Assembly (NCBI RefSeq): GCF_000317045.1 | Contig: NC_019703.1 | Coordinates: 62,001-126,000 of the forward strand | DNA from: Geitlerinema sp. PCC 7407 | Lineage (GTDB): Bacteria > Cyanobacteriota > Cyanobacteriia > PCC-7407 | DNA length: 64,000 nt | Direction: 5' to 3' | Shown here: positions 1 through 64,000 of the stretch, piece by piece | Layout: every line of letters begins with the position of its first letter | Numbering within the stretch: position 1 is the stretch's first letter | Notes under the pieces: model-generated | What the model was told of the DNA's origin: nothing | Database searches by the model: none | What the model saw: the letters and a program-made list of their open reading frames with translations, nothing else | Translations under genes and position numbers: made by a program

Positions 1-593
1 GTGGCGTTGGTGGTCAGCATGTTGCGGTTTTCCATCAGGGTGCCCAGGAAAGCACGCTCGCGGCCGTAGGCCCCGTCACACCAAGTTTTTTGGTTGACGT
101 TGATGCTGTCGAGGTCGGGCCAGCCCAGGGACTGAAAGTAGCGATTGACCAGATTTCGCTGGTGCTGCCAGGTCTCAAAGGGGCCGGGGGGCAGCTCCGG
201 GCCGCTGGTGGTGCCGGTGAGCACGTCGACGACCAGGCTGGTGGCGTCGTTGCCCGAGTCCACGATCATGTCTCGCACGGCCCGCTCCAGCTCGGCAGAG
301 GACTGGATCATCCCCTTGGTCAGCCACTCGTGGACGGCGACCAGATAAAACAGCTTGACGACACTGGCCGGGTAGATGCGCTCGACCCCGCGATACTGGA
401 ACCCCCGGACCGGATACTGCCAGAAGGCGTCCGGGCTGAGAGCGCCGCCGGTGTTGACCGGGGCGGGAGGGTCATAGACCAGCCAGGTGAGGGCGATCTG
501 GTTGCGGGCAAGGGAGGAAAATTGATTCCAGGTGGCTTCGAGGACGCGATCGCCCAGGGTTTCGAGTGCGTCGTCCTTGGAGAAAAAAGTCAT
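1..593 (-). CDS. Serine hydrolase, class A beta-lactamase-like (partial)
   Basis: The gene starts at ATG 593 on the minus strand and runs off the window at position 1, leaving about 197 residues. An S-x-x-K motif (SVVK, residues 77-80) follows a Tyr-Pro-Ala, and an S-x-N motif (SGN, 113-115) lies about 35 residues later. This order and spacing are those of class A beta-lactamases and related penicillin-interacting hydrolases. The C-terminal K-T/S-G part lies outside the window. No signal peptide is obvious. A divergent peptidoglycan peptidase gene begins 60 bp away, which suggests a cell-wall role. Antibiotic hydrolysis cannot be inferred, because many cyanobacterial members are of unknown function. 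Confidence 0.75.
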   Translation of the reverse strand, partial: MTFFSKDDALETLGDRVLEATWNQFSSLARNQIALTWLVYDPPAPVNTGGALSPDAFWQYPVRGFQYRGVERIYPASVVKLFYLVAVHEWLTKGMIQSSAELERAVRDMIVDSGNDATSLVVDVLTGTTSGPELPPGPFETWQHQRNLVNRYFQSLGWPDLDSINVNQKTWCDGAYGRERAFLGTLMENRNMLTTNA

Positions 594-652
594 TGCGCGA
601 TGTCTGCGAGATGCTTGAAAATAGCAGGCTGAACTGCACGAGCGATCGCCGA

Positions 653-1381
653 ATGGTATCTCTGCAACAGTTACGAACCGCCCTATCTTCTGAACGATCT
701 TACTCTGCGGAGTATCGATGCCAGCGCGACCTCAATCTTTATAAAACGCCGCAGCAAGAGAGCTTGGTCACCCAGGCCGCAGCGGGGCGCCATCTGCGAG
801 TGACGGCGATCCCCGACGAAGAAGACCTGCGAGCAGTGTGGGTGAGCCTGTGCGAGGACGACTACCCGGGCTGGCTGGCGATCGCCGACCTAGACGCGCT
901 GGTCCTGGCCTCCGAGCCCTACCAGGCTCCCGTGCTTGCGCGATCGCAGATCGAAGCGCGCCTGCCGGGGGCGATCGCCTTTGCGGAGGCCGCCATGGCC
1001 CAGCCCCACGAATACCTGTGGGGAGGGACCGTGGGGCCGAGCTACGACTGCTCTGGCCTGATGCAGGCGGCCTTTCGGTCGGTGGGGGTGCAGCTGCCCC
1101 GCGACGCCTACCAGCAGGAAGCCTTTACCCAAGCGATCGCCCTCGAAGCGGTGCAGCCCGGGGATCTGGTGTTTTTTGGTCCGCCCGAGAAGGCGACCCA
1201 CGTGGGCCTGTGCCTCGGGGACGGGCGCTACCTCCACAGCTCCGGCAAAGATCTGGGGCGCAACGGGATCGGCATTGATCCCTTGGGTCAGACCGGGGAG
1301 CCCGTGGGCGATCGCTACTGGGAGCAGCTGCGGGGCTTTGGCCGAGTGATGGCCAGCTATCAGCCCCGGGCCATGTGCTGA
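653..1381 (+). CDS. NlpC/P60 family cell-wall peptidase with SH3b domain
   Basis: This is a 242-residue cysteine peptidase of the type that cleaves stem peptides of peptidoglycan. An N-terminal bacterial SH3-like region (about residues 1-95) precedes the NlpC/P60 domain. The catalytic Cys133 sits in a Tyr-Asp-Cys-Ser-Gly motif, with His183 (Thr-His-Val-Gly) and a second His at 195. The same two-domain layout is known from crystallised cyanobacterial NlpC/P60 proteins. The ORF is open from 566, but that start would overlap the divergent serine hydrolase gene. ATG 653 gives the family's usual length and the N-terminus MVSLQQL. The 3' end overlaps the convergent coaE by 22 bp. Confidence 0.88.
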   Translation: MVSLQQLRTALSSERSYSAEYRCQRDLNLYKTPQQESLVTQAAAGRHLRVTAIPDEEDLRAVWVSLCEDDYPGWLAIADLDALVLASEPYQAPVLARSQIEARLPGAIAFAEAAMAQPHEYLWGGTVGPSYDCSGLMQAAFRSVGVQLPRDAYQQEAFTQAIALEAVQPGDLVFFGPPEKATHVGLCLGDGRYLHSSGKDLGRNGIGIDPLGQTGEPVGDRYWEQLRGFGRVMASYQPRAMC

Positions 1382-1953
1382 TCGACCTGGGCGTACAGGG
1401 CCTCTGGGGTTTGGGAATTGTCCAACACCACGTCAGCCTGGGCGACTTTTTGCTCGAGGTCCATCTGGCTGGCAATGCGGGCGACAATCTGGCTGTCGCT
1501 GAGGCGATCGCGCGCCTTTAGCCGCGCCACCTGCTCCGCCAGCGGGCAGGCGACCACCCAGATTTCGCTCACTAGGCCCGTCAGCCCCGCCTCAAACAGC
1601 AGCGGAATCGCCAGCACCACGGTGGCGGCATCCTCGGGCAGGGTCTCTAGGGCCTGGTGAAATCGCTGGCGCACGTAGGGGTGGATTTGCTGCTCGAGCC
1701 AGCGCCGCTCAGCCGGGTCGTGAAACACGATTTCGCCGATGCGCCGCCGGTCGAGGGACCCGTCCGCTAGCTGCGCCCCCGGGCCGTAGCGCGCGGCGAT
1801 CGCCCCCAAAATGGGCGATCCAATGGCCACCGCCTCCCGCGCATAGATATCGGCGTCCAGGACCGGCAGCCCGTAGCGCTCCGCCAGATAGCGGGCCACG
1901 GTGCTCTTGCCGGTGCCGATGCCGCCGGTCAAGCCGATGCGTCGCTGCTTCAC
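1360..1953 (-). CDS. coaE: Dephospho-CoA kinase
   Basis: CoaE phosphorylates dephospho-CoA at the 3' hydroxyl of its ribose, the last step of coenzyme A synthesis. The protein has 197 residues, normal for the family. The P-loop G-G-I-G-T-G-K-S lies at residues 10-17. It is followed by the family's L-D-A-D segment, a D-R-R-R-I motif, and a C-terminal stretch with the Val-Val-Leu-Asp-Asn sequence. The start is a GTG at 1953 that overlaps the TGA stop of the upstream cobA-hemD gene (GTGA), a sign of translational coupling. An ATG-less upstream extension of the frame reads into cobA-hemD out of frame and is not real. Confidence 0.93.
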   Translation of the reverse strand: MKQRRIGLTGGIGTGKSTVARYLAERYGLPVLDADIYAREAVAIGSPILGAIAARYGPGAQLADGSLDRRRIGEIVFHDPAERRWLEQQIHPYVRQRFHQALETLPEDAATVVLAIPLLFEAGLTGLVSEIWVVACPLAEQVARLKARDRLSDSQIVARIASQMDLEQKVAQADVVLDNSQTPEALYAQVDQHMARG

Positions 1954-3467
1954 GGGGCCGCCCAGGCCGCGATCGCCGCCGTCAGCCCCTCCAGGGTGTA
2001 CTCCTGGGCCTCGATGTCCACCCGGCCCAGGGCGCTCTCGCAGGCCCGCGACGTCTGGGGACCAATGGAGGCGATCGCCACTGACTGCACCAGCGTCGGC
2101 CAGCTTTCCCCCACCGCCTGCTCGAGCAGCTGACAAAAATGCTTCACGGTCTTGGAGCTAGCGAAGGTGACAACGTCGATTTCGCCATTCTGCAAGGCGT
2201 GCAGCGCAGCGGCGTCCACAGTTTGCGGGCAGCCCGACTCGTAGGCCGCCACCTCCACCACCTCGGCCCCCGCCGCGCCCAGGGACTGCACGAGCACCTC
2301 CCGGCCCCCGCTCTCCACTCGCGGGAACAGGATGCGCTGCCCCTTCGGCGGCTCTGGGAAGTGCTCCACCATCGAATCAGCCACAAAGTCCGGCGGCACA
2401 AAGTCCGGCACTAGCCCCCGCTGCTGGAGACTGGCGGCGGTTTTTTTGCCCACGACGGCCAGCTTGATCCCGGTGAGCTGGCGCACGTCCCGGCCCAGGC
2501 TCACCATGCGATCAAAGAAATAATCTACGCCGTTGCTAGAAGTCAAAATCAGCCAGTCAAAGTCGCGCAAATGGGCGATCGCCTGGTCCAGGGGTGCCCA
2601 GCTCGAAGGCGGGCGAATTTCCAGGGCGGGCATCTCGATCACCGAGGCCCCCACGGCCTGGAGCTGCTGGGTAAAGGCGCTGGACTGGCCCGCTGCGCGC
2701 GTGACAAGAATGGTTTGGTTGGAAAGGGGCTGAGGCACGGAAATCGGCGATCGCAGAAACTCCCGCAACTGTACCACCTCCCCCACCACGATCACGGTGG
2801 GCGAAAGCTTCTCGCCCTGGGTTTTCTCCACGATGTCCCCCAGGGTGCCCACCCAGGTGTGCTGCTGGGGCCGGCCCGCCCAGCGAATAATGGCGATGGG
2901 GGTCCGGGGCGATCGCCCGTGGCGCACCAGCTGGTGGACGATTTCGGCCAGCGATCGCCCGCCCATCAGAAACACCACCGTGTCCAGCTCCGCCAGGGCC
3001 GCCCAGTTTAGGCGATCGGGCTCGTGGGCCGTACACACCGCAAAGCACTGGCTCATGGCCGGGTCCGTCAGCGGAATGCCGTCTAGCAGGGGCGCGGCCA
3101 GCGCCGACGAGACCCCCGGCACCACCTCAAAGGGACACTGGGCTGCCACCAGGGCCTGAATTTCGGCGCTCGATCGGCCAAAAATAAACGGATCGCCGCT
3201 CTTGAGCCGGACCACCCGGCGGCCCTCGCGGCAGTGCTTCACCAAGAGCGCATTAATGTCGGCCTGGGGCGTACTCGCTTCCCCGCCGCGCTTGCCCACC
3301 TCTAGGCGCAAACAGGTCTCCGGCACCGGATCGAGCAGGCGCGGATCGGCCAGGGCATCGTAGATCAGCACCTCCGCCAGCCCCAGGATCTGGAGCCCCC
3401 GCACCGTCAGATACGCGCGATCGCCGGGACCCGCCCCGACCAAGTAGACAAATCCCTGGGTCGTCAT
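1950..3467 (-). CDS. cobA-hemD: Fused uroporphyrinogen-III C-methyltransferase / uroporphyrinogen-III synthase
   Basis: A 505-residue fusion of two tetrapyrrole enzymes. Residues 1 to about 245 form the SAM-dependent methyltransferase that makes precorrin-2 for sirohaem and corrins. It shows the N-terminal Val-Gly-Ala-Gly-Pro-Gly-Asp loop and the Ser-Gly-Asp-Pro-Phe-Ile-Phe-Gly-Arg motif. Residues about 255-505 are HemD-like, with the Thr-Ser-x-Asn-Gly-Val and Ala-Ser-Ser-Lys-Thr segments. HemD supplies the substrate of CobA, so the fusion joins consecutive steps at the branch from haem/chlorophyll to sirohaem/B12. ATG 3467 was chosen because the frame upstream (to 3530) lacks family similarity. 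coaE follows with overlapping stop and start codons. Confidence 0.93.
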   Translation of the reverse strand: MTTQGFVYLVGAGPGDRAYLTVRGLQILGLAEVLIYDALADPRLLDPVPETCLRLEVGKRGGEASTPQADINALLVKHCREGRRVVRLKSGDPFIFGRSSAEIQALVAAQCPFEVVPGVSSALAAPLLDGIPLTDPAMSQCFAVCTAHEPDRLNWAALAELDTVVFLMGGRSLAEIVHQLVRHGRSPRTPIAIIRWAGRPQQHTWVGTLGDIVEKTQGEKLSPTVIVVGEVVQLREFLRSPISVPQPLSNQTILVTRAAGQSSAFTQQLQAVGASVIEMPALEIRPPSSWAPLDQAIAHLRDFDWLILTSSNGVDYFFDRMVSLGRDVRQLTGIKLAVVGKKTAASLQQRGLVPDFVPPDFVADSMVEHFPEPPKGQRILFPRVESGGREVLVQSLGAAGAEVVEVAAYESGCPQTVDAAALHALQNGEIDVVTFASSKTVKHFCQLLEQAVGESWPTLVQSVAIASIGPQTSRACESALGRVDIEAQEYTLEGLTAAIAAWAAP

Positions 3468-3588
3468 CGTTCCGTTGACTCTCTTCTCTCGACCCATCAA
3501 AGCAGATTTTGGGTGCCCCTGCCCGGCCAACCTGCACCAACCCCCTGGCCCAGGTGGAAATCGCCGCGCAGGACCAAGAGCCCAAGCC

Positions 3589-3969
3589 TCAGACCGAGGC
3601 GTCTTGCAGCTCAGCGATCGGCTCTGCCATCACCCGCGTCTGGGAAATCAGGTCGTGCCAGCCCACCGGGTGCTCCTTGTAGAGGTAGGAGTACCAGTCC
3701 AGCCACAGAAAGCGCCCTGCGGTCCGCAGCAGGATCTGCTGGAGGGTCGGCGTCCGGCCGCTGGCCGTGGTGACGCGGGTGCGGGTGAAAAACTTGCCGG
3801 GGGTCTTGCCCCAGAGGGCTTCTGGCAAGGCGTAGTAGGCGAAAGCCACCAGCAGCAGCATCAGGGCAGATCCAGGCAGCATCCAAGAGACGATACGCAG
3901 CAGAAGGAACAGCAAAATCAGATCAATACAGCCGTTGGCGGCCCGTTGGGAATAGGTGGCGGCGTGCAT
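3589..3969 (-). CDS. RDD family membrane protein
   Basis: A 126-residue integral membrane protein. An N-terminal Arg followed by an Asp inside the first hydrophobic helix (residues about 9-16) and a later Asp fit the RDD family. Two hydrophobic stretches (about 16-32 and 35-48) are followed by the Gly-Lys-Thr-Pro-Gly-Lys segment typical of RDD proteins. The family's function is mostly unknown; some members have been linked to ion or proton transport. It is transcribed toward cobA-hemD with about 120 bp between, so co-transcription is possible. Confidence 0.75.
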   Translation of the reverse strand: MHAATYSQRAANGCIDLILLFLLLRIVSWMLPGSALMLLLVAFAYYALPEALWGKTPGKFFTRTRVTTASGRTPTLQQILLRTAGRFLWLDWYSYLYKEHPVGWHDLISQTRVMAEPIAELQDASV

Positions 3970-4061
3970 ACGGACCCTGTCTGATACACAACTCGATACC
4001 TCTATTGTCGCGATCGCGCCTCGCCAAGAGAATCACCGCTGCATCAAAATTTACGCCGACG

Positions 4062-5009
4062 CTAGCTGAGGAGGCAGGCCGCCGGAAACAGCAGGTATTC
4101 CAAGAAAAAAAGCTTCCAAATGAACTGATAGAAGTCCGCGATCGCCCGCTGACTTTGCAGATCGACCCGCGTGCTCAGCGCCCAAAACAGCCCCAGCGCG
4201 CCCAGGTGAGTCGCCACCAAAAAAGGCGCGTTGGCGCCGGGCAGGGCGATCGCCCCCAGGGCCATGCCGCCGTAGCACGCCGTCAGCACCCACCGCGACA
4301 GGTCAAACACCGCCTGTGGCCCCAGACGGACGGTAAACGTGGAGATGTTGTACTGGCGATCGCCCTCTAGGTCGGGAATATCCTTGAAAATGGCGATCGC
4401 GAAGGTGAAAACCAGCACAAACAGCGTCAAAGCGATGATTTCGGGCGTAAATCTCAGCGGGAGGCCCAGTTTCTGGGTCGCGTGGAGAAAAAGGCCCAGA
4501 TTCACAATGGCGCCCCGCACCGAAAAGATGCACAGCGAGGCCCAAAAGGGCGATCGCTTCAGGCGAATGGGGGGCAGCGAGTAGGCCGTGCCGATGGCCA
4601 GACTCAGGGCCACCATTCCCAGCAAAAACGGCCCCTGCACGCTAGCGAGGGCGATCGCCGCGATGCCCGTCCCCAGCACAATGCCTCGGCCCTGGTTCAG
4701 GCTGAACTCCCCCGAGGCTAGGGGCAGATGGGGCTTATTGATCCGGTCAATGGCCACATCTTCGAGCTGATTGAGGCCCACGATGTAGACATTGCCGAAA
4801 ATGCAGGCCAACCAAGCGCCCAGCAGCCACAGCCAGCTGGTGCTGGTGCCGCCGTAGGAGCGGGCCACCAGGTACACCCCCAGCACGCTGAGACTGGTGC
4901 CGATGATCGTGTGGGGCCGAGAAAATTTCCAGAGGGCGTAGAGCCACTGGCGGGGCGTGCGGGCGCGCTGGGACGGACGAACAGACTCCGGCGAAGACGT
5001 GCGGTGCAT
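4062..5009 (-). CDS. hpt: Homogentisate phytyltransferase (UbiA family)
   Basis: This membrane prenyltransferase joins homogentisate to phytyl diphosphate, the committed step of tocopherol synthesis. The protein has 315 residues. The first Asp-rich motif N-Q-x-x-D-x-x-x-D-R-I-N-K begins at residue 80. The second is K-D-I-P-D-L-E-G-D near residue 210. Both bind Mg2+-prenyl diphosphate in UbiA enzymes. Around eight hydrophobic segments are visible. The N-terminal Pro-x-x-Trp-Leu-x-Ala-Leu-Trp-Lys-Phe-Ser-Arg-Pro-His-Thr is typical of homogentisate transferases. The next gene upstream on the same strand is a tocopherol-type methyltransferase, which supports vitamin E synthesis over ubiquinone or chlorophyll side-chain roles. 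Confidence 0.92.
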   Translation of the reverse strand: MHRTSSPESVRPSQRARTPRQWLYALWKFSRPHTIIGTSLSVLGVYLVARSYGGTSTSWLWLLGAWLACIFGNVYIVGLNQLEDVAIDRINKPHLPLASGEFSLNQGRGIVLGTGIAAIALASVQGPFLLGMVALSLAIGTAYSLPPIRLKRSPFWASLCIFSVRGAIVNLGLFLHATQKLGLPLRFTPEIIALTLFVLVFTFAIAIFKDIPDLEGDRQYNISTFTVRLGPQAVFDLSRWVLTACYGGMALGAIALPGANAPFLVATHLGALGLFWALSTRVDLQSQRAIADFYQFIWKLFFLEYLLFPAACLLS

Positions 5010-5067
5010 GGGGACTCAGCTCAGAATTTTTTGGCAAGGCGGGGGAGGGGCGATCGCCCCGCAGGCA

Positions 5068-5910
5068 TTACTTGGTGGCGCGCAGCAGGCCGTAGCGAAT
5101 TAGCCCGCGCTCGAAGCCCTGGCTCATCAGGCCCAGGGCCAAGGCCCCGCGAATGGTTTCCCAGCCCGAGGCCAGCAGCCCAACGATGGCCAAAGGGTTG
5201 AAGGCCGACTCGATCACCCGGTCCCAGAAAGGCGCGACCTCAGCAGACCAGTCGGCGGTGCGCAGCTCTTTGAAAGGCAGCGATCGCGCGATCGCCTCGT
5301 ACTCCGGCAGCGAAATCACGTAGGGCAGGTGATAAACGTCGTAAATCTCTTTTAGGTGGCGCTCTTCGTCAGCGCTCAAGGGGACGCCGTCGATGGGCCG
5401 GTGACACCAGGTTGCCAAAATGAAGACGCCGCCGGGCTTCAGCACGCGGCAGCACTCTTGGAGAAAGGCGGCCTTGTCCGGCATGTGCTCGCCGCTTTCG
5501 AGGGACCACACCAGGTCAAAGGTGTCGTCGGCAAAGGGCAAATGGAGGGCGTCCGCGACCTGGAACCGGGCGCGATCGCCGAATCCCGCCTCGCGCGATC
5601 GCGCCGTCGCCCGCGCCGCCTGCACCGGGCTCAGGGTCACGCCGTCCACCTGCGCCCCGTACTTGGCCGCCAGGTACAGCGAGCTGCCGCCGATGCCGCA
5701 GCCTGCATCCAGAATGCGGCCGGCCTGCTCGACCCCTGCCCACGCCAGCAGCTCCTCGATTAGGTCGATCTGGGCGATGCGGCGGTCCTTGGGCAGCTTG
5801 CCGCCGGGGCCGTAGTAGCCGTGGTGCATGTGCTCGCCCCAGGTCTGCTCCCACAGGCCGGAGGACGCATCATAAAACTGCTGAATTCGTTGATAAAGCG
5901 GGGTGCTCAT
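5068..5910 (-). CDS. Gamma-tocopherol methyltransferase-type SAM methyltransferase
   Basis: A 280-residue class I SAM methyltransferase. The motif I Asp-Ala-Gly-Cys-Gly-Ile-Gly-Gly-Ser, the motif Asp-Leu-Val-Trp-Ser-Leu-Glu-Ser-Gly-Glu-His-Met and the upstream Trp-Gly-Glu-His-Met-His-His-Gly-Tyr-Tyr-Gly are hallmarks of the tocopherol C-methyltransferase group. It would methylate gamma- to alpha-tocopherol. The gene lies 58 bp upstream of hpt on the same strand, so the two probably form an operon. An extension to 5979 is open but not family-like, so ATG 5910 is preferred. The MPBQ methyltransferase is a related alternative; it normally carries extra C-terminal hydrophobic sequence not seen here. 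Confidence 0.85.
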   Translation of the reverse strand: MSTPLYQRIQQFYDASSGLWEQTWGEHMHHGYYGPGGKLPKDRRIAQIDLIEELLAWAGVEQAGRILDAGCGIGGSSLYLAAKYGAQVDGVTLSPVQAARATARSREAGFGDRARFQVADALHLPFADDTFDLVWSLESGEHMPDKAAFLQECCRVLKPGGVFILATWCHRPIDGVPLSADEERHLKEIYDVYHLPYVISLPEYEAIARSLPFKELRTADWSAEVAPFWDRVIESAFNPLAIVGLLASGWETIRGALALGLMSQGFERGLIRYGLLRATK

Positions 5911-6058
5911 AGCTCGGTAGGCGGTGAGTGAGAAACCAAAGCGCGATCGCCCCAGCGCGGTCCAAGAGCGCGATCGCAAATTGCCTCTAACCTAGCTTGA
6001 GTTGCCCCGCTGCGCGTCTCTCCTGGGGCAGTTTGGCCAAAAAATCCCCAAAAAACCC

Positions 6059-6087
6059 AAAAAAAGGCTGTGCCAATCAGCACAGCC
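6059..6087 (-). terminator. Rho-independent terminator of the downstream methyltransferase
   Basis: Perfect 8-bp stem (GGCTGTGC / GCACAGCC, 6066-6073 and 6080-6087) with a 6-nt loop. On the minus strand it is followed by seven T residues and further T runs. It lies just after the stop of the gene ending at 6140. Confidence 0.8.
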
Positions 6088-6139
6088 CGACTTTGTCCTT
6101 GATGCAACTTGGAAAACCTCGAAGCTCAGGTTTGCGAGA

Positions 6140-7066
6140 TCACCCGCTGGCCTCCCAGCGCTGGGGCTGGCCGAGGGGCTCGCTGTACACCGAGTAGCCG
6201 TAGGCCAGGCGATCGCGCCAAGCCCTGGGCGGACGGCGGACCCAGTGGTTGACCGTCTGGGCCAGCGGCACCGGGCGCCCCCGCAGATGGCGCGGCAAGA
6301 GGGCATACTCCGTCGTCGGCGCGACCCGATAGCGCGGGCACACCGCTGCCAGTCCCGACGCCTGGATCAGGCCATCGATTTCTGAGGCGCTGTACTGCCG
6401 AAGATACAGGGGATTGAGGTGGCGGCCCAGGAGTCTCCGCAGCCCATTGGCGACCTGGTGGGCCGGACAGCGGCGATTGTGAAAAGAGTGGTGAAACACA
6501 AAGGCCCCGCCCGGTTTGAGCACCCGCCGCACTTCGGCGAGAACTGCCTTGACCTGCCCTTCGGTGAGGTGCATAAAAACGCAGTTAGACAGCACTAAAT
6601 CAATCGATTGATTGGGGATCGGCAGCGTCTCCGCCGAAGCACAAAATAAGTAAAAATCTGATCCCGGCAAAAAGTCATAGACTGCCTTAAAGGTTTGCAG
6701 TCTGCGCAGCAAAGATTCGGAAATATCAATGCCAAAAAAGCGATCGCATCTCAAAGATTTTTCTTTAGAAAGACGCAGAGGCAACAAGCCATAACCCGTA
6801 CCAATATCGAGTAAGTTTTCAACCTGCAAAAACTCAGGAAAATCTTGCCAAAATGGCCCCAGTTTCCCAGCAAGAATGGTATGGTCTTGGTGCAATTCAG
6901 GAGATATTTCTAGCTGCTCAATTTTGGCACTGTCGTAGTAAGTTTTGCCCAGCTTGTCCCATAGATGCTTTTGGGCGAGGGCTTGGGGACTGTAGCCCTC
7001 AGCCGGAAAATAAATTCCGTCGCGCATCGCGAAGCCCGCGATCGCCGGAGTATGAGTCGCAATCAT
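6140..7066 (-). CDS. Class I SAM-dependent methyltransferase, substrate unknown
   Basis: A 308-residue protein with a methyltransferase core. Motif I (Leu-Leu-Asp-Ile-Gly-Thr-Gly-Tyr-Gly) lies at residues about 85-93. An acidic Gly-Ile-Asp-Ile follows, then Ile-Asp-Leu-Val-Leu-Ser-Asn and a Val-Leu-Lys-Pro-Gly-Gly motif. About 60 residues precede the core and about 100 follow it. The C-terminal part is basic and Pro-rich. ATG 7066 was chosen, with AGGA eight bases upstream; the frame stays open to a TTG at 7261. It is monocistronic with its own terminator. Nothing in the sequence or neighbours shows the substrate. Confidence 0.75.
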   Translation of the reverse strand: MIATHTPAIAGFAMRDGIYFPAEGYSPQALAQKHLWDKLGKTYYDSAKIEQLEISPELHQDHTILAGKLGPFWQDFPEFLQVENLLDIGTGYGLLPLRLSKEKSLRCDRFFGIDISESLLRRLQTFKAVYDFLPGSDFYLFCASAETLPIPNQSIDLVLSNCVFMHLTEGQVKAVLAEVRRVLKPGGAFVFHHSFHNRRCPAHQVANGLRRLLGRHLNPLYLRQYSASEIDGLIQASGLAAVCPRYRVAPTTEYALLPRHLRGRPVPLAQTVNHWVRRPPRAWRDRLAYGYSVYSEPLGQPQRWEASG

Positions 7067-7706
7067 CTCTAATCCTGTTGTAAAGCGATTTGTGCAAGGC
7101 AAATGATGGGAAAAGCACCCGTTCTTCTCAAAAAGGAGACTGTAGCGAAAACGGGAAATTTTCTGATGGAGGCCTCTGCTGCTTCTGGAAAACAGACTGG
7201 ACTTCCAGTGTCGAAAAGGATGAATCAGGGCTGAGATGGCTTCAATCGCTAGCCTAATCAATAGGCAGCTACCAAATGCTTGAATAACCCATCTCTGGGC
7301 AATAAAGCGAAAGCAAGAATAAAACTATCCTCCGCAATTTCCCGGAGTTCGTCCAGAGAATTCTAGAAGCTTTTAAAAAGCTTTATTTATTTATCAGGAA
7401 TATGGCGGAATTTTTACACGCTCAAGTTAGGGTTTGCTGACTCAAAGGAACGGCTAGGCGTGAGCGATCGCCTCTAAAGAAGACAGCCGTCGAGAAAGCC
7501 GCCAATCGGCCACGGGGGACGGGGCGATCGCCCCTGCTGTGCCTAAACTAAACCTTGAACAAATCTAATAAGTACAAACGCTTAGAACAAATCTAATAAG
7601 TACAAACGCTTAGGCAGCTAAGAAGAATCCCGCAAGTTCTAAGTTCATCCTCACTGAGCAGTAAGCTCTAAATAATTTGCGATCGCTGTCCTGCGCTGCG
7701 TTTCCC
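7067..7706. other. Intergenic region with divergent promoters
   Basis: About 640 bp between the divergent methyltransferase and ktrB. The first 190 bp are open in the methyltransferase frame but show no family similarity. The only clear structure is a perfect 28-bp tandem duplication (listed separately). No RNA gene was recognised. Confidence 0.6.
7557..7612. repeat. Perfect 28-bp tandem repeat, two copies
   Basis: Unit 1 is 7557-7584 and unit 2 is 7585-7612, identical and abutting. Each unit begins GAACAAATCTAA and ends AAACGCTTA. It lies about 95 bp upstream of ktrB, where promoter or operator sites would be expected. Confidence 0.95.
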
Positions 7707-9041
7707 ATGACCGTTTCTCGAACGATTTGTTTAGGATTTCTGGCAGTGATTACCCTGGGATCACTGCTGCTGATGATGCCCTTCTCCGTGACGAGCGGCA
7801 CTTGGGGCGATCCGATTACGGCTCTGTTTACGACCACCTCGGCGGTCTGTGTGACCGGCCTCGCGGTGGTGGACACGGGCACCTACTTCTCGACCCTGGG
7901 CCAGGGCATCTTGCTGCTGCTGATCCAGGTGGGCGGCCTCGGCTACATGACCGCCACGACCTTTTTGCTGCTGCTGCTGGGCCGCCGCTTTGGCCTGCGC
8001 GATCGCCTCGCGCTACAGCAGTCCCTGGACATGCCCGGCATGAAGGGCGTCGTGCAGCTCGTGCGCTCCATTATTGCTACGACGCTGATTTTTGAGCTCA
8101 CCGGCATTTTCATCATGCTGCCTGCTTTTTCAGCAGATTACGGCCTCGATCGCGGCCTGTGGCTGGCGATCTTTCACAGCATTAGCGCCTTTAACAATGC
8201 GGGTTTTAGCCTCTTTCCGGATAACCTCGTGGGCTATGTCTCGTCGCCGCTGGTCAATATCGCGGTCACGGGCCTGGTGATCTGGGGCGGGATCGGCTAC
8301 CAGGTGATCATGGAGCTGTTTCTCTGGCTGCGCGATCGCCTCTTGCGGCGGCCCGAGTGCGTGGTGTTTTCCCTCAACTTCAAGATCGTCACGAGCACCA
8401 CGCTGGTCCTGCTGATCGGCGGTACGGTGCTGGTTTTCTGCGTCGAGTTTGATAACCCCGCCACGCTGGGCGCTCTGGACTGGAACGGCAAGCTCTGGGC
8501 CGCCTGGTTCCACTCGGTGATTACCCGAACTGCGGGCTTCAACTCCATCAGCGTTGGCCAGATGGAGACGGCGTCTCTCTTTGCCTCCATTGCCTTCATG
8601 TTTGTGGGGGCAGGCCCCGGCAGTACCGGCGGCGGCATCAAAACCACGACCCTGCGCATTCTCTACGTCTGTACCAAGGCGGTCCTCCAGGGCAAAGAGT
8701 ACGTCCACTGCTACCAGCGCCAGATTCCGCTGTCGCTGATTTTGAAGGCGGTGGGCGTGGTGGTGGGCTCCATGGCGACGGTGGTGGGCTCGACGATTTT
8801 GATTTCGCTGTTTGATCCCGATTTGCAGTTCATCGAGATTCTCTTTGAGGCGGTGTCGGCCTTTGGCACGGTGGGTTTGTCTATGGGCATTACGGCGGAT
8901 ACGTCGGTGTTGACCAAGCTAGTCCTCATCATGACGATGTATGTGGGACGGGTGGGCGTTTTGCTGCTGATGAGCGCGCTGTTGGGCGATCCGAAGCCGA
9001 GCGTGGTGCGCTATCCCGAAGAAGAACTGCTGGTGGGTTAA
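7707..9041 (+). CDS. ktrB: Potassium uptake channel subunit, KtrB/TrkH family
   Basis: A 444-residue membrane protein that forms the K+ translocation pore of a Ktr system. Four pore loops with their filter glycines are visible: Val-Thr-Gly-Leu, Asn-Ala-Gly-Phe, Thr-Ala-Gly-Phe and Thr-Val-Gly-Leu. Each sits between two hydrophobic helices (M1-P-M2 fourfold repeat). The intramembrane gate loop Gly-Ala-Gly-Pro-Gly-Ser-Thr-Gly-Gly-Gly-Ile-Lys is intact. ATG 7707 gives MTVSRTI; the frame is open from a TTG at 7677. The regulatory RCK subunit gene follows 160 bp downstream. In other cyanobacteria Ktr serves rapid K+ uptake in hyperosmotic stress. Confidence 0.93.
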   Translation: MTVSRTICLGFLAVITLGSLLLMMPFSVTSGTWGDPITALFTTTSAVCVTGLAVVDTGTYFSTLGQGILLLLIQVGGLGYMTATTFLLLLLGRRFGLRDRLALQQSLDMPGMKGVVQLVRSIIATTLIFELTGIFIMLPAFSADYGLDRGLWLAIFHSISAFNNAGFSLFPDNLVGYVSSPLVNIAVTGLVIWGGIGYQVIMELFLWLRDRLLRRPECVVFSLNFKIVTSTTLVLLIGGTVLVFCVEFDNPATLGALDWNGKLWAAWFHSVITRTAGFNSISVGQMETASLFASIAFMFVGAGPGSTGGGIKTTTLRILYVCTKAVLQGKEYVHCYQRQIPLSLILKAVGVVVGSMATVVGSTILISLFDPDLQFIEILFEAVSAFGTVGLSMGITADTSVLTKLVLIMTMYVGRVGVLLLMSALLGDPKPSVVRYPEEELLVG

Positions 9042-9201
9042 GGGAGATCCGGGCCTTCCCCACCAAGCGGTAAGCTATCAACAGGCCCGAATCATCTTCA
9101 CTGGGTGGATGCGAGGTGCGCTCTAGGGTGTGTTTGTCTCCTCAAGCCTGCGATCGCACTGCGCCGCCTTCTAAACCTCTACATTTGCTCGGGAATTACG
9201 C

Positions 9202-9897
9202 GTGAACTTATCTGCTCTGAATTTTTTTCATAGCCTGCGCGCCGATACCAAACAGTTTTCTGTGATTGGCCTGGGGCGTTTTGGGCGGGCTGTGTCCACC
9301 ACGCTCCATCGCCTAGGCTACGAGGTGCTGGGCATCGACTCCGACGATCGCCGGGTCAGTCAGGCTCTCAGCGACCAGATCGCGGCCCACGCCCTGCAGC
9401 TCGACTCCACGGACCCGACGGCGCTCAAAGAGGCGGGAGTGTACGAGTTTGATACGGTGATTGTGGCCATTGGTAACTATGTCCAAGAAAGCATCATCAC
9501 GACGCTCAATCTGAAGGAAGCGGGGGTGGCCCACGTGGTGGCCAAGGCGTCCTCGGAGATTCACGGCAAGCTGCTCAAGCGAGTGGGCGCAGATCATGTG
9601 GTGTTCCCAGAGCACGAGATGGGCTGCTCCTTGGCGCGATCGCTCACCAAGCCGAGCATTCTCGATCGCTTTGATCTTGACCCCGACCACAGCATTGTGG
9701 AGCTGATCGTGCCAGAAAAGTTCAACGGCAAGAGCATTGCTGAGCTGGAGCTGCGCAACCGCTACGGCCTGAATGTGCTGGCGGTGGGCAACAACAGCAA
9801 ATTTGCCATTAATCCCAGCTCGAATACGCGCCTATTTAAGGGGCAGGCGATGGTGGTGATTGGCTCCAACCGAGACATCGATCGTCTCCCGATCTAA
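9202..9897 (+). CDS. ktrA: Potassium uptake regulatory subunit KtrA (RCK)
   Basis: A 231-residue cytoplasmic RCK protein that gates KtrB on nucleotide binding. The Rossmann motif Gly-Leu-Gly-Arg-Phe-Gly lies near residue 23 and an acidic residue follows at the end of the second strand (Gly-Ile-Asp-Ser-Asp). A C-terminal TrkA-C-like domain begins about residue 150. The start is GTG 9202. It lies directly downstream of ktrB on the same strand and 13 bp upstream of anmK. Confidence 0.92.
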
Positions 9898-9910
9898 AAC
9901 GAGAACCGCT

Positions 9911-11083
9911 ATGAACGTTTCGATGGAAAAGGGTGCTGGAATGCGCGTGATTGGCCTGATCAGCGGGACGTCGGTGGACGGCATCGATGCGGCGCTGGTG
10001 GAGATCTCGGGGACTCAGGCAGATCTCCAGGCGACGCTGGTGGCGGGGCACACCTTCAGCTACCCGGCGGCTCTGCGGGAGCAGATTTTGGCGGTGTGCG
10101 CTGATGGGCCGCTGTCGATGGCGGCTTTGGCGGAGCTGGACGACGCGATCGCCCTTCAGTTTGCCGAAGCGGCGATCGCCCTCCAGCAAGACCATGGACC
10201 CGCTGCCCTGATCGGCTCCCACGGCCAGACCGTTTTTCATCGGCCCGCCACCGCCGATCGCCTGGGCTACAGCCTCCAGCTGGGCCGGGGAGCGGCGATC
10301 GCCCACCGCACCGGCCTTCCCACCATCACCAACTTCCGCGCCGCCGACATCGCGGCGGGCGGCCAGGGAGCGCCCCTGGTGCCCGCCGTGGACGCCATCT
10401 TGCTGCGCCACCCCACCCGCTACCGCTGCGTCCAGAACCTCGGCGGCATCGGCAACGTCACCTACCTCCCGCCCCAAACCTGCGACGAAGCGGTGCGCGG
10501 ATGGGACACCGGCCCCGCCAATGCCCTGCTGGACTTGGCGGTGCAGCACTTTTCCCAGGGAGCGCAGCGCTACGACCAAGGCGGGGCCTGGGCCGCTCAG
10601 GGACAGCCCTGTGAGCCCCTGGTGCAGCGGTGGTTGCAGCAGCCCTTTTTCCAGGAGGAGCCCCCCAAGTCCACGGGGCGAGAGCTGTTTGGGCCGGCCT
10701 ACCTGGCCCAGTGCCTGGAAGACGCAGCGGCCTATCAGTTGACCCCAGCAGACACGTTGGCGACCCTGACTGAGCTGACAGCGGCCTCCGTCGCCCAGGA
10801 ATATCAGCGCTTGGCCGTCAGCCCCGAGGAAATACTGTTGTGCGGCGGCGGCAGTCGCAATTGCTACCTGCGCGATCGCCTACAGGCGCGGCTGCCCTCA
10901 GCTCGCGTGCTCACGACCGACGATGCGGGCCTGAGCGCTGACTTCAAGGAGGCCATTGCCTTTGCCGTGCTCGCCTACTGGCGACACCATCACCTGCCGG
11001 GCAATTTGCCCTCGGTGACGGGGGCTCAGCAGTCGGTACCTCTAGGGGAAATCCATTACGTAGGCGGATCTGGCCCGTGCTAG
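9911..11083 (+). CDS. anmK: Anhydro-N-acetylmuramic acid kinase
   Basis: AnmK phosphorylates and opens 1,6-anhydro-MurNAc released during wall turnover, giving MurNAc-6-phosphate for recycling. The protein has about 390 residues. Visible motifs are the N-terminal [12 protein letters not shown] phosphate loop, Gly-Ser-His-Gly-Gln-Thr-Val-Phe-His, Gly-Trp-Asp-Thr-Gly-Pro-Ala-Asn and Cys-Gly-Gly-Gly-Ser-Arg-Asn. ATG 9911 is preferred; ATG 9941 (MRVIGL) is a second candidate just before the conserved core. The 13-bp gap from ktrA suggests co-transcription, although the functions are unrelated. Confidence 0.93.
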
Positions 11084-11396
11084 CATAGAGGCCCATCTCG
11101 GTATGGGCTGGGCCAAGCACTCGGCTGGTTCCGGCCACGGCTCACGCCCAGGAGGCTGAGGTGCCGGTCAGGACTAGGGCCGGACTTCGGTTGTTCATGG
11201 ATTCTGGCCTATCCGGTGTTGCGACTCAAAAGCTGGGCTGATAGAGTTCAAAGATTTATCCTGACTGGACTTGTGCCTTGCGTTGATTGACCGTTGAGCT
11301 CTCTTAGGGGTTGACGGGGTGATCTAAGCTGCGAATGCTATGTACCACCGCTTTTCATGGTGGGTTTTGCTCTAAATTCTGTAAGGTAGTTGCACT
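11084..11396. other. Intergenic region with several short inverted repeats
   Basis: 313 bp without a convincing ORF. It holds a perfect 6-bp hairpin near 11091-11108 (GCCCAT / ATGGGC). A CCACC / GGTGG stem at 11345-11363 is followed by GTTTTG, a weak terminator shape. A small RNA is possible, but no known family was recognised. Confidence 0.4.
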
Positions 11397-11843
11397 GTGG
11401 CTCATACCTTTTTAATGGAGGGGGGGCGTTGGACGCTTCAGGGAAACTGGCTGGAGCGAGATGGCGTTTTAGTTACAGTCAAAGGAAAGACGCTGGTTGC
11501 CTGGGGCCGGGATGACTGGTTCACGATGGTGACCAAGTTTGAGTTTCCGGGGACGGAGCGCGAAGAGATTTCGATGCAGTACCGCGGTCGCCTCGATGCG
11601 GGAGAGCGTCAGTATACGTTTGTCCTTCAGCACAGCTTGCTGGGCCGGGTGGAGGGAGAGGGCTGGATTGCGCCCGACTCTATTGTTCAGCGCTATTGGG
11701 TGTTGGGCGATCGCCAGCGGCGCAGTGGCTTTGAAACGCTGCGTCGGCTAGACGATGACACCTACCATCTGTCCAGTGGCATTATGGCGGGACACTACTT
11801 GACCAGCGCCATGGAGGCGGTCCTAGAGCGTCAAGGCTCCTAG
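11397..11843 (+). CDS. Conserved cyanobacterial hypothetical protein
   Basis: A 148-residue protein beginning at GTG 11397. It is rich in Trp and beta-forming residues (Gly-Arg-Trp-Thr-Leu-Gln-Gly-Asn-Trp, Tyr-Trp-Val-Leu-Gly-Asp), has no membrane segment and no signal peptide, and looks like a single soluble beta-barrel-type domain. I recognise it as a protein type seen widely in cyanobacteria with no assigned function. It stands alone between anmK and a zinc-ribbon membrane protein on the same strand. Confidence 0.75.
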   Translation: MAHTFLMEGGRWTLQGNWLERDGVLVTVKGKTLVAWGRDDWFTMVTKFEFPGTEREEISMQYRGRLDAGERQYTFVLQHSLLGRVEGEGWIAPDSIVQRYWVLGDRQRRSGFETLRRLDDDTYHLSSGIMAGHYLTSAMEAVLERQGS

Positions 11844-12251
11844 AAAAGCGGCCTGCTCAGGGGCGATCGCTGTTTGGCAGGGTGAGTCCCTGGGCTTTGG
11901 GTGGGGGAGTATGTCACAGTAGTTGTCAGGCAACTTTTGAGGCCCCCGTGGACGACTGACGCGATGGGAATTCTGCGGTCTTTGGGCTGAGAAAAGGACC
12001 GCGAAAGGCACGCCTGGGCCGTTTCTGGCATCGGGAAGTCGTGGCGCTCAAAATTGCTGGTTTCCTCTCACACCACCTGCCGACTATTGGGTTTAGACAT
12101 TGGGCCGTGAAGGGCGATCGCCGCGCAAGGTGCGATGCGGGGTGATGCTGCTAGTCTTGGGAAGTCAGAACGGCAGGCGAGTATTTTCGGTTGCTCTGGG
12201 GCTTTCGGCTTTGTCAAACTGACGGTAGTAGGGCAGGACCATCTCCGCATC
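11844..12251. other. Intergenic region, nothing recognised
   Basis: About 410 bp with two HIP1-type sites. Short open frames on both strands lack family features. The frame of the next gene is open upstream to 12135, but its first ATG with plausible protein sequence is 12252. Confidence 0.5.
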
Positions 12252-12689
12252 ATGTCCATGGACGCGAATCTTTTTGAGTATCGGCCGCTAAGCTGTCCGG
12301 TCTGTCATCGGGGGTTGGGGCATCCAGCCCGCCCCCTCGGAGAGCAGTTCGCGAGGGTCTTTTGGGATCAGATGGAGGACGGGCGATCGCCCCATCAGGG
12401 GCTGCTCACTTGTCAGCACTGTCGCCAGCGGGTAGTGGTGAGCTGGAGCGGCCACTATGTGCGCGACCCGTTTATTTTGCAGAAGCTGGCGATGGGGCGA
12501 TCGCTGCGCCGCCAGAGCCGACCCCTGGCCCGGATTTTGCGGGATGTGGGGCTAGCGCGCCACTCGCCCCTTTGGGCGATCGTGGGGGGGCTGGTTTTGC
12601 TGGGGCTGACCTTCTCGATGGCGGAGGGGCCGCTGCTGCCTGAGGTCCCGAAGCCGGAGTCCTGGGGGACGCTCGCGCCGCCTAGCTGA
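12252..12689 (+). CDS. Zinc-ribbon protein with C-terminal membrane anchor, function unknown
   Basis: A 145-residue protein from ATG 12252. Two Cys pairs (Cys-Pro-Val-Cys near residue 14 and Cys-Gln-His-Cys near 53) form a likely zinc ribbon. A basic middle region follows, and a single hydrophobic helix near residues 107-125 suggests a membrane tail. I do not recognise the family. Its 3' end overlaps the convergent glycosyltransferase gene by 8 bp. Confidence 0.6.
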   Translation: MSMDANLFEYRPLSCPVCHRGLGHPARPLGEQFARVFWDQMEDGRSPHQGLLTCQHCRQRVVVSWSGHYVRDPFILQKLAMGRSLRRQSRPLARILRDVGLARHSPLWAIVGGLVLLGLTFSMAEGPLLPEVPKPESWGTLAPPS

Positions 12690-14340
12690 GGCGATCGCCC
12701 CCCGTCCGAAACGCTGCTCTGGGTGGCTCAGCAAGGCTGTCGGCGGCGGCTCGGGTGACGAGCTGCCACGTGTGGGTCTGGGCGACGGTTTGGGCGTCCT
12801 TGAGCTTGAGGGCGGTGGCAGCACCGGTACTCAGGAGAAAGTAGGGAGAAGCTTCCTGCTGCCAGATCTGCTGGAGGTGCTCCAGGCTGGCGGGCCGAAT
12901 CGGGCGATCGCTGTAGAAATTGAGTGAAGGCCGGTGATAGGGGTGAGACGTGTACACGGTGCGGCCGGTGGGCGTGTGCTGCTGCACCATGGCCGCTACG
13001 GGCTTGACCGGGTAGTCCTCGCCCAGCTCCCACACCCAGTGGTCGGACTGCCCCAGCAGCACCAGCGACAGATAGCAGCCGCTCAGCAGCACCAGCAAAA
13101 ATTGCAGGTCGTGGCGCCACAGCAGGGCGCTGGTGGCGGTGAAGGTGAGGCCGAGGGCGCCAAAGGTGAGCTGGAGGTCGGCGTCCGCTTCGGCGCTGAA
13201 GCTAAAGTACAGACAGCCTGCCCAGGCCACCAGGGCCAAGAGCCCAAAGCTGAGGCACCAAGCGCGGGGATAGTCAGGGGCGACGTGGGGCTTTGCGGGG
13301 GTCAGGGTGCCTTGGTGCCAGACCTCGCGCAGGGCAGCGCCGATGACCAGGGCGATCGCCGGATAGACCGGCAGGACGTACCACGGCAGCTTGGTGCCCA
13401 TGGCCGAGATCACGAGCAAGTAGCCACCCCCCCAAGTCATCGCCAGCTTGGCCCAGCTCAGGGAGCGGTGCTCCCAGGCCAGCCGGAGCCCCATGGGCAA
13501 AAAGATCAGCCAGGGCCAGCCGTATTTCAGCAGCTCCAGCAGGTAGTACCACGGCGGGCCAGCGTTGCTCTCGACGGCGGACCACACGCGGCTAAAGGAT
13601 TGATCGACCAGATTATTGTTCCAAAACAGAGCGCCGTAGTGGAGCCACTGGGCAAGGTACCAGCCGACTGCCGGAATGGCCCCCACCAGCCAGCCGCCCC
13701 AAAAATAGCCCGTCGAGAGCAGCCGCGGCGTGTCCCAGGCCAAAAAGCCCAGGGCGATCGCCCCCAGCAGCAGCCCCAAAATCCCCTTGGTCAGGCAGAT
13801 CAGCCCAAAGGCCACCCCGACTCCCAGGGACCAGCGCACGTCCCGGCGCGATCGCAGCAGGCACAGCAGCATGCCCAAGCTGAAGCACAGCACAGCGCCG
13901 TCTAGCATCGCCAACCGCCCATTGCGCACCACTGCCAAAGAGGTCAGGTAGACCAGCGTCGACAGCACCGCCGCCGTCCGGCCCAGAAACACTTCCCGGC
14001 CCACTCCATACAGCAGCGGCACCGAAATCGCCGACAGGAGCGCCCCCGGCAGGCGGGTCGTCCACTCGCTGACGCCCCCGAGGTGATAGCTCAGGGCGAT
14101 CAGGATGTGCATCAGCGGCGGCTTGTTGAGGTAGGGCTCCCCAAACAGCGTCGGGTAGAGCCACCGCAGCGACTCCAGGGGCGATCGCCCAATCTCCCGC
14201 GCCACCTGAGCCACGATTCCCTCGTCCCAGTCCCGCAGCGGCACCCCCCCGATATCTGCGCAAAACATCACCAGCCCCAGCCCCAGCAGTCCCGTGCTCC
14301 ACAGCACATCCCACTGTCCCCCGCTGCTCGAGCGCCGCAT
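12682..14340 (-). CDS. Membrane glycosyltransferase, GT39/ArnT-like
   Basis: A 552-residue polytopic protein resembling dolichyl/undecaprenyl-phosphate-sugar transferases. The N-terminal loop holds Trp-Asp-Glu-Gly (Asp-Trp-Asp-Glu), the acidic catalytic motif of the GT-C fold. It is followed by Leu-Asn-Lys-Pro-Pro-Leu in the first periplasmic loop. About ten to twelve hydrophobic helices follow, then a soluble C-terminal part. The ATG at 14340 lies 2 bp after the stop of the mgtC-like gene, and the sequence AGGAGGAG inside the end of that gene is an ideal ribosome site. The pair is therefore probably translationally coupled. The sugar and acceptor cannot be told. Confidence 0.82.
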   Translation of the reverse strand: MRRSSSGGQWDVLWSTGLLGLGLVMFCADIGGVPLRDWDEGIVAQVAREIGRSPLESLRWLYPTLFGEPYLNKPPLMHILIALSYHLGGVSEWTTRLPGALLSAISVPLLYGVGREVFLGRTAAVLSTLVYLTSLAVVRNGRLAMLDGAVLCFSLGMLLCLLRSRRDVRWSLGVGVAFGLICLTKGILGLLLGAIALGFLAWDTPRLLSTGYFWGGWLVGAIPAVGWYLAQWLHYGALFWNNNLVDQSFSRVWSAVESNAGPPWYYLLELLKYGWPWLIFLPMGLRLAWEHRSLSWAKLAMTWGGGYLLVISAMGTKLPWYVLPVYPAIALVIGAALREVWHQGTLTPAKPHVAPDYPRAWCLSFGLLALVAWAGCLYFSFSAEADADLQLTFGALGLTFTATSALLWRHDLQFLLVLLSGCYLSLVLLGQSDHWVWELGEDYPVKPVAAMVQQHTPTGRTVYTSHPYHRPSLNFYSDRPIRPASLEHLQQIWQQEASPYFLLSTGAATALKLKDAQTVAQTHTWQLVTRAAADSLAEPPRAAFRTGGDRLS

Positions 14341-14341
14341 T

Positions 14342-14812
14342 CTACTCCTCCTCATCATCCCGGCCCCGCCGAATCCAGGTCCACTGCTCCATCCGCTTGA
14401 TCGTTCCCAGGGTAATCAGCGTCAGCACCATGCCCACCAAGCCGATCTGCCAAAGACCGCACCCCACGACAGCCCCCAGACCCGCCGCCACCCAGATGGC
14501 CGCCGCTGACGTCATGCCCTTGACCCGGCGACGGCCATTGTCGGCCTGGGACTGCTGAAAAATCTCCCCCGCCCCCAAAAAGCCGACCCCCGTTGCTACC
14601 CCTTGCACTGTACGGCTCAGTGCATCCGCTGATTGGCTGCCCTCGATCTCAGAGGGTATCAACACAAACAGCGCAGCCCCCAAGCTCACCAGCATATGGG
14701 TTCTTAGGCCAGCTGACTTGCCAGATTTCTGGCGATTCCAGCCGATCGCGGCCCCCACCACCATCGCCAACACCAGCCGCTGAGTCAGCTCTATCCAATC
14801 AGAAGATGCCAT
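14342..14812 (-). CDS. MgtC/SapB family membrane protein
   Basis: A 156-residue membrane protein with four hydrophobic helices. It has the MgtC/SapB features Gly-Trp-Asn-Arg-Gln in the first helix, Gly-Leu-Arg-Thr-His-Met-Leu-Val, and Gly-Val-Gly-Phe-Leu-Gly-Ala-Gly-Glu-Ile-Phe. A C-terminal acidic tail (Asp-Asp-Glu-Glu-Glu) follows. The family includes MgtC, linked to survival in low Mg2+, but most members have no proven transport activity. Its last codons carry the ribosome site for the downstream glycosyltransferase. Confidence 0.85.
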   Translation of the reverse strand: MASSDWIELTQRLVLAMVVGAAIGWNRQKSGKSAGLRTHMLVSLGAALFVLIPSEIEGSQSADALSRTVQGVATGVGFLGAGEIFQQSQADNGRRRVKGMTSAAAIWVAAGLGAVVGCGLWQIGLVGMVLTLITLGTIKRMEQWTWIRRGRDDEEE

Positions 14813-15570
14813 GTCTGTTCCTAGGTTCTAGCAGTCTTCGATACTTTACAGCCCTTAGACAGCGGCGATCGCTCCCCCAGCGCTGACCCTCTCACGGCCC
14901 ACCGCCTCCGTAGAAACCCCTACGCTAGCCCACCACCCCATCCCGGTACTTCCTGCTCCTCCGTAACCCAAGGCGATCGCCTTGGGTTACGGAGCCCCTT
15001 TCATCATCAAGAAACCAAACAGTTATTATCTGAACTCCCAAAAAGTGTTCTTAATCCCGCTCTTGCTTTCTCTAAAAAACATTTCTTCAAGTGAATTTTG
15101 GCGCACTAATTTCTTAGCTTTCTACGAGATCCTTCTAGGGATAGAGTCTAGAAAATTACAAAATTCATATTTTTACCTATATAACCTACGGTTTATTGCT
15201 GATCCCGAAATGACCGAGGCAGATAGCCTAAAGCCTAGACCTGACATTGAAGGACAGAAAAAGGTGTGAATTGATACCGCTTCGAAAGCGTAAATCTTTT
15301 CATCTTCGACTTGGCTTCCAATTGGCAAGATTGTTAACTTTCTTGGAAAATTTTTCTTCGCTGTCCTGAGGTATTTGATATTAAAGTTAATGCCGCTACT
15401 GGGTAGGTTCCCCCATTAATTAGGTAGAACGCCTACTGTAATCTCACCCAGATCTCATTAATCTAAATATCAGATCCAGTGCCCAGTCTCAGGCTTTATC
15501 ACTGCTCTCTACAAATGTGACTCCTGACGATAGTGCCCATGTTCTTCACCTAAAATCATTTAAGACCGTC
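14813..15570. other. Intergenic region, partly AT-rich
   Basis: About 760 bp. It starts with ordinary GC-rich sequence ending in a 36-bp palindrome, then switches to a stretch of about 450 bp that is much richer in A+T than the flanks. An open frame at 14982-15269 (95 codons, TTG start inside the palindrome) has no family features and is doubtful. The AT-rich part may hold the promoter of the zinc-ribbon gene. Confidence 0.5.
14959..14994. repeat. 36-bp perfect palindrome centred on HIP1
   Basis: The arms begin CTCCGTAACCCAAG and are exactly inverted around GGCGATCGCC, so HIP1 forms the centre. No T tract follows on either strand, so it is not a classical terminator. Confidence 0.95.
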
Positions 15571-15750
15571 ATGAATAATTGTCCTTGCTGCTCAAACCAA
15601 CTACTTCGTCATGCCCGTCGCAATGGTGTTTACTGGTTCTGCCCTCGCTGCTGGCAGGAAATGCCTGACCTAGTTTCGACGGTTGTCAATCATCGTCATC
15701 GAATCCAGCAACTCGAACGTTTAATCACGCCAGTTGAGCTGTCTATCTAG
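15571..15750 (+). CDS. Small zinc-ribbon protein of cyanobacteria
   Basis: A 59-residue protein from ATG 15571. Cys-Pro-Cys-Cys near the N-terminus and Cys-Pro-Arg-Cys about 22 residues later form a compact zinc ribbon around Gly-Val-Tyr-Trp-Phe. Basic Arg/His residues lie between the cysteine pairs. Small proteins with this pattern occur widely in cyanobacteria without assigned function. A GTG at 15517 would add 18 residues that look unrelated to the motif. Confidence 0.7.
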   Translation: MNNCPCCSNQLLRHARRNGVYWFCPRCWQEMPDLVSTVVNHRHRIQQLERLITPVELSI

Positions 15751-15851
15751 GTTTTCTTGAGGCGTTTTGCAGGCTTTTCGAGTGTTTTAGCTAACAAGTT
15801 TCTCGAATTTTTGTGAATTCCCTGAGCATCCATTGACGGTATCAATTTAAT

Positions 15852-15888
15852 AAAAAAAAGCTGCTTTCAAGCCTTTGAAAGCAGCTTT
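15852..15888 (-). terminator. Rho-independent terminator of the acyltransferase gene
   Basis: A 14-bp stem (AAAGCTGCTTTCAA with its inverse, 15857-15870 and 15875-15888) with a 4-nt loop. On the minus strand it ends in eight T residues. It lies after the stop of the acyltransferase gene at 15911 and may also end transcripts of the zinc-ribbon gene arriving from the other side. Confidence 0.85.
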
Positions 15889-15910
15889 GTTGTTTTTGGA
15901 CGGAAAAACG

Positions 15911-17314
15911 TTAAAGCAGCATGGTTTCGAGGGCGCTCTGGAGGTCCTGGGTAAAGTCGGCGATCGTCTGCTTGGCGGCGCGGCGGCTGGACTGGTAGGT
16001 CTCCCAGCGATCGCTCACCGACAGAGGCTCGCCAATGGTGATCTTGACCCGGCGCTGACCAATTTTGGGCCGGGGAAAGACCTTGTCTCCCTTGATGCGC
16101 GTCACCATGTCCCAGGCCAAAAAGAGCGTGTCCGAGAAGCGCTCCGCCGTCGGCTTTTGCTTCACGTAGGCGCCGGTCACCGCGACAAAGCTCTCCACCA
16201 GCCGCATGTGCCACATCCGCAGGTCCGCCTCCTCGGCCACCCGATCGGCCAAGCCGCGCTCGAGGGGCGGCAGGGTCTCTAGGTTGCCCAGATCATCGCG
16301 ATAAATCCGGTCCCAGCCCGCCTGCTCCAGGCGGCGACAGCGATCGATCAAGTTGCCCTTGGCCGGCAGCTCAAAGTACTGCTCCGCCACCTTGAGCCCC
16401 ACGTCTAGGAGCCGCTGCAATCGCTCCGAGAAGACCTCATTGGGCAGGCGATCGCGCAGGTCCGCCGCGTCGGTTTCTGGTAAATCCTGGTGATAAAAGC
16501 GGCGATAAAACGCCTCCATCCGCACTAGCAGGTGCTGACCCAGGTTGTAGAGGCGCTCGTACAGCACCTCGGGAATGCCGTCGATGGAGACACCGTCGAT
16601 GGGTAAGGGCGCCGCCTCAATGCCGCAGTCTCGCTCTAGCTGGCCCAGCAAGCCCGCCAGCTCCTGCCACGGCGCGTCCACATAGTGATACTGAATGCCG
16701 ATGGGAACCACCAGGACGCTCTCGCTGCGGCCCGCCTTGTGCAAATCCTCGGCACACCAAAACCCAAGCTGAGCGACGCCCGGCTCTAGGGGACTGATCA
16801 GCTCGCCGTGGCCGTTGGTGGCACCTTCGGGGGCCGCGGCCATGGGAAGATCGCCGCTCACAAACAGCTCCCGGGCCACCCGCAGCCCAACCCGATCGAG
16901 CTTGCCCCGGTGGATCGGAATGCCTGCTAGCCGCGAGTAGAGCCAGCCCACCTGGGTCCCGGCCCACAGAGGAATGCCCCGGTCGTAGATAAAGTGGGCG
17001 TGGACGGGCGATCGCAGCTTTTGGCCCTGACGCTGGGCCGCTGCGGGTACCAAGTGCGACAACAGATAGGCCATGCAGGCGGGATCGTCCACATTCGGGT
17101 GGCGAAAGGCCATCAAAAACCGGATTTTGCCGTCCTGAAACTGGTGATATAGGTCCGCGAGGCGTTCTGCATGTTCGGCTTCGACCTGAATGATCCCCCC
17201 CTGCCATCGCAGCCAGAGCGGCAGGACGCCCTGCACAAACCGCAAAACCCACGGATTGAGGGCGGGGGGAATAAACGTCAAAGGAGGCTGAGCTTGGCTG
17301 ATGGAGTAACTCAA
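15911..17314 (-). CDS. 1-acyl-sn-glycerol-3-phosphate acyltransferase-like protein
   Basis: A 467-residue protein with a PlsC-type acyltransferase domain in its N-terminal half. The H-x4-D catalytic motif is His72-Pro-Asn-Val-Asp-Asp77. The later Pro-Glu-Gly-Ala-Thr-Asn-Gly segment (about residues 165-172) matches the substrate-phosphate motif. The C-terminal 200 residues are helical and of unknown role. The length and H-P-N-V-D-D form match a cyanobacterial subfamily that includes Synechocystis sll1752. The likely role is acylation of lysophosphatidate in membrane lipid synthesis; substrate choice is not visible. Confidence 0.8.
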   Translation of the reverse strand: MSYSISQAQPPLTFIPPALNPWVLRFVQGVLPLWLRWQGGIIQVEAEHAERLADLYHQFQDGKIRFLMAFRHPNVDDPACMAYLLSHLVPAAAQRQGQKLRSPVHAHFIYDRGIPLWAGTQVGWLYSRLAGIPIHRGKLDRVGLRVARELFVSGDLPMAAAPEGATNGHGELISPLEPGVAQLGFWCAEDLHKAGRSESVLVVPIGIQYHYVDAPWQELAGLLGQLERDCGIEAAPLPIDGVSIDGIPEVLYERLYNLGQHLLVRMEAFYRRFYHQDLPETDAADLRDRLPNEVFSERLQRLLDVGLKVAEQYFELPAKGNLIDRCRRLEQAGWDRIYRDDLGNLETLPPLERGLADRVAEEADLRMWHMRLVESFVAVTGAYVKQKPTAERFSDTLFLAWDMVTRIKGDKVFPRPKIGQRRVKITIGEPLSVSDRWETYQSSRRAAKQTIADFTQDLQSALETMLL

Positions 17315-17449
17315 GGCGGTGATCTCTCAGGCATTGGCTCTGAGATTAACAGACTCCTCAGACCTTGCAGCTCACCCTATGCCAAAACCTTAACTTGCTC
17401 CTGATAGCGCGCCATTGCTGGGGCGATCGCCTAGCGACAGGGCGATCGC

Positions 17450-17722
17450 TCACGGCTCTTCGTCGTCGGACAAAACCTCCAGCAGCAGGTCCATTTGCTG
17501 CTGCTTGTGCTCCAGAAAGTGCTCGCACTGACGCAGGTACTCGACAGCGGTCGAAAACTGGCTAAAGACGTCAGCGAGCTCCAGTTCGCCGGCCTCGATC
17601 TGCGCCACGATGGTCTCAATTTCGGCAACGGTTCGTTCGTAGTTCCAGTCTGGGGCCAGAGCCGCGGGCGGCGGAGTTTCGGAGGCTGGTAAAAAAGAGG
17701 GCTGATCGGGGAAAGCGTTCAT
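17450..17722 (-). CDS. xseB: Exodeoxyribonuclease VII small subunit
   Basis: A 90-residue, highly acidic helical protein. The core Asn-Tyr-Glu-x-Thr-Val-Ala-Glu-Ile-Glu-x-Ile-Val and Leu-Glu-Leu-Ala-Asp-Val is typical of XseB, which assembles with XseA to degrade single-stranded DNA. It lies 61 bp downstream of xseA on the same strand. The N-terminal 28 residues are Pro-rich and variable. ATG 17722 is chosen over the upstream TTG 17734. Confidence 0.93.
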
Positions 17723-17783
17723 AGCGAATTTCAAAATGCCTTTGATTGGGAGTGATCGGGGCGAGAAGAGTGATTGGGGCGGC

Positions 17784-19043
17784 CTAAACGAGGTTCTGCT
17801 CAGGGGGCGGAGAGTCGGTGGAGACCGCAGTCACGATGGCTGTGAAGTGGCCATCGGCCAGCTGAATCGAGATTGCCTGGCCGGGCTGCAAATCGGCGGG
17901 CGATCGCACAATGGTGCCAGCCTCCTGACGCACGACGGCGTAGCCCCGATGGAGGACGGCCTGGGGGTCGAGGGTAGAGAGCTTTTGCTGGAGCAGCTGG
18001 CAGTGCTGGGTCGCTTCGTGGAGACACTGCTGGGTTGCCTGCACCAAGCGCCGCCGCAGCCAGGCGATCGCCTGGCGCTCTTCCTGGAGTTGCCGATCCA
18101 GACGGCGCTGCTGGAGACGCTGCTGAAGGCGACTCAGCCGATTGCGGTGCTGATCGAGATAGATCCGGACGGCGCTGCGCAGCCCCTCGGTGCGTTCGCT
18201 GTGCTCGGCCCACAGATCTTCGAGTTGGGGGACGGCCTGGGCCGCGGCGGCGGTGGGCGTGTGAACGTAGGCGTCGGCGACCAAATCGGCGAGGGATTCG
18301 TCGCGCTGGTGGCCAATCCCGGCGATCACCGGGATCGGGCATTCAGCGATCGCCCGCACCACCCGCTCATCATTGAAGCACTCCATATCCTCGACCGCGC
18401 CGCCCCCCCGGGCCAAAATCAGCACCTCCGCTCGGCCATCGCGCACCACCCGCTCGATGGCGTGGGCGATGGCGCTGGGGGCCTGCTCGCCCTGGACCAG
18501 AGCCGGTGAAAACAGGACGTGCAGGCCCGGATAGCGCCGCTTGAGAGTGCGCTGGATGTCGCCCCAGGCGGCCGCTCGCGGCGAGGTCACCACGGCAATG
18601 GTGCGGGGATGGGCAGGCAGCGATCGCTTGCGGATCTGATCAAACAGCCCCTCCGCCGCCAGGCGATCGCGCAGCTGCCGGTAGCGCAGCGCCCGCAGCC
18701 CTTCCCCGGCGGGCAGCACCTGCCACGCAACCAGCTGATACTGGCCCCGCTGAGCGTGCAAGTGGATCCGGCCCAGAACAATAATTTGCTCCCCCCGCTC
18801 CGGCACCGTCGCCAGCTTGTGCAGGCGGCTGCTCCACACCACACAGGCCACACTGGCCTTGGCGTCCGGGTCCTGAAGCGTAAAAAACAGGCCGCTGGGG
18901 TACTGCGACGCGCTGGAAACCTCCCCAGTCACCCATACCTGCTGCAAGTGGGGGTCTTGCTCAAGCAGCGCCTGAATATATCGGGTCAGACCCGCCACCG
19001 ACAGCGCACTATCAGGAACCAGCAGGTTGGGCAAATAAGACAT
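17784..19043 (-). CDS. xseA: Exodeoxyribonuclease VII large subunit
   Basis: A 419-residue catalytic subunit. The N-terminal OB-fold contains Val-Thr-Gly-Glu-Val-Ser. The central domain contains the family markers Val-Val-Thr-Ser-Pro-x-Ala-Ala-Ala, Arg-Gly-Gly-Gly-Ala-Val-Glu-Asp and Gly-Ile-Gly-His-Gln-Arg-Asp-Glu. A long coiled-coil region follows (about 270-355) and binds XseB. The gene is divergent from recA and in line with xseB, so this is a small DNA repair cluster. Confidence 0.95.
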
Positions 19044-19430
19044 GGTGGCCTAATGAAGATTATGAAAGAAGGGTTTTAAAGGGGCGACGGCTGGGGCGAT
19101 CGCGATCGGCAGAGAGTCCCAGCTTGCGCCGTCAAATCATGAAAATAATGCTGTGGTTCTAATCTTACTTTTTAGTACAATTGTGCTAATTTGGCGATAA
19201 AATAACCATTATGACCCGAATCAGCGCGATCCCCTGCGCAAGAGGCGATCGCCCGGTTGCTCAAAGCCCCTCACGATGCCTCTAGAGTAGCCGGAGGACG
19301 CCTGCTCGGGTCGTATTCCTCGCTGCGATTCCCCCGTCTGTGCACCCAAGTCATTTCCCAAACAGGGTGGCTACAATAGGGTGTTCCTCCACCGATCGAT
19401 CGCTGCAGAACGTTCCATTCCGAGGCGCTC
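19044..19430. other. Divergent xseA-recA promoter region
   Basis: 387 bp holding the promoters of two DNA repair units. A LexA-box-like palindrome lies at 19173-19188. A TACAAT hexamer at 19372-19377 may be the -10 of recA, about 55 bp before its ATG. Confidence 0.5.
19173..19188. promoter_or_regulatory. Candidate LexA box between xseA and recA
   Basis: A 16-bp near-perfect palindrome, TAGTACAATTGTGCTA, with one mismatched pair. It fits the form AGTAC-N3-TGT-N-CT described for LexA sites of Anabaena-type cyanobacteria except for a G where A/T is usual. It lies 130 bp from xseA and about 240 bp from recA, far for a recA operator. Confidence 0.4.
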
Positions 19431-20516
19431 ATGGCTCCCAAAACATCCTCCGAAAACACCGAAAAGCAAAAAGCCCTTAACCTTGTGCTCAGCCAAATCG
19501 AGCGCAACTTTGGCAAGGGATCGATCATGCGCCTAGGCGATGCCAGCCGCATGAAAGTAGAGACCATCTCCAGCGGTGCCATCACCCTCGATCTTGCCCT
19601 CGGTGGAGGACTGCCCAAAGGGCGCGTCATCGAGATCTACGGCCCCGAAAGCTCCGGCAAAACCACCCTCGCCCTGCACGCGATCGCCGAAGTCCAGAAA
19701 GCTGGAGGCGTCGCCGCCTTCGTCGACGCCGAGCACGCCCTCGATCCTTCCTACTCAGCGGCCCTGGGCGTCGACATCGAGAACCTCCTGGTTTCCCAGC
19801 CCGACACCGGTGAAATGGGCCTCGAACTCGTCGATCAGCTGGTGCGCTCCGCCGCCGTTGACATCGTCGTGGTCGACTCCGTCGCCGCCCTCACCCCCCG
19901 CGCCGAGATCGAAGGGGAAATGGGCGACGCGCAGGTCGGCTCCCAGGCTCGCCTGATGAGCCAAGCCATGCGCAAAATCACCGGCAACATCGGCAAATCC
20001 GGCTGCACCGTGATTTTCCTCAACCAGCTGCGCCAAAAAATCGGCATCAGCTACGGCAACCCCGAAACAACCACCGGCGGCAACGCCCTCAAGTTCTACG
20101 CCTCGGTGCGCCTCGACATTCGCCGCATCCAGACCCTCAAAAAAGGCACCGAAGAGTTTGGCATTCGCGCCAAAGTCAAAGTCGCCAAAAACAAAGTCGC
20201 CCCGCCCTTCCGGATTGCCGAATTTGACATCATCTTTGGCAAAGGCATCTCGCGCCTGGGCTGCCTGATGGATCTGGCCGAAGAGACCGGCGTCGTTAGC
20301 CGCAAGGGAGCCTGGTACAGCTATAACGGCGACAACATCGGCCAGGGACGCGACAACGCCATCAAGTATCTCGAAGAGAACCCTGAGCTGGCGCAAACCG
20401 TGGAGCAGCTGGTCCGGCAAAAGCTCGACACGGGCGCAACGGTTTCTGCCAACACCATTGCCCCAACTGCGGAGGACGGTCTAGCCGAAGAGGAGATCCT
20501 CGAAGAAGACGCGTAA
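19431..20516 (+). CDS. recA: RecA recombinase
   Basis: A 361-residue RecA, the ATP-dependent strand-exchange protein of homologous recombination and SOS induction. The P-loop Gly-Pro-Glu-Ser-Ser-Gly-Lys-Thr is at residues 71-78, and the Walker B Val-Val-Val-Asp-Ser follows near 147. Loop 2 ([11 protein letters not shown]) is intact. The C-terminal tail is acidic, as usual. It faces an FHA protein gene, with a long hairpin between the two stops. Confidence 0.98.
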
Positions 20517-20519
20517 ACC

Positions 20520-20563
20520 GCTGCCTACCGCGCTGGGATCGGCGTCCTAGCGCGGCAGGCAGC
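20520..20563. terminator. Hairpin at the recA 3' end
   Basis: 15-bp arms with one mismatch (GCTGCCTACCGCGCT and its inverse) around a 14-nt loop, starting 3 bp after the recA stop. The right arm overlaps the last codons of the convergent FHA gene. No T tract follows, so its role as a terminator is inferred. Confidence 0.5.
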
Positions 20564-21377
20564 CATCGAGGCCCTGCCGCCGCAGGGCGCGATCGAGGAT
20601 CGCTTCTTGCTGCGCAGAGCTGAGCTGGGGGGCTTTGGTTCCAAGGAATGGCGGAACCGAAGCCTGGTGGCTGGAGGGCTGGCCGCTTTTGTAGTACAAA
20701 AAGGTTTGCTCCTGTGGCGGGACATGGGGCTCGCTGGGGGAAGATTCCGGTGCTTTACCCGAGGCCATAGAAGCTGTGTCTTCCTCGTCGCAGTGCTTGA
20801 GGGGGATGTCTTGGAGCAGTTCGAGCAGGTCGCTGGGGACTTCTGGCACCTCTTGGGCGCGATCGCACAGGAAGAAGGCAAAAGACAAGCTGCCCAGCCG
20901 AACGCGATCGCCATCTTGGAGCAAGCGGCGCTGCTGGATTTGCTCCCCGTTGACGAAGGTTCCATTGGTGCTGCTCAAATCCACCACAGAAAAGCCTTCT
21001 CCCGGTCGGTACTGCACGACTGCGTGGCGACGGGACAGACGCTTGTCCGGGATCGAAATGGCCGCGTGGCGATCGCGCCCCAGCAGCCACACATGCTGCG
21101 GCTGAAAGAGCGACTGCGTCTGCCCTTGATTGAGCAAATTTGTAATCAAATACACCTGGTCGTTATGGACCACGCCCTGGATATATTGCAGCGAAACCTT
21201 GGACAGGGTTCGGTTGCCAAAGCTCTCCAGCTCCAGAATCTCGTCTAGGAGACTGCGGTGGTGATCGTATAACCGCAAAAACACCTGGTAGAGACCCAGA
21301 CGTTTCTCCAGTTCCGCATTTTCTGAAGAATCCAAAATCTGAAGGGAATAAGCGGCTAGAGAATGAGGATCAATCAT
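20547..21377 (-). CDS. FHA-domain protein
   Basis: A 276-residue soluble protein. Residues about 72-170 form a forkhead-associated domain that binds phosphothreonine peptides: Gly100-Arg101, Ser115-Arg-Arg-His118 and Ser136-Thr-Asn-Gly-Thr-Phe-Val-Asn-Gly are the conserved binding residues. The N-terminal 70 residues are helical; the C-terminal 100 are Pro/Ser-rich and look disordered. A Ser/Thr-kinase partner is expected from family knowledge, but none is adjacent. Confidence 0.88.
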   Translation of the reverse strand: MIDPHSLAAYSLQILDSSENAELEKRLGLYQVFLRLYDHHRSLLDEILELESFGNRTLSKVSLQYIQGVVHNDQVYLITNLLNQGQTQSLFQPQHVWLLGRDRHAAISIPDKRLSRRHAVVQYRPGEGFSVVDLSSTNGTFVNGEQIQQRRLLQDGDRVRLGSLSFAFFLCDRAQEVPEVPSDLLELLQDIPLKHCDEEDTASMASGKAPESSPSEPHVPPQEQTFLYYKSGQPSSHQASVPPFLGTKAPQLSSAQQEAILDRALRRQGLDGCLPR

Positions 21378-21987
21378 ATGGGTCCAGCCATTTCAGTAAC
21401 ACGGCAACAACGGAAGGATTTAGATGGGCACAAGCGTTGTCTGAACAGTGCATCCAAGCAGGTACGTAGCGCACCTACTAGTAGTAACCAGCAGCATTGA
21501 GGTATTTCCAGACGGCTAGCTGGCTTGTGAAGGGTCAGTTGGAGGCATCAGCCCGCACTGCTATTTCTGCTCTTAGCCCTCAGCTTCACGCAGCGCGCGA
21601 TGACTCGAGGAACGCTGACAAAAGACATCAGCGTGACCCGGCTGACGGGGTCTATCTAGACTGTACAAGCACAAAAGCGCGATCGCGCCATCCACAACCT
21701 CGGCTTAACACCTACAGTGCATTGACGTTGCATCGTCCCAAGTTGTTTGGCTGGTTTTGCTGCCCACTGGGCGATCCTGGCGATCGCCCTATCCATGCTT
21801 TGAACACCCTGAGTCTCGTTCTCTTGGACCAGCCTTTGGGGAGAGAGGCTCCTGAAAAACGCTCGCCGAGAGCACTTTCCTCAGGGGATCTTCTCTCTCT
21901 CACCCTACGCTGTCCGCCGGTCTTCTCAGAACCGCACGATTACGGGAAGTCCCTGTCCGGGAATCACGGGATACGGATACTGAGTCT
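21378..21987. other. Intergenic region, nothing recognised
   Basis: About 610 bp. A plus-strand open frame (21497-21991) and a shorter minus frame have no family features, biased composition or ribosome sites, and I do not call them. The region is a candidate for a degenerated gene or an unrecognised RNA. Confidence 0.45.
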
Positions 21988-22881
21988 CTAGTCAGGCCGC
22001 AAAAATTCAAGAAGTTCTCGATTCACAGTGTAGGGAACTTCCTGCTGAATCCAGTGGCCGCAATCTGCCACAAACTTGAGCTGAAACGGTGCCGCAATCA
22101 GCGATTCTAGGTTGTCCGTCAGGCTGTGGCTGAGCAAGGCGTCGTCCTTGCCCCATAGAACCAGCGTCGGTGCGGTGATGGGGGTTGGGGAACTGCCCCA
22201 GTTGCGCCGCCAGTTCTGGGGCGACCAAAACTGACGGTAGTAGTTGAGAGCGGCTGCCAAGACGCCGGGCTTTTCGAGGGCGGCCTGGTAGATGCGCGTT
22301 GCCTCGGCTGAGAAGGCACTTTTGCGGATGGACTGCTCTTGGAAGACAGCTTTGACAAAGTCCCGCAGGTTTTGCTGGATCAGCCACTCGGGCAGCCCTG
22401 GAATCTGAAAGGCGAAGATGTACCAGCTGCGCCGAAACTGATCGAGGTTGCTGGCGATTTCTTTGAGGAAGCGGTAGGGGTGGGGCGCGTTGAGGATGGC
22501 CAGTCGGTTGAGCGATTGGGGAAACTTGTGGGCCAGATGCCAGGCGATCGCCCCGCCCCAGTCATGACCAACGACGTGGGCTCGCTGATATCCCAGATTT
22601 TGGATCAGGCCGTGGATATCGGCGGTGAGGGTGTCAAGGTCGTAGCCGCTGAGGGGCTTGTCGGAGTCGTTGTAGCCCCGCAGGTCCGGCACCACAACCT
22701 TAAAGTGACGTGCCAGCGCGGGAATCTGATAGCGCCAGGAGTACCAAAACTCTGGAAAGCCGTGAAGCAAAACGACGAGATCTCCCTCTCCCTGCGTCAC
22801 GCAGTGCAGACGGATGCGGTTTGTTTCGACAAAGCAGTGCTGCCAGCTAGAAGAGGCCAAAGCCGTCATGGAAGTGCTCAT
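21988..22881 (-). CDS. Alpha/beta hydrolase, epoxide hydrolase-like
   Basis: A 297-residue alpha/beta hydrolase. The oxyanion motif His40-Gly-Phe-Pro-Glu-Phe-Trp and the nucleophile elbow Gly105-His-Asp107-Trp-Gly-Gly give an Asp nucleophile, as in epoxide hydrolases and haloalkane dehalogenases. An acid in Gly-Lys-Asp-Asp and the late Cys-Gly-His-Trp histidine complete a triad. A cap region of Tyr/Trp-rich helices lies between. The tyrosines needed by true epoxide hydrolases cannot be assigned by eye, so the substrate is unknown. Confidence 0.87.
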   Translation of the reverse strand: MSTSMTALASSSWQHCFVETNRIRLHCVTQGEGDLVVLLHGFPEFWYSWRYQIPALARHFKVVVPDLRGYNDSDKPLSGYDLDTLTADIHGLIQNLGYQRAHVVGHDWGGAIAWHLAHKFPQSLNRLAILNAPHPYRFLKEIASNLDQFRRSWYIFAFQIPGLPEWLIQQNLRDFVKAVFQEQSIRKSAFSAEATRIYQAALEKPGVLAAALNYYRQFWSPQNWRRNWGSSPTPITAPTLVLWGKDDALLSHSLTDNLESLIAAPFQLKFVADCGHWIQQEVPYTVNRELLEFLRPD

Positions 22882-23248
22882 CTTGGGTGCAAGGGCTACG
22901 GGGGATGCTCAGCGCTCTGAAGGGTCTGAGCGACCTTCTCTCCCGTTTTGGCTTCTCATTGCTAGGCTGAGCGACTGGGCTGAGCGATCGCCCAATAGGA
23001 TGACGCTTGGCGCTACGCCAGCGTGGCTGGGTAGAACAAGAACAACGAGTGCACGGGAGATTCACTGTCTCCCTATTATTCCCGTGAATGGTGTCGAAAT
23101 GTCATCGCCGATACATCAGCCGCTAAGCAGCAAGGCCGGTATCCCGTCTTCGGGGACCCTTGGAGCGGTGGCGACGCGATCAGGAGCTGATGTGAGAATG
23201 ATGCTGCGATCGCCTTTGACCTGCTGCCTAGATCCCTACAAAGAGAGA
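22882..23248. other. Intergenic region, nothing recognised
   Basis: About 370 bp upstream of the hydrolase gene and downstream of the DUF1815 gene. It presumably holds the hydrolase promoter. No ORF or RNA family was recognised. Confidence 0.45.
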
Positions 23249-23593
23249 CTAGGAATGGCGAGCGATGACCGGTCGATAATCTGCGGGGTTGATTTGATTT
23301 TTGACCAAATTTGCTAGTTCTTGCAGCTGGCTAATGGCCTCTGCGCCCTCTAGCTTCATCAGCTCGCGATCGTCCCGCATCTCCGTCCAGGTGATGCCGT
23401 AGTCGGAGACCAAAAAACGAATGAGGTGATTGTCACCCAAGCTGACCATAAACGAGGCGCTAGTCATCTGCCCCCCGCAGGTGTAGCAGGATGCTAAATA
23501 TCCCCGGCGCTCTAGCACAGTGGCTAGGGCCTGGAGATTCATCACCAGATCCTGCACAAATTGACGGTGTTGATTTGCAAGTCTAAGAAACAC
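23249..23593 (-). CDS. DUF1815 protein
   Basis: A 114-residue cytoplasmic protein of a cyanobacteria-specific family of unknown function. The conserved N-terminus (Phe-Leu-Arg-Leu-Ala-x-Gln-His-Arg-Gln-Phe-Val-Gln-Asp) begins directly at the GTG start codon at 23593, which supports this start over the internal ATG at residue 18. A Cys-Tyr-Thr-Cys-Gly-Gly motif near residue 36 could bind metal or be redox-active. Confidence 0.8.
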   Translation of the reverse strand: MFLRLANQHRQFVQDLVMNLQALATVLERRGYLASCYTCGGQMTSASFMVSLGDNHLIRFLVSDYGITWTEMRDDRELMKLEGAEAISQLQELANLVKNQINPADYRPVIARHS

Positions 23594-24016
23594 GGCGGCC
23601 CTCCAGTCACCTCACCAATTTTAACCTTGTTTATATTTTTTTAAGGATTTGGTTTTCTGGGCTCACAACTCCATGAAATTTGCGAACTTTATCGATTCTT
23701 GGGTCAGATTGCCCGAACTGACGGCCAAGGCCAACGGTGATTTTGCCTAACGTTAGCGAACTCGCGCTCCTAGCTGGAGTATCAAGAACAACAGAGTTGA
23801 GAAGGAAAAGAATGTTTTGAGATTTGGCGTCCAAGCGGCCTTGGAGGCTCACAGGACAGGCTTCAAATTTTACCGCTGCGGAATGAGAAACCGTAAGATC
23901 TAGTAAGGAAAAGCGTTACTCTTCTTAAAGATCAGCAACTTTGAAGCACTTTCCGGACGCGATCGCCCCTTGTTAAATTTTCATAACAAGTTGGCGATCG
24001 CAGAGAAATCCCTAAC
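23594..24016. other. Intergenic region, nothing firm
   Basis: About 420 bp, moderately AT-rich. A 73-codon minus-strand frame (23631-23852) shows no recognisable family. It likely holds the promoter of the DUF1815 gene. Confidence 0.45.
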
Positions 24017-24238
24017 TTAGGAACCCAGTTGCCACCAGCCCAGGGCCGGGCCAATAAACATCACCGTCACCCACCAAGCTGCCAAGAGCCCAATGCCAAT
24101 CCAAGCACCCTTGGTACTCCACTTTACAAAGCGCTCTGCCTGGCCCTTCGTTACAGGCACGCCCGGTAAAATGCTTTCCTTTTTCTCCTGACCGTACCGA
24201 TCGCCCAGTACCTCTTTACGACGTTTTGCCTCACCCAT
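24017..24238 (-). CDS. DUF2839 small membrane protein
   Basis: A 73-residue protein starting at ATG 24238 with the family signature Met-Gly-Glu-Ala-Lys-Arg-Arg-Lys. One hydrophobic helix rich in Trp and Gly lies near the C-terminus (about residues 45-68). The family is found in cyanobacteria and has no assigned function. The frame is open 20 codons further upstream, but the conserved start argues against using it. Confidence 0.8.
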   Translation of the reverse strand: MGEAKRRKEVLGDRYGQEKKESILPGVPVTKGQAERFVKWSTKGAWIGIGLLAAWWVTVMFIGPALGWWQLGS

Positions 24239-24593
24239 AGGACTTGTGTATGTGAAGTTTTGTGTGGATTTGCCCGCCCGAGGGCAAGCGCTTTTCACTC
24301 AATAGACATGAGCAAAACAACGAGTGAACCCGTTTGCCTCTAGTCTACCGAAAGCTGTCCTACCGCAAAGGCACTGACCTCTCCCACAAAATAGTGTGTT
24401 CAGCTTGACCATAGCGCTGGAAAATCCAACCTGGTTTGTTCCGTGACAAAACTACAGTCACAGCAATCCTCCGCAGCATAAACGAACAAGATTTGTGGTG
24501 AAGTTTCGAGCAAGTGTCTTAAACACTTTCACAGTTAATTCTGCCTATCAGAGCCAGCGGTGCTACCCAGAAAAACATAAAGCCAGCCCAAGC
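24239..24593. other. Intergenic region downstream of the signalling operon
   Basis: About 355 bp between the REC-kinase stop and the DUF2839 start. It contains short inverted repeats (AGTGT-CTTAA-ACACT near 24509; GTGAC / GTCAC near 24442) but no clear terminator or gene. Confidence 0.4.
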
Positions 24594-25892
24594 TCATACG
24601 GCAGGCATCAGAGGCAGAGAAATCACAAAATCTGAACCCACATCGGGGTCAGATTGGTAAGTCAAGCTTCCTTTATGCATCTCCACAATCACTTGATAGC
24701 TTATAAATAAGCCCATACCAACGCCACAGACGCCGGTCTTTGTTGAGAAAAAGGGCTCAAATAAACAAGACTGATCCTCTTTGGAAATGCCGCAGCCATT
24801 ATCACGAATGCTAATGTGCAGCAGAGACTGCTGCTCATCGATAGCCGTTTCGATCTCGATGCGAGGCTGAAAAGAACCTGACTCAGCTTTGAGGCGGCTT
24901 TCCAAAGATTCGATCGCATTCTCCAAGAGATTAAAAAAAGCCTTTCTAAGCTGATTGATATGACACTCAATCAAGGGAATAGGCGCATACTTTCGCAGCA
25001 CTTCGATTCTTGGCTGGCCCTGGCCTTCAGAATCTATGCGCCCCTGAACTAGCTTGATGGCATCATCGATACAGTCTTGAATATTGCCCTTTTCTAGGGT
25101 CAGCGCATCAATGTTGTAGAAAACTCGCAAAGCTTTCACAACTGAATTAATTCTCTGGGCGCCAGACTTAATGGAATCAATTAGCCCTTCAAAATCTTCA
25201 ATGATGAAATCGAGATCAAACTCAGTTTTGAAGGATTCAATTTTTTCTGACTGCCCTAAGAATTCTTCATCATATAGCTTGAGTAGCGCAATAAGCTTAG
25301 CTGCGTAGTCGCAAGCTGGCTTGGAGTTGCACAAAATAAAGCTTAAAGGATTATTGATTTCGTGGGATATCTCGCCCACAATGCGGGCAACGCTACTCAT
25401 TTTTTCGCGCTGCACCAGCTTTGCTTGGGCTTTCTGCAAATCAGTAAGCGCCGACTGGAGCTGGAGGTTTTGCTCTTGAAGCTTTTGCTGGAGTGACTGA
25501 ATGCGGAGCTGGGTCTCGATTCTGACCAGCACTTCTTCGAGCTGAAAGGGTTTGGTGATGTAGTCGACCCCTCCTGCTTCGAAGGCTTTGACCTTGTCAT
25601 TGAGGTCATTGCCAGCGCTCAGAAAGATAACGGGAATTTCTGCGGTTCGAGGGCTGCTTTTGAGAGCTTTGCAGACTTCGTAGCCATCCATTTCCGACAT
25701 ATTGACGTCAAGTAAAATCAGCTCTGGCGGCAGAGATTCGATGGCAACAAAAGCGGATTTTCCATTAATTGCTTTCCGCACTTGATAGCCCTGCTGACCC
25801 AAAAAGCTTGATAAGAAGCGAATATTTTCTGGGACGTCATCAACGATTAGGATATCTGCTTTAAACTCTTCAGGCTTCACGGCAGTCAGCAT
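24594..25892 (-). CDS. Response regulator-histidine kinase (REC-HK)
   Basis: A 432-residue soluble protein. A receiver (residues about 12-130, phosphoacceptor Asp62, Lys in Thr-Lys-Pro-Phe) is joined by a coiled coil (about 130-165) to a histidine kinase. The H-box is Glu-Ile-Ser-His177-Glu-Ile-Asn-Asn-Pro, the N-box Asn-Leu-Leu-Glu-Asn-Ala, with G1 Asp-Asn-Gly-Cys-Gly-Ile and G2 Gly-Val-Gly-Met-Gly-Leu. It is the last of three same-strand signalling genes, 30 bp after the GGDEF-EAL gene. The receiver may accept phosphate from the ethylene-receptor-like hybrid kinase; this partner choice is inferred from position. Confidence 0.92.
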   Translation of the reverse strand: MLTAVKPEEFKADILIVDDVPENIRFLSSFLGQQGYQVRKAINGKSAFVAIESLPPELILLDVNMSEMDGYEVCKALKSSPRTAEIPVIFLSAGNDLNDKVKAFEAGGVDYITKPFQLEEVLVRIETQLRIQSLQQKLQEQNLQLQSALTDLQKAQAKLVQREKMSSVARIVGEISHEINNPLSFILCNSKPACDYAAKLIALLKLYDEEFLGQSEKIESFKTEFDLDFIIEDFEGLIDSIKSGAQRINSVVKALRVFYNIDALTLEKGNIQDCIDDAIKLVQGRIDSEGQGQPRIEVLRKYAPIPLIECHINQLRKAFFNLLENAIESLESRLKAESGSFQPRIEIETAIDEQQSLLHISIRDNGCGISKEDQSCLFEPFFSTKTGVCGVGMGLFISYQVIVEMHKGSLTYQSDPDVGSDFVISLPLMPAV

Positions 25893-25922
25893 TACGATAG
25901 CTTCCCAGATATTTCAAATAGA

Positions 25923-27725
25923 TTAAACGCTGGATTCTAGATGGCTTTTGATAACTCGAGTTTGGTTAGTCAAGAAATGATTCATATTCTGAACATTGAT
26001 AGGTGCTGAGAATAGATATCCTTGACCTAGCTGACAGCCGAGGCTTCGCACTAAGGAGAGCTGCTGAGGGGTTTCGATGCCTTCAGCAACCAGGGTCATG
26101 TCCATCGTGTCGCCAATGTTGACGATGGCGGTGAGTAGGCGCCGCTTTCGGGCGTTGTCTTCGACGGTTCTTAAGAAAGACTGATCGATTTTGAGGGTGT
26201 TGATGGGGAAGAGACTGAGGTAGCAAAGGGAGGAGTAGCCGGTCCCAAAGTCATCGATGCTGATTTCAATTTGGCGATCGCGCAGGTTTTGGAACACGCG
26301 CTCTGAAGCCTCTGTATTTTCCAAAATCGTGCTTTCTGTGATCTCGAGTTTGAGGCACTCCGGCGCGATTTGAGTTTCGGCAATAACGGCGTCAATTTGC
26401 TGAACAAAATTGGGCTCAGCAAATTGGGCGGCGGCCAAATTAATGCTGACGAAAAAGTCGGAGGAAACGAGCTGTTGGGTTTGCCAAAAGTTGAGTTGAT
26501 GACAAGACTGCCACAGAACCCAGTTTCCTAATTGCAAAATGAGGCCGGTCTCTTCTGCAATGGGAATAAACTGGGCGGGCGAAATCATGCCGTGGGTGGG
26601 ATGAATCCAGCGCAGTAAAGCTTCGGCCCCGGCAATGGTGCCGTTTTGCAGATTAATAATCGGTTGATAGTAAATTTCAAATTCTTGATTTTTAACGGCC
26701 TTGCGTAAATCGGTTTCAATTTGCAATCGTTTCAAGGCTGTTTCATGCATGGCGGGAGTGAAGATCTGGTACTGCGATTTGCCCGAGGATTTGGCGTGGT
26801 ACATCGCCGTATCGGCGTCTCGCAGGAGGTCTTCGGGCTGTTGATAGCAGGCGTGACCGAAGGTGATGCCGATGCTGAAGGAGATAAACACATCGCGCTC
26901 CCGCAGCGGAAAGGAGGCTGTGAAGGCATCAAGAATACGCTCGGCGACGAGGATTGCCGCGCTGCGATCGCTGCTGTCGCGCAGGAGAATGACAAATTCA
27001 TCACCCCCTAGGCGCGCTAGAAAGTCGTCTTGGCGCAACAAAGCTTTGATGCGCTGGGTGATGGCGACGAGGAGCTCATCTCCGGCAGGATGGCCGAGAG
27101 AGTCATTGATGACTTTGAAGCGATCGCAATCTAAATACAAAATGGCAAATTGATGGTCGGGCGATCGCTGGGCATAATCCAAACAAGCCTGAAGCTGCTC
27201 CATCAACAAAGCTCGGTTAGGCAATCTGGTTAGAGAGTCTTGAAACGCCATTTCCAGCAAACGAGAATTGGCGAGCTCTAACTGCTGGGTCCGCTCTCGA
27301 ACCCGCGCCTCGAGCTGAGAATTGAGCTGATGGATTTCGAGCTGCGCTCGCCGCAGCGAAAGCTGATGCTGCACTCGCCGGAGCACCTCTTCAATGTGAA
27401 AAGGCTTGGTAATAAAATCTGCTCCGCCCGCCTCGAACCCTTCAACTTTGTCGCCGATGTCATTCAGCGCGCTCAAAAAAATCACCGGAATTTCGGCGAA
27501 GCGGGGATCTTGCTTTAGGTAGCGGCAAACTTCATAGCCGCTCATGCCGGGTAGCTGAATATCCAGCAGCACGAGATCGGGTGGGGAAGCTTCAATGGAT
27601 AACAGGGCCATCGAACTGCTAATCGCCTTGCGCGTGCTGTAACCTCGGCTCTCCAACATGCTGGAAAGAAGGCGCAAATTGTCAGGCACATCATCAACAA
27701 TCAGAATACTGATGTGTTTTTCCAT
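25923..27725 (-). CDS. Receiver-GGDEF-EAL cyclic-di-GMP protein
   Basis: A 600-residue protein. The receiver (residues 5-125) has Asp55. The GGDEF domain carries intact Gly-Gly-Asp-Glu-Phe at 240-244, preceded by an inhibitory RxxD site (Arg231-Gln-Asp-Asp234). The EAL domain has Glu-Ala-Leu at 368-370, the loop Asp-Asp-Phe-Gly-Thr-Gly-Tyr-Ser-Ser, and Glu-Ile-Thr-Glu-Ser. Both domains therefore look catalytically able: one makes cyclic-di-GMP, the other degrades it. Phosphorylation of the receiver probably decides the balance. It lies 60 bp downstream of the hybrid kinase gene, the likely phosphodonor. Confidence 0.94.
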   Translation of the reverse strand: MEKHISILIVDDVPDNLRLLSSMLESRGYSTRKAISSSMALLSIEASPPDLVLLDIQLPGMSGYEVCRYLKQDPRFAEIPVIFLSALNDIGDKVEGFEAGGADFITKPFHIEEVLRRVQHQLSLRRAQLEIHQLNSQLEARVRERTQQLELANSRLLEMAFQDSLTRLPNRALLMEQLQACLDYAQRSPDHQFAILYLDCDRFKVINDSLGHPAGDELLVAITQRIKALLRQDDFLARLGGDEFVILLRDSSDRSAAILVAERILDAFTASFPLRERDVFISFSIGITFGHACYQQPEDLLRDADTAMYHAKSSGKSQYQIFTPAMHETALKRLQIETDLRKAVKNQEFEIYYQPIINLQNGTIAGAEALLRWIHPTHGMISPAQFIPIAEETGLILQLGNWVLWQSCHQLNFWQTQQLVSSDFFVSINLAAAQFAEPNFVQQIDAVIAETQIAPECLKLEITESTILENTEASERVFQNLRDRQIEISIDDFGTGYSSLCYLSLFPINTLKIDQSFLRTVEDNARKRRLLTAIVNIGDTMDMTLVAEGIETPQQLSLVRSLGCQLGQGYLFSAPINVQNMNHFLTNQTRVIKSHLESSV

Positions 27726-27785
27726 ACCATTTTCCTGGAGAAAGGCGATTGATTAAACAAAGCCAAGATTGATGATTGATGAATT

Positions 27786-30700
27786 CTATGAATCTAGAAT
27801 GCTAATGATTCGATCGAATTGATAGTTCTCAACCAAGATTACCAGGCTCTTAATGATTGACGCGTGGCTTTGTGGAATCTGATCAATCAGTTTAAGACTT
27901 CTTAAATCATTGCCCTGAATGGCCGCTTCTCGCAGATTTGTGATCCATTCTTCCGACATGAATGCCAGATCGGCCCGCGTTGAAATTTGGTTGTCACTGG
28001 TTTTTTGACTGCTATTTAAGAGGGGCGAGACAGCGGGTCTTTCCTGAATAAAAGAAACGCCCAAATACTCGGCAAGTTTGCTGAAAATTTCTTCTTTGCG
28101 GAAGGGTTTCCGGACGAGATCGTCACAGCCGACGGCCAGAATGTCCTGGCGCTGCTCTTCGAAGGCGCTGGCGGTCAAGGCAATAATGATGGGCGATCGC
28201 TCGAGATGTTCAGGGGCGATCGCAGCCTGGGAAATTCCGCTGGCGCTGGAGGCGATCGCCGTTGGGGGCCTTGTTTTCAGCATCTTCGTTGCGGTGTAGC
28301 CATCCATCACCGGCATGTGCATATCCATGAAGATGAGATGAGGCTGCCAGGTCCGGCAAATCTCGACAGCTTCCTGGCCATTGACCGCTTCCTGGGTCTC
28401 CATGCCAGCGGACGTCAAGATTTTTTTGAGCAGCAAACGCACCAGCGGATGATCATCGGTAATCAAAATTCGATAGCTGGGCTGACCCGCCTCGATCGTC
28501 ATTGCCATCGTCTGAGCTTCTGACTTCAGCAAATCTTTGACGTCTGTTTGGACAGGACCGGCTTGAATTTCAAACTTGAACTCGCTGCCCCGGCCAACTT
28601 CGCTCTTGACCGAAATTTCGCCACCCATCAAGTTGACAAAACTCTTGCTAATGCGAAGACCAAGCCCCGTTCCCTCGTTGATGTCTAGGCCCGTTTGAGT
28701 TTGCTTGAAAGCTTCAAAAAGTGCCCGTAATCCCTCGGACTCAATGCCAGGTCCCGTGTCCTCAACGGCAAAACTGAGGACATATTTCCTCGCATTTGTC
28801 TCTTGATTGACCAGCTCGGCGAATAAATGGGCTGAGAGCTTAACGAAGCCAAGATTGGTAAACTTAATGGCATTTCCCAAGATATTAATTAAAACTTGGC
28901 GCAGCTTCTTTTCATCACCAAAAATATATTGGGGAAGCTGAGGAGAAACGTCAAAAATGAGTCTCAGGCCCTTTGACTTTGCCTTGAGCTGAAACATGGC
29001 CTCGACATTTCTGAGAAGCTGATATAAGTTAAAAGCCTCTTCGTGGAGCGTGGTGCGTCCCGCCTCGATTTTTGACATTTCTAAAACGTCATTAATCAAA
29101 GACAAAAGATGCTCACCGCTTTGATTGACGATCTCTAAGTATTGTTGCTGGCCTTGACTAAGGGTTTTGTCGCCCAGCATGAGCTGGGTAAACCCCAAAA
29201 TAGCGTTCAGGGGCGTGCGCAGCTCGTGGCTCATATTGGCCAGAAACTCGCTCTTTGCGCGGCTGGCGGCGTCGGCGGCTTCCTTGGCCTGCTGGAGAGC
29301 GGCGGCCTGCTGCTCGGTCTGCGCAAACAGCTCAGCCTGCTGCACTGCCACCCCGAGCTGGTTGCCAACCTGGGTCACAATGCGAATCTCGGGGGGCTGC
29401 CAGTGGCGAGGACCGGTGTTTTGGTAGATGGCCAGCAGTCCCCAAAGACTGCTGCCGCAAAAAATGGGGGCGATGATGTAGGCCCGGGCCTGGATGGATT
29501 CGAGCAGGTTGATGTAGCAGGGGGCAAAGCCTGCGTCATAGATGTCGTTGATGCAGCAGTAGCTGGATTTTTGCTGATAAAAGCCGCCTTGGTTGTCCTG
29601 GAGATAAACGTCTTGGATCAGCAGGCCGCTGCTGTCGAAGCGGTTGGCGGCGCAGTTGTCCTGTTCGGTGGTGCGGTATACGCGCTCGGCAAAGGTGGAG
29701 GTCTCCAGGCGAGACCAGGGTGCGTCGACGGATTCGGCAACGACGATGCCGCTCCAGTCGGGATTGAAGCGATAAATCAAGACGCGATCGCAGTCCATGG
29801 CCTGCTGCAGCTCGGCGGTGGTCGCCCCAAAAATCAGATCCAGCTGGAGGCTTTGGCGCATTTGCTGCACCACTCGGGCGATCGCCATTTCCTGATGCGC
29901 CATCAGCCGCAGGGCCGCCTCCGCCGCAATGCGCTCCCGCACTTCAGCTTCTAGCGCCGCATTGGCCGTCGTCAGCTCGGCGGTGCGCTCCTGCACGCGC
30001 ACTTCCAGCTTTTCATAAGCGCGTCGGCGATCTTCCTCGGCCCACTGGCGCTGGAGCTCTGCCGTCGCCCGAGCCGCAAAGACCTGAATGATGGCTTTGG
30101 TGTTTTCGTCGATGGGCAGGGGCTTGCTATCAAAAATGCACAAGTTGCCTAGGACGGTTTGGTCAGAATCCGTCAGCGGCACGCCGATATAGCTGGTTGC
30201 GCTTACCTGCTGCAAAACTTCCAGGTCCGGGAATATTTCACACAGGTGGTCTGGCACGTAGTAAAACTGCTTCGTCGTGAGGACGACTTCGCACGGGGAC
30301 CCGGCGACGGGATACTCAAAGTTTTCGACCAGCTGATTTTTGGCCCACAGAGACAGACTGCGCATGGTTTGGGTATCGCCATGGATCAGCTCCGTCACCA
30401 TAACGTAGCTGACCCCCAAGGCCGAGGCCAAGTTGGCAGCGAGGGCCGAAAAAAATTCTCCCCCGGTCACTGACGCGGTCCCAGCCACGATGGCCCGCAG
30501 GCTCTCTTCGGCTCGCTGGCGCTCAGCAATCTGGGTTTCGAGTTCCCGGTTGATGGTCTGGAGCTGCTCGGGAGACTGCAGGGCGAGGAACTGGGGCACC
30601 AGCTCTAGGAGCGCAAAGGCTGTGAAGCAAGACACGATGGCTGTGAGAGCCTGCTCGATCCCGCTGACCCAGTAGTTGGGGTGCCACAGGGTCCAAATGT

Positions 30701-30947
30701 CGAGGAGATGCCCGGTGCCGCACAGGACAATGAAGCTGCCAAAGAGCAGAAAAACTTTGGAGAAGGGAACATCCTGGCGCTTGCGGACGAAGTACACCAG
30801 CATGGCTGGAATGGAGAAATAGGCGATCGCAATCAGGGCATCGCTCACCACATGGAGGCTTACCAAGGGCGTTTGCCATAGGTAGCAATGGCCATGGGGA
30901 ATGAACTGATTAGTCAGTAGATAGAAGGGCGCAGAAAATTCCAGCAT
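27786..30947 (-). CDS. Ethylene-receptor-like hybrid histidine kinase with bilin-type GAF
   Basis: A 1053-residue hybrid kinase. Residues 1-125 form three hydrophobic helices that match the ethylene-binding domain of plant ETR1: Asp36, Tyr43, Ile46-Pro47, Cys76 and His80 have the same spacing as ETR1 Asp25, Tyr32, Ile35-Pro36, Cys65 and His69. Cys and His bind the copper that holds ethylene. A GAF domain follows (about 160-300), then a coiled coil, then a GAF of the cyanobacteriochrome type (about 360-540) with Cys477-Tyr at the usual chromophore position. HisKA (His574), an HATPase domain (Asn-Ala-Ile-Lys-Phe, Gly-Thr-Gly-Leu-Gly-Leu), a receiver (Asp875) and a C-terminal helical region complete it. 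The layout resembles Synechocystis Etr1/UirS (slr1212). Bilin or ethylene binding is inferred. Confidence 0.93.
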
Positions 30948-31020
30948 GAGTGCCTTCGAAAAAACCGTTTATCAACCTCAGGAGTCGTGTTGGTTCTTCT
31001 TATTGATTTAGGTTTGTAAA

Positions 31021-32208
31021 CTACCCCGCCCTAAGAGGGGCGGGGCTTTCAGTAGCCCTCAAAACGACATCCTGCAAAGAACAAGACATCATCTCGGAGC
31101 CTCTAGGCGCGTTTACGATGCGCCCCAAAGTGGCAATATTTTTTGCCCCATTCACATCCGCATCTCCAATCCAGCCGCAATTTTGGTTCAAACACTCAAA
31201 CTTTTTGCCCTGTCGGCTGCCAATCACCTTGCAGCAATGGCACGTCTTAGACGTGTAGCGAGGATCTACAAACCGGATGCTGACGCCAAACTTCACGCCC
31301 TTATAGGTCAGAAATTGGCGTAGCTGATAAAACGCCCAACTGTTGCTGCGTCTGCGCTCTGTCTTGGAGCGGGGCATCTGATTGGTGCGCTCTCTAATGC
31401 CGGTCAAATCCTCTAGGGCAATGGCTTGATGGTTGCTTTTTGCTTGCTGGATCAGCCGATAGCTGATGGTGTGGTTGAGCCATGCTTGGAATCTTCGCTC
31501 TCGTCCACTCAACCGTTGCAAGACCTGTCTCGCTCGTCTGCGAGTAGACCTTGTGCCTTTGGACGCTTTGCGTTGCAGCGAAGCCCGCACACGACTGTAC
31601 TGGTCTCTGACTTTTGTGACCTCCTTGCCGCTAAACTTTGAACCTTCAGAGGTGCAGGCGATGTCTGTTCGTCCCAGATCTACGCCTAATACTTCGTCTG
31701 TCTCTGAAATCTCAGGGGGCTCAGACTCTAGCTGGATTTGCAGATAGAAGCTGCCATCTTTTCGTTTGACCAGGGTGGCTGATTTGGGATTCTGGCCCTG
31801 CAAGAGATGCTTTTGGTAGTTGCCGATATGCAGTCTGAACTTTTCTCGCCCCTTCAGCATCGTCAGGCTGACTATCCAGCCGGATTCTTTGAAGGTGAAT
31901 GTTCGGGCGTCATAGGTGGCTGAGGTGGGAGCAAATCCTTTGACGGGTCTTCCTTTTTGCTTGGCTGTCTTTCGATTGGCACAAACCCGCCGGATGGCGT
32001 GGATGGTCATCTGAGCAGACAGACCTGAATGCGCTCTAGCCTCTTTGTAAATCAGGGACTGAACGGCGATCTGATTGATCAGTTTCTCGGGAGTCTGAGC
32101 ATTCACGAACTCACAGCATTTTGCAAAGGCAGAAAGGACCGCATCAAGCTTTTCAACCTGTTGCGGCAATACTTCCAGTTTGCAAGACACCGTGAGGACT
32201 TGAGGCAT
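31021..32208 (-). CDS. tnpB: TnpB, RNA-guided nuclease of an IS605-type element
   Basis: A 395-residue TnpB. The RuvC-like residues are present: Asp177 (Gly-Val-Asp-Leu-Gly), Glu266 (Leu-Glu-Asp-Leu) and Asp351 (Asp-Ala-Asp-Val-Asn). A complete zinc finger lies between the last two (Cys323, Cys326, Cys339, Cys344). TnpB proteins use an RNA from the element's right end to cut target DNA, and here that end overlaps the 3' end of the gene. The protein looks intact. It separates the signalling operon from the AAA genes. Confidence 0.92.
   Translation of the reverse strand: MPQVLTVSCKLEVLPQQVEKLDAVLSAFAKCCEFVNAQTPEKLINQIAVQSLIYKEARAHSGLSAQMTIHAIRRVCANRKTAKQKGRPVKGFAPTSATYDARTFTFKESGWIVSLTMLKGREKFRLHIGNYQKHLLQGQNPKSATLVKRKDGSFYLQIQLESEPPEISETDEVLGVDLGRTDIACTSEGSKFSGKEVTKVRDQYSRVRASLQRKASKGTRSTRRRARQVLQRLSGRERRFQAWLNHTISYRLIQQAKSNHQAIALEDLTGIRERTNQMPRSKTERRRSNSWAFYQLRQFLTYKGVKFGVSIRFVDPRYTSKTCHCCKVIGSRQGKKFECLNQNCGWIGDADVNGAKNIATLGRIVNAPRGSEMMSCSLQDVVLRATESPAPLRAG
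31024..31045 (-). repeat. Right-end hairpin of the TnpB element
   Basis: 8-bp stem with a 6-nt loop within the last codons of tnpB; the TAG stop follows it. In characterised IS605 elements the guide RNA ends at this border, so the target-specific guide should be read from the sequence just past it (toward 31000). Confidence 0.6.
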
Positions 32209-32248
32209 TTTTAAAGCGTGAAGTTTTTTGTTCTAGCCATAGCCTATT

Positions 32249-32286
32249 GGGGTGTATTGGGGGGCATTGAGCTCCCAATACACCCC
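32249..32286. repeat. Left-end inverted repeat of the TnpB element
   Basis: Perfect 13-bp arms (GGGGTGTATTGGG and its inverse) around a 12-nt loop, about 40 bp upstream of the tnpB start. The position fits the subterminal hairpin recognised by a TnpA transposase. Confidence 0.7.
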
Positions 32287-32463
32287 GCTCTTCCTCCCTA
32301 CCCTGAAGAGGGATGGGGACTCTCGCGACTCAGTTGAACGATCGCAATCCCCAGTCAGAAAGAAAGTTTATCGCGGCGATCGCTAGATAGGGCAAGGCTT
32401 CGGGATGATTCAATAAAGCAAAGGCTTTCTAGCATCCCCTAAAAGAAAGAAATTAACTCCATT

Positions 32464-32538
32464 GTTAACCTCGGTAACTTTTAATTACCAGATAGGATCG
32501 AACGTTAACCTTGTAACTTAAGGGTTTCGCGGCGAAAC
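32464..32538. promoter_or_regulatory. Repeated sites and palindrome upstream of the AAA-HTH gene
   Basis: Two 16-17 bp direct repeats starting GTTAACCT, 40 bp apart, are followed by the palindrome GTTTCGC-G-GCGAAAC. They end 40 bp before the ATG of a protein with an N-terminal helix-turn-helix, so autoregulation is possible. Confidence 0.4.
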
Positions 32539-32578
32539 TTAGCCACTAAAAAAAGGGAAACGGTACTATTTCCAGAGG

Positions 32579-33988
32579 ATGGGGGCTGCCGCATCCGGCT
32601 TTCTGGTCCAGCGGGGTTTGTGTGAGGACGTGATTGATCAGCCTAAATCTGTTCGGTTTCGCAGACGAGGAACAGTACTGAGCGCCCAGGGATGGCAGCG
32701 TCTGCAAGCAGCCGAGCATTTGTCGTCTATCCGAGAAAATGCAGGGCGTCCCTACACCTTGGAGCAGCTGAGTCTGCGCACAGGCTTGAGTACCAAAACG
32801 CTGACCAAGGTTCGTCATCGTCAAAAGCCGGTGGATCAGCCGACCCTTGAGGCTTATTTCGAGGCGTTTGAGCTTGCACTAGGGGCTGACGACTACATTA
32901 GTCAGGATTTGTCAGATGTAGAAGTCTCTAGCGTAGCGCTCAGCAGTTTGCAAGAGGCTCCGCTGAAGGGACAGCTCGCCGTGGATTCGCCGTTCTACGT
33001 CTATCGTGCCCCAGCAGAGCGACTGTGCGTGCGAGAGGTGTTTCAGCTGGGGGCGCTGATTCGGATCAAGGCGCCTCGCCAGTTTGGCAAGACGTCGTTG
33101 GCAGCGCGAATCGTCAGCCAAAGTCAGGAGTCCGGGTTTCGGACGGCCATGATCAGTCTGGAGATGGCGGACCAGGGGGTCTTTAGTAGCTTAGATCAAT
33201 TTCTGCGCTGGCTGTGTGCCATGGTGACACGTTATCTGGAGATGCCCAATCGGCTTCAGGACTACTGGAGCGATCTGTTTGGCAGCAGCTATAGCTGCAA
33301 TGACTATTTCGAGAGCTATATTTTGCCAGCGGATGGGCGACCGCTGCTGCTAGTGATCGATGAGGTGGATCGAGTCTTTGATCATGAGGCGATCGCCGCA
33401 GATTTTTTTGGCATGCTGCGATCGTGGTATGAGCGATCGCGCTACGGCACGGCAGGGAGCGAGCTGTGGCAGCAGCTGCGCCTGGTGATTGTGCACTCCA
33501 CCGAGGCCTACTTGCCGATCAAGCTCAACCAGTCTCCCTTCAACGTGGGCTTGCTGATTGAGCTCTCTGGATTTAGCGAGGCGCAAATTCAAGAGCTTGC
33601 CAACCGCTACGGCCTGACCCCCAGCGAAGAGTACACCCAGGCGCTGATGGCGCTTTTGGGGGGCAACCCCTATCTGACGCAGCTAGCGCTGTTTCACCTC
33701 AGCCGCCAAACGGTCTCTTTGGCCGATTTACCGAAGACCGCGATCGCCCCCCAGGGTATTTTTAACGGTCACCTGCGGCGTCTGCTGGGCTTCTTGGAAG
33801 AGCAGCCGGGCCTCAAAACCGCGATGCAGCGAGTCGTTCAGTCCCCTGAGGGAGCCGAAATTTATCCCACTGACGCGGTCAAGCTCCAGGGCATGGGGTT
33901 GGTTCGCTTCCAGGGGTCTGCCGCAGTGGCCGCCTGCAAGCTCTACCAGATGTATTTTGCCCATGTTCTGGACTTGGGCGCGGAGTGA
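32579..33988 (+). CDS. AAA-like ATPase with N-terminal helix-turn-helix
   Basis: A 469-residue protein of the cyanobacterial AAA-like family (Pfam AAA_35 type). Residues about 57-105 look like a helix-turn-helix (Tyr-Thr-Leu-Glu-Gln-Leu-Ser-Leu-Arg-Thr-Gly-Leu-Ser). The Walker A is Pro-Arg-Gln-Phe-Gly-Lys171-Thr-Ser and the Walker B Leu-Leu-Val-Ile-Asp261-Glu262. A C-terminal winged-helix-like region follows. No effector or WD40 part is fused. A related AAA-like ATPase follows 56 bp downstream on the same strand, so the two may act together. ATG 32579 is the only good start. Confidence 0.82.
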   Translation: MGAAASGFLVQRGLCEDVIDQPKSVRFRRRGTVLSAQGWQRLQAAEHLSSIRENAGRPYTLEQLSLRTGLSTKTLTKVRHRQKPVDQPTLEAYFEAFELALGADDYISQDLSDVEVSSVALSSLQEAPLKGQLAVDSPFYVYRAPAERLCVREVFQLGALIRIKAPRQFGKTSLAARIVSQSQESGFRTAMISLEMADQGVFSSLDQFLRWLCAMVTRYLEMPNRLQDYWSDLFGSSYSCNDYFESYILPADGRPLLLVIDEVDRVFDHEAIAADFFGMLRSWYERSRYGTAGSELWQQLRLVIVHSTEAYLPIKLNQSPFNVGLLIELSGFSEAQIQELANRYGLTPSEEYTQALMALLGGNPYLTQLALFHLSRQTVSLADLPKTAIAPQGIFNGHLRRLLGFLEEQPGLKTAMQRVVQSPEGAEIYPTDAVKLQGMGLVRFQGSAAVAACKLYQMYFAHVLDLGAE

Positions 33989-34044
33989 TCTGCCCCGGTG
34001 GGTGAGGCCGTTTGTTGATTTTGTCGTAGCATCCCTTTGCGCCC

Positions 34045-37000
34045 ATGCTGGCTTCCCAAAATCCCAACTACGCCTATCAGGTCGGGGGCAGTCTGCCGCT
34101 CTATTCGGCCAGCTATGTGCGCCGCCAAGCCGATGAGGATCTGCTGACCGGCTTGCTCAACGGAGAGTTCTGCTACGTGTTCAACGCGCGGCAGATGGGC
34201 AAGTCGAGTCTGCGGGTGCAAACGCTGCACCGATTGCAGGCGCGGGGGGTGCGGTGTGGGGTGCTGGACATGACGGCGATCGGCACCCACGAGATCACGG
34301 CGGAGCAGTGGTACGCGTCGGTGATTGGCTTTTTGGTGAAGGAATTTCGCCTGACGCTGCCTCTGGCCCAGTGGTGGCGCGATCGCGCCCATCTCTCGCT
34401 GATCAGCCGCCTGGGGGAGTTTCTGGAGTCGGTGCTGCTCTGCCAGATTGGGGAGCCCGTCGTGATTTTCATCGATGAAATCGACAGCGTTCTGAGCCTG
34501 CCGTTTTCGGTGGATGATTTCTTTGCCCTGATCCGCGCCTGCTACAATCGCCGGGCCGAGCAGGAAGCGTACCGGCGGCTTTCCTTTGCGCTGTTTGGGG
34601 TGGCGACGCCCCGCGACCTGATTGCCGATCCGACCCGCACACCGTTCAATATTGGCCGCGCCATTGAGCTCGACGGCTTTCAGTTCGCTGAGGCCACGCC
34701 CTTGCTGACCGGCTTGGGCCAGATCAGCGCGTCGCCAGCGGAAATCTTGCACCGGGTGCTGACCTGGACCGGGGGACAGCCATTCTTGACCCAAAAGCTC
34801 TGCGATCTGATCGCGCGCCAGCTTGGCCAAGAGGGCGCGGCAGGTCCTGAGACGCCGCCTTTGGCGGGTAAGGCGCTGGTGGATTGGGTGGTGTACGCGC
34901 GTATCCTCCAGAACTGGGAGGCTCAAGATGAGCCCGAGCACCTCAAAACGATTCGCGATCGCCTGCTGTACGACGAGGCCAAAACGGGCCGACTGCTGGG
35001 CCTCTATCAGCGCCTGCTGGGAGTCTCGGGGCCGCTGGAGCCAGAGGAGCTGACCACAAAATTTCTCAAGCCTCCGGTGGCCACTGAGAGCGTGCCGTTT
35101 GATAACTCTGCGGAGCAGACGGCGCTGCTGCTCTCGGGGCTGGTGGAGCGGCGCGGCAGCGGCCTGAGCATCAAAAATCCAATTTATCAGGCGGTTTTCA
35201 ATCCTGGGTGGGTGGCCAAACAGCTGGACGCCCTGCGGCCCTACGCGCCCAACCTCCGGCTGTGGGCTCAGTCGGGGTTCGCAGACAGCTCTCGCCTGCT
35301 GCGGGGTCAGGCGCTGCAAGAAGTGCTGGCCTGGGCAGAGGGCAGGAGCCTGAGCGATCTGGACTACCGGTTTATGGCGGCCAGTCAGGAGTGCGATCGC
35401 CAGGAGGTGCAGGCGCACCTAGAGGCGGAACGGCTCCAAGAGGTCGAAGCTCGGCTGGAGCTCGAGCGTCAACGCAGCCTGGAGCAGAGCCAGAGCCTGA
35501 ACCGTCAGCGCACGCTGTTGGGAGTGCTCAGCGGGGCGATGGTGATGGCGATCGCCTTTGGCTTGCTGGCCTACAGTCAATATCAGCGCACTGCTCTGAG
35601 CGAACTGCGGGCGATCGCCCTGTCCTCCGACGCCCTCTTCGCCTCCAACCAGCGGCTAGACGCCCTGATCCAGGCCATCAAAGGCCAGCAGCGCCTGCGC
35701 CGCCTGGACTTCTCTGCCCCTGACCTGCGCGACACCCTCGATGCCAGCCTGCGCCGCGTCCTGCTGAGCATCCAGGAAGCCAATCGCCTCAGCGGTCACC
35801 GCAGCGCAGTGCTGACCGTCGCCTTTAGCCCCGATGGTCAGCAGTTGGTGTCCGGCAGCGTAGACGGCAGCCTCAAGTTTTGGCGGCGCGATGGCCACCT
35901 GCTGCGCACCCTCCAGGGCCACCAGAGCGTCATCCGAGTCGTGCGCTTTAGCCCTCGCGGAGATCTGTTTGCCTCCACCGGCGACGACAAAACCATCAAG
36001 CTGTGGACCCCCAGCGGGGATCTGGTGCGGACCATCCCTACCCAAATCGGCGGGATCTGGAGCCTGGACTTTAGCCCTGACGGCAGCAGCCTGATTGTCG
36101 GTGGCAGCAACGACCTGATCGAGGAGCACAGCATCAGGGGGCCGCTGATCCAGACGCTGCGAGAGACGAACGTGGGAGTGCGGGCCGTTGCCTTTAGCCC
36201 CGATGGCAAGACGATCGCCGCCGGGTGCATGGACAACACGATCAAGCTGTGGACCCGCGATGGCGTGCTGCGGCAAACCCTGCGCGGCCACGACGGCCCA
36301 GTCCAGTCTCTGGCCTTTAGCCCCGACGGAGCGCTGATGGTCTCGGGCAGCGACGATCGAACCATCAAGCTATGGCAGCAGGACGGCACCCTCCTTAGCA
36401 CCCTGCCCGCCCACGAGACCATGGTGAAAGAACTGCGCTTCCATCCCGACGGCCAGAGCTTCGCTTCGGCGAGCTGGGACAAAACCATCAAGCTGTGGAC
36501 CCGTGATGGACGGCTGCTCAACACGCTGCGGGGTCATGACGCGGCCATTTGGGGGATGGCGTTCAGCCCCGATGGCCGGGCGATCGCCTCTGCCGGGGCC
36601 GAAAACACGGTGATTCTCTGGAAAACCCAAAGTGATTTTCAGCAGCGCTTCTATGGCCTGACGGGCTCCACGCGCAAGCTGCTCTTCAGTCCTGACGGTG
36701 CCTCTATTGCCTTGGTGGGCACCGACAAAACCATCAAGCTGTGGACCTCCCATGGGCGACCCCTCAAGGCTATCAGCGGCCACACGGGCTCCCTCACGAG
36801 TATTGACATCAGCCCCGATGGCCAGGAGTTCGCCAGCTCCAGCGAAGACAAAACGATTCGGCTCTGGTCCCGAGACGGCACCCCGCTCAAGACCCTGACC
36901 GGACACACCAGTACTGCCTTGAGCGTGGTGTGGCATCCCGATGGACAGTCCCTGGCCTCGAGCGACGTCGAGGGAGTCATCCTGCTGTGGAGCGCCGATG

Positions 37001-37623
37001 GCACCCGCCTAAAAACGCTGCGCGGCCACCGAGCATCGGTCTGGGACGTGGGCTTTAGCCCCGATGGGGAGCTGCTCGCCTCCGGGGGAAATGATTCCCT
37101 CGCGAAAATCTGGAGCCGCGAGGGACGGCTGCTGCACACGCTGGAGGGGCATCAGGCCGCCGTTTGGAAGGTTGTCTTTAGCCCGGACGGTCAGCTGTTG
37201 GCCACGGGCAGCGGCGACAAAACGGCCAAGCTGTGGACCCGAGACGGGCAGCTAGTCGCGACGCTAGCGGGCCATCAAGCCGCGATCTGGGGAATTGCCT
37301 TTAGCCCCGATGGGCAGATGATTGCCACGGCCAGCGTTGATGCCACGATCCGGCTTTGGCGGCGCGATGGCCAGCTGATCACCACCCTAGAAGGCCATCA
37401 GTCGGGGGTGCGCAGCGTGGCGTTTCATCCGACGGCCCCGATCTTGGCGTCGGCGGGCGATGACCAAACCCTGATGCTGTGGGATCTCAATCAGATTTTG
37501 TCTCTAGATCCGTTGCAGTATGCCTGTGGCTGGGTGGGCGATTTTTTGCGGACCAATCCCACTGTGGAGCCGGGCGATCGCACGCTGTGTCGAGATCTGC
37601 CGCGATCGCCCAGGACGCCGTGA
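34045..37623 (+). CDS. Membrane-anchored AAA-like ATPase with 14 WD40 repeats
   Basis: A 1192-residue protein. The N-terminal AAA-like NTPase has Walker A Ala-Arg-Gln-Met-Gly-Lys53-Ser-Ser and Walker B Phe-Ile-Asp144-Glu145. A helical stretch with coiled-coil character (about 445-485) leads to one transmembrane helix near 491-512. Residues 582-1150 contain 14 WD40 repeats with Ser-Pro-Asp-Gly and Ile-Lys-Leu-Trp signatures, enough for two seven-bladed propellers. By analogy with other WD40-NTPases it may sense a ligand or build a scaffold. It lies next to a smaller AAA-like gene with an N-terminal helix-turn-helix, and it is orthodox in codon use. Confidence 0.9.
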   Translation: MLASQNPNYAYQVGGSLPLYSASYVRRQADEDLLTGLLNGEFCYVFNARQMGKSSLRVQTLHRLQARGVRCGVLDMTAIGTHEITAEQWYASVIGFLVKEFRLTLPLAQWWRDRAHLSLISRLGEFLESVLLCQIGEPVVIFIDEIDSVLSLPFSVDDFFALIRACYNRRAEQEAYRRLSFALFGVATPRDLIADPTRTPFNIGRAIELDGFQFAEATPLLTGLGQISASPAEILHRVLTWTGGQPFLTQKLCDLIARQLGQEGAAGPETPPLAGKALVDWVVYARILQNWEAQDEPEHLKTIRDRLLYDEAKTGRLLGLYQRLLGVSGPLEPEELTTKFLKPPVATESVPFDNSAEQTALLLSGLVERRGSGLSIKNPIYQAVFNPGWVAKQLDALRPYAPNLRLWAQSGFADSSRLLRGQALQEVLAWAEGRSLSDLDYRFMAASQECDRQEVQAHLEAERLQEVEARLELERQRSLEQSQSLNRQRTLLGVLSGAMVMAIAFGLLAYSQYQRTALSELRAIALSSDALFASNQRLDALIQAIKGQQRLRRLDFSAPDLRDTLDASLRRVLLSIQEANRLSGHRSAVLTVAFSPDGQQLVSGSVDGSLKFWRRDGHLLRTLQGHQSVIRVVRFSPRGDLFASTGDDKTIKLWTPSGDLVRTIPTQIGGIWSLDFSPDGSSLIVGGSNDLIEEHSIRGPLIQTLRETNVGVRAVAFSPDGKTIAAGCMDNTIKLWTRDGVLRQTLRGHDGPVQSLAFSPDGALMVSGSDDRTIKLWQQDGTLLSTLPAHETMVKELRFHPDGQSFASASWDKTIKLWTRDGRLLNTLRGHDAAIWGMAFSPDGRAIASAGAENTVILWKTQSDFQQRFYGLTGSTRKLLFSPDGASIALVGTDKTIKLWTSHGRPLKAISGHTGSLTSIDISPDGQEFASSSEDKTIRLWSRDGTPLKTLTGHTSTALSVVWHPDGQSLASSDVEGVILLWSADGTRLKTLRGHRASVWDVGFSPDGELLASGGNDSLAKIWSREGRLLHTLEGHQAAVWKVVFSPDGQLLATGSGDKTAKLWTRDGQLVATLAGHQAAIWGIAFSPDGQMIATASVDATIRLWRRDGQLITTLEGHQSGVRSVAFHPTAPILASAGDDQTLMLWDLNQILSLDPLQYACGWVGDFLRTNPTVEPGDRTLCRDLPRSPRTP

Positions 37624-37633
37624 GACCAAGCCT

Positions 37634-39148
37634 CTAGGGCTGGGTGAACAGGGTTGGGTCGAGGTAGTTGATCCGCGCCAGGGGACTGAGGGCGGTCATT
37701 ACCTGCTGGCCGTAGGTGCGGTGAATGACGCGGCTGTCGAGGAGGGCCACGACGCCCTGGCGCTCGCGCACCGGGGCGATCGCCCGCTGGAGCGCTGCTA
37801 GGGCCTCGGGCAGCAGATACAGCCGAAACCAGTCCTGGCGCTGCTGCTTGTAGTAGGTGACTCGGCCCGCCACCAAGGGATGCTCCAGGGAGGGCAAGGG
37901 CAAAGCGGCGATCGCCAGCAGCGACGGCGCTGGCAAGACGCTCTGGTGCTGACGCCAAAACTCCCACCCCGTCACCAAAATTCCTTTTTCGTCTAGGCAG
38001 GTGCGCTCCACCTGCACCCGCGACCCAAACTCGGCGGCCAGCAGCGACCCCAGCTGAGCCTTGAGGGGCACATCGCCCACCAGGACCACCGCCGGACCGG
38101 GCGCCGCGGCGCTAGCGCTCAGGAGCGATCGCAGCTCGCGCACCACCGCCCCCTGGTACTCCGGCGTGTTGGGCATCGGCACAGACTCCGGCAAATACAG
38201 CTGGATCAGCTCCGTCTGGCGATCGGGCGCAAACTTGATGCACGTCAGCTCGCCCAGGCCCAGGCGCTGGCGATAGATGGGCGCTTCGGCTTCCAGGTCC
38301 AGCGCCCCGCCAATCACCACCACCGGCTGGCGCTCCCAGACCCCCCGCAGGGTCGGCGCCAGCTCCACCGGGCTGGCCTGGATCGTAAACTGCCCCGCGC
38401 GTCGGTCTACCGTTGCCCACAGCAGCGAATTCGCCGCCGCGAAAGCCTGCCAAAAGCGCTGCCAAACCTCGGGCAGCCCGCCCGGCACCGCTGGCAGCCC
38501 GGTGCGCAGGTACTCCAGCGCCGACTGCTCGGGGGCCTCGACCAGGTGGCAGCCGTAGGGATTGCTCGGGTGCTGAAATAGCGATCGCGTCAAAAAGACC
38601 CGCGTATCGCGAATCAGCTCCGTCTGCTCCGGACAGGCCAGCATCAAATCATTCCAGGCCAAGGGCTGGACCTGCACCGTCAAATGGCTGTGGGCCCAGG
38701 ATTCTAGGTCATCGGCCCCGTCGAGAATCGTCGGAATCCCGTCTGGAATCGTCGGCTGCGCGGCGAGGCGATCGCTCAGCCACGCCTCCGGCGACATCAG
38801 CAGCAGTCCCTGAAAATCGTCCCCTGGCCAGCGATCGCCCCGCCGGATCGTCTTGGGGCTCGAGATCCACTGCTGCAGCCGCGGGATCTCCACCATCAGC
38901 AGCCGCTGCTGCACCCCTTCTGGCGCCACAATGACCACCGACTCCGGCCAGCACAGCACCGGCATCAGATAGCTCAGGCGATAGCGACCGTAGCCCCCCG
39001 ATGGCGGCTCCGCCTGTAGCAGCGCACTCCGTCCAAGCCGCAGTGCCCGCGCCACCAGCCGAGCCATCGTCAAGTGATGGGGCCAAAACGGCTCTCCCTG
39101 TTCCCGCAGGAAAGCCCGCAATTGCTGATGAACTTCTACCTCAATCAC
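37634..39148 (-). CDS. DinG/XPD-type helicase relative with degenerate motor motifs
   Basis: A 504-residue protein from GTG 39148. Its C-terminal part (Gly-Val-Val-Ala-Leu-Leu-Asp-Ser-Arg-Val) matches the last helicase motif of DinG-like proteins. Where a Walker A (Ala-Gly-Thr-Gly-Thr-Gly-Lys-Thr) should stand, the sequence reads Ala-Glu-Pro-Pro-Ser-Gly-Gly-Tyr-Gly (about residues 44-52), with no Lys-Thr. The DEAH motif is replaced by Asp-Gly-Ala-Asp-Asp. ATP hydrolysis is therefore doubtful. The protein may bind DNA or act as a partner of an active helicase. Its 3' end nearly abuts the WD40 gene. Confidence 0.65.
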   Translation of the reverse strand: MIEVEVHQQLRAFLREQGEPFWPHHLTMARLVARALRLGRSALLQAEPPSGGYGRYRLSYLMPVLCWPESVVIVAPEGVQQRLLMVEIPRLQQWISSPKTIRRGDRWPGDDFQGLLLMSPEAWLSDRLAAQPTIPDGIPTILDGADDLESWAHSHLTVQVQPLAWNDLMLACPEQTELIRDTRVFLTRSLFQHPSNPYGCHLVEAPEQSALEYLRTGLPAVPGGLPEVWQRFWQAFAAANSLLWATVDRRAGQFTIQASPVELAPTLRGVWERQPVVVIGGALDLEAEAPIYRQRLGLGELTCIKFAPDRQTELIQLYLPESVPMPNTPEYQGAVVRELRSLLSASAAAPGPAVVLVGDVPLKAQLGSLLAAEFGSRVQVERTCLDEKGILVTGWEFWRQHQSVLPAPSLLAIAALPLPSLEHPLVAGRVTYYKQQRQDWFRLYLLPEALAALQRAIAPVRERQGVVALLDSRVIHRTYGQQVMTALSPLARINYLDPTLFTQP

Positions 39149-39340
39149 AGATCGGCAATATGGCAAGGAGTGCAAAAACTTTGTTGATAGAACAGACCCC
39201 ACAAGGGCAAAGTTCCCTGCGCCGCGGTCTGCGATCGCCCCCGATCGCTCAACCCACGATCTGGGACCCGCTTCAGCCAGGCAGCAGCCTCGCTGCCAAC
39301 TTTTCACCGAAGCGTGACTCTAGCCTAACCCAAACCCCCC

Positions 39341-39371
39341 GGAAAGGCCGGACGAGCTCTCCTGGCCTTCC
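39341..39371 (-). terminator. Possible terminator of the first pentapeptide gene
   Basis: Imperfect inverted repeat (GGAAAGGCC...GGCCTTCC) starting 20 bp past the stop on the minus strand. Only a short T run follows, so it is a weak candidate. Confidence 0.35.
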
Positions 39372-39390
39372 AGCGCGATCGCCCTGCGCC

Positions 39391-40956
39391 TCAGCGCTGA
39401 TGCGTACTTGTCCCGTGCTCCTGGTAATAGAACCCCTGCAAAAATTCCCGCACCGTATTAGCAGAAGGCATTTGGCCCATCGGCGTCGATCGCGCCGTCA
39501 CCAGCACCTCCTCCACCACCCCCTGGGGCGAAATCAAGCGACGGCCAAAATCCGGGTGCCGATGCACCAACAGCTGCTGATCGCTGGAATTGGTAATCGA
39601 CACCCGCGTCGGCACCCGGAAAAACTCCAGCTCCGACACCCGCGCCGGCATCTCCACCCCCTCAAAGGCGGCCACCATCTCCCCCAGCAGATACTCCATC
39701 ATCTGCAAGTGAGCCCGCTCCTTGGGCCGGTTGGCCACCGTCTCCTGCATCATCGTCAGCATCATCTCGATATTGCGATGGGTGGCTCCCCCATCCTTGA
39801 AAGGCATGATGAAGGCATAGGCCAGCAGCAGCAAATGCTCATCGCTCTTGGCCCGAAACTTGAGCACCGTGCGGCGCCGGCACACCTCCACGCTGGGAGG
39901 CTGCCCCAGCTGGGGATAGCGCTCGGTCAGGCGCTGGTAGGCCTCCGATAGCGCGAAGTTCTCGGCATAGCCCAGCGCCGCATCTACCTCCAGCTCGATG
40001 GTGGGCGGCACCGCATTAAAAAATTGGCGGGCCGATTCGATATTGAGGTGGTGAATGTGGCTGCTGTCGCCCTTATCGCTCAAATCGACCCACTCGCAGG
40101 TCATGCCGTCGGTCTTCAGGCCAAAGCGGGACACCCCGTAGAGCTTGGCCCCTGTGAGAATAGCGCCGCTCAGATCCGCCCCGATCCAGTCCGCATCGAT
40201 CAGCGTGGCTTGGGTCAGGTCCGCGTGAACAAAGCTGGTGTTGAGCAGATTGGCGTGGCTGAGGTTCGCCCCAATGAGATTGGCCCCGCTGAGTTTGGCG
40301 TCGCTGAGGTCTGCCCAGCGCAGGTCAGCGCCGCTGAGGTCCACCCAGCGCAGGTTGGCGCCGCTGAGGTTGGCGCCGCTGAGGTTGGCACGGCCCAGGT
40401 TGGCGTGGCGCAGCTCGGCGCCCCGCAGGTTGGCAGCCCGCAGGCTGGCCCGGTTGAGGTTGGCGCCGTGGAGCATCGCCTGCTCGAGGTGGGCTGCGGC
40501 TAGGGAGGCCCCTTGAACGTTGGCGCCGCTGAGGTTGGCGCCGTTGAGGTTGGCGAGGCGCAGCTGGGCTTCGCGCAGGTCAGCCTCGGTGAGATCGGCT
40601 TCTAGCAGGTTGGCCTCGGAGAGGTTGGCCCGGATGAGCTCGGCCCGAATTAGCTGAGCGCGCACCAGCTGCGCCTCGCTGAGGTCTGCTCGAATCAGGT
40701 TGGCGACGTTGAGGACGGCTTCGTTGAGGCAGGCGCCGCTGAGGTTGGCGCTGCTCAGGCGGGCGACGTTGAGCTTGGCCCGCTGGAGGTTGGCCCGATT
40801 GAGGTTGGCGCCGCTGAGGTTGGCAATGCTGAGGTTGATGTCTCTCAGGTCGGCGCCGCTGAGATTGACCTGGCTCAAATTGGCCTCGCGAAGCTCTAGG
40901 GCGGTAAAGTTTCGTTCTCCCGCCGCGTACCGATCCAAGAGTTCCGTGATGTTCAT
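39391..40956 (-). CDS. Pentapeptide-repeat protein (copy A)
   Basis: A 521-residue protein. Residues about 15-285 consist of some fifty pentapeptides of the form Ala-(Asn/Asp)-Leu-x-x, which fold as a right-handed quadrilateral beta-helix. The C-terminal 235 residues form a non-repetitive domain shared with copy B. That domain holds an Arg-Arg-Arg-Thr-Val-Leu-Lys-Phe segment and ends with Gln-Gln-Leu-Leu-Val-His-Arg-His-Pro-Asp-Phe-Gly-Arg-Arg. No signal peptide is seen. Pentapeptide proteins may mimic DNA (gyrase inhibitors) or serve as scaffolds; neither is shown here. Confidence 0.9.
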   Translation of the reverse strand: MNITELLDRYAAGERNFTALELREANLSQVNLSGADLRDINLSIANLSGANLNRANLQRAKLNVARLSSANLSGACLNEAVLNVANLIRADLSEAQLVRAQLIRAELIRANLSEANLLEADLTEADLREAQLRLANLNGANLSGANVQGASLAAAHLEQAMLHGANLNRASLRAANLRGAELRHANLGRANLSGANLSGANLRWVDLSGADLRWADLSDAKLSGANLIGANLSHANLLNTSFVHADLTQATLIDADWIGADLSGAILTGAKLYGVSRFGLKTDGMTCEWVDLSDKGDSSHIHHLNIESARQFFNAVPPTIELEVDAALGYAENFALSEAYQRLTERYPQLGQPPSVEVCRRRTVLKFRAKSDEHLLLLAYAFIMPFKDGGATHRNIEMMLTMMQETVANRPKERAHLQMMEYLLGEMVAAFEGVEMPARVSELEFFRVPTRVSITNSSDQQLLVHRHPDFGRRLISPQGVVEEVLVTARSTPMGQMPSANTVREFLQGFYYQEHGTSTHQR

Positions 40957-41433
40957 TGGGATGCCCTGAACGCACTGAGTCTATTCACCAACCGCACCTT
41001 CGGCGATCGCCTCCAGTGCAAGCTTTTTGCGCACTGCTGAGCGCGATCGCTTTCCCAAAGGCCCCGTTTCCAGGCTGATGCCAGCCTTTCCCCCAGCCGT
41101 TGCCCATCGTGCTCTTGCCATTCCTACGACGCTCTCACACCCAGCGTCAATTGAGTGCTTGACAGCTTCGATGGAAGCCGTATTTTCACGGATTTCCCAG
41201 GCAGCCTTGGGCGAGAGAAGGATCACCGCTGAGCAAAGAAAGTTCAGACAGCAGACCGCTGGGGGACAGGGCAGCTCGGGCGCGATCGCCGACTGCGAAA
41301 TAAAAAGGCTTTTGCTAAAAAAACATACTTGGTTTTAGTTATGCCCATTTTTGAGCAGTTTCACTCGCGTCCCTCGGAGGAAGTGGCGGACTCCAGGCGA
41401 GTGCTTTGACTGCGATCGCGCGCGGCCGCAACT
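40957..41433. other. Spacer between the pentapeptide paralogues
   Basis: About 480 bp. An 81-codon minus frame (40981-41226) has no recognisable family and is probably not a gene. The promoter of copy A should lie here. The part near 41310-41345 is A/T-rich. Confidence 0.45.
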
Positions 41434-42999
41434 TCACAAGTCGTGGAAGTGCCGCACAAAGTCGGCTGTCACGCTGAGGGGCGGCAGCAAAAAGGGAGCG
41501 GCTTTTTGGGGTGGGGGCGTCGGCAGGGGGGAGGCGGTCGGGTTCGGGGAGGCCTCGACCTCGCTCATAAAGCGCTTGCCAAAGGCCGGATGGTGGTAGA
41601 CCGTGAGGCGCTGGTTGCTGGAGTTGATCAGCATGGTTTGGGTGGGCGTCTGGAAGAAGGCACCCCGCTGGGCGAGGCGCGGCAGGTTGTCGAGGATGGT
41701 CACGCCGTCGATTTGGGCGGCGAGCTGGTGCAGAACTTCGCTGAAGGTTTCGGGGGGAGTTTTGGTGTTGCTTTCTGCACTGCCGTCCTGGAGCGATCGC
41801 ACCATTTCCAGAAGATTTGTCTGGGTGACCGCCGCGTCCTCAAAGGGCAAAATCGCGCTGTAGGCGGTCGCAAACAGCTGCACGTTGCTGGCGACTTGAA
41901 ACAAGATCACCGTTCGCCGGGGGCCCACCTGGATGCTGGGCGGATGGGCCATCACGGGCGATCGCCGGGCGATTTGCCGATAGATCACCGCCAGGGATAC
42001 CGCCGCATCGGGATCGAGGGGCGCATCCACCGTGATTTGCACCGTCGGCAGCGTTTCGTTAAAAAACTGTCGGCAGTCTTCCTGAGAGAGGTATTGAATC
42101 TGGCTGTTGTCCCCCTGGGGGCTCAGATCGACCCACTCACAGGTCAAATCTTCGACTTTGAGCCCATAGCGAGACACCCCATGGAGCTTGGCCCCCGTCA
42201 GGGTCGCCCCGGTCAGCTCCGCCCCGATCCAGTCCGTCCCGATCAGGTTCGCCCGGGACAAATCAGCGTGGATCAAGCTGGCGTGGGTCAAGTTCACATT
42301 GCGCAGGTCGGCCCCCACAATGGCGGCGCCGCTGAGCTTGGCCTCCGTCAGGTCCGCCCCCCGCAGGCGCGCCCCGGTGAGATTGGCCCAGCGCAGGTTG
42401 GCCCCGTGGAGATCGGCGCCGATCAGCAGGATTTCGCTCAGGTTGGCCAGCCGCAGCTCCGCATTTCGGAAGTTGGCGCGGGTGGCATTGGCGCGGTTGA
42501 GGTCTGCCCCGCGCAGGTTGGCCTGGTCGAAGACCGCATCGGCCAGGGTCGCCCGGTGAAAGTTGACTTCGCTCAGGTTGGCGCGGCTGAAGTTGGCCTG
42601 ATGGAGCTGGGCTTCCTGGAGCTGGGCGCCCCCCAGATCGGCGCTGTCGAGGGTGGCCTGCTTGAGGTCGGCTCGCATGAGCTCGGCGCGGATCAGGGCG
42701 GCTTGGTTGAGGTTAGCTCCGGTGAGGTCGGCCCGCACGAGGTTGGCGACATTCAGGATGCAGCTGCTGAGGTTGGCGCCGCTGAGGTTGGCGCCGCTGA
42801 GCTTGGCGACGTTGAGGCGTGCTCCTCGCAGGTCCGCGCCGCTGAGATTCGCGCCGCTGAGATTGGCTACGCTGAGGTCGGCACCGCTGAGGTCGATATG
42901 GCTGAGGTTGGCGCGGCTGAGGTTGGCTTCCCGCAGGTCCATGCCCCCAAAATTCCGCTCACCAGCCCCGTATCGCTTCAGAAGTTCTTCAGCTTTCAT
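41434..42999 (-). CDS. Pentapeptide-repeat protein (copy B)
   Basis: Also 521 residues and parallel to copy A: the same N-terminal form (Leu-Leu-x-Arg-Tyr-x-Ala-Gly-Glu-Arg-Asn-Phe), about 270 residues of pentapeptides, then a homologous C-terminal domain with Gly-Pro-Arg-Arg-Thr-Val-Ile-Leu-Phe and Tyr-His-His-Pro-Ala-Phe-Gly-Lys-Arg. The two genes clearly arose by tandem duplication and have since diverged. The C-terminus of copy B is longer in Pro and Ser. Confidence 0.9.
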   Translation of the reverse strand: MKAEELLKRYGAGERNFGGMDLREANLSRANLSHIDLSGADLSVANLSGANLSGADLRGARLNVAKLSGANLSGANLSSCILNVANLVRADLTGANLNQAALIRAELMRADLKQATLDSADLGGAQLQEAQLHQANFSRANLSEVNFHRATLADAVFDQANLRGADLNRANATRANFRNAELRLANLSEILLIGADLHGANLRWANLTGARLRGADLTEAKLSGAAIVGADLRNVNLTHASLIHADLSRANLIGTDWIGAELTGATLTGAKLHGVSRYGLKVEDLTCEWVDLSPQGDNSQIQYLSQEDCRQFFNETLPTVQITVDAPLDPDAAVSLAVIYRQIARRSPVMAHPPSIQVGPRRTVILFQVASNVQLFATAYSAILPFEDAAVTQTNLLEMVRSLQDGSAESNTKTPPETFSEVLHQLAAQIDGVTILDNLPRLAQRGAFFQTPTQTMLINSSNQRLTVYHHPAFGKRFMSEVEASPNPTASPLPTPPPQKAAPFLLPPLSVTADFVRHFHDL

Positions 43000-43231
43000 A
43001 CACCGTTTCTACGTCCCAGCGGTTGTTGGCGAATTATCGCAAGTTTTGGCCAGGGTTTTTGCCCAGCCCGGCAGGAAAAACGGGATTTGCGCCCTAGTGC
43101 TCACTAAGGGCGATCGCCCTTGGCGGACCCCTTTGGCCTAGCCGTCATCGATTCTCTCTACTGTGACAGTAGCCTAGGCAAAGCAGTCCGTGGGCTAGGA
43201 TCAGGAATCGCTGCGATCGCGAGGCGTCGGT

Positions 43232-44071
43232 ATGAAAGTTGGAATTGTCGGCCTAGGGCTCATTGGGGGATCGCTGGGGCTAGACCTGCGGGCTTTGGGC
43301 CACTGGGTGGTGGGATCGAGTCGGCGGCCCGAGACGGGCGATCGCGCTCTAGAGCTGGGCGTGGTGGATGAAGCGAGTCCGGACTTGGCCATTATGGCCC
43401 AAGCGGAGGTGGTGTTTTTGTGTACGCCCATTGAGGCGATCGCCCCTGCCGTAGCGGCGCTGCGTCCTCATTTGCGTCCTGAAACTATTTTGACGGATGT
43501 TGGCTCAGTGAAGGCGCCCATTGTGGAAGCGATCGCGCCTCTGTGGCCCAATTTTATTGGCGGTCACCCCATGGCGGGTACCGAATTTAGCGGCGTCGAG
43601 GCGGCCCAGCGGCGTCTGTTTGAGGGCCGGCCCTACGTGCTGACGCCCACCGCTACGACCCCTCCGACCGCCTGCGAAACCGTGGCGGCGATCGCCCGCT
43701 CTCTCCAGGCGGAGGTCTACGAGTGCGCCCCCGATATTCACGATCGGGCCGTGGCCTGGATTTCGCACCTGCCGGTCATGGTCAGCGGCAGCCTGATCGC
43801 CGCCTGCGAAGGCGAGCGCGATCCTCTGGTTCACAAAATGGCCCAGTGCTTTGCTAGCTCGGGCTTTCGGGACACGAGCCGAGTCGGCGGCGGCAACCCT
43901 GAGCTGGGGCTAATGATGGCACGCTATAACCAAGCGGCCTTGGTGCGATCGCTCCGGGCCTACCGCGATCGCCTCGACCAGGTGATTCATCTGATCGAGG
44001 ACGAACAGTGGGACGCCCTGCACGAGCAGCTCCAGGCCCAGCAGCAGGCCCGGCCCGCCTACCTGAAGTGA
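43232..44071 (+). CDS. tyrA: Arogenate/prephenate dehydrogenase
   Basis: A 279-residue enzyme of tyrosine synthesis. The Rossmann motif Gly7-Leu-Gly9-Leu-Ile-Gly12 starts the protein, and the substrate-side motifs Gly-Gly-His-Pro-Met-Ala-Gly-Thr and His-Asp-Arg-Ala-Val-Ala are present. In cyanobacteria this form uses L-arogenate and NADP+; the cofactor choice is plausible from Ser-Ser-Arg-Arg after the second strand. Tyrosine also feeds homogentisate for tocopherol. Confidence 0.93.
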   Translation: MKVGIVGLGLIGGSLGLDLRALGHWVVGSSRRPETGDRALELGVVDEASPDLAIMAQAEVVFLCTPIEAIAPAVAALRPHLRPETILTDVGSVKAPIVEAIAPLWPNFIGGHPMAGTEFSGVEAAQRRLFEGRPYVLTPTATTPPTACETVAAIARSLQAEVYECAPDIHDRAVAWISHLPVMVSGSLIAACEGERDPLVHKMAQCFASSGFRDTSRVGGGNPELGLMMARYNQAALVRSLRAYRDRLDQVIHLIEDEQWDALHEQLQAQQQARPAYLK

Positions 44072-44093
44072 CGTCCGGGCTGCTTGCCGGGGC

Positions 44094-44834
44094 CTAGAAC
44101 CAGTACTTGGGATAGACCCGATCTCGCGCCAGGTTATTGAACAGGACCGCGCAGCTCACCAGGATGATCGCTCCCGGCAGCACCGGCATCCACAGGAAGC
44201 TCCAGGACGCCTTGGACATCAGCACCACCAGGGGCGTCGCCCCGGCAGGCGGATGGAGCGTGCTGGTGATCTGCATGATGCCGATGGAGGTCGCCACGGC
44301 CAGCGCCATCACCCACCACTCAGCCCCGAAGGTGTGCAGCAGGGTCAAGCTGATCAAGGTGGCCAAACAGTGGCCCCCGATCACGTTGCGGGGCTGAGCC
44401 AGGGGACTGTCCGGTGCCCCAAAAATCAGGACGCAGGTCGCACCAAAGGGCGCGATCAGCAGGGGGGCACCGACCCAGGCCGAGGGGTAGCTGGTGGCGG
44501 TGATGCCGATGAAGGCCCCCAGCCAGGACCAGAAAATATAGCGAAAACGCAGCTTTGGGGGACGCCCCCGGCCGCCGCGCATTTTGGTGAGATAGAAGCG
44601 AGTGCGGCGAGTCAGAGGATGACGCTGGGCAGATTTGGCGAAACTGCGCTCCAGCACTTCTCGCACAAGCGGGTACTTCCGGAGCGATCGCGACCTTGAG
44701 CCAGTTTGATGGGGTTTCACAGGCAAGGGGGTAGGCAGGACAGCAGTCACGGCAGCCGGTGCGAAGCGTTTCCTCGGGCGATCGCCGAAGCACTCCAACC
44801 CGCTGCAACAGCGCGCAACTTCACAAGTCGTCAC
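44094..44834 (-). CDS. HPP family membrane protein
   Basis: A membrane protein of up to 246 residues. The family hallmark His-Pro-Pro-Ala-Gly-Ala-Thr-Pro is present near the fourth hydrophobic segment. About four transmembrane helices are visible in the last 160 residues. In a cyanobacterium and in Arabidopsis chloroplasts, HPP proteins have been linked to nitrite transport; whether this copy does so is unknown. The start is uncertain: GTG 44834 gives a long basic N-terminus, while ATG 44582 gives a compact core of 162 residues. Confidence 0.8.
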   Translation of the reverse strand: MTTCEVARCCSGLECFGDRPRKRFAPAAVTAVLPTPLPVKPHQTGSRSRSLRKYPLVREVLERSFAKSAQRHPLTRRTRFYLTKMRGGRGRPPKLRFRYIFWSWLGAFIGITATSYPSAWVGAPLLIAPFGATCVLIFGAPDSPLAQPRNVIGGHCLATLISLTLLHTFGAEWWVMALAVATSIGIMQITSTLHPPAGATPLVVLMSKASWSFLWMPVLPGAIILVSCAVLFNNLARDRVYPKYWF

Positions 44835-44954
44835 GCAAAACTGTTACATAGGATACAAAATTACAAATGCTTAAGCAATAGTACCCAGCAAATTAAATCT
44901 GCTTGTGCTCCCCGCGATCGCCTGTTCAGGGGCGATCGCGCGCCCCATTTCCCC

Positions 44955-45914
44955 CTAAGCGTTTTTCTCGTAAGTCTCGTAGGCCGCCACGATGCGCTGC
45001 ACCAGCGGGTGGCGCACCACGTCCGCCTGGGTCAGATGACAAAAGGCAATGCCGTCAACATTTTGTAAAATGCGCTGAGCCACTGCTAACCCGGAGGCCT
45101 GATTGCTCGGCAGGTCCGTCTGGGTGACGTCCCCCGTCACCACCATGCGCGACCGGAAGCCCAAACGCGTCAGCACCATTTTCATCTGGGCGGGCGTTGT
45201 GTTTTGGGCCTCATCCAGGATGACAAAGGCGTTGTTGAGGGTGCGGCCGCGCATGTAGGCCAGGGGCGCGACCTCGATCACCCCGCGCTCCATCAGGCTC
45301 GGGATCTTTTCGGGGTCGATCAGCTCGTACAGCGCATCGTAGAGCGGCCGCAAATAGGGATTGATTTTTTGCTGGAGGTCACCGGGCAAGAATCCCAAAC
45401 GCTCCCCCGCTTCGACGGCGGGACGGGTCAAAATCAGCCGCTCGAACTGGTTGGAAAGCAGCGCCTGGACTGCCAGCATCGCTGCCAAAAAGGTCTTGCC
45501 GGTGCCCGCCGGACCAATGCAGAAGGTGAGGTCGTGGGACCGAATGGCCTGGATATACTGGCGCTGACGAAAGGTCTTGGCCCGAATCTCTTCGCCCCGC
45601 CGGGTGCGCACCAGCACGTCTTCGCGCAGGGCCTGGAGCTCTTCGGTGCGATCGGTGTTGAGGGCGTGCTGGGCCGTCAAGATGTCCACGGTGCTGACAG
45701 CCTTGCCCCTTGTCCACAGGTCGCCCAGGGCACGAACGAGATCGCTACAGCGCTCGATTTGCTTTTCGGTCCCGGAGATCAGGAGGTCTTGGCCTCGCAA
45801 AACCACAGTGGCTCCGGTTTGGCGGGCCAGCACTTTGAGATTTTCTTCTTGATAACCGGCGAGGGCGAGGGCGCTTTCAACGCTGGGAAGCTGAATCGTG
45901 GATGACGCTACCAT
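44955..45914 (-). CDS. phoH: PhoH family ATPase
   Basis: A 319-residue cytoplasmic protein from ATG 45914. A KH-like N-terminal region (about 1-80) precedes the ATPase domain with Walker A Gly134-Pro-Ala-Gly-Thr-Gly-Lys-Thr141 and Walker B Val-Ile-Leu-Asp-Glu-Ala-Gln-Asn. The motif Thr-Gly-Asp-Val-Thr-Gln-Thr-Asp is also family-typical. PhoH-like proteins are linked to RNA metabolism and phosphate starvation in some bacteria; no Pho box was identified here. Confidence 0.93.
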   Translation of the reverse strand: MVASSTIQLPSVESALALAGYQEENLKVLARQTGATVVLRGQDLLISGTEKQIERCSDLVRALGDLWTRGKAVSTVDILTAQHALNTDRTEELQALREDVLVRTRRGEEIRAKTFRQRQYIQAIRSHDLTFCIGPAGTGKTFLAAMLAVQALLSNQFERLILTRPAVEAGERLGFLPGDLQQKINPYLRPLYDALYELIDPEKIPSLMERGVIEVAPLAYMRGRTLNNAFVILDEAQNTTPAQMKMVLTRLGFRSRMVVTGDVTQTDLPSNQASGLAVAQRILQNVDGIAFCHLTQADVVRHPLVQRIVAAYETYEKNA

Positions 45915-46131
45915 GCCCACTCGCCACGACGTAGGACAATCTCGCTGCTCGGGCAACCAACCGTTGGACTCAAGACGCTGTGCTGCATTCGGTGAATTGA
46001 CTCGCTAAGCAATACTGTTCTTGATCCTAGCCCCAAAGCGAAACTCATGGCAGGCGAGGAGAAGGGACTGGCGATCGCGGCCATCTGTGGCGACAATCTT
46101 GGGGAAAGACTGGCAACGGGAGGACCCATCG

Positions 46132-47103
46132 ATGGCCTACGAACACGAAAAAAATGTGGCGATCGCCGCCCTCAAGGCCGCCGCGCGCCTCTGCGAACAG
46201 GTTCGCCACGATCGCGGCCCCGACGCCATGACCAAGGCCGATCACAGCCCGGTGACGGTGGCGGACTTTGGGGCGCAGGCGGTGATCTGTCGGGCGATCG
46301 CCGCCACCTTCCGCAACGACCCGGTGGTGGGCGAAGAAGACGCGGCCCTGCTCCAGAAGCCCGCCATGGCGGAGCGTCTGGCCCAGGTGACCCGCTATGT
46401 CGAGATGGTCGATCCGACGGCCACGCCAGAGCAGGTGGCCGCCTGGATCAACCGCGGCGACGGCCAGCCCAGCGATCGCTTTTGGACCCTCGACCCCATC
46501 GACGGCACCAAGGGCTATGTCCGGGGTGACCAGTACGCCATTGCCCTGGCCCTGATCGAGGGGGGACAGGTGGTCTTGGGCCTGATGGCCTGTCCGGCTC
46601 TCCCGGTGGACCCCCAGCAGCCCGAGGGCGATCGCGGCGTGCTGTTTTTGGCGACGCGGGGCGAAGGCGCTCAAGCCATGGCCCTGGCCAACGAACACCC
46701 CCACCCCATCCACGTCAATGCCAGCGGCCAGCCCCTGCGCCTGATCGAAAGTGTCGAAGTGGACCATGGCGACCACAGCCGCCAAGCCGCGATCGCCCAA
46801 AGCCTGGGCATGGTCGAGGAACCCATTCGGATGGACAGTCAGGCCAAGTACGGCGCCGTGGCCCGAGGAGACGCCGATCTGTATCTGCGCCTGCCCCAGC
46901 CCGCTTCGAGCGATCGCCGGGAAAACATCTGGGATCATGCCGCCGGCGCCATTGTGATCGAAGAGGCCGGGGGCCGCGTGAGCGATCTCTTTGGCCAGCC
47001 CCTCGAATTTTCCCACGGCAGCAAGCTCAGCCAAAACCAAGGCATTGTCGCCAGCAATGGCCACATTCACGATCGCGTTTTGGCTGCCATTCGCGATCGC
47101 TAA
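46132..47103 (+). CDS. 3'(2'),5'-bisphosphate nucleotidase (HAL2/CysQ-like)
   Basis: A 323-residue Mg2+-dependent phosphatase. The metal site Gly67-Glu-Glu-Asp, the core Leu-Asp121-Pro-Ile-Asp-Gly-Thr and the C-terminal Trp-Asp-His-Ala-Ala-Gly are intact. Residues after the core (Lys-Gly-Tyr-Val-Arg-Gly-Asp-Gln-Tyr-Ala) fit the plant/cyanobacterial HAL2 group. It would convert PAP to AMP in sulfur assimilation and tolerate salt poorly, as the family does. ATG 46132 follows a GGGAGGA ribosome site. The frame is open from 46021 but overlaps nothing conserved. Confidence 0.9.
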   Translation: MAYEHEKNVAIAALKAAARLCEQVRHDRGPDAMTKADHSPVTVADFGAQAVICRAIAATFRNDPVVGEEDAALLQKPAMAERLAQVTRYVEMVDPTATPEQVAAWINRGDGQPSDRFWTLDPIDGTKGYVRGDQYAIALALIEGGQVVLGLMACPALPVDPQQPEGDRGVLFLATRGEGAQAMALANEHPHPIHVNASGQPLRLIESVEVDHGDHSRQAAIAQSLGMVEEPIRMDSQAKYGAVARGDADLYLRLPQPASSDRRENIWDHAAGAIVIEEAGGRVSDLFGQPLEFSHGSKLSQNQGIVASNGHIHDRVLAAIRDR

Positions 47104-47109
47104 CCCACC

Positions 47110-47139
47110 AAAAAAAGCCTGAAGCATTTTCAGCTTCAG
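47110..47139 (-). terminator. Terminator-like hairpin at the left end of the second TnpB element
   Basis: A 7-bp stem (CTGAAGC / GCTTCAG, 47119-47125 and 47133-47139). On the minus strand it is followed by seven T residues. It would end transcripts of the ribbon-helix-helix gene. It lies just after the stop of the phosphatase gene on the other strand. Confidence 0.65.
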
Positions 47140-47223
47140 CTAGGTCAGCAGGAGCCTCACGCCAGAATCTCTGATTTGGCGTGAGAGGAATGCGCGGCTG
47201 TGGAGCGAAGCGGAGCAGCCAAC

Positions 47224-47355
47224 TTAATCGGGCAGTGAACGAATGAACTCCCGGATCACATCCGTCTGGGATCTGCCAACCGTTTTGCAATATCGGTCCA
47301 ACCTCTCTTTTTCATGTTTGGGTAGTCGAATATTCACAGATTCTTTACTGGCCAT
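47224..47355 (-). CDS. Small ribbon-helix-helix (CopG-like) protein
   Basis: A 43-residue protein from ATG 47355 to TAA 47224. It shows a ribbon-helix-helix pattern: a beta strand with Ser-Val-Asn-Ile-Arg-Leu-Pro, a helix with Glu-Arg-Leu-Asp-Arg-Tyr-Cys, the turn Val-Gly-Arg-Ser, and a helix with Val-Ile-Arg-Glu-Phe-Ile-Arg. Such proteins are dimeric DNA-binding repressors. It is divergent from tnpB with only 37 bp between the two starts, so it may control both promoters. A minus-strand terminator lies downstream. Confidence 0.75.
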   Translation of the reverse strand: MASKESVNIRLPKHEKERLDRYCKTVGRSQTDVIREFIRSLPD

Positions 47356-47392
47356 GCCTTCATTGTGTTGCATAGTGCGGTACAATCATAGT

Positions 47393-48760
47393 ATGAAATA
47401 CACCTACCAATACAAAGCACTTCCCACCACAGACCAAAAACTAGAGCTAAATCTCTGGCTGCGGATTTGTCAGTATTGGTACAACCGCCAACTGGGCGAT
47501 AGGTTTGATTGGTGGGAGATGAACCGCTCACCCGTCAACGCTTGTCCGCTGGTTGCATCGCTGCCTAAATTGCGCGACAGACCGAACTATTACAACCAGA
47601 AAAAGTATCTGCCAGGACTCAAAAAGGAGACTGTAACGGTTGAATGGTCGGGTGAAGCGCTGGACTTTTCACGCGTTCCAGCAAACACCCTGCAAGAAGT
47701 TTGCAAGCGAGTTGATAAAGCCTTTGAAAGGTTTGTCGCAGGTGACAGCAACGGCAATCGAAGCGGCAAACCCCGATTCAAACCCCAGTCCCGCTATCGC
47801 TCAATGGTGATTGAAGGAGCTGGCCTTGAGCTGCATTCCTGCTCGGTTGGCGGCAGGTATTTGTATATCAAAGTGCCGAAAATCGGACTGATTAAGATTC
47901 GGTCCCATCGTCATTTGCCTGATGGCGCGCTTCTCAAGCAGCTTCAATTCATCAAGAAAAACGATGGTTGGTTTGTGAATCTGCGGCTCGAAGATCCAGC
48001 CGTCCCAGCGATAACCCCTGATTCGATTCTGCCAACCTGGGAGAATTCGTTAGGGATAGATGCGGTGCTGCATGAGCAGGATTACCTTGCCACCTCGGAA
48101 GGGGTGAAACTGCCATCGCTCAAAGCGCTACGGAAAAGCCAGCACAAGCTGACCCGCATCTCGCAGAAAAAGAATGCTCGGAAGCGCGGCTCCAAGGCCC
48201 GCCGCAAACTAGCAAAACGAGAGGGACGGCAGCACCAAAAGATTGCCAGATGCCGTAAGGACTTCCAATACAAAACCGCTCACAAATTGGTGAGAACGGG
48301 CAAGAAAGTTTTCTTTCATGAAGACCTGAATCTTAAGGGTCTATCAAGGCGCAATGCACCCAAACAAGATGAGACGGGTGCCTTCATTCCAAATGGCCAG
48401 TCTGCCAAGTCTGGACTCAACTTGAGTTGGGCAGATGCCGCCTTCGCTCAATTCTTCCAAATCCTCGGACACATAGCTGAAAAAGCTGGGGCTGTAGTGA
48501 TTGCGAAGAATCCCGCTTACACCTCTCAATTGCTCTCGTACCGGGATGAGGTGATCTTCACTGATACGACCATTCGCAACTATTGGGATGAGTCTGAAAA
48601 GCTTTTGGTTGATAGGGACGTCAACGCCGCTATCAACGTCAAAAGAGTGGGGCTGGACGTGTTCCCCACGATAAAACGCCGTAAAGGTAACATCGCGATA
48701 GTTGGTTCTATCACCGATGTTACCTCCAAGGAAGTTCTACGCATTCTTCGGAATGCCTGA
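47393..48760 (+). CDS. tnpB: TnpB variant lacking zinc-finger cysteines
   Basis: A 455-residue TnpB. The three RuvC acidic residues are kept: Asp223 (Leu-Gly-Ile-Asp), Glu310 (Phe-His-Glu-Asp-Leu) and Asp409 (Asp-Arg-Asp-Val-Asn-Ala-Ala). In the interval where most TnpBs carry four zinc cysteines (residues 373-408) there are none; the segment instead reads Thr-Ser-Gln-Leu-Leu-Ser-Tyr-Arg-Asp-Glu and Tyr-Trp-Asp-Glu. ATG 47393 was chosen; the frame is open from 47243 through the RHH gene region. It is unlike the other TnpB in this window outside the catalytic motifs. Confidence 0.9.
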   Translation: MKYTYQYKALPTTDQKLELNLWLRICQYWYNRQLGDRFDWWEMNRSPVNACPLVASLPKLRDRPNYYNQKKYLPGLKKETVTVEWSGEALDFSRVPANTLQEVCKRVDKAFERFVAGDSNGNRSGKPRFKPQSRYRSMVIEGAGLELHSCSVGGRYLYIKVPKIGLIKIRSHRHLPDGALLKQLQFIKKNDGWFVNLRLEDPAVPAITPDSILPTWENSLGIDAVLHEQDYLATSEGVKLPSLKALRKSQHKLTRISQKKNARKRGSKARRKLAKREGRQHQKIARCRKDFQYKTAHKLVRTGKKVFFHEDLNLKGLSRRNAPKQDETGAFIPNGQSAKSGLNLSWADAAFAQFFQILGHIAEKAGAVVIAKNPAYTSQLLSYRDEVIFTDTTIRNYWDESEKLLVDRDVNAAINVKRVGLDVFPTIKRRKGNIAIVGSITDVTSKEVLRILRNA

Positions 48761-48764
48761 GAAG

Positions 48765-48793
48765 CCTACACCATGCCGGTAGGTTGGTGTAGG
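48765..48793 (+). repeat. Right-end hairpin of the second TnpB element
   Basis: 9-bp stem (CCTACACCA / TGGTGTAGG) with an 11-nt loop, 4 bp after the tnpB stop. In known elements the 3' part of the guide RNA lies here and the guide is read beyond the border. Confidence 0.65.
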
Positions 48794-48882
48794 AGCGTCA
48801 CGCCCCAAGCATTCCACACAAACGTTCTCAAAATTGAGCAACCCTACAGACGAGGCATCCCGGCAGCGCCTGGGGCTAGCCC

Positions 48883-49185
48883 CTAGGAAACAGTCTCTGC
48901 TTCCACATCGACCGCTTCATCGGGAGAAGACACCCCAGAATTCGCCACAGTGCGAGTCGCCTGACGAGTCTTGAAGCCCTCGATCATCATCTGGGACACC
49001 TCTGAGACCAGCAGCATCATGATGGCGACATCATCTAGCTGACCGACCCCTGGAATAAAATCCGGCAAAAAGTCGAAGGGCATGAAGAGGTAAAACAAAC
49101 TGCCCAGGACAATCCACCAGCGGTACTTGGGGTTGCGTAGCGTTTCCCGGTACCAGTTGTAAAACGACTGAGGCGAAAATTTCAT
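48883..49185 (-). CDS. YkvA/DUF1232 family membrane protein
   Basis: A 100-residue protein with the family motif Tyr-Leu-Phe-Met-Pro-Phe-Asp-Phe-Leu-Pro-Asp-Phe-Ile-Pro-Gly-Val-Gly-Gln-Leu-Asp-Asp near residues 32-52, flanked by hydrophobic helices. The tail is acidic. The family's function is unknown. It stands alone. Confidence 0.88.
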   Translation of the reverse strand: MKFSPQSFYNWYRETLRNPKYRWWIVLGSLFYLFMPFDFLPDFIPGVGQLDDVAIMMLLVSEVSQMMIEGFKTRQATRTVANSGVSSPDEAVDVEAETVS

Positions 49186-49529
49186 AGGGGTGTGTCCTCC
49201 ACATTGCTTTTGATCTTGACAAATCCATTGCAGTTCTTCAGGTGTGGATAACCCCTCCGAACAATGCGAGTCCTCTACCCATTCCCGCGAAATCTCGGGC
49301 CTAAATCTGGCACCTCCTCCCCGCAGCTGACGTCAACAGCCTCGCCCAAGGGCAATTGGTCAGCGCCCCTTCTTAAGTGTTCACTCTAGAATTTAAGATG
49401 CTCTGGGAGAGTGAACTATGCGCGGCCCCCGAGACTGGCTGAGCGATTTTCTCGTTGGGGCGGGGCAGGTTCGCTGCGCCGTCGGTCCGCCAAGACCTGT
49501 GAGGACTTTAGGGAGGCAAAGAGAGGACT
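49186..49529. other. Divergent region upstream of exbB
   Basis: 344 bp. The clearest feature is a 9-bp inverted repeat (GTTCACTCT / AGAGTGAAC, 49379-49387 and 49408-49416) about 115 bp before exbB, possibly an operator. Confidence 0.5.
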
Positions 49530-50219
49530 GTGAATATCTCAGATCTGTTTATCAAAGGTGGCGTGGCCATGTGGCCGCTGCTGCTGCTGTCGGTTTTGGC
49601 TTTGGGTGCCATCATTGAGCGACTTTATTTTTGGTTTGGTGTGCTGACCAAAGAGAAAAGCTTGGTGGAGCGGATTTTGGCGGCGGCCGAGGAGGACTGG
49701 ACGGCGGCGACGGAGCTAGCGCGCCAGTCCCTTGAGCAGCCGATTGGCCGGTTTCTCTACGCGCCTCTGCGCCTGAAAGATGCCGATCCGGAGGTGTTTC
49801 GGCTGGCGCTGGAGTCGACGGCGGATGATGAGCTGGCGTCGATGCGCCGGGGCGATAAGATCCTGGAGGCGGTGATTGCCTTGGCGCCGCTGCTGGGCCT
49901 GCTGGGGACGGTGGTGGGCCTGATCCGCTCGCTGCGAGAAATTCGCCTCGGCGATATTGGGACGGCCTCTGCGGCGGGCGTGACGCTGGGCATTGGTGAG
50001 GCGCTCATCAGTACCGCTGCTGGTTTGATTGTGGCGATCGTCAGTTTGGCGTTTTATCGACTGTTTCAGGGCTTTCTGTTTTCCCAGGCAAAGATTTTCC
50101 GGAAGGCGGGTAGTGAGCTAGAACTGCTTTATCGTCAGCACTGGCCTCAGCGCCAGCGCCTGATGGCCCAGGGCGATCGCCCCTTGAGTCCCGATCGTCC
50201 GGCTGAAGTTTCAGAATAG
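49530..50219 (+). CDS. exbB: MotA/TolQ/ExbB proton channel protein
   Basis: A 229-residue inner-membrane protein starting at GTG 49530. Three hydrophobic helices (about 12-35, 108-135, 148-176) and the conserved Leu-Leu-Gly-Leu-Leu-Gly-Thr-Val-x-Gly-Leu segment mark the family. With ExbD it uses the proton gradient to power outer-membrane transport or envelope work. The exbD gene follows 65 bp downstream. Whether it serves TonB receptors or a Tol-like role is not visible; no tonB lies nearby. Confidence 0.9.
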
Positions 50220-50284
50220 GAGGGAGTGCGATCGCTCCCCCTTTCCATCGCCTCTGCACCGCCCTCTTCATTTCTTAGGACGCC

Positions 50285-50935
50285 ATGAAGCTCAAGTTTG
50301 ACGCTCCCACCGAGGACACACGGATCGAGATCATTCCGCTGATCGACGTGATTTTCTGCATTCTGACGTTCTTTATCTTGGCGGCGCTCCAGCTCACTCG
50401 TCAGCAGGCCATCAGCCTCAATTTGCCCCAGGCCCGCACGAGTACTCCCCAGGCCCAGGAGGCGCGGCTGCTCGTGGCCGTGGATGCCTTTGGCCAAACC
50501 TACATTGACGATCAGCGGGTGTCTCTGACCCAGCTCTATCAGGCGCTGCAGCGCTACCAGCAGATCAACCCCTCGGGTCAAATGGTGCTCTACGCGGCTC
50601 GGGAAACCAGCTACAACGACGTGGTGCGGGTGCTGGACTTGCTGCGATCGGTCGGGGGCGATCGCGTGGCCCTGGCGACGCTGCAGCCCAGCGGCAACCA
50701 GGCCCCGGCCAATCCGGGCTTCCCGCTGCCCAATGGCTCTCTGGCGCCCAACGGCTCCAACGGCCTGCCCGGCGGCCTCAACAATGGCGGTGCTGGCACC
50801 TATCAATTTCCCACTCAGCCGGGGCCTGGAGCTCCCGGCGGCGCTAGCGATAATCCGCTGCTGGATCTGCCGCCCGCTGGGGGCGCGCAGCAGCTACCGG
50901 CGGAGCAGGCTCCGGCGGGCAGCTCCGGCAACTAG
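50285..50935 (+). CDS. exbD: ExbD/TolR biopolymer transport protein
   Basis: A 216-residue protein with a single N-terminal transmembrane helix containing the proton-carrying Asp (Ile-Pro-Leu-Ile-Asp-Val-Ile-Phe), then a periplasmic domain to about residue 135. The last 80 residues are a low-complexity Pro/Gly/Asn/Ala-rich tail not found in the typical family. It forms a pair with exbB upstream. Confidence 0.9.
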   Translation: MKLKFDAPTEDTRIEIIPLIDVIFCILTFFILAALQLTRQQAISLNLPQARTSTPQAQEARLLVAVDAFGQTYIDDQRVSLTQLYQALQRYQQINPSGQMVLYAARETSYNDVVRVLDLLRSVGGDRVALATLQPSGNQAPANPGFPLPNGSLAPNGSNGLPGGLNNGGAGTYQFPTQPGPGAPGGASDNPLLDLPPAGGAQQLPAEQAPAGSSGN

Positions 50936-50965
50936 AGGTCTCCGGAGCCCCGCACGGGCGATCGC

Positions 50966-51238
50966 CTAGTTGTTGTCGCCGTCCTCGTCGCCGTCGCCGT
51001 CGCCGTCTTCGTCGCCATCGTCGCCGTCGGACTCGTCTTCGGCCTCGTTGACGCGCTGCTCAGACTGCTGAATATTTTCGTCGGCGCCTCGGACCTTGTC
51101 ACCGAGGTTTTCTTCCATCTGCTCGGCTTCTTGCTCGCTCTCGGTCTCTCCGGGCTCGACGGGAGACTCGCAGGCGGCGAGGCTGGTGGTGAGGGTGAGC
51201 ATGGCTAATAGGCCAGCCAATTTTTTCCAGATAGTCAT
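50966..51238 (-). CDS. Small acidic lipoprotein
   Basis: A 90-residue protein with a lipoprotein signal peptide: Lys-Lys, a hydrophobic core and the lipobox Leu-Ala-Ala-Cys23. The mature part is extremely acidic, ending in repeated Asp/Gly/Glu runs encoded by GTC-GCC type repeats on the plus strand. It could bind cations or be disordered. The gene is convergent with exbD, with 30 bp between the stops. I know no family. Confidence 0.75.
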   Translation of the reverse strand: MTIWKKLAGLLAMLTLTTSLAACESPVEPGETESEQEAEQMEENLGDKVRGADENIQQSEQRVNEAEDESDGDDGDEDGDGDGDEDGDNN

Positions 51239-51506
51239 GGTGTGTCTCCTAACAATGGTGATGTATCTAGCCTAGGGGGCGATCGCTTCTAAGGGCAGGC
51301 GCCCAGGCCGGAACCGCCTAGCTCTATTGTCACCAACCCGCCCCGTTAGCCGCCTCATTCCCACACTCGGCGCGAGAACGGCTTCGCTACAGCCCCAAAA
51401 CGGCAAAACGGAAGGCGTGCATGCTGCTGGCCTTCCGCGATTTTTGGCTCCAAAACGACGCATCTTGAAGCGGGCTATCTGGCGTATTTAAAAGTCTTTG
51501 CTGAAA

Positions 51507-51641
51507 TTACTGAGCGCCACGGCGACGCAGCGCGGTCAACATTTGCTTCTTGACGGCGATCGCCCATGTATCAAAGTCAAATTCGCTCTGAGCGTTGTTT
51601 TCCGGGCGATCGCCCCGCTGTTTTTGTGTATTTCGATTCAT
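51507..51641 (-). CDS. Small conserved-looking cyanobacterial protein
   Basis: A 44-residue protein from ATG 51641 to TAA 51507. It is basic at the C-terminus, with Phe-Asp-Thr-Trp-Ala-Ile-Ala-Val-Lys-Lys-Gln-Met-Leu and a final Leu-Arg-Arg-Arg-Gly. I recall similar small proteins with a Trp-Ala-x-Ala-Val motif in cyanobacterial genomes. Two HIP1 sites are read in frame. Function unknown. Palindromic sites lie about 105 bp upstream. Confidence 0.5.
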   Translation of the reverse strand: MNRNTQKQRGDRPENNAQSEFDFDTWAIAVKKQMLTALRRRGAQ

Positions 51642-52012
51642 GATGCTGACTCCACTGAGGAAAGGCTCGAAAAATATATCACCTTTCCGATTTGTAGCAC
51701 TTCCCTCTCGTGAAGGGGATCAAGCGCTGTGTTTTTCGCATTTGCATTATGCAAAAACTGCATAATTTAGCGGTATCGTACTTGACACTTCACGGATAGC
51801 TAGCGTACTGATCGCAGCCCAAAGCTACCCACCACGGCTGGTGCGATCGCGTTGCGGTTTGCGGCAGTCTCAGGGCAGTAGGTCAGGATTTGCCCATATG
51901 GACATCGCGCCAGTCTGGGAGACCGTCGCGCCCAAGCCGCTGAGGGGGTCTCTTGCGGGGATCCCTAGCGGCTGCGCGTCTAAAGGGCGATCGCCTGGAG
52001 CAATGGCGGTTG
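51642..52012. other. Intergenic region with palindromic sites
   Basis: 370 bp between the small gene and lysC. It contains the inverted repeat at 51747-51767 and otherwise short GC-rich sequence with no gene. Confidence 0.5.
51747..51767. promoter_or_regulatory. Inverted repeat, candidate operator
   Basis: Perfect 8-bp arms ATTATGCA / TGCATAAT around AAAAC. A second, overlapping palindrome (TTGCATTATGCAA, 51743-51755) lies at its left side. AT-rich and isolated in a GC-rich region, which suggests a protein-binding site. Confidence 0.45.
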
Positions 52013-53830
52013 TTAAGCTGGCACCTCAATGCGCTGCTGACCCGCCAGCCCAAAGGCCGCGTGAATCACCTGGAGGGCCTTGACGCCGTCTTCCTCAGAC
52101 ACGACGCAGCTTACCTTGATCTCCGAGGTGGCGATCATCTGGATGTTGATTTTCTCTTGGGCGAGGGCCGCGAACATCTGCGCCGCCACGCCGGGCTGGC
52201 CGACCATGCCAGAGCCGACGATGCTGACCTTGGCGATCGCCGTGTCCACGACCACCTCGCCCCAGCCCAGCTCGACGGCGGCCGCCGCCAAGATTTCTCG
52301 GGCGTGCTCGGCGTCGAGCTGGGACACGGTGAAGGCGATGTCGCGGGCCGTCAGGCCATTCATCAGGCGGCAGCGCTGGGACTGGATGATCATGTCCACG
52401 CTGATGTTGTGCTGGGCCAAAAGCTCGAAGAGGCGGGCCGCCATGCCCGGGCGATCGGGAATTTGACGAATGGCGAGGCGGGCCTGGTTGCGATCGAGGG
52501 CCACGCCGCGCACCGGGGGCGCATCGCTCTGGGCCGCCGCCTGCGCAGTGTCGATGCGAGCGGGGGACGAGTTGACCTCGAAGGCTTCGCACAGCACCGC
52601 CAAAGCGCGATCGCAGTCTGCCGCCTCCACGACGCAGCTCACCTTCACCTCAGAAGTCGAGATCATCTGAATATTGATGCCCGCCTCAGCCAGGGTTTTG
52701 AACATCTGAGCCGCCACCCCGGGCCGCCCGATCATGCCTGCCCCGGCGATGGTCACCTTGGCGATGCCGCCATCCACCATCACTTCAGCGTCTTCTGCCG
52801 CGCTGCCGGTGCCCGCTGCCAGCGCCGGAATCATCGCCGAAGACACCGCTTCGGCCCGCTTCAGAGACGCCTGGCTCACTGTGAAGGCGATGTCGTTGGT
52901 GTTGCCCTCGTGGATGGACTGGATGATCAGGTCCACGTCTAGATCCTGGCCCGAGATCTCGCCAAACAGGCGCGCCGCCACGCCGGGCCGGTCGGGCACC
53001 CGCAGCATCGCCACCTTGGCCTGGTCCACATCAAACTCCACCGCGTCCACGGGCCGCGCGATTTCGAGATCTTCGAGGGGGCGCGGCTGGGGCACGGGAG
53101 ACACCACCCGAGTACCAGGATCGTCGGTCCAGCTCGATCGCACCACCAGCGGCATGCCGTAGTTGCGGGCGATCTCGACGGCGCGCGGGTGCAGGACCTT
53201 GGCGCCGAGGCTGGCCAGCTCGAGCATTTCGTCGGAGGTGATCTCCGCCATGAGCTGCGCCTCGGGCACCAGGCGCGGGTCCGTGGTCAAGATGCCAGGA
53301 ACATCGGTATAAATTTCGCAGCAGTCGGCGCGCAGGGCCGCCGCTAGGGCCACCGCTGAGGTATCCGAGCCACCCCGGCCCAGGGTGGTGATTTCGAGAT
53401 CTTCGATGCTAGAAATTCCCTGAAAGCCTGCAACCACCACGACTTTGCCCGCCTGGAGATGGCGTTCTAGCCGATCGGTTTTGATGTGCAGGATCCGGGC
53501 CCGGGTGTGGGCGGCTTCGGTGACGATGCCGACTTGGGCGCCGGTCATGGAGATCGCGGGCTGTCCCAGTTCTTGGAGGGCCATGCTCATCAGAGCGATG
53601 GTCACCTGCTCCCCTGTCGACAGGAGCATGTCCATTTCGCGGCGGTTGGGATTGGCAGAAATCTCGTGGGCGAGCTTCACCAAACCGTCGGTGGTTTTGC
53701 CCATGGCCGAAACGACGACCACCACTGAGTTCCCGGCATCCACGGTGCGCTTCACGCGCTGAGCGACCGCCTGGATGCGCTCCGCTGAACCGACTGAGGT
53801 TCCCCCGTATTTTTGGACGATTAGTGCCAT
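52013..53830 (-). CDS. lysC: Aspartate kinase with duplicated ACT pairs
   Basis: A 605-residue aspartokinase, first enzyme of the Lys/Thr/Met pathway. The kinase domain starts with Val-Gln-Lys-Tyr-Gly-Gly-Thr-Ser-Val and contains Gly-Arg-Gly-Gly-Ser-Asp-Thr-Ser. The C-terminal 330 residues contain two tandem pairs of ACT domains, each with the Gly-Met-x-Gly-x-Pro-Gly-Val-Ala-Ala-Gln-Met-Phe signature, as in cyanobacterial enzymes of about 600 residues. Feedback by lysine and threonine is expected from this design. Confidence 0.95.
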   Translation of the reverse strand: MALIVQKYGGTSVGSAERIQAVAQRVKRTVDAGNSVVVVVSAMGKTTDGLVKLAHEISANPNRREMDMLLSTGEQVTIALMSMALQELGQPAISMTGAQVGIVTEAAHTRARILHIKTDRLERHLQAGKVVVVAGFQGISSIEDLEITTLGRGGSDTSAVALAAALRADCCEIYTDVPGILTTDPRLVPEAQLMAEITSDEMLELASLGAKVLHPRAVEIARNYGMPLVVRSSWTDDPGTRVVSPVPQPRPLEDLEIARPVDAVEFDVDQAKVAMLRVPDRPGVAARLFGEISGQDLDVDLIIQSIHEGNTNDIAFTVSQASLKRAEAVSSAMIPALAAGTGSAAEDAEVMVDGGIAKVTIAGAGMIGRPGVAAQMFKTLAEAGINIQMISTSEVKVSCVVEAADCDRALAVLCEAFEVNSSPARIDTAQAAAQSDAPPVRGVALDRNQARLAIRQIPDRPGMAARLFELLAQHNISVDMIIQSQRCRLMNGLTARDIAFTVSQLDAEHAREILAAAAVELGWGEVVVDTAIAKVSIVGSGMVGQPGVAAQMFAALAQEKINIQMIATSEIKVSCVVSEEDGVKALQVIHAAFGLAGQQRIEVPA

Positions 53831-54056
53831 AATCCCTTATCCCACAAGTCTTCTGACGTTTGCCTCACTCCCAAGGGCAGTGGACAAAATAGCGATTCTC
53901 ACAACAGTACATCACTACAGACCCTTCTCGATGGGCGCTGGTTTGGAGAAGGTCCTGCCAGTTTTGCTACCACACCTGGGATGTACCGATCGTATCCGGG
54001 GCGACGATTTTGTCATCCGGGAAGATCGCTCTAGCAGGCGATCGCCCCCACAGCAA

Positions 54057-54083
54057 AGTGCTGGGACAATTTGCCCCAGCACT
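54057..54083 (-). terminator. Hairpin after thf1
   Basis: 9-bp stem AGTGCTGGG / CCCAGCACT with a 9-nt loop, about 33 bp downstream of the thf1 stop on the minus strand. The T run after it is short. Confidence 0.5.
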
Positions 54084-54115
54084 CGGAAATTTTCGTTGTG
54101 GGTCCCTGGACGCGC

Positions 54116-54835
54116 CTAGGCTGAGGTAGAAGCCTGGGAGTCGGAGGACGTTTCTGAGGCTTTTTGGGCCTGCTCCCGCTCCTCGCGCTTTTTGCGATCG
54201 GCTTTGAGGATGTCTTCCATGACGATGCGGGCCTGGGTGAGTTTTTCCAGGTTGCTGCGGTAGAGCTCGAGGTCTTTTTGCAGCTTGTCCGCGGGCAGAT
54301 GCAGCGCTGCCACGACTTTCTCGAAGGTGGCGGTGCGCTGGGCCTCGTCTTTGACCAAGTCGGGGTTGGCTTGCTCGACCAGGGTAAACAGACCGATGGC
54401 AAACAAGCGGCTGTACTTGAACTGGGAGTGGTTGGCGATCGCTTGCAGAGACTCTCCGAGGCCCTGATCGTCGCCCCGAGGCGTTTCTAGGCTCAGCCAG
54501 CTAATCAGCTCCTCAGCCGACAGATTCTTGGTAAATTCGGCGAGGCGCTCAGCGTCGTGGCGATAGTGGCCGGGGTCGCCCTCGTTGGCTCGACACAGGG
54601 ACTCAAAAATAGACGTTTTGTCCTGTTCTGGACGGTAGCCCTGCATGAAGCGCTCATAGGAAGTCACCACGCCCAGAGCGTAGAAGGGGTCGTAGCGGAA
54701 ATCAACGTTGACCGAGAGCAGATGCATTTCCACCATCAACTCTTCTACCACTCGCCGATAAATGGAGTTGATCGGGCGAGTGTGCATGCTGTAGAAAGCA
54801 CGTTTGGTATCAGAGACAGTTCGGACGTTGTTCAC
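54116..54835 (-). CDS. thf1: Thylakoid formation protein Thf1/Psb29
   Basis: A 239-residue helical protein that in cyanobacteria associates with photosystem II and FtsH protease control. The N-terminal Val-Ser-Asp-Thr-Lys-Arg-Ala-Phe, Thr-Arg-Pro-Ile-x-Ser-Ile-Tyr-Arg-Arg-Val-Val-Glu-Glu-Leu-Met-Val-Glu and Leu-Leu-x-Val-Asn segments are characteristic. A C-terminal coiled, charged region follows. The start is GTG 54835. Confidence 0.94.
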   Translation of the reverse strand: MNNVRTVSDTKRAFYSMHTRPINSIYRRVVEELMVEMHLLSVNVDFRYDPFYALGVVTSYERFMQGYRPEQDKTSIFESLCRANEGDPGHYRHDAERLAEFTKNLSAEELISWLSLETPRGDDQGLGESLQAIANHSQFKYSRLFAIGLFTLVEQANPDLVKDEAQRTATFEKVVAALHLPADKLQKDLELYRSNLEKLTQARIVMEDILKADRKKREEREQAQKASETSSDSQASTSA

Positions 54836-55024
54836 GAGAACCTTAGAAGGATGAGGGTATTTTCATTCTCACCTTTGACGGGACGTTTGCCAAGGCAGGA
54901 GGACGAGGGGCGATCGCACAAAAGCGTGCCTTTGCGTCTGATCCCTTGGGCGATCGCCCCAAAAAGAGGCAAGCGTTTGAAGCGACCTCTGAGATGCTAA
55001 GAGGAGTGACCTGCGTAAACCGCT

Positions 55025-55642
55025 ATGAATCTCTCTCCTGATGTGGTGGCCCTAGGCCATCTGCTGGCCGGTGCCTTCGAAAATGGCGATCAGGCCCGCG
55101 AAGAACCGGCCTGGTATGTGCCCCTGCGCCTGTGGCAGCGCCCGATTCCCCTGTTTCGCGAAGATAGCTGGACGCTGTACCTGGAGCAGTCCAATCTCCT
55201 CAAGCTCGATCAGCCCTACCGGCCTCGGGTGCTGCGCATCACAGAGCACCCGAGTCAGCCGGATGCTCTGCTGGGCCGGTACTACCAGCTGCGGGATGCG
55301 GCGGCGGTGCGGGGTGGCGGTCAGGACCCGGAGCGCTTGCGATCGCTCTGTGCCGATGATTTGGTGGATCTGCCGGGCTGCGGCCTGACGATCGCGATCG
55401 CCCGATCGCCCCAGGGGCCTTACTTCCAGGCCAGTCTCCCCCCAGAGGGCCGCTGCTGCTTCACTGTCGAAGGGTCCCTGCGCCAGGTGTCCCTGGGCTT
55501 TGAGGTCGGGACGACGGCAGAGGGCAGCGTCGAATTTCTCAGCTACGACAAGGGCATTGATCCGGAGACGGGGCGGGCCATCTGGGGCGCGCTCATGGGG
55601 CCTTTTCGCTTTTGCAAGGTCGAAAGCTACAGCGAGCCCTAG
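55025..55642 (+). CDS. CpcT/CpeT family bilin lyase-like protein
   Basis: A 205-residue protein of the family that attaches phycocyanobilin to Cys155 of phycobiliprotein beta-subunits. The motifs Arg-Asp-Pro-Glu-Arg type (Gln-Asp-Pro-Glu-Arg-Leu), Leu-Pro-Gly-Cys-Gly and Asp-Pro-Glu-Thr-Gly-x-x-Ile-Trp-Gly-x-x-Met-Gly-Pro-Phe are present. It is divergent in the central strand region, so it may be a paralogue of CpcT proper. It is transcribed divergently from thf1. Confidence 0.85.
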   Translation: MNLSPDVVALGHLLAGAFENGDQAREEPAWYVPLRLWQRPIPLFREDSWTLYLEQSNLLKLDQPYRPRVLRITEHPSQPDALLGRYYQLRDAAAVRGGGQDPERLRSLCADDLVDLPGCGLTIAIARSPQGPYFQASLPPEGRCCFTVEGSLRQVSLGFEVGTTAEGSVEFLSYDKGIDPETGRAIWGALMGPFRFCKVESYSEP

Positions 55643-55666
55643 GGCCGCGCCTGTGCTCTCGCGGGC

Positions 55667-57475
55667 TCACTCGAGGCGCAGGAGCTGGGGCAGCCGCGAA
55701 TAGAGCCCCTTGGGATCATTGAGATCCTGGAGCAGGCTGAGGTCTTCTTGCAGGCGGTCCCACTGCTGGGTCAGCACATCGGGGGGCGTGGGCTCTGTTG
55801 CCTGGGCGCCCAGGAGCCGCTGCAAGATTTTTTCTTCGAGGGTGCGGGCTTTGGGGTATTCCTCGACTCGCCAGTCTTCCCCGAGCTTGGCGGCGATCGC
55901 CGCCGCGGCGATCGCATCGTCCAGGCCGCCGAGCTCGTCCACCAGGCCCAGCTTCTGGGCCGACTGCCCGGACCAGACCCGACCCTGGGCGATGTCCGCC
56001 ACTTTGGCCTGGGGCAGCTTGCGAGCGTCGGCAACGGCCTTGAGGAAGTGGCTGTAGGTGCTGTCGACGATTTTTTGGCGCAGACTCAGCTCCTGGGCAT
56101 TCAGCGGGCGAGAAATGGTGTTGAGGTTGGCCAGAGGGCCGGTCTGGACCGTGTCCCAGGTAATGCCGTTTTGGTTGGCGAGCCTTTGGACATTGAGCAG
56201 CAGCCCAAACACCCCAATAGAGCCGGTGATAGTCGTGGGCTCGGCGAAAATCTGGCTGGCGTTGATGGCCATCAGGTAGCCGCCGGAGGCGGCGATGTTG
56301 CCCATGGAGACGATGATGGGCTTGGTTTTTTGGGTGAGGGCGACTTCGCGGCGCATGACTTCGGTGGCCGAAACGCCGCCGCCGGGGCTGTTGATGCGCA
56401 GGACGATGGCTTTGACGTCCTTGTCCTGGCGCAGCTGGCGCAGCTGCCGCGCGATGCGATCGCCGCCGATCTGGCCGGGGCTGCCCTGGCCACTAACAAT
56501 GGTTCCTTCGGCATAGACTACGGCGATTTCACCGCGGCCTTTGCGGCTGTTGGCCACCTCCAAGCTGGCGTAGGTGGGCAAATGCACCTGATTGAAAGAC
56601 TGATCGGCCTCGGTGACGCCGGTGCGCTTCTTGAGGTCGGCGATCACCTCGTCGAAGTAGGCCAGGCGGTCTACCAGCTTGCGATCGCGGGCCTCAGGCG
56701 CCATCAGGAGTCCCTGGCTAGAGGCGATCGCCTCTAGCTGGTTGGGCGGGATCTCGCGGGCCTTGGACGTCGTCGCCACAAATTCGCCCCACACATCCCG
56801 CAGCAGCTGGGTGGTTTGTTGGCGGTTCTCGGGGCTGTTGTTTTGGCGCAGGAAGGGCTCGACCGCTGACTTATACTTGCCGACGCGGGTCACCTGCACC
56901 CCCACGCCGTACTTTTGCAGCGCGCCCGTGTAAAAGGTCGTCTCGGCGCTCAGGCCGTTGAGCTCCATCAGGCCCTGGGGATTGAGCAAAATCTCGTCGG
57001 CCACCGAGCTCAGGTAGTACTCCCGCTCATCCCAGTCCATGTCGTAGGCAATGATGGGCTTGCCGCTCTGGCGAAAGCGCTCTAGGGCTTGGCGCACCTC
57101 CTGCAAGCTGGCGTAGCCGCTGAGGGCCGGGGTGGAGCTGCCGTGAAGATAGATACCGGCGATCCGCTTGTCCTTGGCCGCTGCGTCAATGCTGTTGACC
57201 ACTTCGCGCAGGGTGATGACGCCCGCTTCGCTGTCCCCCGAGAGGATGGTGCCCAGGGCCTCGGAGGTGCTGGCGTTGGGCCGCGAGTCGGCGATGGTCA
57301 GGGCAAAATCAAACACCAGCATCGATTTGTCTTTGATCTGGGGCTCGGTCTCGCCGGAGGAGGCCGCAGACAAGATCAGCACAAATAGACCAACAACGCC
57401 CAGGGTGGCAAACATCCCAAGGCCAATCACAGTTCCCAGGGCGCTGGCAAAGGTCTGCTTTAGAAAGTTACGCAT
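55667..57475 (-). CDS. sppA: Signal peptide peptidase SppA, long form
   Basis: A 602-residue membrane-bound serine protease. An N-terminal transmembrane helix (about 12-38) is followed by two tandem protease domains. The dyad Lys202 (Val-Gly-Lys-Tyr-Lys-Ser) and Ser396 (Ala-Ala-Ser-Gly-Gly-Tyr) sits one residue in each domain, as in the E. coli 67-kDa form. It removes cleaved signal peptides; in cyanobacteria SppA forms are also linked to light-induced antenna breakdown. ATG 57475 gives a proper signal anchor. Confidence 0.94.
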   Translation of the reverse strand: MRNFLKQTFASALGTVIGLGMFATLGVVGLFVLILSAASSGETEPQIKDKSMLVFDFALTIADSRPNASTSEALGTILSGDSEAGVITLREVVNSIDAAAKDKRIAGIYLHGSSTPALSGYASLQEVRQALERFRQSGKPIIAYDMDWDEREYYLSSVADEILLNPQGLMELNGLSAETTFYTGALQKYGVGVQVTRVGKYKSAVEPFLRQNNSPENRQQTTQLLRDVWGEFVATTSKAREIPPNQLEAIASSQGLLMAPEARDRKLVDRLAYFDEVIADLKKRTGVTEADQSFNQVHLPTYASLEVANSRKGRGEIAVVYAEGTIVSGQGSPGQIGGDRIARQLRQLRQDKDVKAIVLRINSPGGGVSATEVMRREVALTQKTKPIIVSMGNIAASGGYLMAINASQIFAEPTTITGSIGVFGLLLNVQRLANQNGITWDTVQTGPLANLNTISRPLNAQELSLRQKIVDSTYSHFLKAVADARKLPQAKVADIAQGRVWSGQSAQKLGLVDELGGLDDAIAAAAIAAKLGEDWRVEEYPKARTLEEKILQRLLGAQATEPTPPDVLTQQWDRLQEDLSLLQDLNDPKGLYSRLPQLLRLE

Positions 57476-57575
57476 GGTGGGGAGAGGCAGATGGAGGCAT
57501 CGTGGAGATGGCTTTTCCATGCTAGTCGCTGGAGCCATCTTTGGCAGGTTGAGCGATCGCCCCCAAGGCCCATTT

Positions 57576-58637
57576 CTAGGGCGCTACAGCCTCCAAAACC
57601 TGCGATCGCCGCAGGTCCGCTACGGTGGCGCTGCCGGTACAAAACATCACCGTCGTCAGCTCGGCAACCAGTAGATCTGCGAGCTCAAACAGGGCCGCCT
57701 CGGAGTCGCAGGCCGCCTGCAAAAAGGGCCACGCCAATCCTGCGACATCAGCGCCCAAGGCCAGCGCCTTTGCGGCGTCCAGGCCATTGCGCAGGCCGCC
57801 AGAGGCGATCAGCGGCACCTCAGGGAGCGATCGCCGCACCTGGACCAGGCAGTCTGCCGTCGGCAACCCCCAGTCGGCAAAGGTGGTCCCCAGGCGGCGC
57901 TGCAAGGCATTGGGCGATCGTTCGCCTTCTACCTTGGCCCAGGACGTGCCGCCGGCCCCCGCCACATCGATAGCGCTCACCCCCGCCGCCAGCAGCTTCT
58001 GGGCCATGGCCGCCGAGATGCCGTTGCCGACTTCTTTGGCGATCACGGGCACCGGCAGATGGGCGCAGAGGAGCGCGATCTGGTCGAGGAGCCCGCGAAA
58101 ATTGGTGTCGCCGCCCGCCTGGACGCACTCCTGGAGCGGATTGAGGTGCAAAATCAGGGCGTCTGCTTCGAGGAGATCCACCAGGCGCTGGCATTCGGCG
58201 AGGCCGTAGCGGTAGTTGAGCTGGACGGCGCCCAGGTTGGCAAACAGGGGAATGTCCGGGGCGATCGCCCGTACCGCAAAAGTCGGCGCGACTTCCGGCT
58301 TTTCGATGGCCACCCGCTGGGAGCCGACCCCCATGGCCAGGCCATAGTGCTGGGCCACCGCTGCGAGGCGCTGATTGATTTGCTGGGCCTGCTCGGTGCC
58401 GCCCGTCATAGAGGAAATCAACAAAGGGACCCGGAGGGTTTTGCCCAAAAATGGGGTCCGCAGATCAAGGTCTTCGCGATCGATCTCAGGCAAGCAACAG
58501 TGGGTAAACCGATAGCGCTCTAGCCCGGTGGTCACCTGGCGGCACTGCACATCTTCGTCAAGACAAATCCGGATGTGATCGGCTTTGCGCGTTTGGGTTT
58601 CGGTCTCCGCAGAGACGGGCAGATTGAGGGCAGACAC
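57576..58637 (-). CDS. fni: Isopentenyl-diphosphate delta-isomerase, type 2
   Basis: A 353-residue FMN enzyme that interconverts isopentenyl and dimethylallyl diphosphate for terpenoid synthesis. The sequences Ser-Ser-Met-Thr-Gly-Gly-Thr, Asn-x-Gly-Ala-Val-Gln-Leu, Lys-Glu-Val-Gly-Asn-Gly-Ile and Gly-Gly-Leu-Arg-Asn-Gly are typical of the type 2 flavin-binding barrel. The start is GTG 58637. Its products feed carotenoids, phytyl chains and quinones. Confidence 0.94.
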
Positions 58638-58836
58638 CTTGACTAACGGGTTCTCTCACAACGCAACAACGGCAACCGGCATCGCCTGGCGCTCCAAAAC
58701 GATTCAGACACCACTCAGGGCTCTGTTTTGGCAGCTGATCGGGCGATCGCACCATTGCCATCCGCTATCTTCCCACGCTTGCCCGGAGCTTCCCCGTAAC
58801 GATTTCCTACGGAGGGGCCGTGGGCTAAGGCTCAAG

Positions 58837-59421
58837 TCAGGGGCTATTGGGTTTCAGCAGCTCAACGGCGTCCCGGCCATCGATGTCCTGTAGAAACACC
58901 TTCACTTTTTCTTCGGCGGAGGTGGGCAGCTTTTTGCCGGTGAAATCGGGATGAATGGGCAGCTCTCGGTGACCGCGATCGACCAGCACCGCTAGCAAAA
59001 TCCCCTCTGGACGGCCATAGTCACTGATGGCGTTTAGGGCAGCGCGAATGGTGCGGCCTCGGTAAATCACATCGTCCACCAGCACGACCTTTTTGCCCGC
59101 CAGATCGAAGGGAATGTTGGTCTTGGCGGGGGTGCGAGTGGCGATCTGGGCCAGATCGTCCCGGTAGAAAGTGATGTCAATGGCTCCCACCGGCACTTTC
59201 ACGTCTTCCAGGAGCTGGATCTGATTGGCCAAAAGGTGGGCCAGGGGCACGCCTCGGGTGTGGACGCCCAGGAGGGCCAGTTGGGACAGGTCGCGGACCC
59301 GCTCCACGATCTGGGAGGCGAGGCGGTTGAGGGTCCGGCGCACTTCTTCGGCAGACAGGATTTCGATGACTTCCGGCGGCATAGGCGCAGGCGATAGAAA
59401 AGGTCTAGGAGTTGCAGCCAT
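58837..59421 (-). CDS. pyrR: PyrR, uracil phosphoribosyltransferase-type regulator
   Basis: A 194-residue (or 181 from ATG 59382) PyrR. The PRPP loop [12 protein letters not shown] is at about residue 111. Ile-Leu-Ser-Ala-Glu-Glu starts the conserved core, so the shorter start is possible; ATG 59421 has a GGGGG tract upstream. PyrR proteins can bind pyr mRNA or act as uracil phosphoribosyltransferase; no pyr gene is nearby. It lies 27 bp downstream of cbiB. Confidence 0.92.
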
Positions 59422-59448
59422 TGTCCCCCAATTCTCGGCGGGAGGGGA

Positions 59449-60468
59449 CTAGAGGGGAAGGGTGGGCCAGAGCAGCGCGGCGATCGCCCCTGCCAGCCAC
59501 AGCAGCACGCAGCGGCGCGTCAGCCCCAGGGCCTGCTGAATCACGGCGGGCGTAATGGGGGCGATCGCCTCTCCCAGTCGGGGTTTTTCTTTGGCCACAC
59601 CTTGGTAATAGTTCAGACCGCCCACCTGCACATCCAGGGCCGCCGCGTAGGCGCATTCGCTCCAGCCCGCGTTGGGGCTCGGGTCCTGGGGCGCATCCCG
59701 GCGGCACAGCCCCAGGACATGGCCGGGGCGGCCCGACAGTAGGGCGATCGTCCCCACGGTGACGCGGCAGGGTAGCCAGGTGAGCAGGTCATCCAATTTG
59801 GCGCTGCACCAGCCCAGATCGGTGTAGGGCGATCGCCGGTAGCCGACCGTCGAGTCGAGGGTGCTGGCCGCCTTGAAGGCGATCGCCAGGGGCGCGCTAC
59901 CGACCCCCGGCAAAAACGCGCCCACAAGGGCGTAGAACAGCGGCGCGGTGACGCCGTCGGTGGCGTTTTCGGTCACGGTCTCCAGCAGCGCCCGCAGAAT
60001 CTCCGGCTCAGAGAGGTTGTCGGTGTCGCGGCCCACGTACATCGCCAAGCGCGATCGCGCCGCCGCCCGATCGCCTGCTGTCAGGGGCGTCAGCACCTCG
60101 ATCGCCGCCGCCCGCAGACTGCGCCCCGCAAAGCAGGACGCCAGCATCACGCTGTGCACCCCCAGACCCAGCAGCGGGTGCAGCCGCGTCGCCCCGGCAA
60201 TCAGGCCCCAGGCCACCAGAGCGCTGCCCCCCACCAGGGTCACCGTGAGGCCGACCCCGGCCCAGCGATAGATCCAGCCCTCAAAGGGTTTTTGGCCCCA
60301 GGCCCACACCGCGCGGGTGTAGCGATCGATCGCCCAGCCCATCACCCGCACCGGATGGGGCCACCCCCACGGATCGCCAATGGCGTAGTCCAGCAGCGCC
60401 GCGATCGCCAAAATCACGGCCGGATGCTCTGCCCCCACAGTCAGACCCACACTCTCCATCACTCCCAT
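59449..60468 (-). CDS. cbiB: Adenosylcobinamide-phosphate synthase
   Basis: A 339-residue membrane enzyme (CbiB/CobD) that attaches aminopropanol (or its phosphate) to adenosylcobyric acid in B12 synthesis. Family features are Asp-Pro-x-x-x-Pro-His-Pro-Val-Arg near residue 32, Glu-Thr-Val-x-Glu-Asn-Ala-Thr-Asp-Gly and Ser-Pro-Asn-Ala-Gly-Trp-Ser-Glu. Several hydrophobic helices are visible. No cobalamin riboswitch was recognised upstream. Confidence 0.93.
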   Translation of the reverse strand: MGVMESVGLTVGAEHPAVILAIAALLDYAIGDPWGWPHPVRVMGWAIDRYTRAVWAWGQKPFEGWIYRWAGVGLTVTLVGGSALVAWGLIAGATRLHPLLGLGVHSVMLASCFAGRSLRAAAIEVLTPLTAGDRAAARSRLAMYVGRDTDNLSEPEILRALLETVTENATDGVTAPLFYALVGAFLPGVGSAPLAIAFKAASTLDSTVGYRRSPYTDLGWCSAKLDDLLTWLPCRVTVGTIALLSGRPGHVLGLCRRDAPQDPSPNAGWSECAYAAALDVQVGGLNYYQGVAKEKPRLGEAIAPITPAVIQQALGLTRRCVLLWLAGAIAALLWPTLPL

Positions 60469-60852
60469 CAGTTGCGCTTCTCAAGCATTATCGTCGCGCA
60501 GGCGCACCCCAAATTTCCCCGCGATCGCCCGCTTTTGGCCCTCCAATCATCAACAAACCTGCCCGACTTTGGTCCCCGCCACCGTGGTCGAGCCAGTCCT
60601 TTCTCAGCCCTTCCACCGCCCATCTTTTGGCCTTGCCCCCATCACTTCGATCGCCCCAAAACGCGATCGCGCCCCGCCAAAAACGCGCCGTCAAATCTCC
60701 CTCAGTCCCCCATTCTTTCGGCCAGACTGCTCCCCCTTCAAAGGCCATTCTCCAGCCCCGAAGATCCCCCTTCGATCTGACATCGCCCTGTATCAACTGC
60801 TGCGATGGCAACAAAAATCAACCCACTAACAGCCCCCCCAGATCGCGATCCC
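60469..60852. other. Intergenic region, nothing recognised
   Basis: About 385 bp between the cbiB start and the Rrf2 stop. Open frames on both strands are shadows of GC-rich sequence. It should contain the cbiB promoter. Confidence 0.5.
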
Positions 60853-61296
60853 CTACACCACAAAGCTGGTCGTTTCTCCCTGAGAAGCCTGCCAACTGCG
60901 AGCATCATAATAGAGATCTTCGAGGGAAATATTGTAGAGAGCCTCCCGCAATTTCTGAGAGAGTCGTTTCCACAGCGTGAAGGTCACCCAGTCTCCTGCC
61001 AATTCTGCATCGGGCGTCAGTCGAGAGAGAGGATCGACGGTCTCTCCCACCGCATCCAAAATTTGGCCCAAGGAGATCTCAACGGGCGATCGCGCCAGCT
61101 GATAGCCCCCATGAACCCCTCGAATTGACTGCACCAAACCGGCTCGCCGCAACTCAATTAATAGCTTTTCAAGGTAAGGAGCCGGCAGATCTTGACGCTG
61201 AGCGATCGCTTTTACCGAAGCCGGTCCATAGCCCGGTTGAAGACTCAAATCCAACAGCGCCTTCACACTGTAGTGCCCACGGGTTGTTAGCTTCAT
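60853..61296 (-). CDS. Rrf2-family transcriptional regulator without cysteines
   Basis: A 147-residue winged-helix regulator. The Rrf2 N-terminus (Met-Lys-Leu-Thr-Thr-Arg-Gly-His-Tyr), Leu-Pro-Ala-Pro-Tyr-Leu-Glu-Lys-Leu-Leu and Gly-Val-His-Gly-Gly-Tyr-Gln-Leu-Ala are intact. The three cysteines that bind an iron-sulfur cluster in IscR are absent; the protein has no Cys at all. It matches the Synechocystis slr0846 type. The signal it senses is therefore unclear. It is divergent from the CalA-type regulator gene. Confidence 0.9.
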   Translation of the reverse strand: MKLTTRGHYSVKALLDLSLQPGYGPASVKAIAQRQDLPAPYLEKLLIELRRAGLVQSIRGVHGGYQLARSPVEISLGQILDAVGETVDPLSRLTPDAELAGDWVTFTLWKRLSQKLREALYNISLEDLYYDARSWQASQGETTSFVV

Positions 61297-61627
61297 AGAG
61301 ATTGATTTCTAGCCTTGATCAAGGTCCCTGAGAGACTGACAGACCCGCCCATCTCTCCCCAATCGTGCCATCAAAGAATGAATCAGGAATGCCTTCTCCC
61401 CAGAGCCCAACCAGCAGACCCATATTTCTGAGGAAGTGGGGATATAGGAATTTGCACAAACATCCCAAAAACTAATTTAATTTCAGCAGGAATACAGTAG
61501 TTATCAGGAAGAATATAATTCTATTTAGTGTAGTATGGGTTCACAGGCTGATATTAGGAAAAGTTCTAACACTTTGTAACCGGCAGCTTGCTGCATCATT
61601 GTTGTTAATCATCCCAGACGCAAGTTG
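61297..61627. other. Divergent promoter region of two regulators
   Basis: 331 bp, AT-rich toward 61440-61560, between the Rrf2 and AbrB genes. It should hold both promoters. A GAATATAATTC palindrome lies near 61513 and a TAGTGT/TAGTAT -10-like string near 61530. Specific sites are not assigned. Confidence 0.45.
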
Positions 61628-62017
61628 ATGAGTAAAAAGAAAAAGATCGAGCCGCTTGTCGGTGAACCACTCCTCAAGAAGGTGAAGGAGTTAGAAAATC
61701 TCAGTAAAGAAGACAAGGCCAAAGCGTGTGGTTACTACACCGTTACCAAAAACGGCGTAGAGCGCGTCAATATGATGAAATTTCTGAATGCCCTGATTGA
61801 TGCAGAAGGCATTCAGCTAGATGGCAAACAAAACGGCAGCGGCCGCGGCGGGCGAAGCGCAAGCTATCGCATTAGCGTCCAGTCCAACGGCAATTTGCTC
61901 ATCGGCGCAGCCTACACCAAGCAAATGGATCTCAAGCCCGGAGACGAGTTTGAAATCTCCCTCGGTCGCAAGCACATTCATTTGCGCCAAATTGACCGAG
62001 AAACCGCAGAAGTCTAG
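61628..62017 (+). CDS. calA: CalA-type cyAbrB transcriptional regulator
   Basis: A 129-residue AbrB-like regulator of the cyanobacterial type. The C-terminal AbrB half (Tyr-Arg-Ile-Ser-Val-Gln-Ser-Asn-Gly-Asn-Leu-Leu-Ile-Gly and Leu-Lys-Pro-Gly-Asp-Glu-Phe-Glu-Ile-x-Leu-Gly-Arg-Lys-His-Ile) binds DNA. The N-terminal Lys-Lys-Lys-Ile-Glu-Pro-Leu and Val-Asn-Met-Met-Lys-Phe-Leu-Asn mark the sll0359/CalA branch and not CalB. Such proteins control nitrogen/carbon genes and hydrogenase. ATG 61628 is preferred to the adjacent TTG. Confidence 0.93.
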   Translation: MSKKKKIEPLVGEPLLKKVKELENLSKEDKAKACGYYTVTKNGVERVNMMKFLNALIDAEGIQLDGKQNGSGRGGRSASYRISVQSNGNLLIGAAYTKQMDLKPGDEFEISLGRKHIHLRQIDRETAEV

Positions 62018-62698
62018 CGATCTCGACTGCTGGGTTTTGACTGCAGCGTGAACTTCAGCGTTTGAGATGATTCACTCTTCGTCTTTGGCAGTCTTGATAT
62101 CCCCATCGCGTGCCCGCTGAATCTCCGTTGGGTTCTTGGCGCTTCTCTTCACTGCTCACGCGATCGTCCTCTACCAGCCGCCTTCTGTCCCTACTTGATC
62201 TGGGGCGGGGGCGGCTAAACTTTTGGAGCCCGAGGGACCCCTCTGGGCCATACGCCACTTTTCAATCCCTGCCAAAAGTTACAGTAAGGTAGTGATACAG
62301 GGTGATAGAGCTGACAATTTCTAAGGGCGATCGCAGTAAAGTAGAGAAAATTCCTAAATAAAATTAACTCTCGCCATACCCTAACCGATGTTCTGCTGCT
62401 CGGCGCGTTCCTGAGCTTTTTCTCCCGACAAAACTACGCTTCTTAGGCGATAAAATCGCGACGGCTGGGTTCTCCAAACTATCCAGCCAACCGCCTCACT
62501 AGACTCCTGTGCGATCGCTCAGACTCATGCTCCGTACAGCCAGCGGCAGCCGCCAAACATTCTAGGGTTTGCGCCACTGTAGATTCTGATAGAACAGTTA
62601 TCTTTATAAAGACTAATGCAGTGCCAGGGGCTACTCCGTAGCTTCACGGAGGCGCTCTCCCCCTATCCCCTCGCTTTTAGCACTGGACAACCATATAG
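62018..62698. other. Intergenic region, no gene called
   Basis: About 680 bp upstream of the kinase. Short frames on both strands (for example 62055-62258 minus) show no family features. AT-richer stretches near 62330-62370 and 62590-62630 could hold the kinase promoter. Confidence 0.45.
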
Positions 62699-64000
62699 AT
62701 GCGTCCCCCAACCACGCAGATGGTCCAAGGCAACGGTACCCAAAAAATGACAGACTCCAGGCCAGATCCCAGCGTCGGCAGACTGCTCGATAAGCGGTAT
62801 CAGTTGGTGGAACTGATTGGGCAAGGAGCGATGGGCCGCGTCTACCGCGCACAGCACGTGCTGCTAGGCGGCTCCGTCGCCGTCAAATTCTTGTCCCATA
62901 CCCTGCTCAGCCAGCGAATGCGGACCCGCTTCTTTGACGAAGCCAAAACCTGTGCCCAGCTCGGCCAAAAAAGCATTCATATTGTCCGTGTGACCGACTA
63001 CGGCGTTGACGAAGACGAGATTCCGTTTTACGTCATGGAGTTTCTCCAGGGAGATAGCCTCAGCGACATCATCAATGAGGCACCGCTCGCTGTACCTCGC
63101 TTCCTCGGGCTGGCGCGCCAGATTTGCCTCGGCTTGCAGTGCGCCCACGAAGGCATCCTCATCGACAAAAAGCTCTGTCCGATCATTCACCGGGACATCA
63201 AGCCCAGCAACATTCTCGTCACCCAAGACTCCTCCTTCGGAGAGCTCGCCAAAATCCTCGACTTTGGCATTGCAAAGCTGCTGCAAGAGGACAGCCAGCA
63301 GACGAACTGCTTCATGGGAACCCTGGCCTACGCCTCCCCCGAGCAGATGGAAGGTCGCGAACTGGACAATCGCTCAGACATTTATAGTCTCGGCGTCATG
63401 ATGTTCCAGATGCTGACCACCAAAATGCCGCTCCAGGCCGACGTTCACACCTTTGGTGGCTGGTACAAAGCCCACCATACCCAGCGGCCGCGCACCTTCG
63501 AGTCCATCTCTCCCAGCCTGAAGCTGCCCAAGATGCTTGAGCACTTGGTCATGGCGTGTCTGGAAAAGCAGCCGGAAAACCGGCCCCAGACCGTCGAAGA
63601 AATTTTGCGGGCCATCGAGCCTCTAGAGCAGCGTTTTGGCATGGGGCGTCAGCTGGGTCAGCGGATTGGCGCTGCGCTCTCCAAGATCCCGGTGACGCCT
63701 ACCTCCTCGGAGCCCAAGCCTTCCCAGGAAACCATGCGACAGCCGGTGTCGCCGCCCTCGATTCCGCCCCTGCCGGCCTCTGCCCAGGTTACTTCTACAG
63801 AGATGATCTGTCGTGCCCAAGCTTGGCCTGCCAACAAGCCCATTGCCCAGATTGTCTTCCCTCAGCTGCTCAAGACCGAGACGGAGACGGTGGTGACGCT
63901 GTGGGCGATGCTGCCCAAGCAGGAAATCGACAATCTGGTGCTGAGCAAGCTCTACAACCGGCTCTACCACAACTATCTGTGTACGATGTCGCCCCATCCG
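62699..64000 (+). CDS. Serine/threonine protein kinase (partial, N-terminal)
   Basis: The ORF starts at ATG 62699 (other in-frame ATGs at 62720 and 62747) and runs off the window. Counted from 62747, the Gly loop Gly-Gln-Gly-Ala-Met-Gly-Arg-Val is at 25-32, the ATP lysine at 47 (Val-Ala-Val-Lys), then His-Arg-Asp-Ile-Lys-Pro-Ser-Asn and Asp-Phe-Gly. These are the complete Hanks-type kinase motifs. The kinase domain ends about residue 285. A Pro/Ser-rich linker and the start of a second domain follow. No transmembrane helix is seen in the visible part. Confidence 0.92.
   Translation, partial: MRPPTTQMVQGNGTQKMTDSRPDPSVGRLLDKRYQLVELIGQGAMGRVYRAQHVLLGGSVAVKFLSHTLLSQRMRTRFFDEAKTCAQLGQKSIHIVRVTDYGVDEDEIPFYVMEFLQGDSLSDIINEAPLAVPRFLGLARQICLGLQCAHEGILIDKKLCPIIHRDIKPSNILVTQDSSFGELAKILDFGIAKLLQEDSQQTNCFMGTLAYASPEQMEGRELDNRSDIYSLGVMMFQMLTTKMPLQADVHTFGGWYKAHHTQRPRTFESISPSLKLPKMLEHLVMACLEKQPENRPQTVEEILRAIEPLEQRFGMGRQLGQRIGAALSKIPVTPTSSEPKPSQETMRQPVSPPSIPPLPASAQVTSTEMICRAQAWPANKPIAQIVFPQLLKTETETVVTLWAMLPKQEIDNLVLSKLYNRLYHNYLCTMSPHP

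Follow-up and report, generated by a model that had tools for sequence, protein, structure and literature searches.

Tandem pentapeptide-repeat proteins of Geitlerinema sp. PCC 7407 belong to a cyanobacterial family with a solenoid of nearly fixed length and an unrecognized C-terminal domain

The window, a stretch of 64,000 nucleotides from Geitlerinema sp. PCC 7407, carries two consecutive genes for pentapeptide-repeat proteins on the minus strand: P0002 (41434..42999), the upstream gene of the pair, and P0001 (39391..40956), the downstream one. Both open reading frames start with ATG and encode 521 residues plus a stop, and they are separated by a spacer of 477 bp (40957..41433), as the initial annotation had described. 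Divergent from the pair lies tyrA, encoding prephenate/arogenate dehydrogenase (43232..44071, plus strand; NF005650, 407.8 bits). Downstream, in the same direction as the pair, a DinG/YoaA-like helicase homologue is found (37634..39307, minus strand). Its true start is probably near 39157, because matches in other genomes mostly begin near its residue 50. No RNA family reached its gathering score in the region 37000-45000.

The two proteins share one plan. Residues 1-285 (40102..40956 in P0001 and 42145..42999 in P0002, both minus strand) are built of pentads, with Leu or Phe in a single register in 51/57 and 50/57 of them. Pfam Pentapeptide (PF00805) matches both proteins, at 4.9e-70 (231 bits) and 4.8e-75 (247 bits), above the Pfam membership threshold (score >20.2 bits). 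The AlphaFold model of P0001 (pLDDT 86.7, with residues 1-285 in blocks of 82-98) predicts a cap helix (residues 3-11) followed by a right-handed quadrilateral beta-helix; for P0002, an N-terminal cap and the same quadrilateral beta-helix are suggested by the pentad register and the family alignment. The 236 residues after the helix are homologous as well, which bears out the earlier proposal of a pentapeptide helix followed by a common domain. The sequences are nevertheless well diverged: 171 of 285 residues are identical in the helix part and 79 of 226 aligned positions after it, for an overall identity of 49%. No further paralogue was found in the genome: with the C-terminal domain as query and a threshold of E 10, P0001 and P0002 alone were returned. 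Elsewhere, the family was detected at 372 loci and is present in 45 of 291 genomes.

The best structural matches of the P0001 model are a designed solenoid and HetL (PDB 3du1), both with a Z of 32.5. HetL has the same solenoid and N-terminal cap (rmsd 1.0 over 223 residues). It is, however, described as a single-domain repeat protein of 237 aa without a C-terminal domain (PMC7476756), whereas P0001 and P0002 have 236 further residues, forming another predicted domain. Both also score below the HetL cut-off (NF047416, 260 bits), with 223.2 and 178.8 bits, and the genome has its own HetL (C1:2513182). Two other cyanobacterial pentapeptide solenoids, the NP275/NP276 fusion (2j8k) and Alr5209 (6omx), match the model with a Z of 31.2 and 17.9, but their solved chains are shorter (181 and 121 residues). 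The Alr5209 family model (NF052603) is exceeded by both proteins, 179.2 and 211.6 bits vs. a cut-off of 125, although these scores are sums over 4-5 stretches matched to a 113-position model, and Alr5209 differs in size and domain plan. PatL of Anabaena PCC 7120, linked to heterocyst pattern, is a pentapeptide-repeat protein of 496 aa; as far as it can be compared by description only, its repeats are C-terminal and not N-terminal as in P0001 and P0002 (PMC3566145).

The same fold class also comprises Qnr, MfpA and AlbG, and P0001 and P0002 could be read as DNA-mimicking topoisomerase protectors of this kind. The general fold is alike (MfpA, Z 21.6 at 2.3 Å; QnrB1, 20.7 at 3.0 Å; AlbG, 19.4 at 2.8 Å). 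Gyrase-binding pentapeptide proteins are reported to display large contiguous negative patches (PMC7476756). The helices of P0001 and P0002 are near neutral, with 25 Lys/Arg vs. 28 Asp/Glu and 29 vs. 29, and residue counts in 51 family members give a net helix charge of -11 to +7 (median -2); hence, there is no acidic DNA-mimic character. Moreover, all listed Qnr and MfpA models of NCBIfam score far under their cut-offs, and the C-terminal domain is an addition to the Qnr plan. A protector of the Qnr kind is therefore extremely improbable. The highest 19-residue hydropathy is 1.01 and 1.25 in the two proteins, and no signal-like N-terminus was seen by eye in either.

Conservation is not evenly distributed around the rod. 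At exposed positions, two adjacent faces have a mean entropy of 0.99 and 0.98, the remaining two of 1.49 and 1.56 (p 0.00075 by permutation within coils; 13 coils, 47 gapless non-redundant family rows). Judged by this variability, the two adjacent faces make up the more conserved part of the rod. The edge that they form could be a docking site, but it could also be conserved because the C-terminal domain packs against it or because the protein self-associates.

The C-terminal domain (P0001 residues 286-521, 39394..40101; P0002 residues 286-521, 41437..42144; minus strand) begins near the motif C-E/D-W-x-D-L-S-x-x-G-D. An isolated model of P0001 residues 279-521 (pLDDT 85.7, pTM 0.81) predicts an alpha/beta domain. 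Towards the end of P0001, a short helix is predicted (499-507; 39436..39462, minus strand), preceded by a low-confidence linker (474-494). F505, in this terminal helix, is invariant in a 17-row alignment. The domain had been left unrecognized in the initial annotation, with a database search proposed, and that search has now been run with no convincing match in Pfam, NCBIfam or PDB sequences for P0001 and P0002 alike, nor among known folds for the P0001 model. Among 58 members scanned, Pfam gave only scattered weak matches to 33 families, each in at most six members (best E 0.011 among the 25 families listed), and NCBIfam gave 25 families, each in at most two members (a single member giving the best E, 6.3e-4). 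Nothing was returned from the PDB sequences at E 5 with a profile of the domain. The best Foldseek match of the isolated domain had an E of 9.3e-3, so that none reached 0.001, and the best row of the VIA fold search had a Z of 5.5 (rmsd 6.6, 106 residues aligned). The weak fold rows include M16-peptidase-like proteins and core subunits of complex III, cyclases, PII-like and other ferredoxin-like folds, and phage SAM lyase; no relationship is claimed with any of these. Despite its absence from the lists searched, the domain may have a known fold.

The equal length of P0001 and P0002 had been read as a sign that indels were avoided, and an alignment of the copies had been proposed, with compensating indels as the outcome that would speak against this reading. 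Such indels are what the alignment contains. The window copies are indel-free only up to residue 408, on which MAFFT and a global BLOSUM62 alignment agree; beyond this point, P0002 has gaps of 1 and 9 residues and P0001 has gaps of 4 and 6, so that 10 residues on each side cancel out. Equal total length was consequently rejected as evidence of constraint in this pair. In a non-redundant set of 51 members, 68 of 1275 pairs (5.3%) have the same total length, the commonest lengths being 520 and 521. Neighboring copies in the arrays of relatives differ in length in 30 of 41 pairs. The other 11 consist of two copies of 520 residues, all in Microcoleus-type loci (copies 1 and 2), and 10 of these are gapless over their whole length at 55-58% identity. 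The idea of indel avoidance thus fits the Microcoleus-type pairs better than the window pair; given the close relationship of these loci, the pairs may represent a single event or a few.

The constraint on helix length that had been proposed on the same ground survives in part, at the level of the family, even if P0001 and P0002 lend it no support by being equally long. Relative to P0001, the solenoid is without indel in 131 of 136 members, a count that omits L024, its duplicate L028, the stop-truncated L025 and the partial frame of L027. L024 has helix indels of 10 and 25, and with it 6 of 137 members have indels. Four of the five exceptions come from a sample of 59 genomes; the 80 loci analyzed in addition are the best of the 372, so that close relatives are overrepresented in the length conservation seen there. 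In the non-redundant set, nine solenoid indel events were counted, all multiples of 5, and 126 events in the C-terminal parts, mostly of other sizes. Furthermore, the anchor-to-anchor distance is 277 residues in 44/44 proteins in which both anchors were found. As a control, 20 HetL orthologues were compared with the HetL of the same genome: 12 are gapless, one carries an indel of five residues where the repeats begin, four have changes of 1-3 residues in a non-repeat stretch near 198-203, and four have N-terminal extension gaps, one of them also belonging to the 198-203 group. HetL thus keeps its solenoid length as well, somewhat less strictly than the P0001/P0002 family. Length constraint is therefore a trait of such rods and not specific to the family, and, as HetL consists of repeats only, it does not require two functional parts to be held apart.

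The family loci are usually divergent from tyrA and often contain two or three copies. Upstream and divergent, tyrA was found in 74 of 80 related loci (the best 80 of 372) and in 15 of 20 further regions. The DinG-like gene follows downstream in 24 of the 80 loci, in 17 of them within 300 bp (stop to stop), and in 10 of the 20 further regions. This neighborhood could mean that the pair works as a unit with tyrA or with the DinG-like protein, such as a complex encoded by one operon. However, tyrA is on the opposite strand, of 291 genomes, 146 have a match to the DinG-like gene and 45 to the family, so that the two are not tied, and the common neighborhood may be old synteny only; a functional unit with the neighbors is accordingly rather unlikely.

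HetL acts by binding the protein HetR, for which its D151 is needed (PMC7476756). The likeness of the solenoids raises the question of whether P0001 and P0002 regulate HetR or a filament or differentiation program by binding the HetR hood domain in the same way. This domain is present in 43/45 family-positive vs. 21/246 family-negative genomes, but the co-occurrence is confounded by shared ancestry and genome size. Two family-positive genomes (G169 and G258) have no HetR match, and D151 aligns to Asn in both copies, in a register made uncertain by five-residue gaps. Regulation of HetR by P0001 and P0002 is, on balance, quite improbable. A bolder version, in which the family would make up a second arm, of HetL type, within the HetR system of filamentous cyanobacteria, is very unlikely. 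On this view, the protein would be a long HetL-like rod equipped with a sensory or docking domain, and in the many lineages that have it as an ordered pair, the two members would form a hetero-complex modulating HetR or another filament regulator.

In a tree of 35 chosen rows, from which the divergent L020-L023 and L026 were left out, P0002 groups with the first copies of the arrays of five relatives (support 82/89). P0001 groups with three single copies (92/90), adjoining the second copies (82/86). These supports for the separation of the window copies are moderate, and the tree suggests, without proof, an ancient ordered pair. A larger quick tree (every third single-copy locus) did not settle the placement of either window copy, and a sister relationship between the two was not rejected by an AU test (p 0.21). 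In the 35-row tree, L077 (Microcoleus) and L033 (Argonema) have first copies that fall outside the first-copy group; the Argonema copies form a pair of their own (91/77), and so do the second and third copies of L077 (98/94), indicating that duplication happened more than once. Both the AU test and these repeated duplications would be compatible with a lineage-specific duplication in which the second copy is redundant, with no division of labor. Against this stand the 49% identity, the silent distance between P0001 and P0002 (0.94 in the helix and 1.08 for residues 287-400) and the favored tree, which separates the copies; redundancy is unlikely, if less so than the other alternatives. The median dN/dS in the helix of relatives is 0.065 for first, 0.059 for second and 0.083 for single copies, values that indicate purifying selection on the family in these relatives.

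The explanation preferred here is that P0001 and P0002 are diverged paralogues of a cyanobacterial family acting as a rigid protein-binding scaffold, probably in the cytoplasm. Each would consist of a HetL-like rod of nearly fixed length (to residue ~285), an alpha/beta domain not convincingly matched in the curated libraries searched, a variable linker and, at the end, a short helix. The two adjacent faces would form a conserved docking edge for a putative partner, and the length of the rod would set how far this edge lies from the C-terminal domain. The copies most probably arose by an ancient tandem duplication with their order kept; they may have different partners or may work jointly. As a whole, this explanation has an even chance of being correct.

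Pentapeptide-repeat proteins reach their greatest abundance in cyanobacteria, where, according to a 2021 review, their functions are almost wholly unknown (PMC8145042). The present family is not named in the titles and abstract beginnings of the literature searched and may be described elsewhere; it is widespread but apparently unstudied. It combines common occurrence, purifying selection in relatives, a rod of kept length and a domain for which no convincing relative turned up in the curated libraries searched. The conserved pair of faces and the paired copies open concrete tests, including of the importance of rod length.

Among plasmids, 2927 records match, and in none of them is more than 80% of the query covered at a single place. 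The 10 matches listed end at query residues 279-338, so that mainly the repeats are matched. A scan of 39250-43300 found no promoter-like or terminator-like site on the minus strand; two promoter-like sites and one terminator-like site were found, each on the strand that does not carry the pair (plus). The 477-bp spacer is longer than 40 of 41 inter-copy spacers in relatives, taken as stop-to-stop distances.

Two tandem minus-strand ORFs of 521 residues, P0002 (41434-42999, the upstream gene) and P0001 (39391-40956, the downstream one), lie 477 bp apart, as the initial annotation had described. Their common plan, a pentapeptide helix and then a shared domain, is also borne out: repeats fill residues 1-285, with Leu or Phe at one register in 51/57 and 50/57 pentads of the two proteins, and ~236 residues follow. 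PF00805 matches both far over its cut-off. The GC3 of the two genes (0.82 and 0.81) is close to that of the helicase-like neighbour (0.80), with 0.73 for tyrA. The NCBIfam Alr5209 model exceeds its cut-off on both proteins (39391-42999) by adding several stretches, a summed score that could cause such proteins to be mislabelled in automatic annotation.

The two proteins represent a subfamily of pentapeptide-repeat proteins whose C-terminal domain is uncurated. This domain had not been recognised at the outset, and the curated libraries searched gave no convincing name for it. The titles and abstract beginnings of the literature searched, a coverage missing most subscription journals, contain no account of the family. 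Genome contigs searched by protein alignment yielded 372 loci encoding relatives, out of 390 candidate stretches; the best 80 of these loci are cyanobacterial by their titles and carry one copy in 53 cases, two in 13 and three in 14, with 0-266 bp stop to stop between copies for 40 of 41 spacers. The C-terminal domain was found in 45 of 291 genomes from the phylum, all within the class of the window (28/112 genera). Apart from genome G188, every positive genome has matching open frames of at least 438 aa, leaving room for the repeats, and 15 of the 45 (G188 not counted) have two or three copies. In G188, two family fragments lie inside a 149-aa frame (G188:C156:13286-13726), apparently a decayed remnant.

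Helix length, on which a constraint had been proposed, is conserved in nearly all family members compared. The distance between the N- and C-terminal anchors is 277 residues in 44/44 proteins with both anchors recognised; 42 further frames, mostly from Nostoc and its kin by titles, lack a recognised N-terminal pattern. In pairwise alignment, 131 of 136 members (L024, also exceptional in solenoid length, was left out beforehand) show no solenoid gap relative to P0001, and neither do 47 of the 51 members retained at 85% non-redundancy; the exceptions are the divergent loci L020-L023 and L094. All nine solenoid indel events in the 51-member set are multiples of five, against four of the 126 events in the C-terminal parts. 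As judged from these alignments, fixed solenoid length is a trait shared with another such solenoid, since HetL orthologues (n = 20, 46-64% identity) also show few indels (one of five residues, plus four small changes in a non-repeat stretch); it is somewhat stricter in the present family.

The equal total length of P0001 and P0002, from which avoidance of indels had been deduced, is a different matter. Their alignment is gapless up to residue 408; beyond it, P0002 has gaps of 1 and 9 residues and P0001 gaps of 4 and 6, so that the sums cancel. Among the 51 non-redundant members, 68 of 1275 pairs have the same total length; lengths of 520 and 521 occur most often, in seven members each. Because the gaps compensate, the very finding that the initial annotation had named as refuting its argument, and because family members quite often match in length, the equality is best read as a coincidence. 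Neighbouring copies in the relatives' arrays differ in length in 30 of 41 pairs. Microcoleus-type copies are, by alignment, a stronger case for indel avoidance than the window pair: copies 1 and 2 both have 520 residues in 11 such loci, and in 10 of them (L077, L085, L090, L092, L093, L095, L099, L101, L104 and L107) they align gapless along their full 520 residues, with 55-58% identity.

In a 35-row tree, P0002 groups at 82/89 with copy 1 from each of five arrays (Oscillatoria, Laspinema, two Oscillatoriaceae and family f22), and P0001 groups with three single copies (92/90), adjoining second copies at 82/86. This placement fits an ancient tandem duplication with the gene order kept. Against this reading, neither protein is resolved in a 103-row quick tree, and a clade of the two is not rejected (AU test, p 0.21). 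Also against it, the Microcoleus and Argonema arrays depart from the first/second split in the 35-row tree; duplications therefore also arose separately. The persistence of two copies in several lineages suggests different roles. Among the relatives, dN/dS was calculated from aligned codons for 14 three-copy loci (L077, L085, L086, L089, L090, L092, L093, L095, L098, L099, L101, L104, L106 and L107) and every second of 53 single copies. For copies 1, 2 and 3, the medians are 0.065, 0.059 and 0.172 in the helix and 0.082, 0.119 and 0.478 after residue 286; single copies have 0.083 and 0.162. The third copy of Microcoleus-type arrays is thus under weaker constraint.

The full P0001 model (17-row alignment) has a pLDDT of 86.7 and a pTM of 0.71, and its rod superposes on HetL with Z 32.5 and an rmsd of 1.0 over 223 residues. 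The C-terminal part modelled alone (58 rows; pLDDT 85.7, pTM 0.81) is predicted to have two short strands and a helix, then a beta-alpha-beta-beta-alpha unit; helices and a pair of strands come next, and a low-confidence linker leads to the terminal helix. It gave no Foldseek match at E 0.001, and none above Z 5.5 with VIA. Perhaps the family derives from a HetL-like ancestor extended by another domain. Among exposed positions, two adjacent rod faces are more conserved than the other two; the rod charge is near neutral, and no membrane-like segment was seen in either protein. The most economical account, in which we infer function, location and partner, is a cytoplasmic binding scaffold, in which the two conserved faces would form a docking edge for a partner.

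HetL binds the HetR hood domain and thereby interferes with PatS (PMC7476756). An action of the present family on HetR in the same manner seems improbable. The HetR hood domain does occur in 43/45 family-positive vs 21/246 family-negative genomes, but the Fisher p value of this co-occurrence (6e-33) cannot be taken as independent evidence, given the common ancestry of the genomes and the lack of a match to either gene in group f2, whose genomes are small. Both copies have N at the position aligned with HetL D151, where the register is uncertain. The named hosts of the family are, we assume, filamentous genera. As for HetL itself (loci L139-L159), 8 of 21 genomes with a hit over the curated cut-off have no HetR hood-domain match (G068, G099, G122, G135, G137, G145, G148 and G158), so that HetL may serve a HetR-independent function in them.

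The family genes have a recurrent neighbourhood, with counts that are lower bounds as some loci end at contig ends. Among the best 80 of 372 loci, tyrA lies upstream on the opposite strand in 74 (within 0.9 kb stop to stop in 71), and a DinG/YoaA-like gene follows downstream with the same orientation in 24 (within 300 bp in 17, at 1.5-7.1 kb in 7); in 20 further regions, the figures are 15 and 10. The latter link is probably old synteny, because the DinG-like gene is far more widespread than the family (146/291 genomes vs 45); seven of the 146 are outside the class and match over the C-terminal half only. The window's homologue (37634-39307, minus strand) is among 23 aligned sequences, none of which shows either nucleotide-binding motif pattern, GxxxxGK[ST] or DE[AC][HD]; it may be a helicase relative without catalytic activity. 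A DUF1517 protein and a putative lipoprotein (reference genes L031:9647-10255 and L031:10457-11347) have relatives in the retrieved flanks of 57 and 55 loci; in G053, G039, G024 and G258 such relatives occupy the interval from the family gene to the DinG-like one. On the plus strand of the window, 34045-37623 encodes a protein of 1192 aa in which many WD40 repeats follow an AAA_35 ATPase domain.

What the first reader, a model, noticed from the sequence alone, without database searches (positions are those of the whole stretch)
47224..48760. TnpB without zinc cysteines paired with a divergent RHH repressor gene
The TnpB keeps all three RuvC acidic residues but has no cysteine in the stretch (residues 373-408) that normally holds the zinc finger. 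A 43-residue ribbon-helix-helix gene starts 37 bp away in the opposite direction. The pair is enclosed by hairpin ends. This may be a self-regulated TnpB lineage in which the RHH protein represses tnpB.
Basis: partly seen in the sequence, partly recalled or inferred. Interest (0 to 1): 0.65.

Follow-up and report, generated by a model that had tools for sequence, protein, structure and literature searches.

The report
TnpB nuclease under mirror-image repressor switch
A small mobile element in a cyanobacterium pairs an RNA-guided DNA cutter (TnpB) that lacks its usual zinc finger with a tiny repressor gene that, by its DNA signature, probably shuts off both genes; this points to how such cutters are kept in check, although the zinc loss and the repressor turn out to be unrelated traits.

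Summary
In detail: tnpB (47393-48760; RuvC D223/E310/D409; no Cys in residues 373-408), a divergent 43-aa RHH gene 37 bp away, and hairpin ends.

The two traits are independent. Zinc loss arose once and marks a conserved 35-row cyanobacterial TnpB clade with a replacement motif and purifying selection. Only 8 of 40 loci of that clade carry an RHH gene; many zinc-bearing TnpBs also do (at least 14 changes on the tree). RHH occupies the divergent slot that the Y1 transposase gene tnpA fills in sister elements with the same ends.

The repressor reading gains strong sequence support. A 25-bp inverted repeat, ATTGTA-N13-TACAAT, lies 29-39 nt upstream of RHH in 18 of 38 RHH/tnpB loci (0.36 expected), in 0 of 51 tnpB loci without RHH, and in held-out RHH loci not facing tnpB. 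In the window it scores 11/12 and sits exactly 6 bp from both start codons, so both genes look leaderless and jointly repressed.

Closest known logic: CvkR/Arc control of cas12k, but those Arcs are another RHH family (convergence). The same RHH family faces one c2c8 gene beside a CRISPR array. Binding, repression and cleavage are untested.

The parts
47137..47222 (+). left end of the element; subterminal hairpin CTCACGCCA...TGGCGTGAG at 47156-47185. First base uncertain by a few nt (47135-47142)
   Evidence: 87-94% identical to left ends of tnpA-bearing relatives L070/L073 and 88% to own-genome elements; inverted repeat
47224..47355 (-). rhh gene, 43-aa ribbon-helix-helix protein (frame open to 47385)
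   Evidence: Pfam RHH_1 above cut-off; orthologues under purifying selection
47362..47386 (.). predicted RHH operator ATTGTGTTGCATAGTGCGGTACAAT; contains the -10-like boxes of both genes, 6 bp from each ATG
   Evidence: 11/12 match to the consensus ATTGTA-N13-TACAAT shared by RHH loci; only two sites with at most 1 mismatch in the genome
47393..48760 (+). tnpB, 455 aa, RuvC triad D223/E310/D409 intact, no zinc finger
   Evidence: NCBIfam guided_TnpB 163 bits against cut-off 100; alignment; AlphaFold model and Foldseek hits to TnpB structures
48509..48616 (+). codons 373-408: replacement of the TNB zinc finger by the clade motif PAYTSxxLxYRDExxFTDCxIRxYWDE
   Evidence: conserved in the zinc-less clade; dN/dS 0.08-0.18
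48690..48801 (+). right end / 3' part of the omega-RNA scaffold (5' limit not determined), hairpin 48765-48793, ends GGAGCGTCAC
   Evidence: 11 of 15 predicted pairs have compensatory changes over 16 relatives
48802..48821 (+). predicted guide segment (flank of the right end; length assumed)
   Evidence: first bases after the conserved GTCAC end; role inferred from known TnpB elements

Best explanation
A tnpA-less IS200/IS605-type element carries an intact, zinc-finger-free TnpB with its omega-RNA under an autoregulated switch. The RHH protein binds one 25-bp inverted repeat that holds the -10 boxes of both divergent, leaderless genes; it thereby represses tnpB (and the omega-RNA read from the tnpB transcript) and its own gene. 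The rhh gene replaces the tnpA gene of sister elements between the same left end and the same tnpB start, so the element would depend on a Y1 transposase supplied in trans. Zinc loss is a separate, fixed trait of this TnpB clade. Shown by sequence: anatomy, conservation, slot exchange, operator statistics, omega-RNA covariation. Inferred: binding, repression, leaderless transcription, nuclease activity, mobilisation in trans.
For: Operator consensus at 10/12 or better in 18 of 38 non-redundant RHH/tnpB loci (0.36 expected), 6 of 34 RHH loci not next to tnpB (0.32 expected) and L160 where RHH faces tnpA (12/12), but 0 of 23 tnpA-slot and 0 of 28 empty-slot tnpB loci. Window site is symmetric, 6 bp from each ATG. 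31 of 70 RHH loci lie divergently next to tnpB. RHH dN/dS about 0.02-0.2 where measurable. tnpB dN/dS 0.07-0.14. Left end shared with tnpA elements and homology ends at the stop codon. omega-RNA stem covaries. Experimental precedent for the same logic with CvkR-cas12k (PMC9938897).
Against: No binding, transcript or cleavage data. 20 of 38 RHH/tnpB loci, among them the second pair of this genome (L010), lack the consensus, so their RHH would need another site. The palindrome partly coincides with two -10 boxes, although its inner arms also match better within than between loci (p = 0.005, not corrected for relatedness). About half of the RHH homologues are not next to tnpB.
Confidence: 0.72

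Rival explanations
1. Antitoxin-like control: the RHH protein binds TnpB or its RNP directly and also autoregulates, so that the pair is an addiction module.
For: RHH proteins are common antitoxins; weak NCBIfam similarity to RelB-type antitoxins, all below cut-off.
Against: The protein is only 43 aa, almost all RHH domain, leaving little for a TnpB-binding tail; it pairs with TnpBs only about 22% identical to each other; many TnpBs of the same clade do without it.
Confidence: 0.12
2. The RHH protein acts on transposition: it binds the ends or a tnpA promoter in trans and controls mobilisation rather than tnpB.
For: It takes the place of tnpA; in L160 an RHH with a perfect operator faces tnpA.
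Against: The predicted site lies between rhh and tnpB, not in the ends; within the genome the site is unique to this element apart from one before a GntR-type gene.
Confidence: 0.1
3. One reading: loss of the zinc finger and RHH control evolved together as one self-regulated TnpB lineage.
For: Both traits are present in the window and in L040, L069, L071, L072, L096, L220.
Against: Zinc-less clade mostly without RHH (32 of 40 loci); RHH with many zinc-bearing TnpBs.
Confidence: 0.03
4. The zinc-less TnpB is catalytically idle and works as an RNA-guided binder.
For: The TNB domain of other TnpBs holds a CCCC zinc finger (PMC10097598); here it is absent.
Against: RuvC triad invariant in the clade, low dN/dS, omega-RNA kept, replacement motif conserved.
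Confidence: 0.15
5. The RHH gene is an unrelated passenger.
For: 38 of 70 sampled RHH homologues are not next to tnpB or tnpA.
Against: Fixed divergent layout a few tens of bp from tnpB in many TnpB clades, purifying selection, shared operator.
Confidence: 0.04

Closest known systems
CvkR (MerR type) and Arc_1/Arc_2 (RHH type) regulators of cyanobacterial V-K CAST (PMC9938897)
   Same: Small DNA-binding gene divergently upstream of a TnpB-derived effector gene; leaderless genes; CvkR shown to repress cas12k through an inverted repeat; Arcs are RHH proteins of 53-72 aa in the same place.
   Different: Effector here is TnpB in an IS605-type element, no CRISPR or Tn7 genes; the TnpB partner is Pfam RHH_1, whereas the Cas12k-associated RHH proteins found here are 56B_RHH; different operator; RHH alternates with tnpA.
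IS200/IS605-family elements (IS605/IS608/ISDra2 type; tnpB-only IS1341 type)
   Same: Hairpin ends, tnpB, omega-RNA at the right end; relatives with the same ends have divergent tnpA-tnpB.
   Different: tnpA replaced by an RHH gene; TnpB lacks the zinc finger.
Type V-U2 effector C2c8
   Same: TnpB-derived; one C2c8 locus with a CRISPR array (Microcystis aeruginosa NIES-2481 plasmid p1) has a divergent RHH of the same family.
   Different: Window TnpB is far below the C2c8 cut-off (99.9 against 350 bits); the other six C2c8 loci lack the RHH.
TldR (nuclease-dead TnpB homologues that act as RNA-guided repressors)
   Same: TnpB homologue with guide RNA.
   Different: RuvC triad is intact here; the repressor is a separate DNA-binding protein.

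Membership tests
TnpB RNA-guided nuclease | passes the curated NCBIfam guided_TnpB model (NF040570) | tested here: met
   163 bits against cut-off 100
TnpB RNA-guided nuclease | RuvC D-E-D triad | tested here: met
   D223, E310, D409 invariant in 61 sequences
TnpB RNA-guided nuclease | CCCC zinc finger in the TNB domain (typical, not required by NF040570) | tested here: not met
   no Cys in residues 373-408; whole clade without CxxC; hence filed as a zinc-less variant
TnpB RNA-guided nuclease | omega-RNA at the right end | tested here: met
   conserved, covarying stem; expression not tested
TnpB RNA-guided nuclease | RNA-guided DNA cleavage | not testable with these tools
   needs biochemistry
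IS200/IS605 element | subterminal hairpins at both ends | tested here: met
IS200/IS605 element | own Y1 transposase TnpA | tested here: not met
   slot holds RHH; five Y1 genes elsewhere in the genome, three of them in elements with a similar left end; so a tnpA-less relative
RHH transcriptional repressor | RHH fold | tested here: met
   RHH_1 above cut-off; 9 of 14 relatives match RHH_1
RHH transcriptional repressor | palindromic operator at its own promoter | tested here: met
   sequence evidence only
RHH transcriptional repressor | DNA binding and repression | not testable with these tools
   EMSA and reporter assay proposed
CvkR/Arc - cas12k regulator pair | Cas12k partner in a V-K CAST | tested here: not met
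   partner is TnpB; the genome's Cas12k is elsewhere (L189)
CvkR/Arc - cas12k regulator pair | same RHH family as the Cas12k-associated RHH | tested here: not met
   Cas12k-associated RHH = 56B_RHH; TnpB partner = RHH_1
TldR | lost RuvC residues | tested here: not met
   triad intact
Type II toxin-antitoxin | antitoxin that binds and neutralises its partner | not testable with these tools
   weak antitoxin similarity below all cut-offs

The most novel reading that the evidence does not exclude
An RHH gene with a mirror-image 25-bp operator is a mobile control cassette for RNA-guided nucleases in cyanobacteria: it repeatedly displaces tnpA in IS605-type elements and has entered at least one type V-U2 CRISPR locus, in parallel with the separate CvkR/Arc control of Cas12k, so that restraining TnpB-type nucleases is a general selective problem solved many times by dedicated repressors.
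Probability: 0.45. Interest if true: 0.78.

Novelty: new variant of a known kind. Interest (0 to 1): 0.6.

Why it matters
How TnpB nucleases are restrained in their hosts is largely open. A named repressor and a 25-bp operator found in many elements make that question directly testable, and the arrangement mirrors the control of Cas12k, a TnpB descendant. A natural TnpB clade without the zinc finger would also tell what the TNB domain really needs, which matters for compact editing tools.

Tried and rejected
Rfam scan of the element: no hit. Decay of a single copy: rejected. Coupling of zinc loss with RHH: rejected. Descent of the Cas12k-associated RHH regulator from this RHH: not supported, different RHH families. 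General RHH-C2c8 association: only 1 of 7 loci. Solo omega-RNA-like copy L002 as a guide against another site: its flank has no second copy in the genome. The only other operator-like site in the genome (L236) lies before a GntR-type gene and is probably that regulator's own site. PDB profile search with the RHH: nothing useful. First, looser palindrome search gave only a weak signal; fixing the geometry made it clear. Literature searches for TnpB or IS605 with ribbon-helix-helix or CopG found no description of this pairing, but many subscription papers, including large TnpB surveys, are not held. The whole genome was not available as a file, so it was searched piecewise.

Full report
OBSERVATION. 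The window lies in a 4.68-Mb cyanobacterial genome, as G000:C1:62001-126000. tnpB is 47393-48760 (+), 455 aa. The rhh gene is 47224-47355 (-), 43 aa from its ATG. The 37 bp between the two ATGs, the hairpin ends and the absence of Cys in residues 373-408 are as described. TnpB passes the NCBIfam guided_TnpB cut-off (163 against 100 bits). An AlphaFold model (mean pLDDT 83) finds solved TnpB, Fanzor and Cas12f structures first; the global superposition is loose (TM about 0.4), so only the family is taken from it. D223, E310 and D409 are invariant in 61 relatives.

ZINC LOSS. Relatives down to about 56% identity (L040-L047, L069-L108) have 0-2 Cys in the region and no CxxC pair. In its place is a conserved motif, PAYTSxxLxYRDExxFTDCxIRxYWDE...VDRDxNA. 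The next nearest TnpBs, at about 44-47% identity, have CxxC...CxxC. On a 93-row tree the zinc-less rows form one clade of 35 rows with SH-aLRT 100. This is a quick tree without bootstraps, and two frame-broken members (L094, L097) could not be scored for zinc. dN/dS against close relatives is 0.07-0.14 for tnpB and 0.08-0.18 for the former zinc region, where synonymous change is partly near saturation. So this is a stable variant, not decay. For comparison, the TNB domain of ISDra2 TnpB carries a CCCC finger (PMC10097598), shared with the Fanzor SpuFz1 (PMC10432273).

WHO SITS IN THE DIVERGENT SLOT. Of 40 zinc-less loci with a visible slot, 7 have this RHH family (window, L040, L069, L071, L072, L096, L220), 1 has another RHH family (L093), 15 have a Y1 tnpA and 17 have neither. 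L220 was found through its RHH, so the unbiased figure is 7 of 39. Zinc-bearing TnpBs also have RHH, including a second pair in the same genome (L010: TnpB 46% and RHH 51% identical). RHH against anything else needs at least 14 changes on the tree. Some rows were collected through the RHH itself, so the tree does not estimate how common RHH is. Among TnpBs over 82% identical to the window, the slot holds one of two RHH subfamilies or tnpA. The left end is shared (87-94% with the tnpA elements L070 and L073), and the homology of window and L070 ends at 47226, the edge of the rhh stop codon. In the window's genome, elements with a similar left end carry tnpA or nothing. Reading: rhh replaces tnpA, and the element should depend on TnpA in trans (inference).

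REVERSE COUNT. The RHH alignment matches in 140 of 390 cyanobacterial genomes. Of 70 loci fetched in rank order, 31 lie divergently next to a tnpB, 1 next to a tnpA (L160) and 38 next to neither. With 29 TnpB-like hits in 4.68 Mb, adjacency by chance would be roughly 0.1% (my estimate). Partner TnpBs include some only about 22% identical to the window's.

OPERATOR. In RHH loci tnpB usually starts about 6 bp after a TACAAT-like box; this is not general in tnpA-slot or empty-slot loci. Testing spacings showed a peak at 5 nt between 10-bp arms, only in RHH loci, and the four inner positions of the arms match better within a locus than between loci (permutation p = 0.005, not corrected for relatedness). 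With the consensus ATTGTA-N13-TACAAT at 10 of 12 or better, 18 of 38 non-redundant RHH/tnpB loci have it, 29-39 nt upstream of the RHH start (0.36 expected from shuffles). Loci not used to derive it also have it: 6 of 34 RHH loci without a neighbouring tnpB (0.32 expected) and L160, where the RHH faces tnpA (12/12). None of 23 tnpA-slot and none of 28 empty-slot tnpB loci has it. So the site goes with the RHH, not with tnpB. The window site 47362-47386 scores 11/12 and lies exactly 6 bp from both ATGs. In the whole genome only one other site has at most one mismatch, before a GntR-type gene. Two leaderless genes around one operator that covers both -10 boxes is the simplest reading; transcript starts were not measured. 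Twenty of the 38 RHH/tnpB loci lack this consensus, among them the second pair of this genome, so their sites must differ if they are regulated too.

OTHER ELEMENT PARTS. The right end has a conserved stem; 11 of 15 predicted pairs show double changes over 16 relatives, as expected for the 3' part of an omega-RNA. RHH dN/dS is about 0.02-0.2 where synonymous change is measurable.

KNOWN SYSTEMS. The same control logic is published for type V-K CAST: CvkR (MerR type) represses cas12k from a divergent gene, both on leaderless mRNAs, and Arc_1 and Arc_2 RHH proteins occupy the same place in other CASTs (PMC9938897). Cas12k is in 91 of 390 genomes and in this one (L189). Upstream neighbours in the fetched loci are MerR-like, a 56B_RHH-type RHH, or an XRE-like protein. 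The TnpB partner is RHH_1, so the likeness is best read as convergence; the published Arc alignments could not be opened to compare directly. On the Microcystis plasmid NZ_CP025929.1 a c2c8 gene (480 bits) beside a CRISPR array of at least 23 repeats faces an RHH of the TnpB-partner family; six other c2c8 loci do not. I found no paper describing RHH beside tnpB, in a library that lacks many subscription papers.

VERDICT. A zinc-less TnpB clade is real. An RHH-controlled TnpB cassette is real as anatomy and very likely a repressor circuit. The two are independent. New variant of a known kind, interest 0.6.

Noticed in passing
L226:4500-8301 (NZ_CP025929.1, about 105500-109300): A c2c8 (type V-U2) gene beside a CRISPR array of at least 23 repeats on a Microcystis plasmid faces a divergent RHH gene of the TnpB-partner family, 56 bp away. 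Its intergenic region lacks the operator consensus.
   Followed up: partly
L189 (own genome, G000:C1:3406576-3408804), L208, L210, L213, L215: cas12k genes with a divergent XRE-like HTH protein (CDCSLTTVNHWFSQGEHRR) upstream, which is not among the three regulator types (MerR, Arc_1, Arc_2) of PMC9938897.
   Followed up: partly
L160:1117-1682: An RHH gene faces a tnpA gene, not tnpB, over a perfect 25-bp operator; a tnpB lies downstream on the RHH strand.
   Followed up: partly
L002:1501-1591 (G000:C1:650561-650651) and L008:1501-1557 (G000:C1:4520306-4520362): Right-end/omega-RNA-like copies without tnpB (95% and 88% identical to the window's right end); L002 abuts the 3' fragment of what looks like a chemotaxis receptor gene, L008 lies close to another TnpB gene. 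Remnants or stand-alone guide RNAs.
   Followed up: partly
L029, L059, L068, L093: A second, different RHH family (MSERRLNKLRxYAxxKDKTVTQIIEDWIDRLP) also sits divergently upstream of tnpB, once in the window's genome and once in the zinc-less clade.
   Followed up: no
window genome, sites: About 35 copies of the roughly 60-bp left-end sequence are scattered over the genome, about twice as many as the related tnpB genes, so some are solo ends or lack a recognisable tnpB.
   Followed up: no
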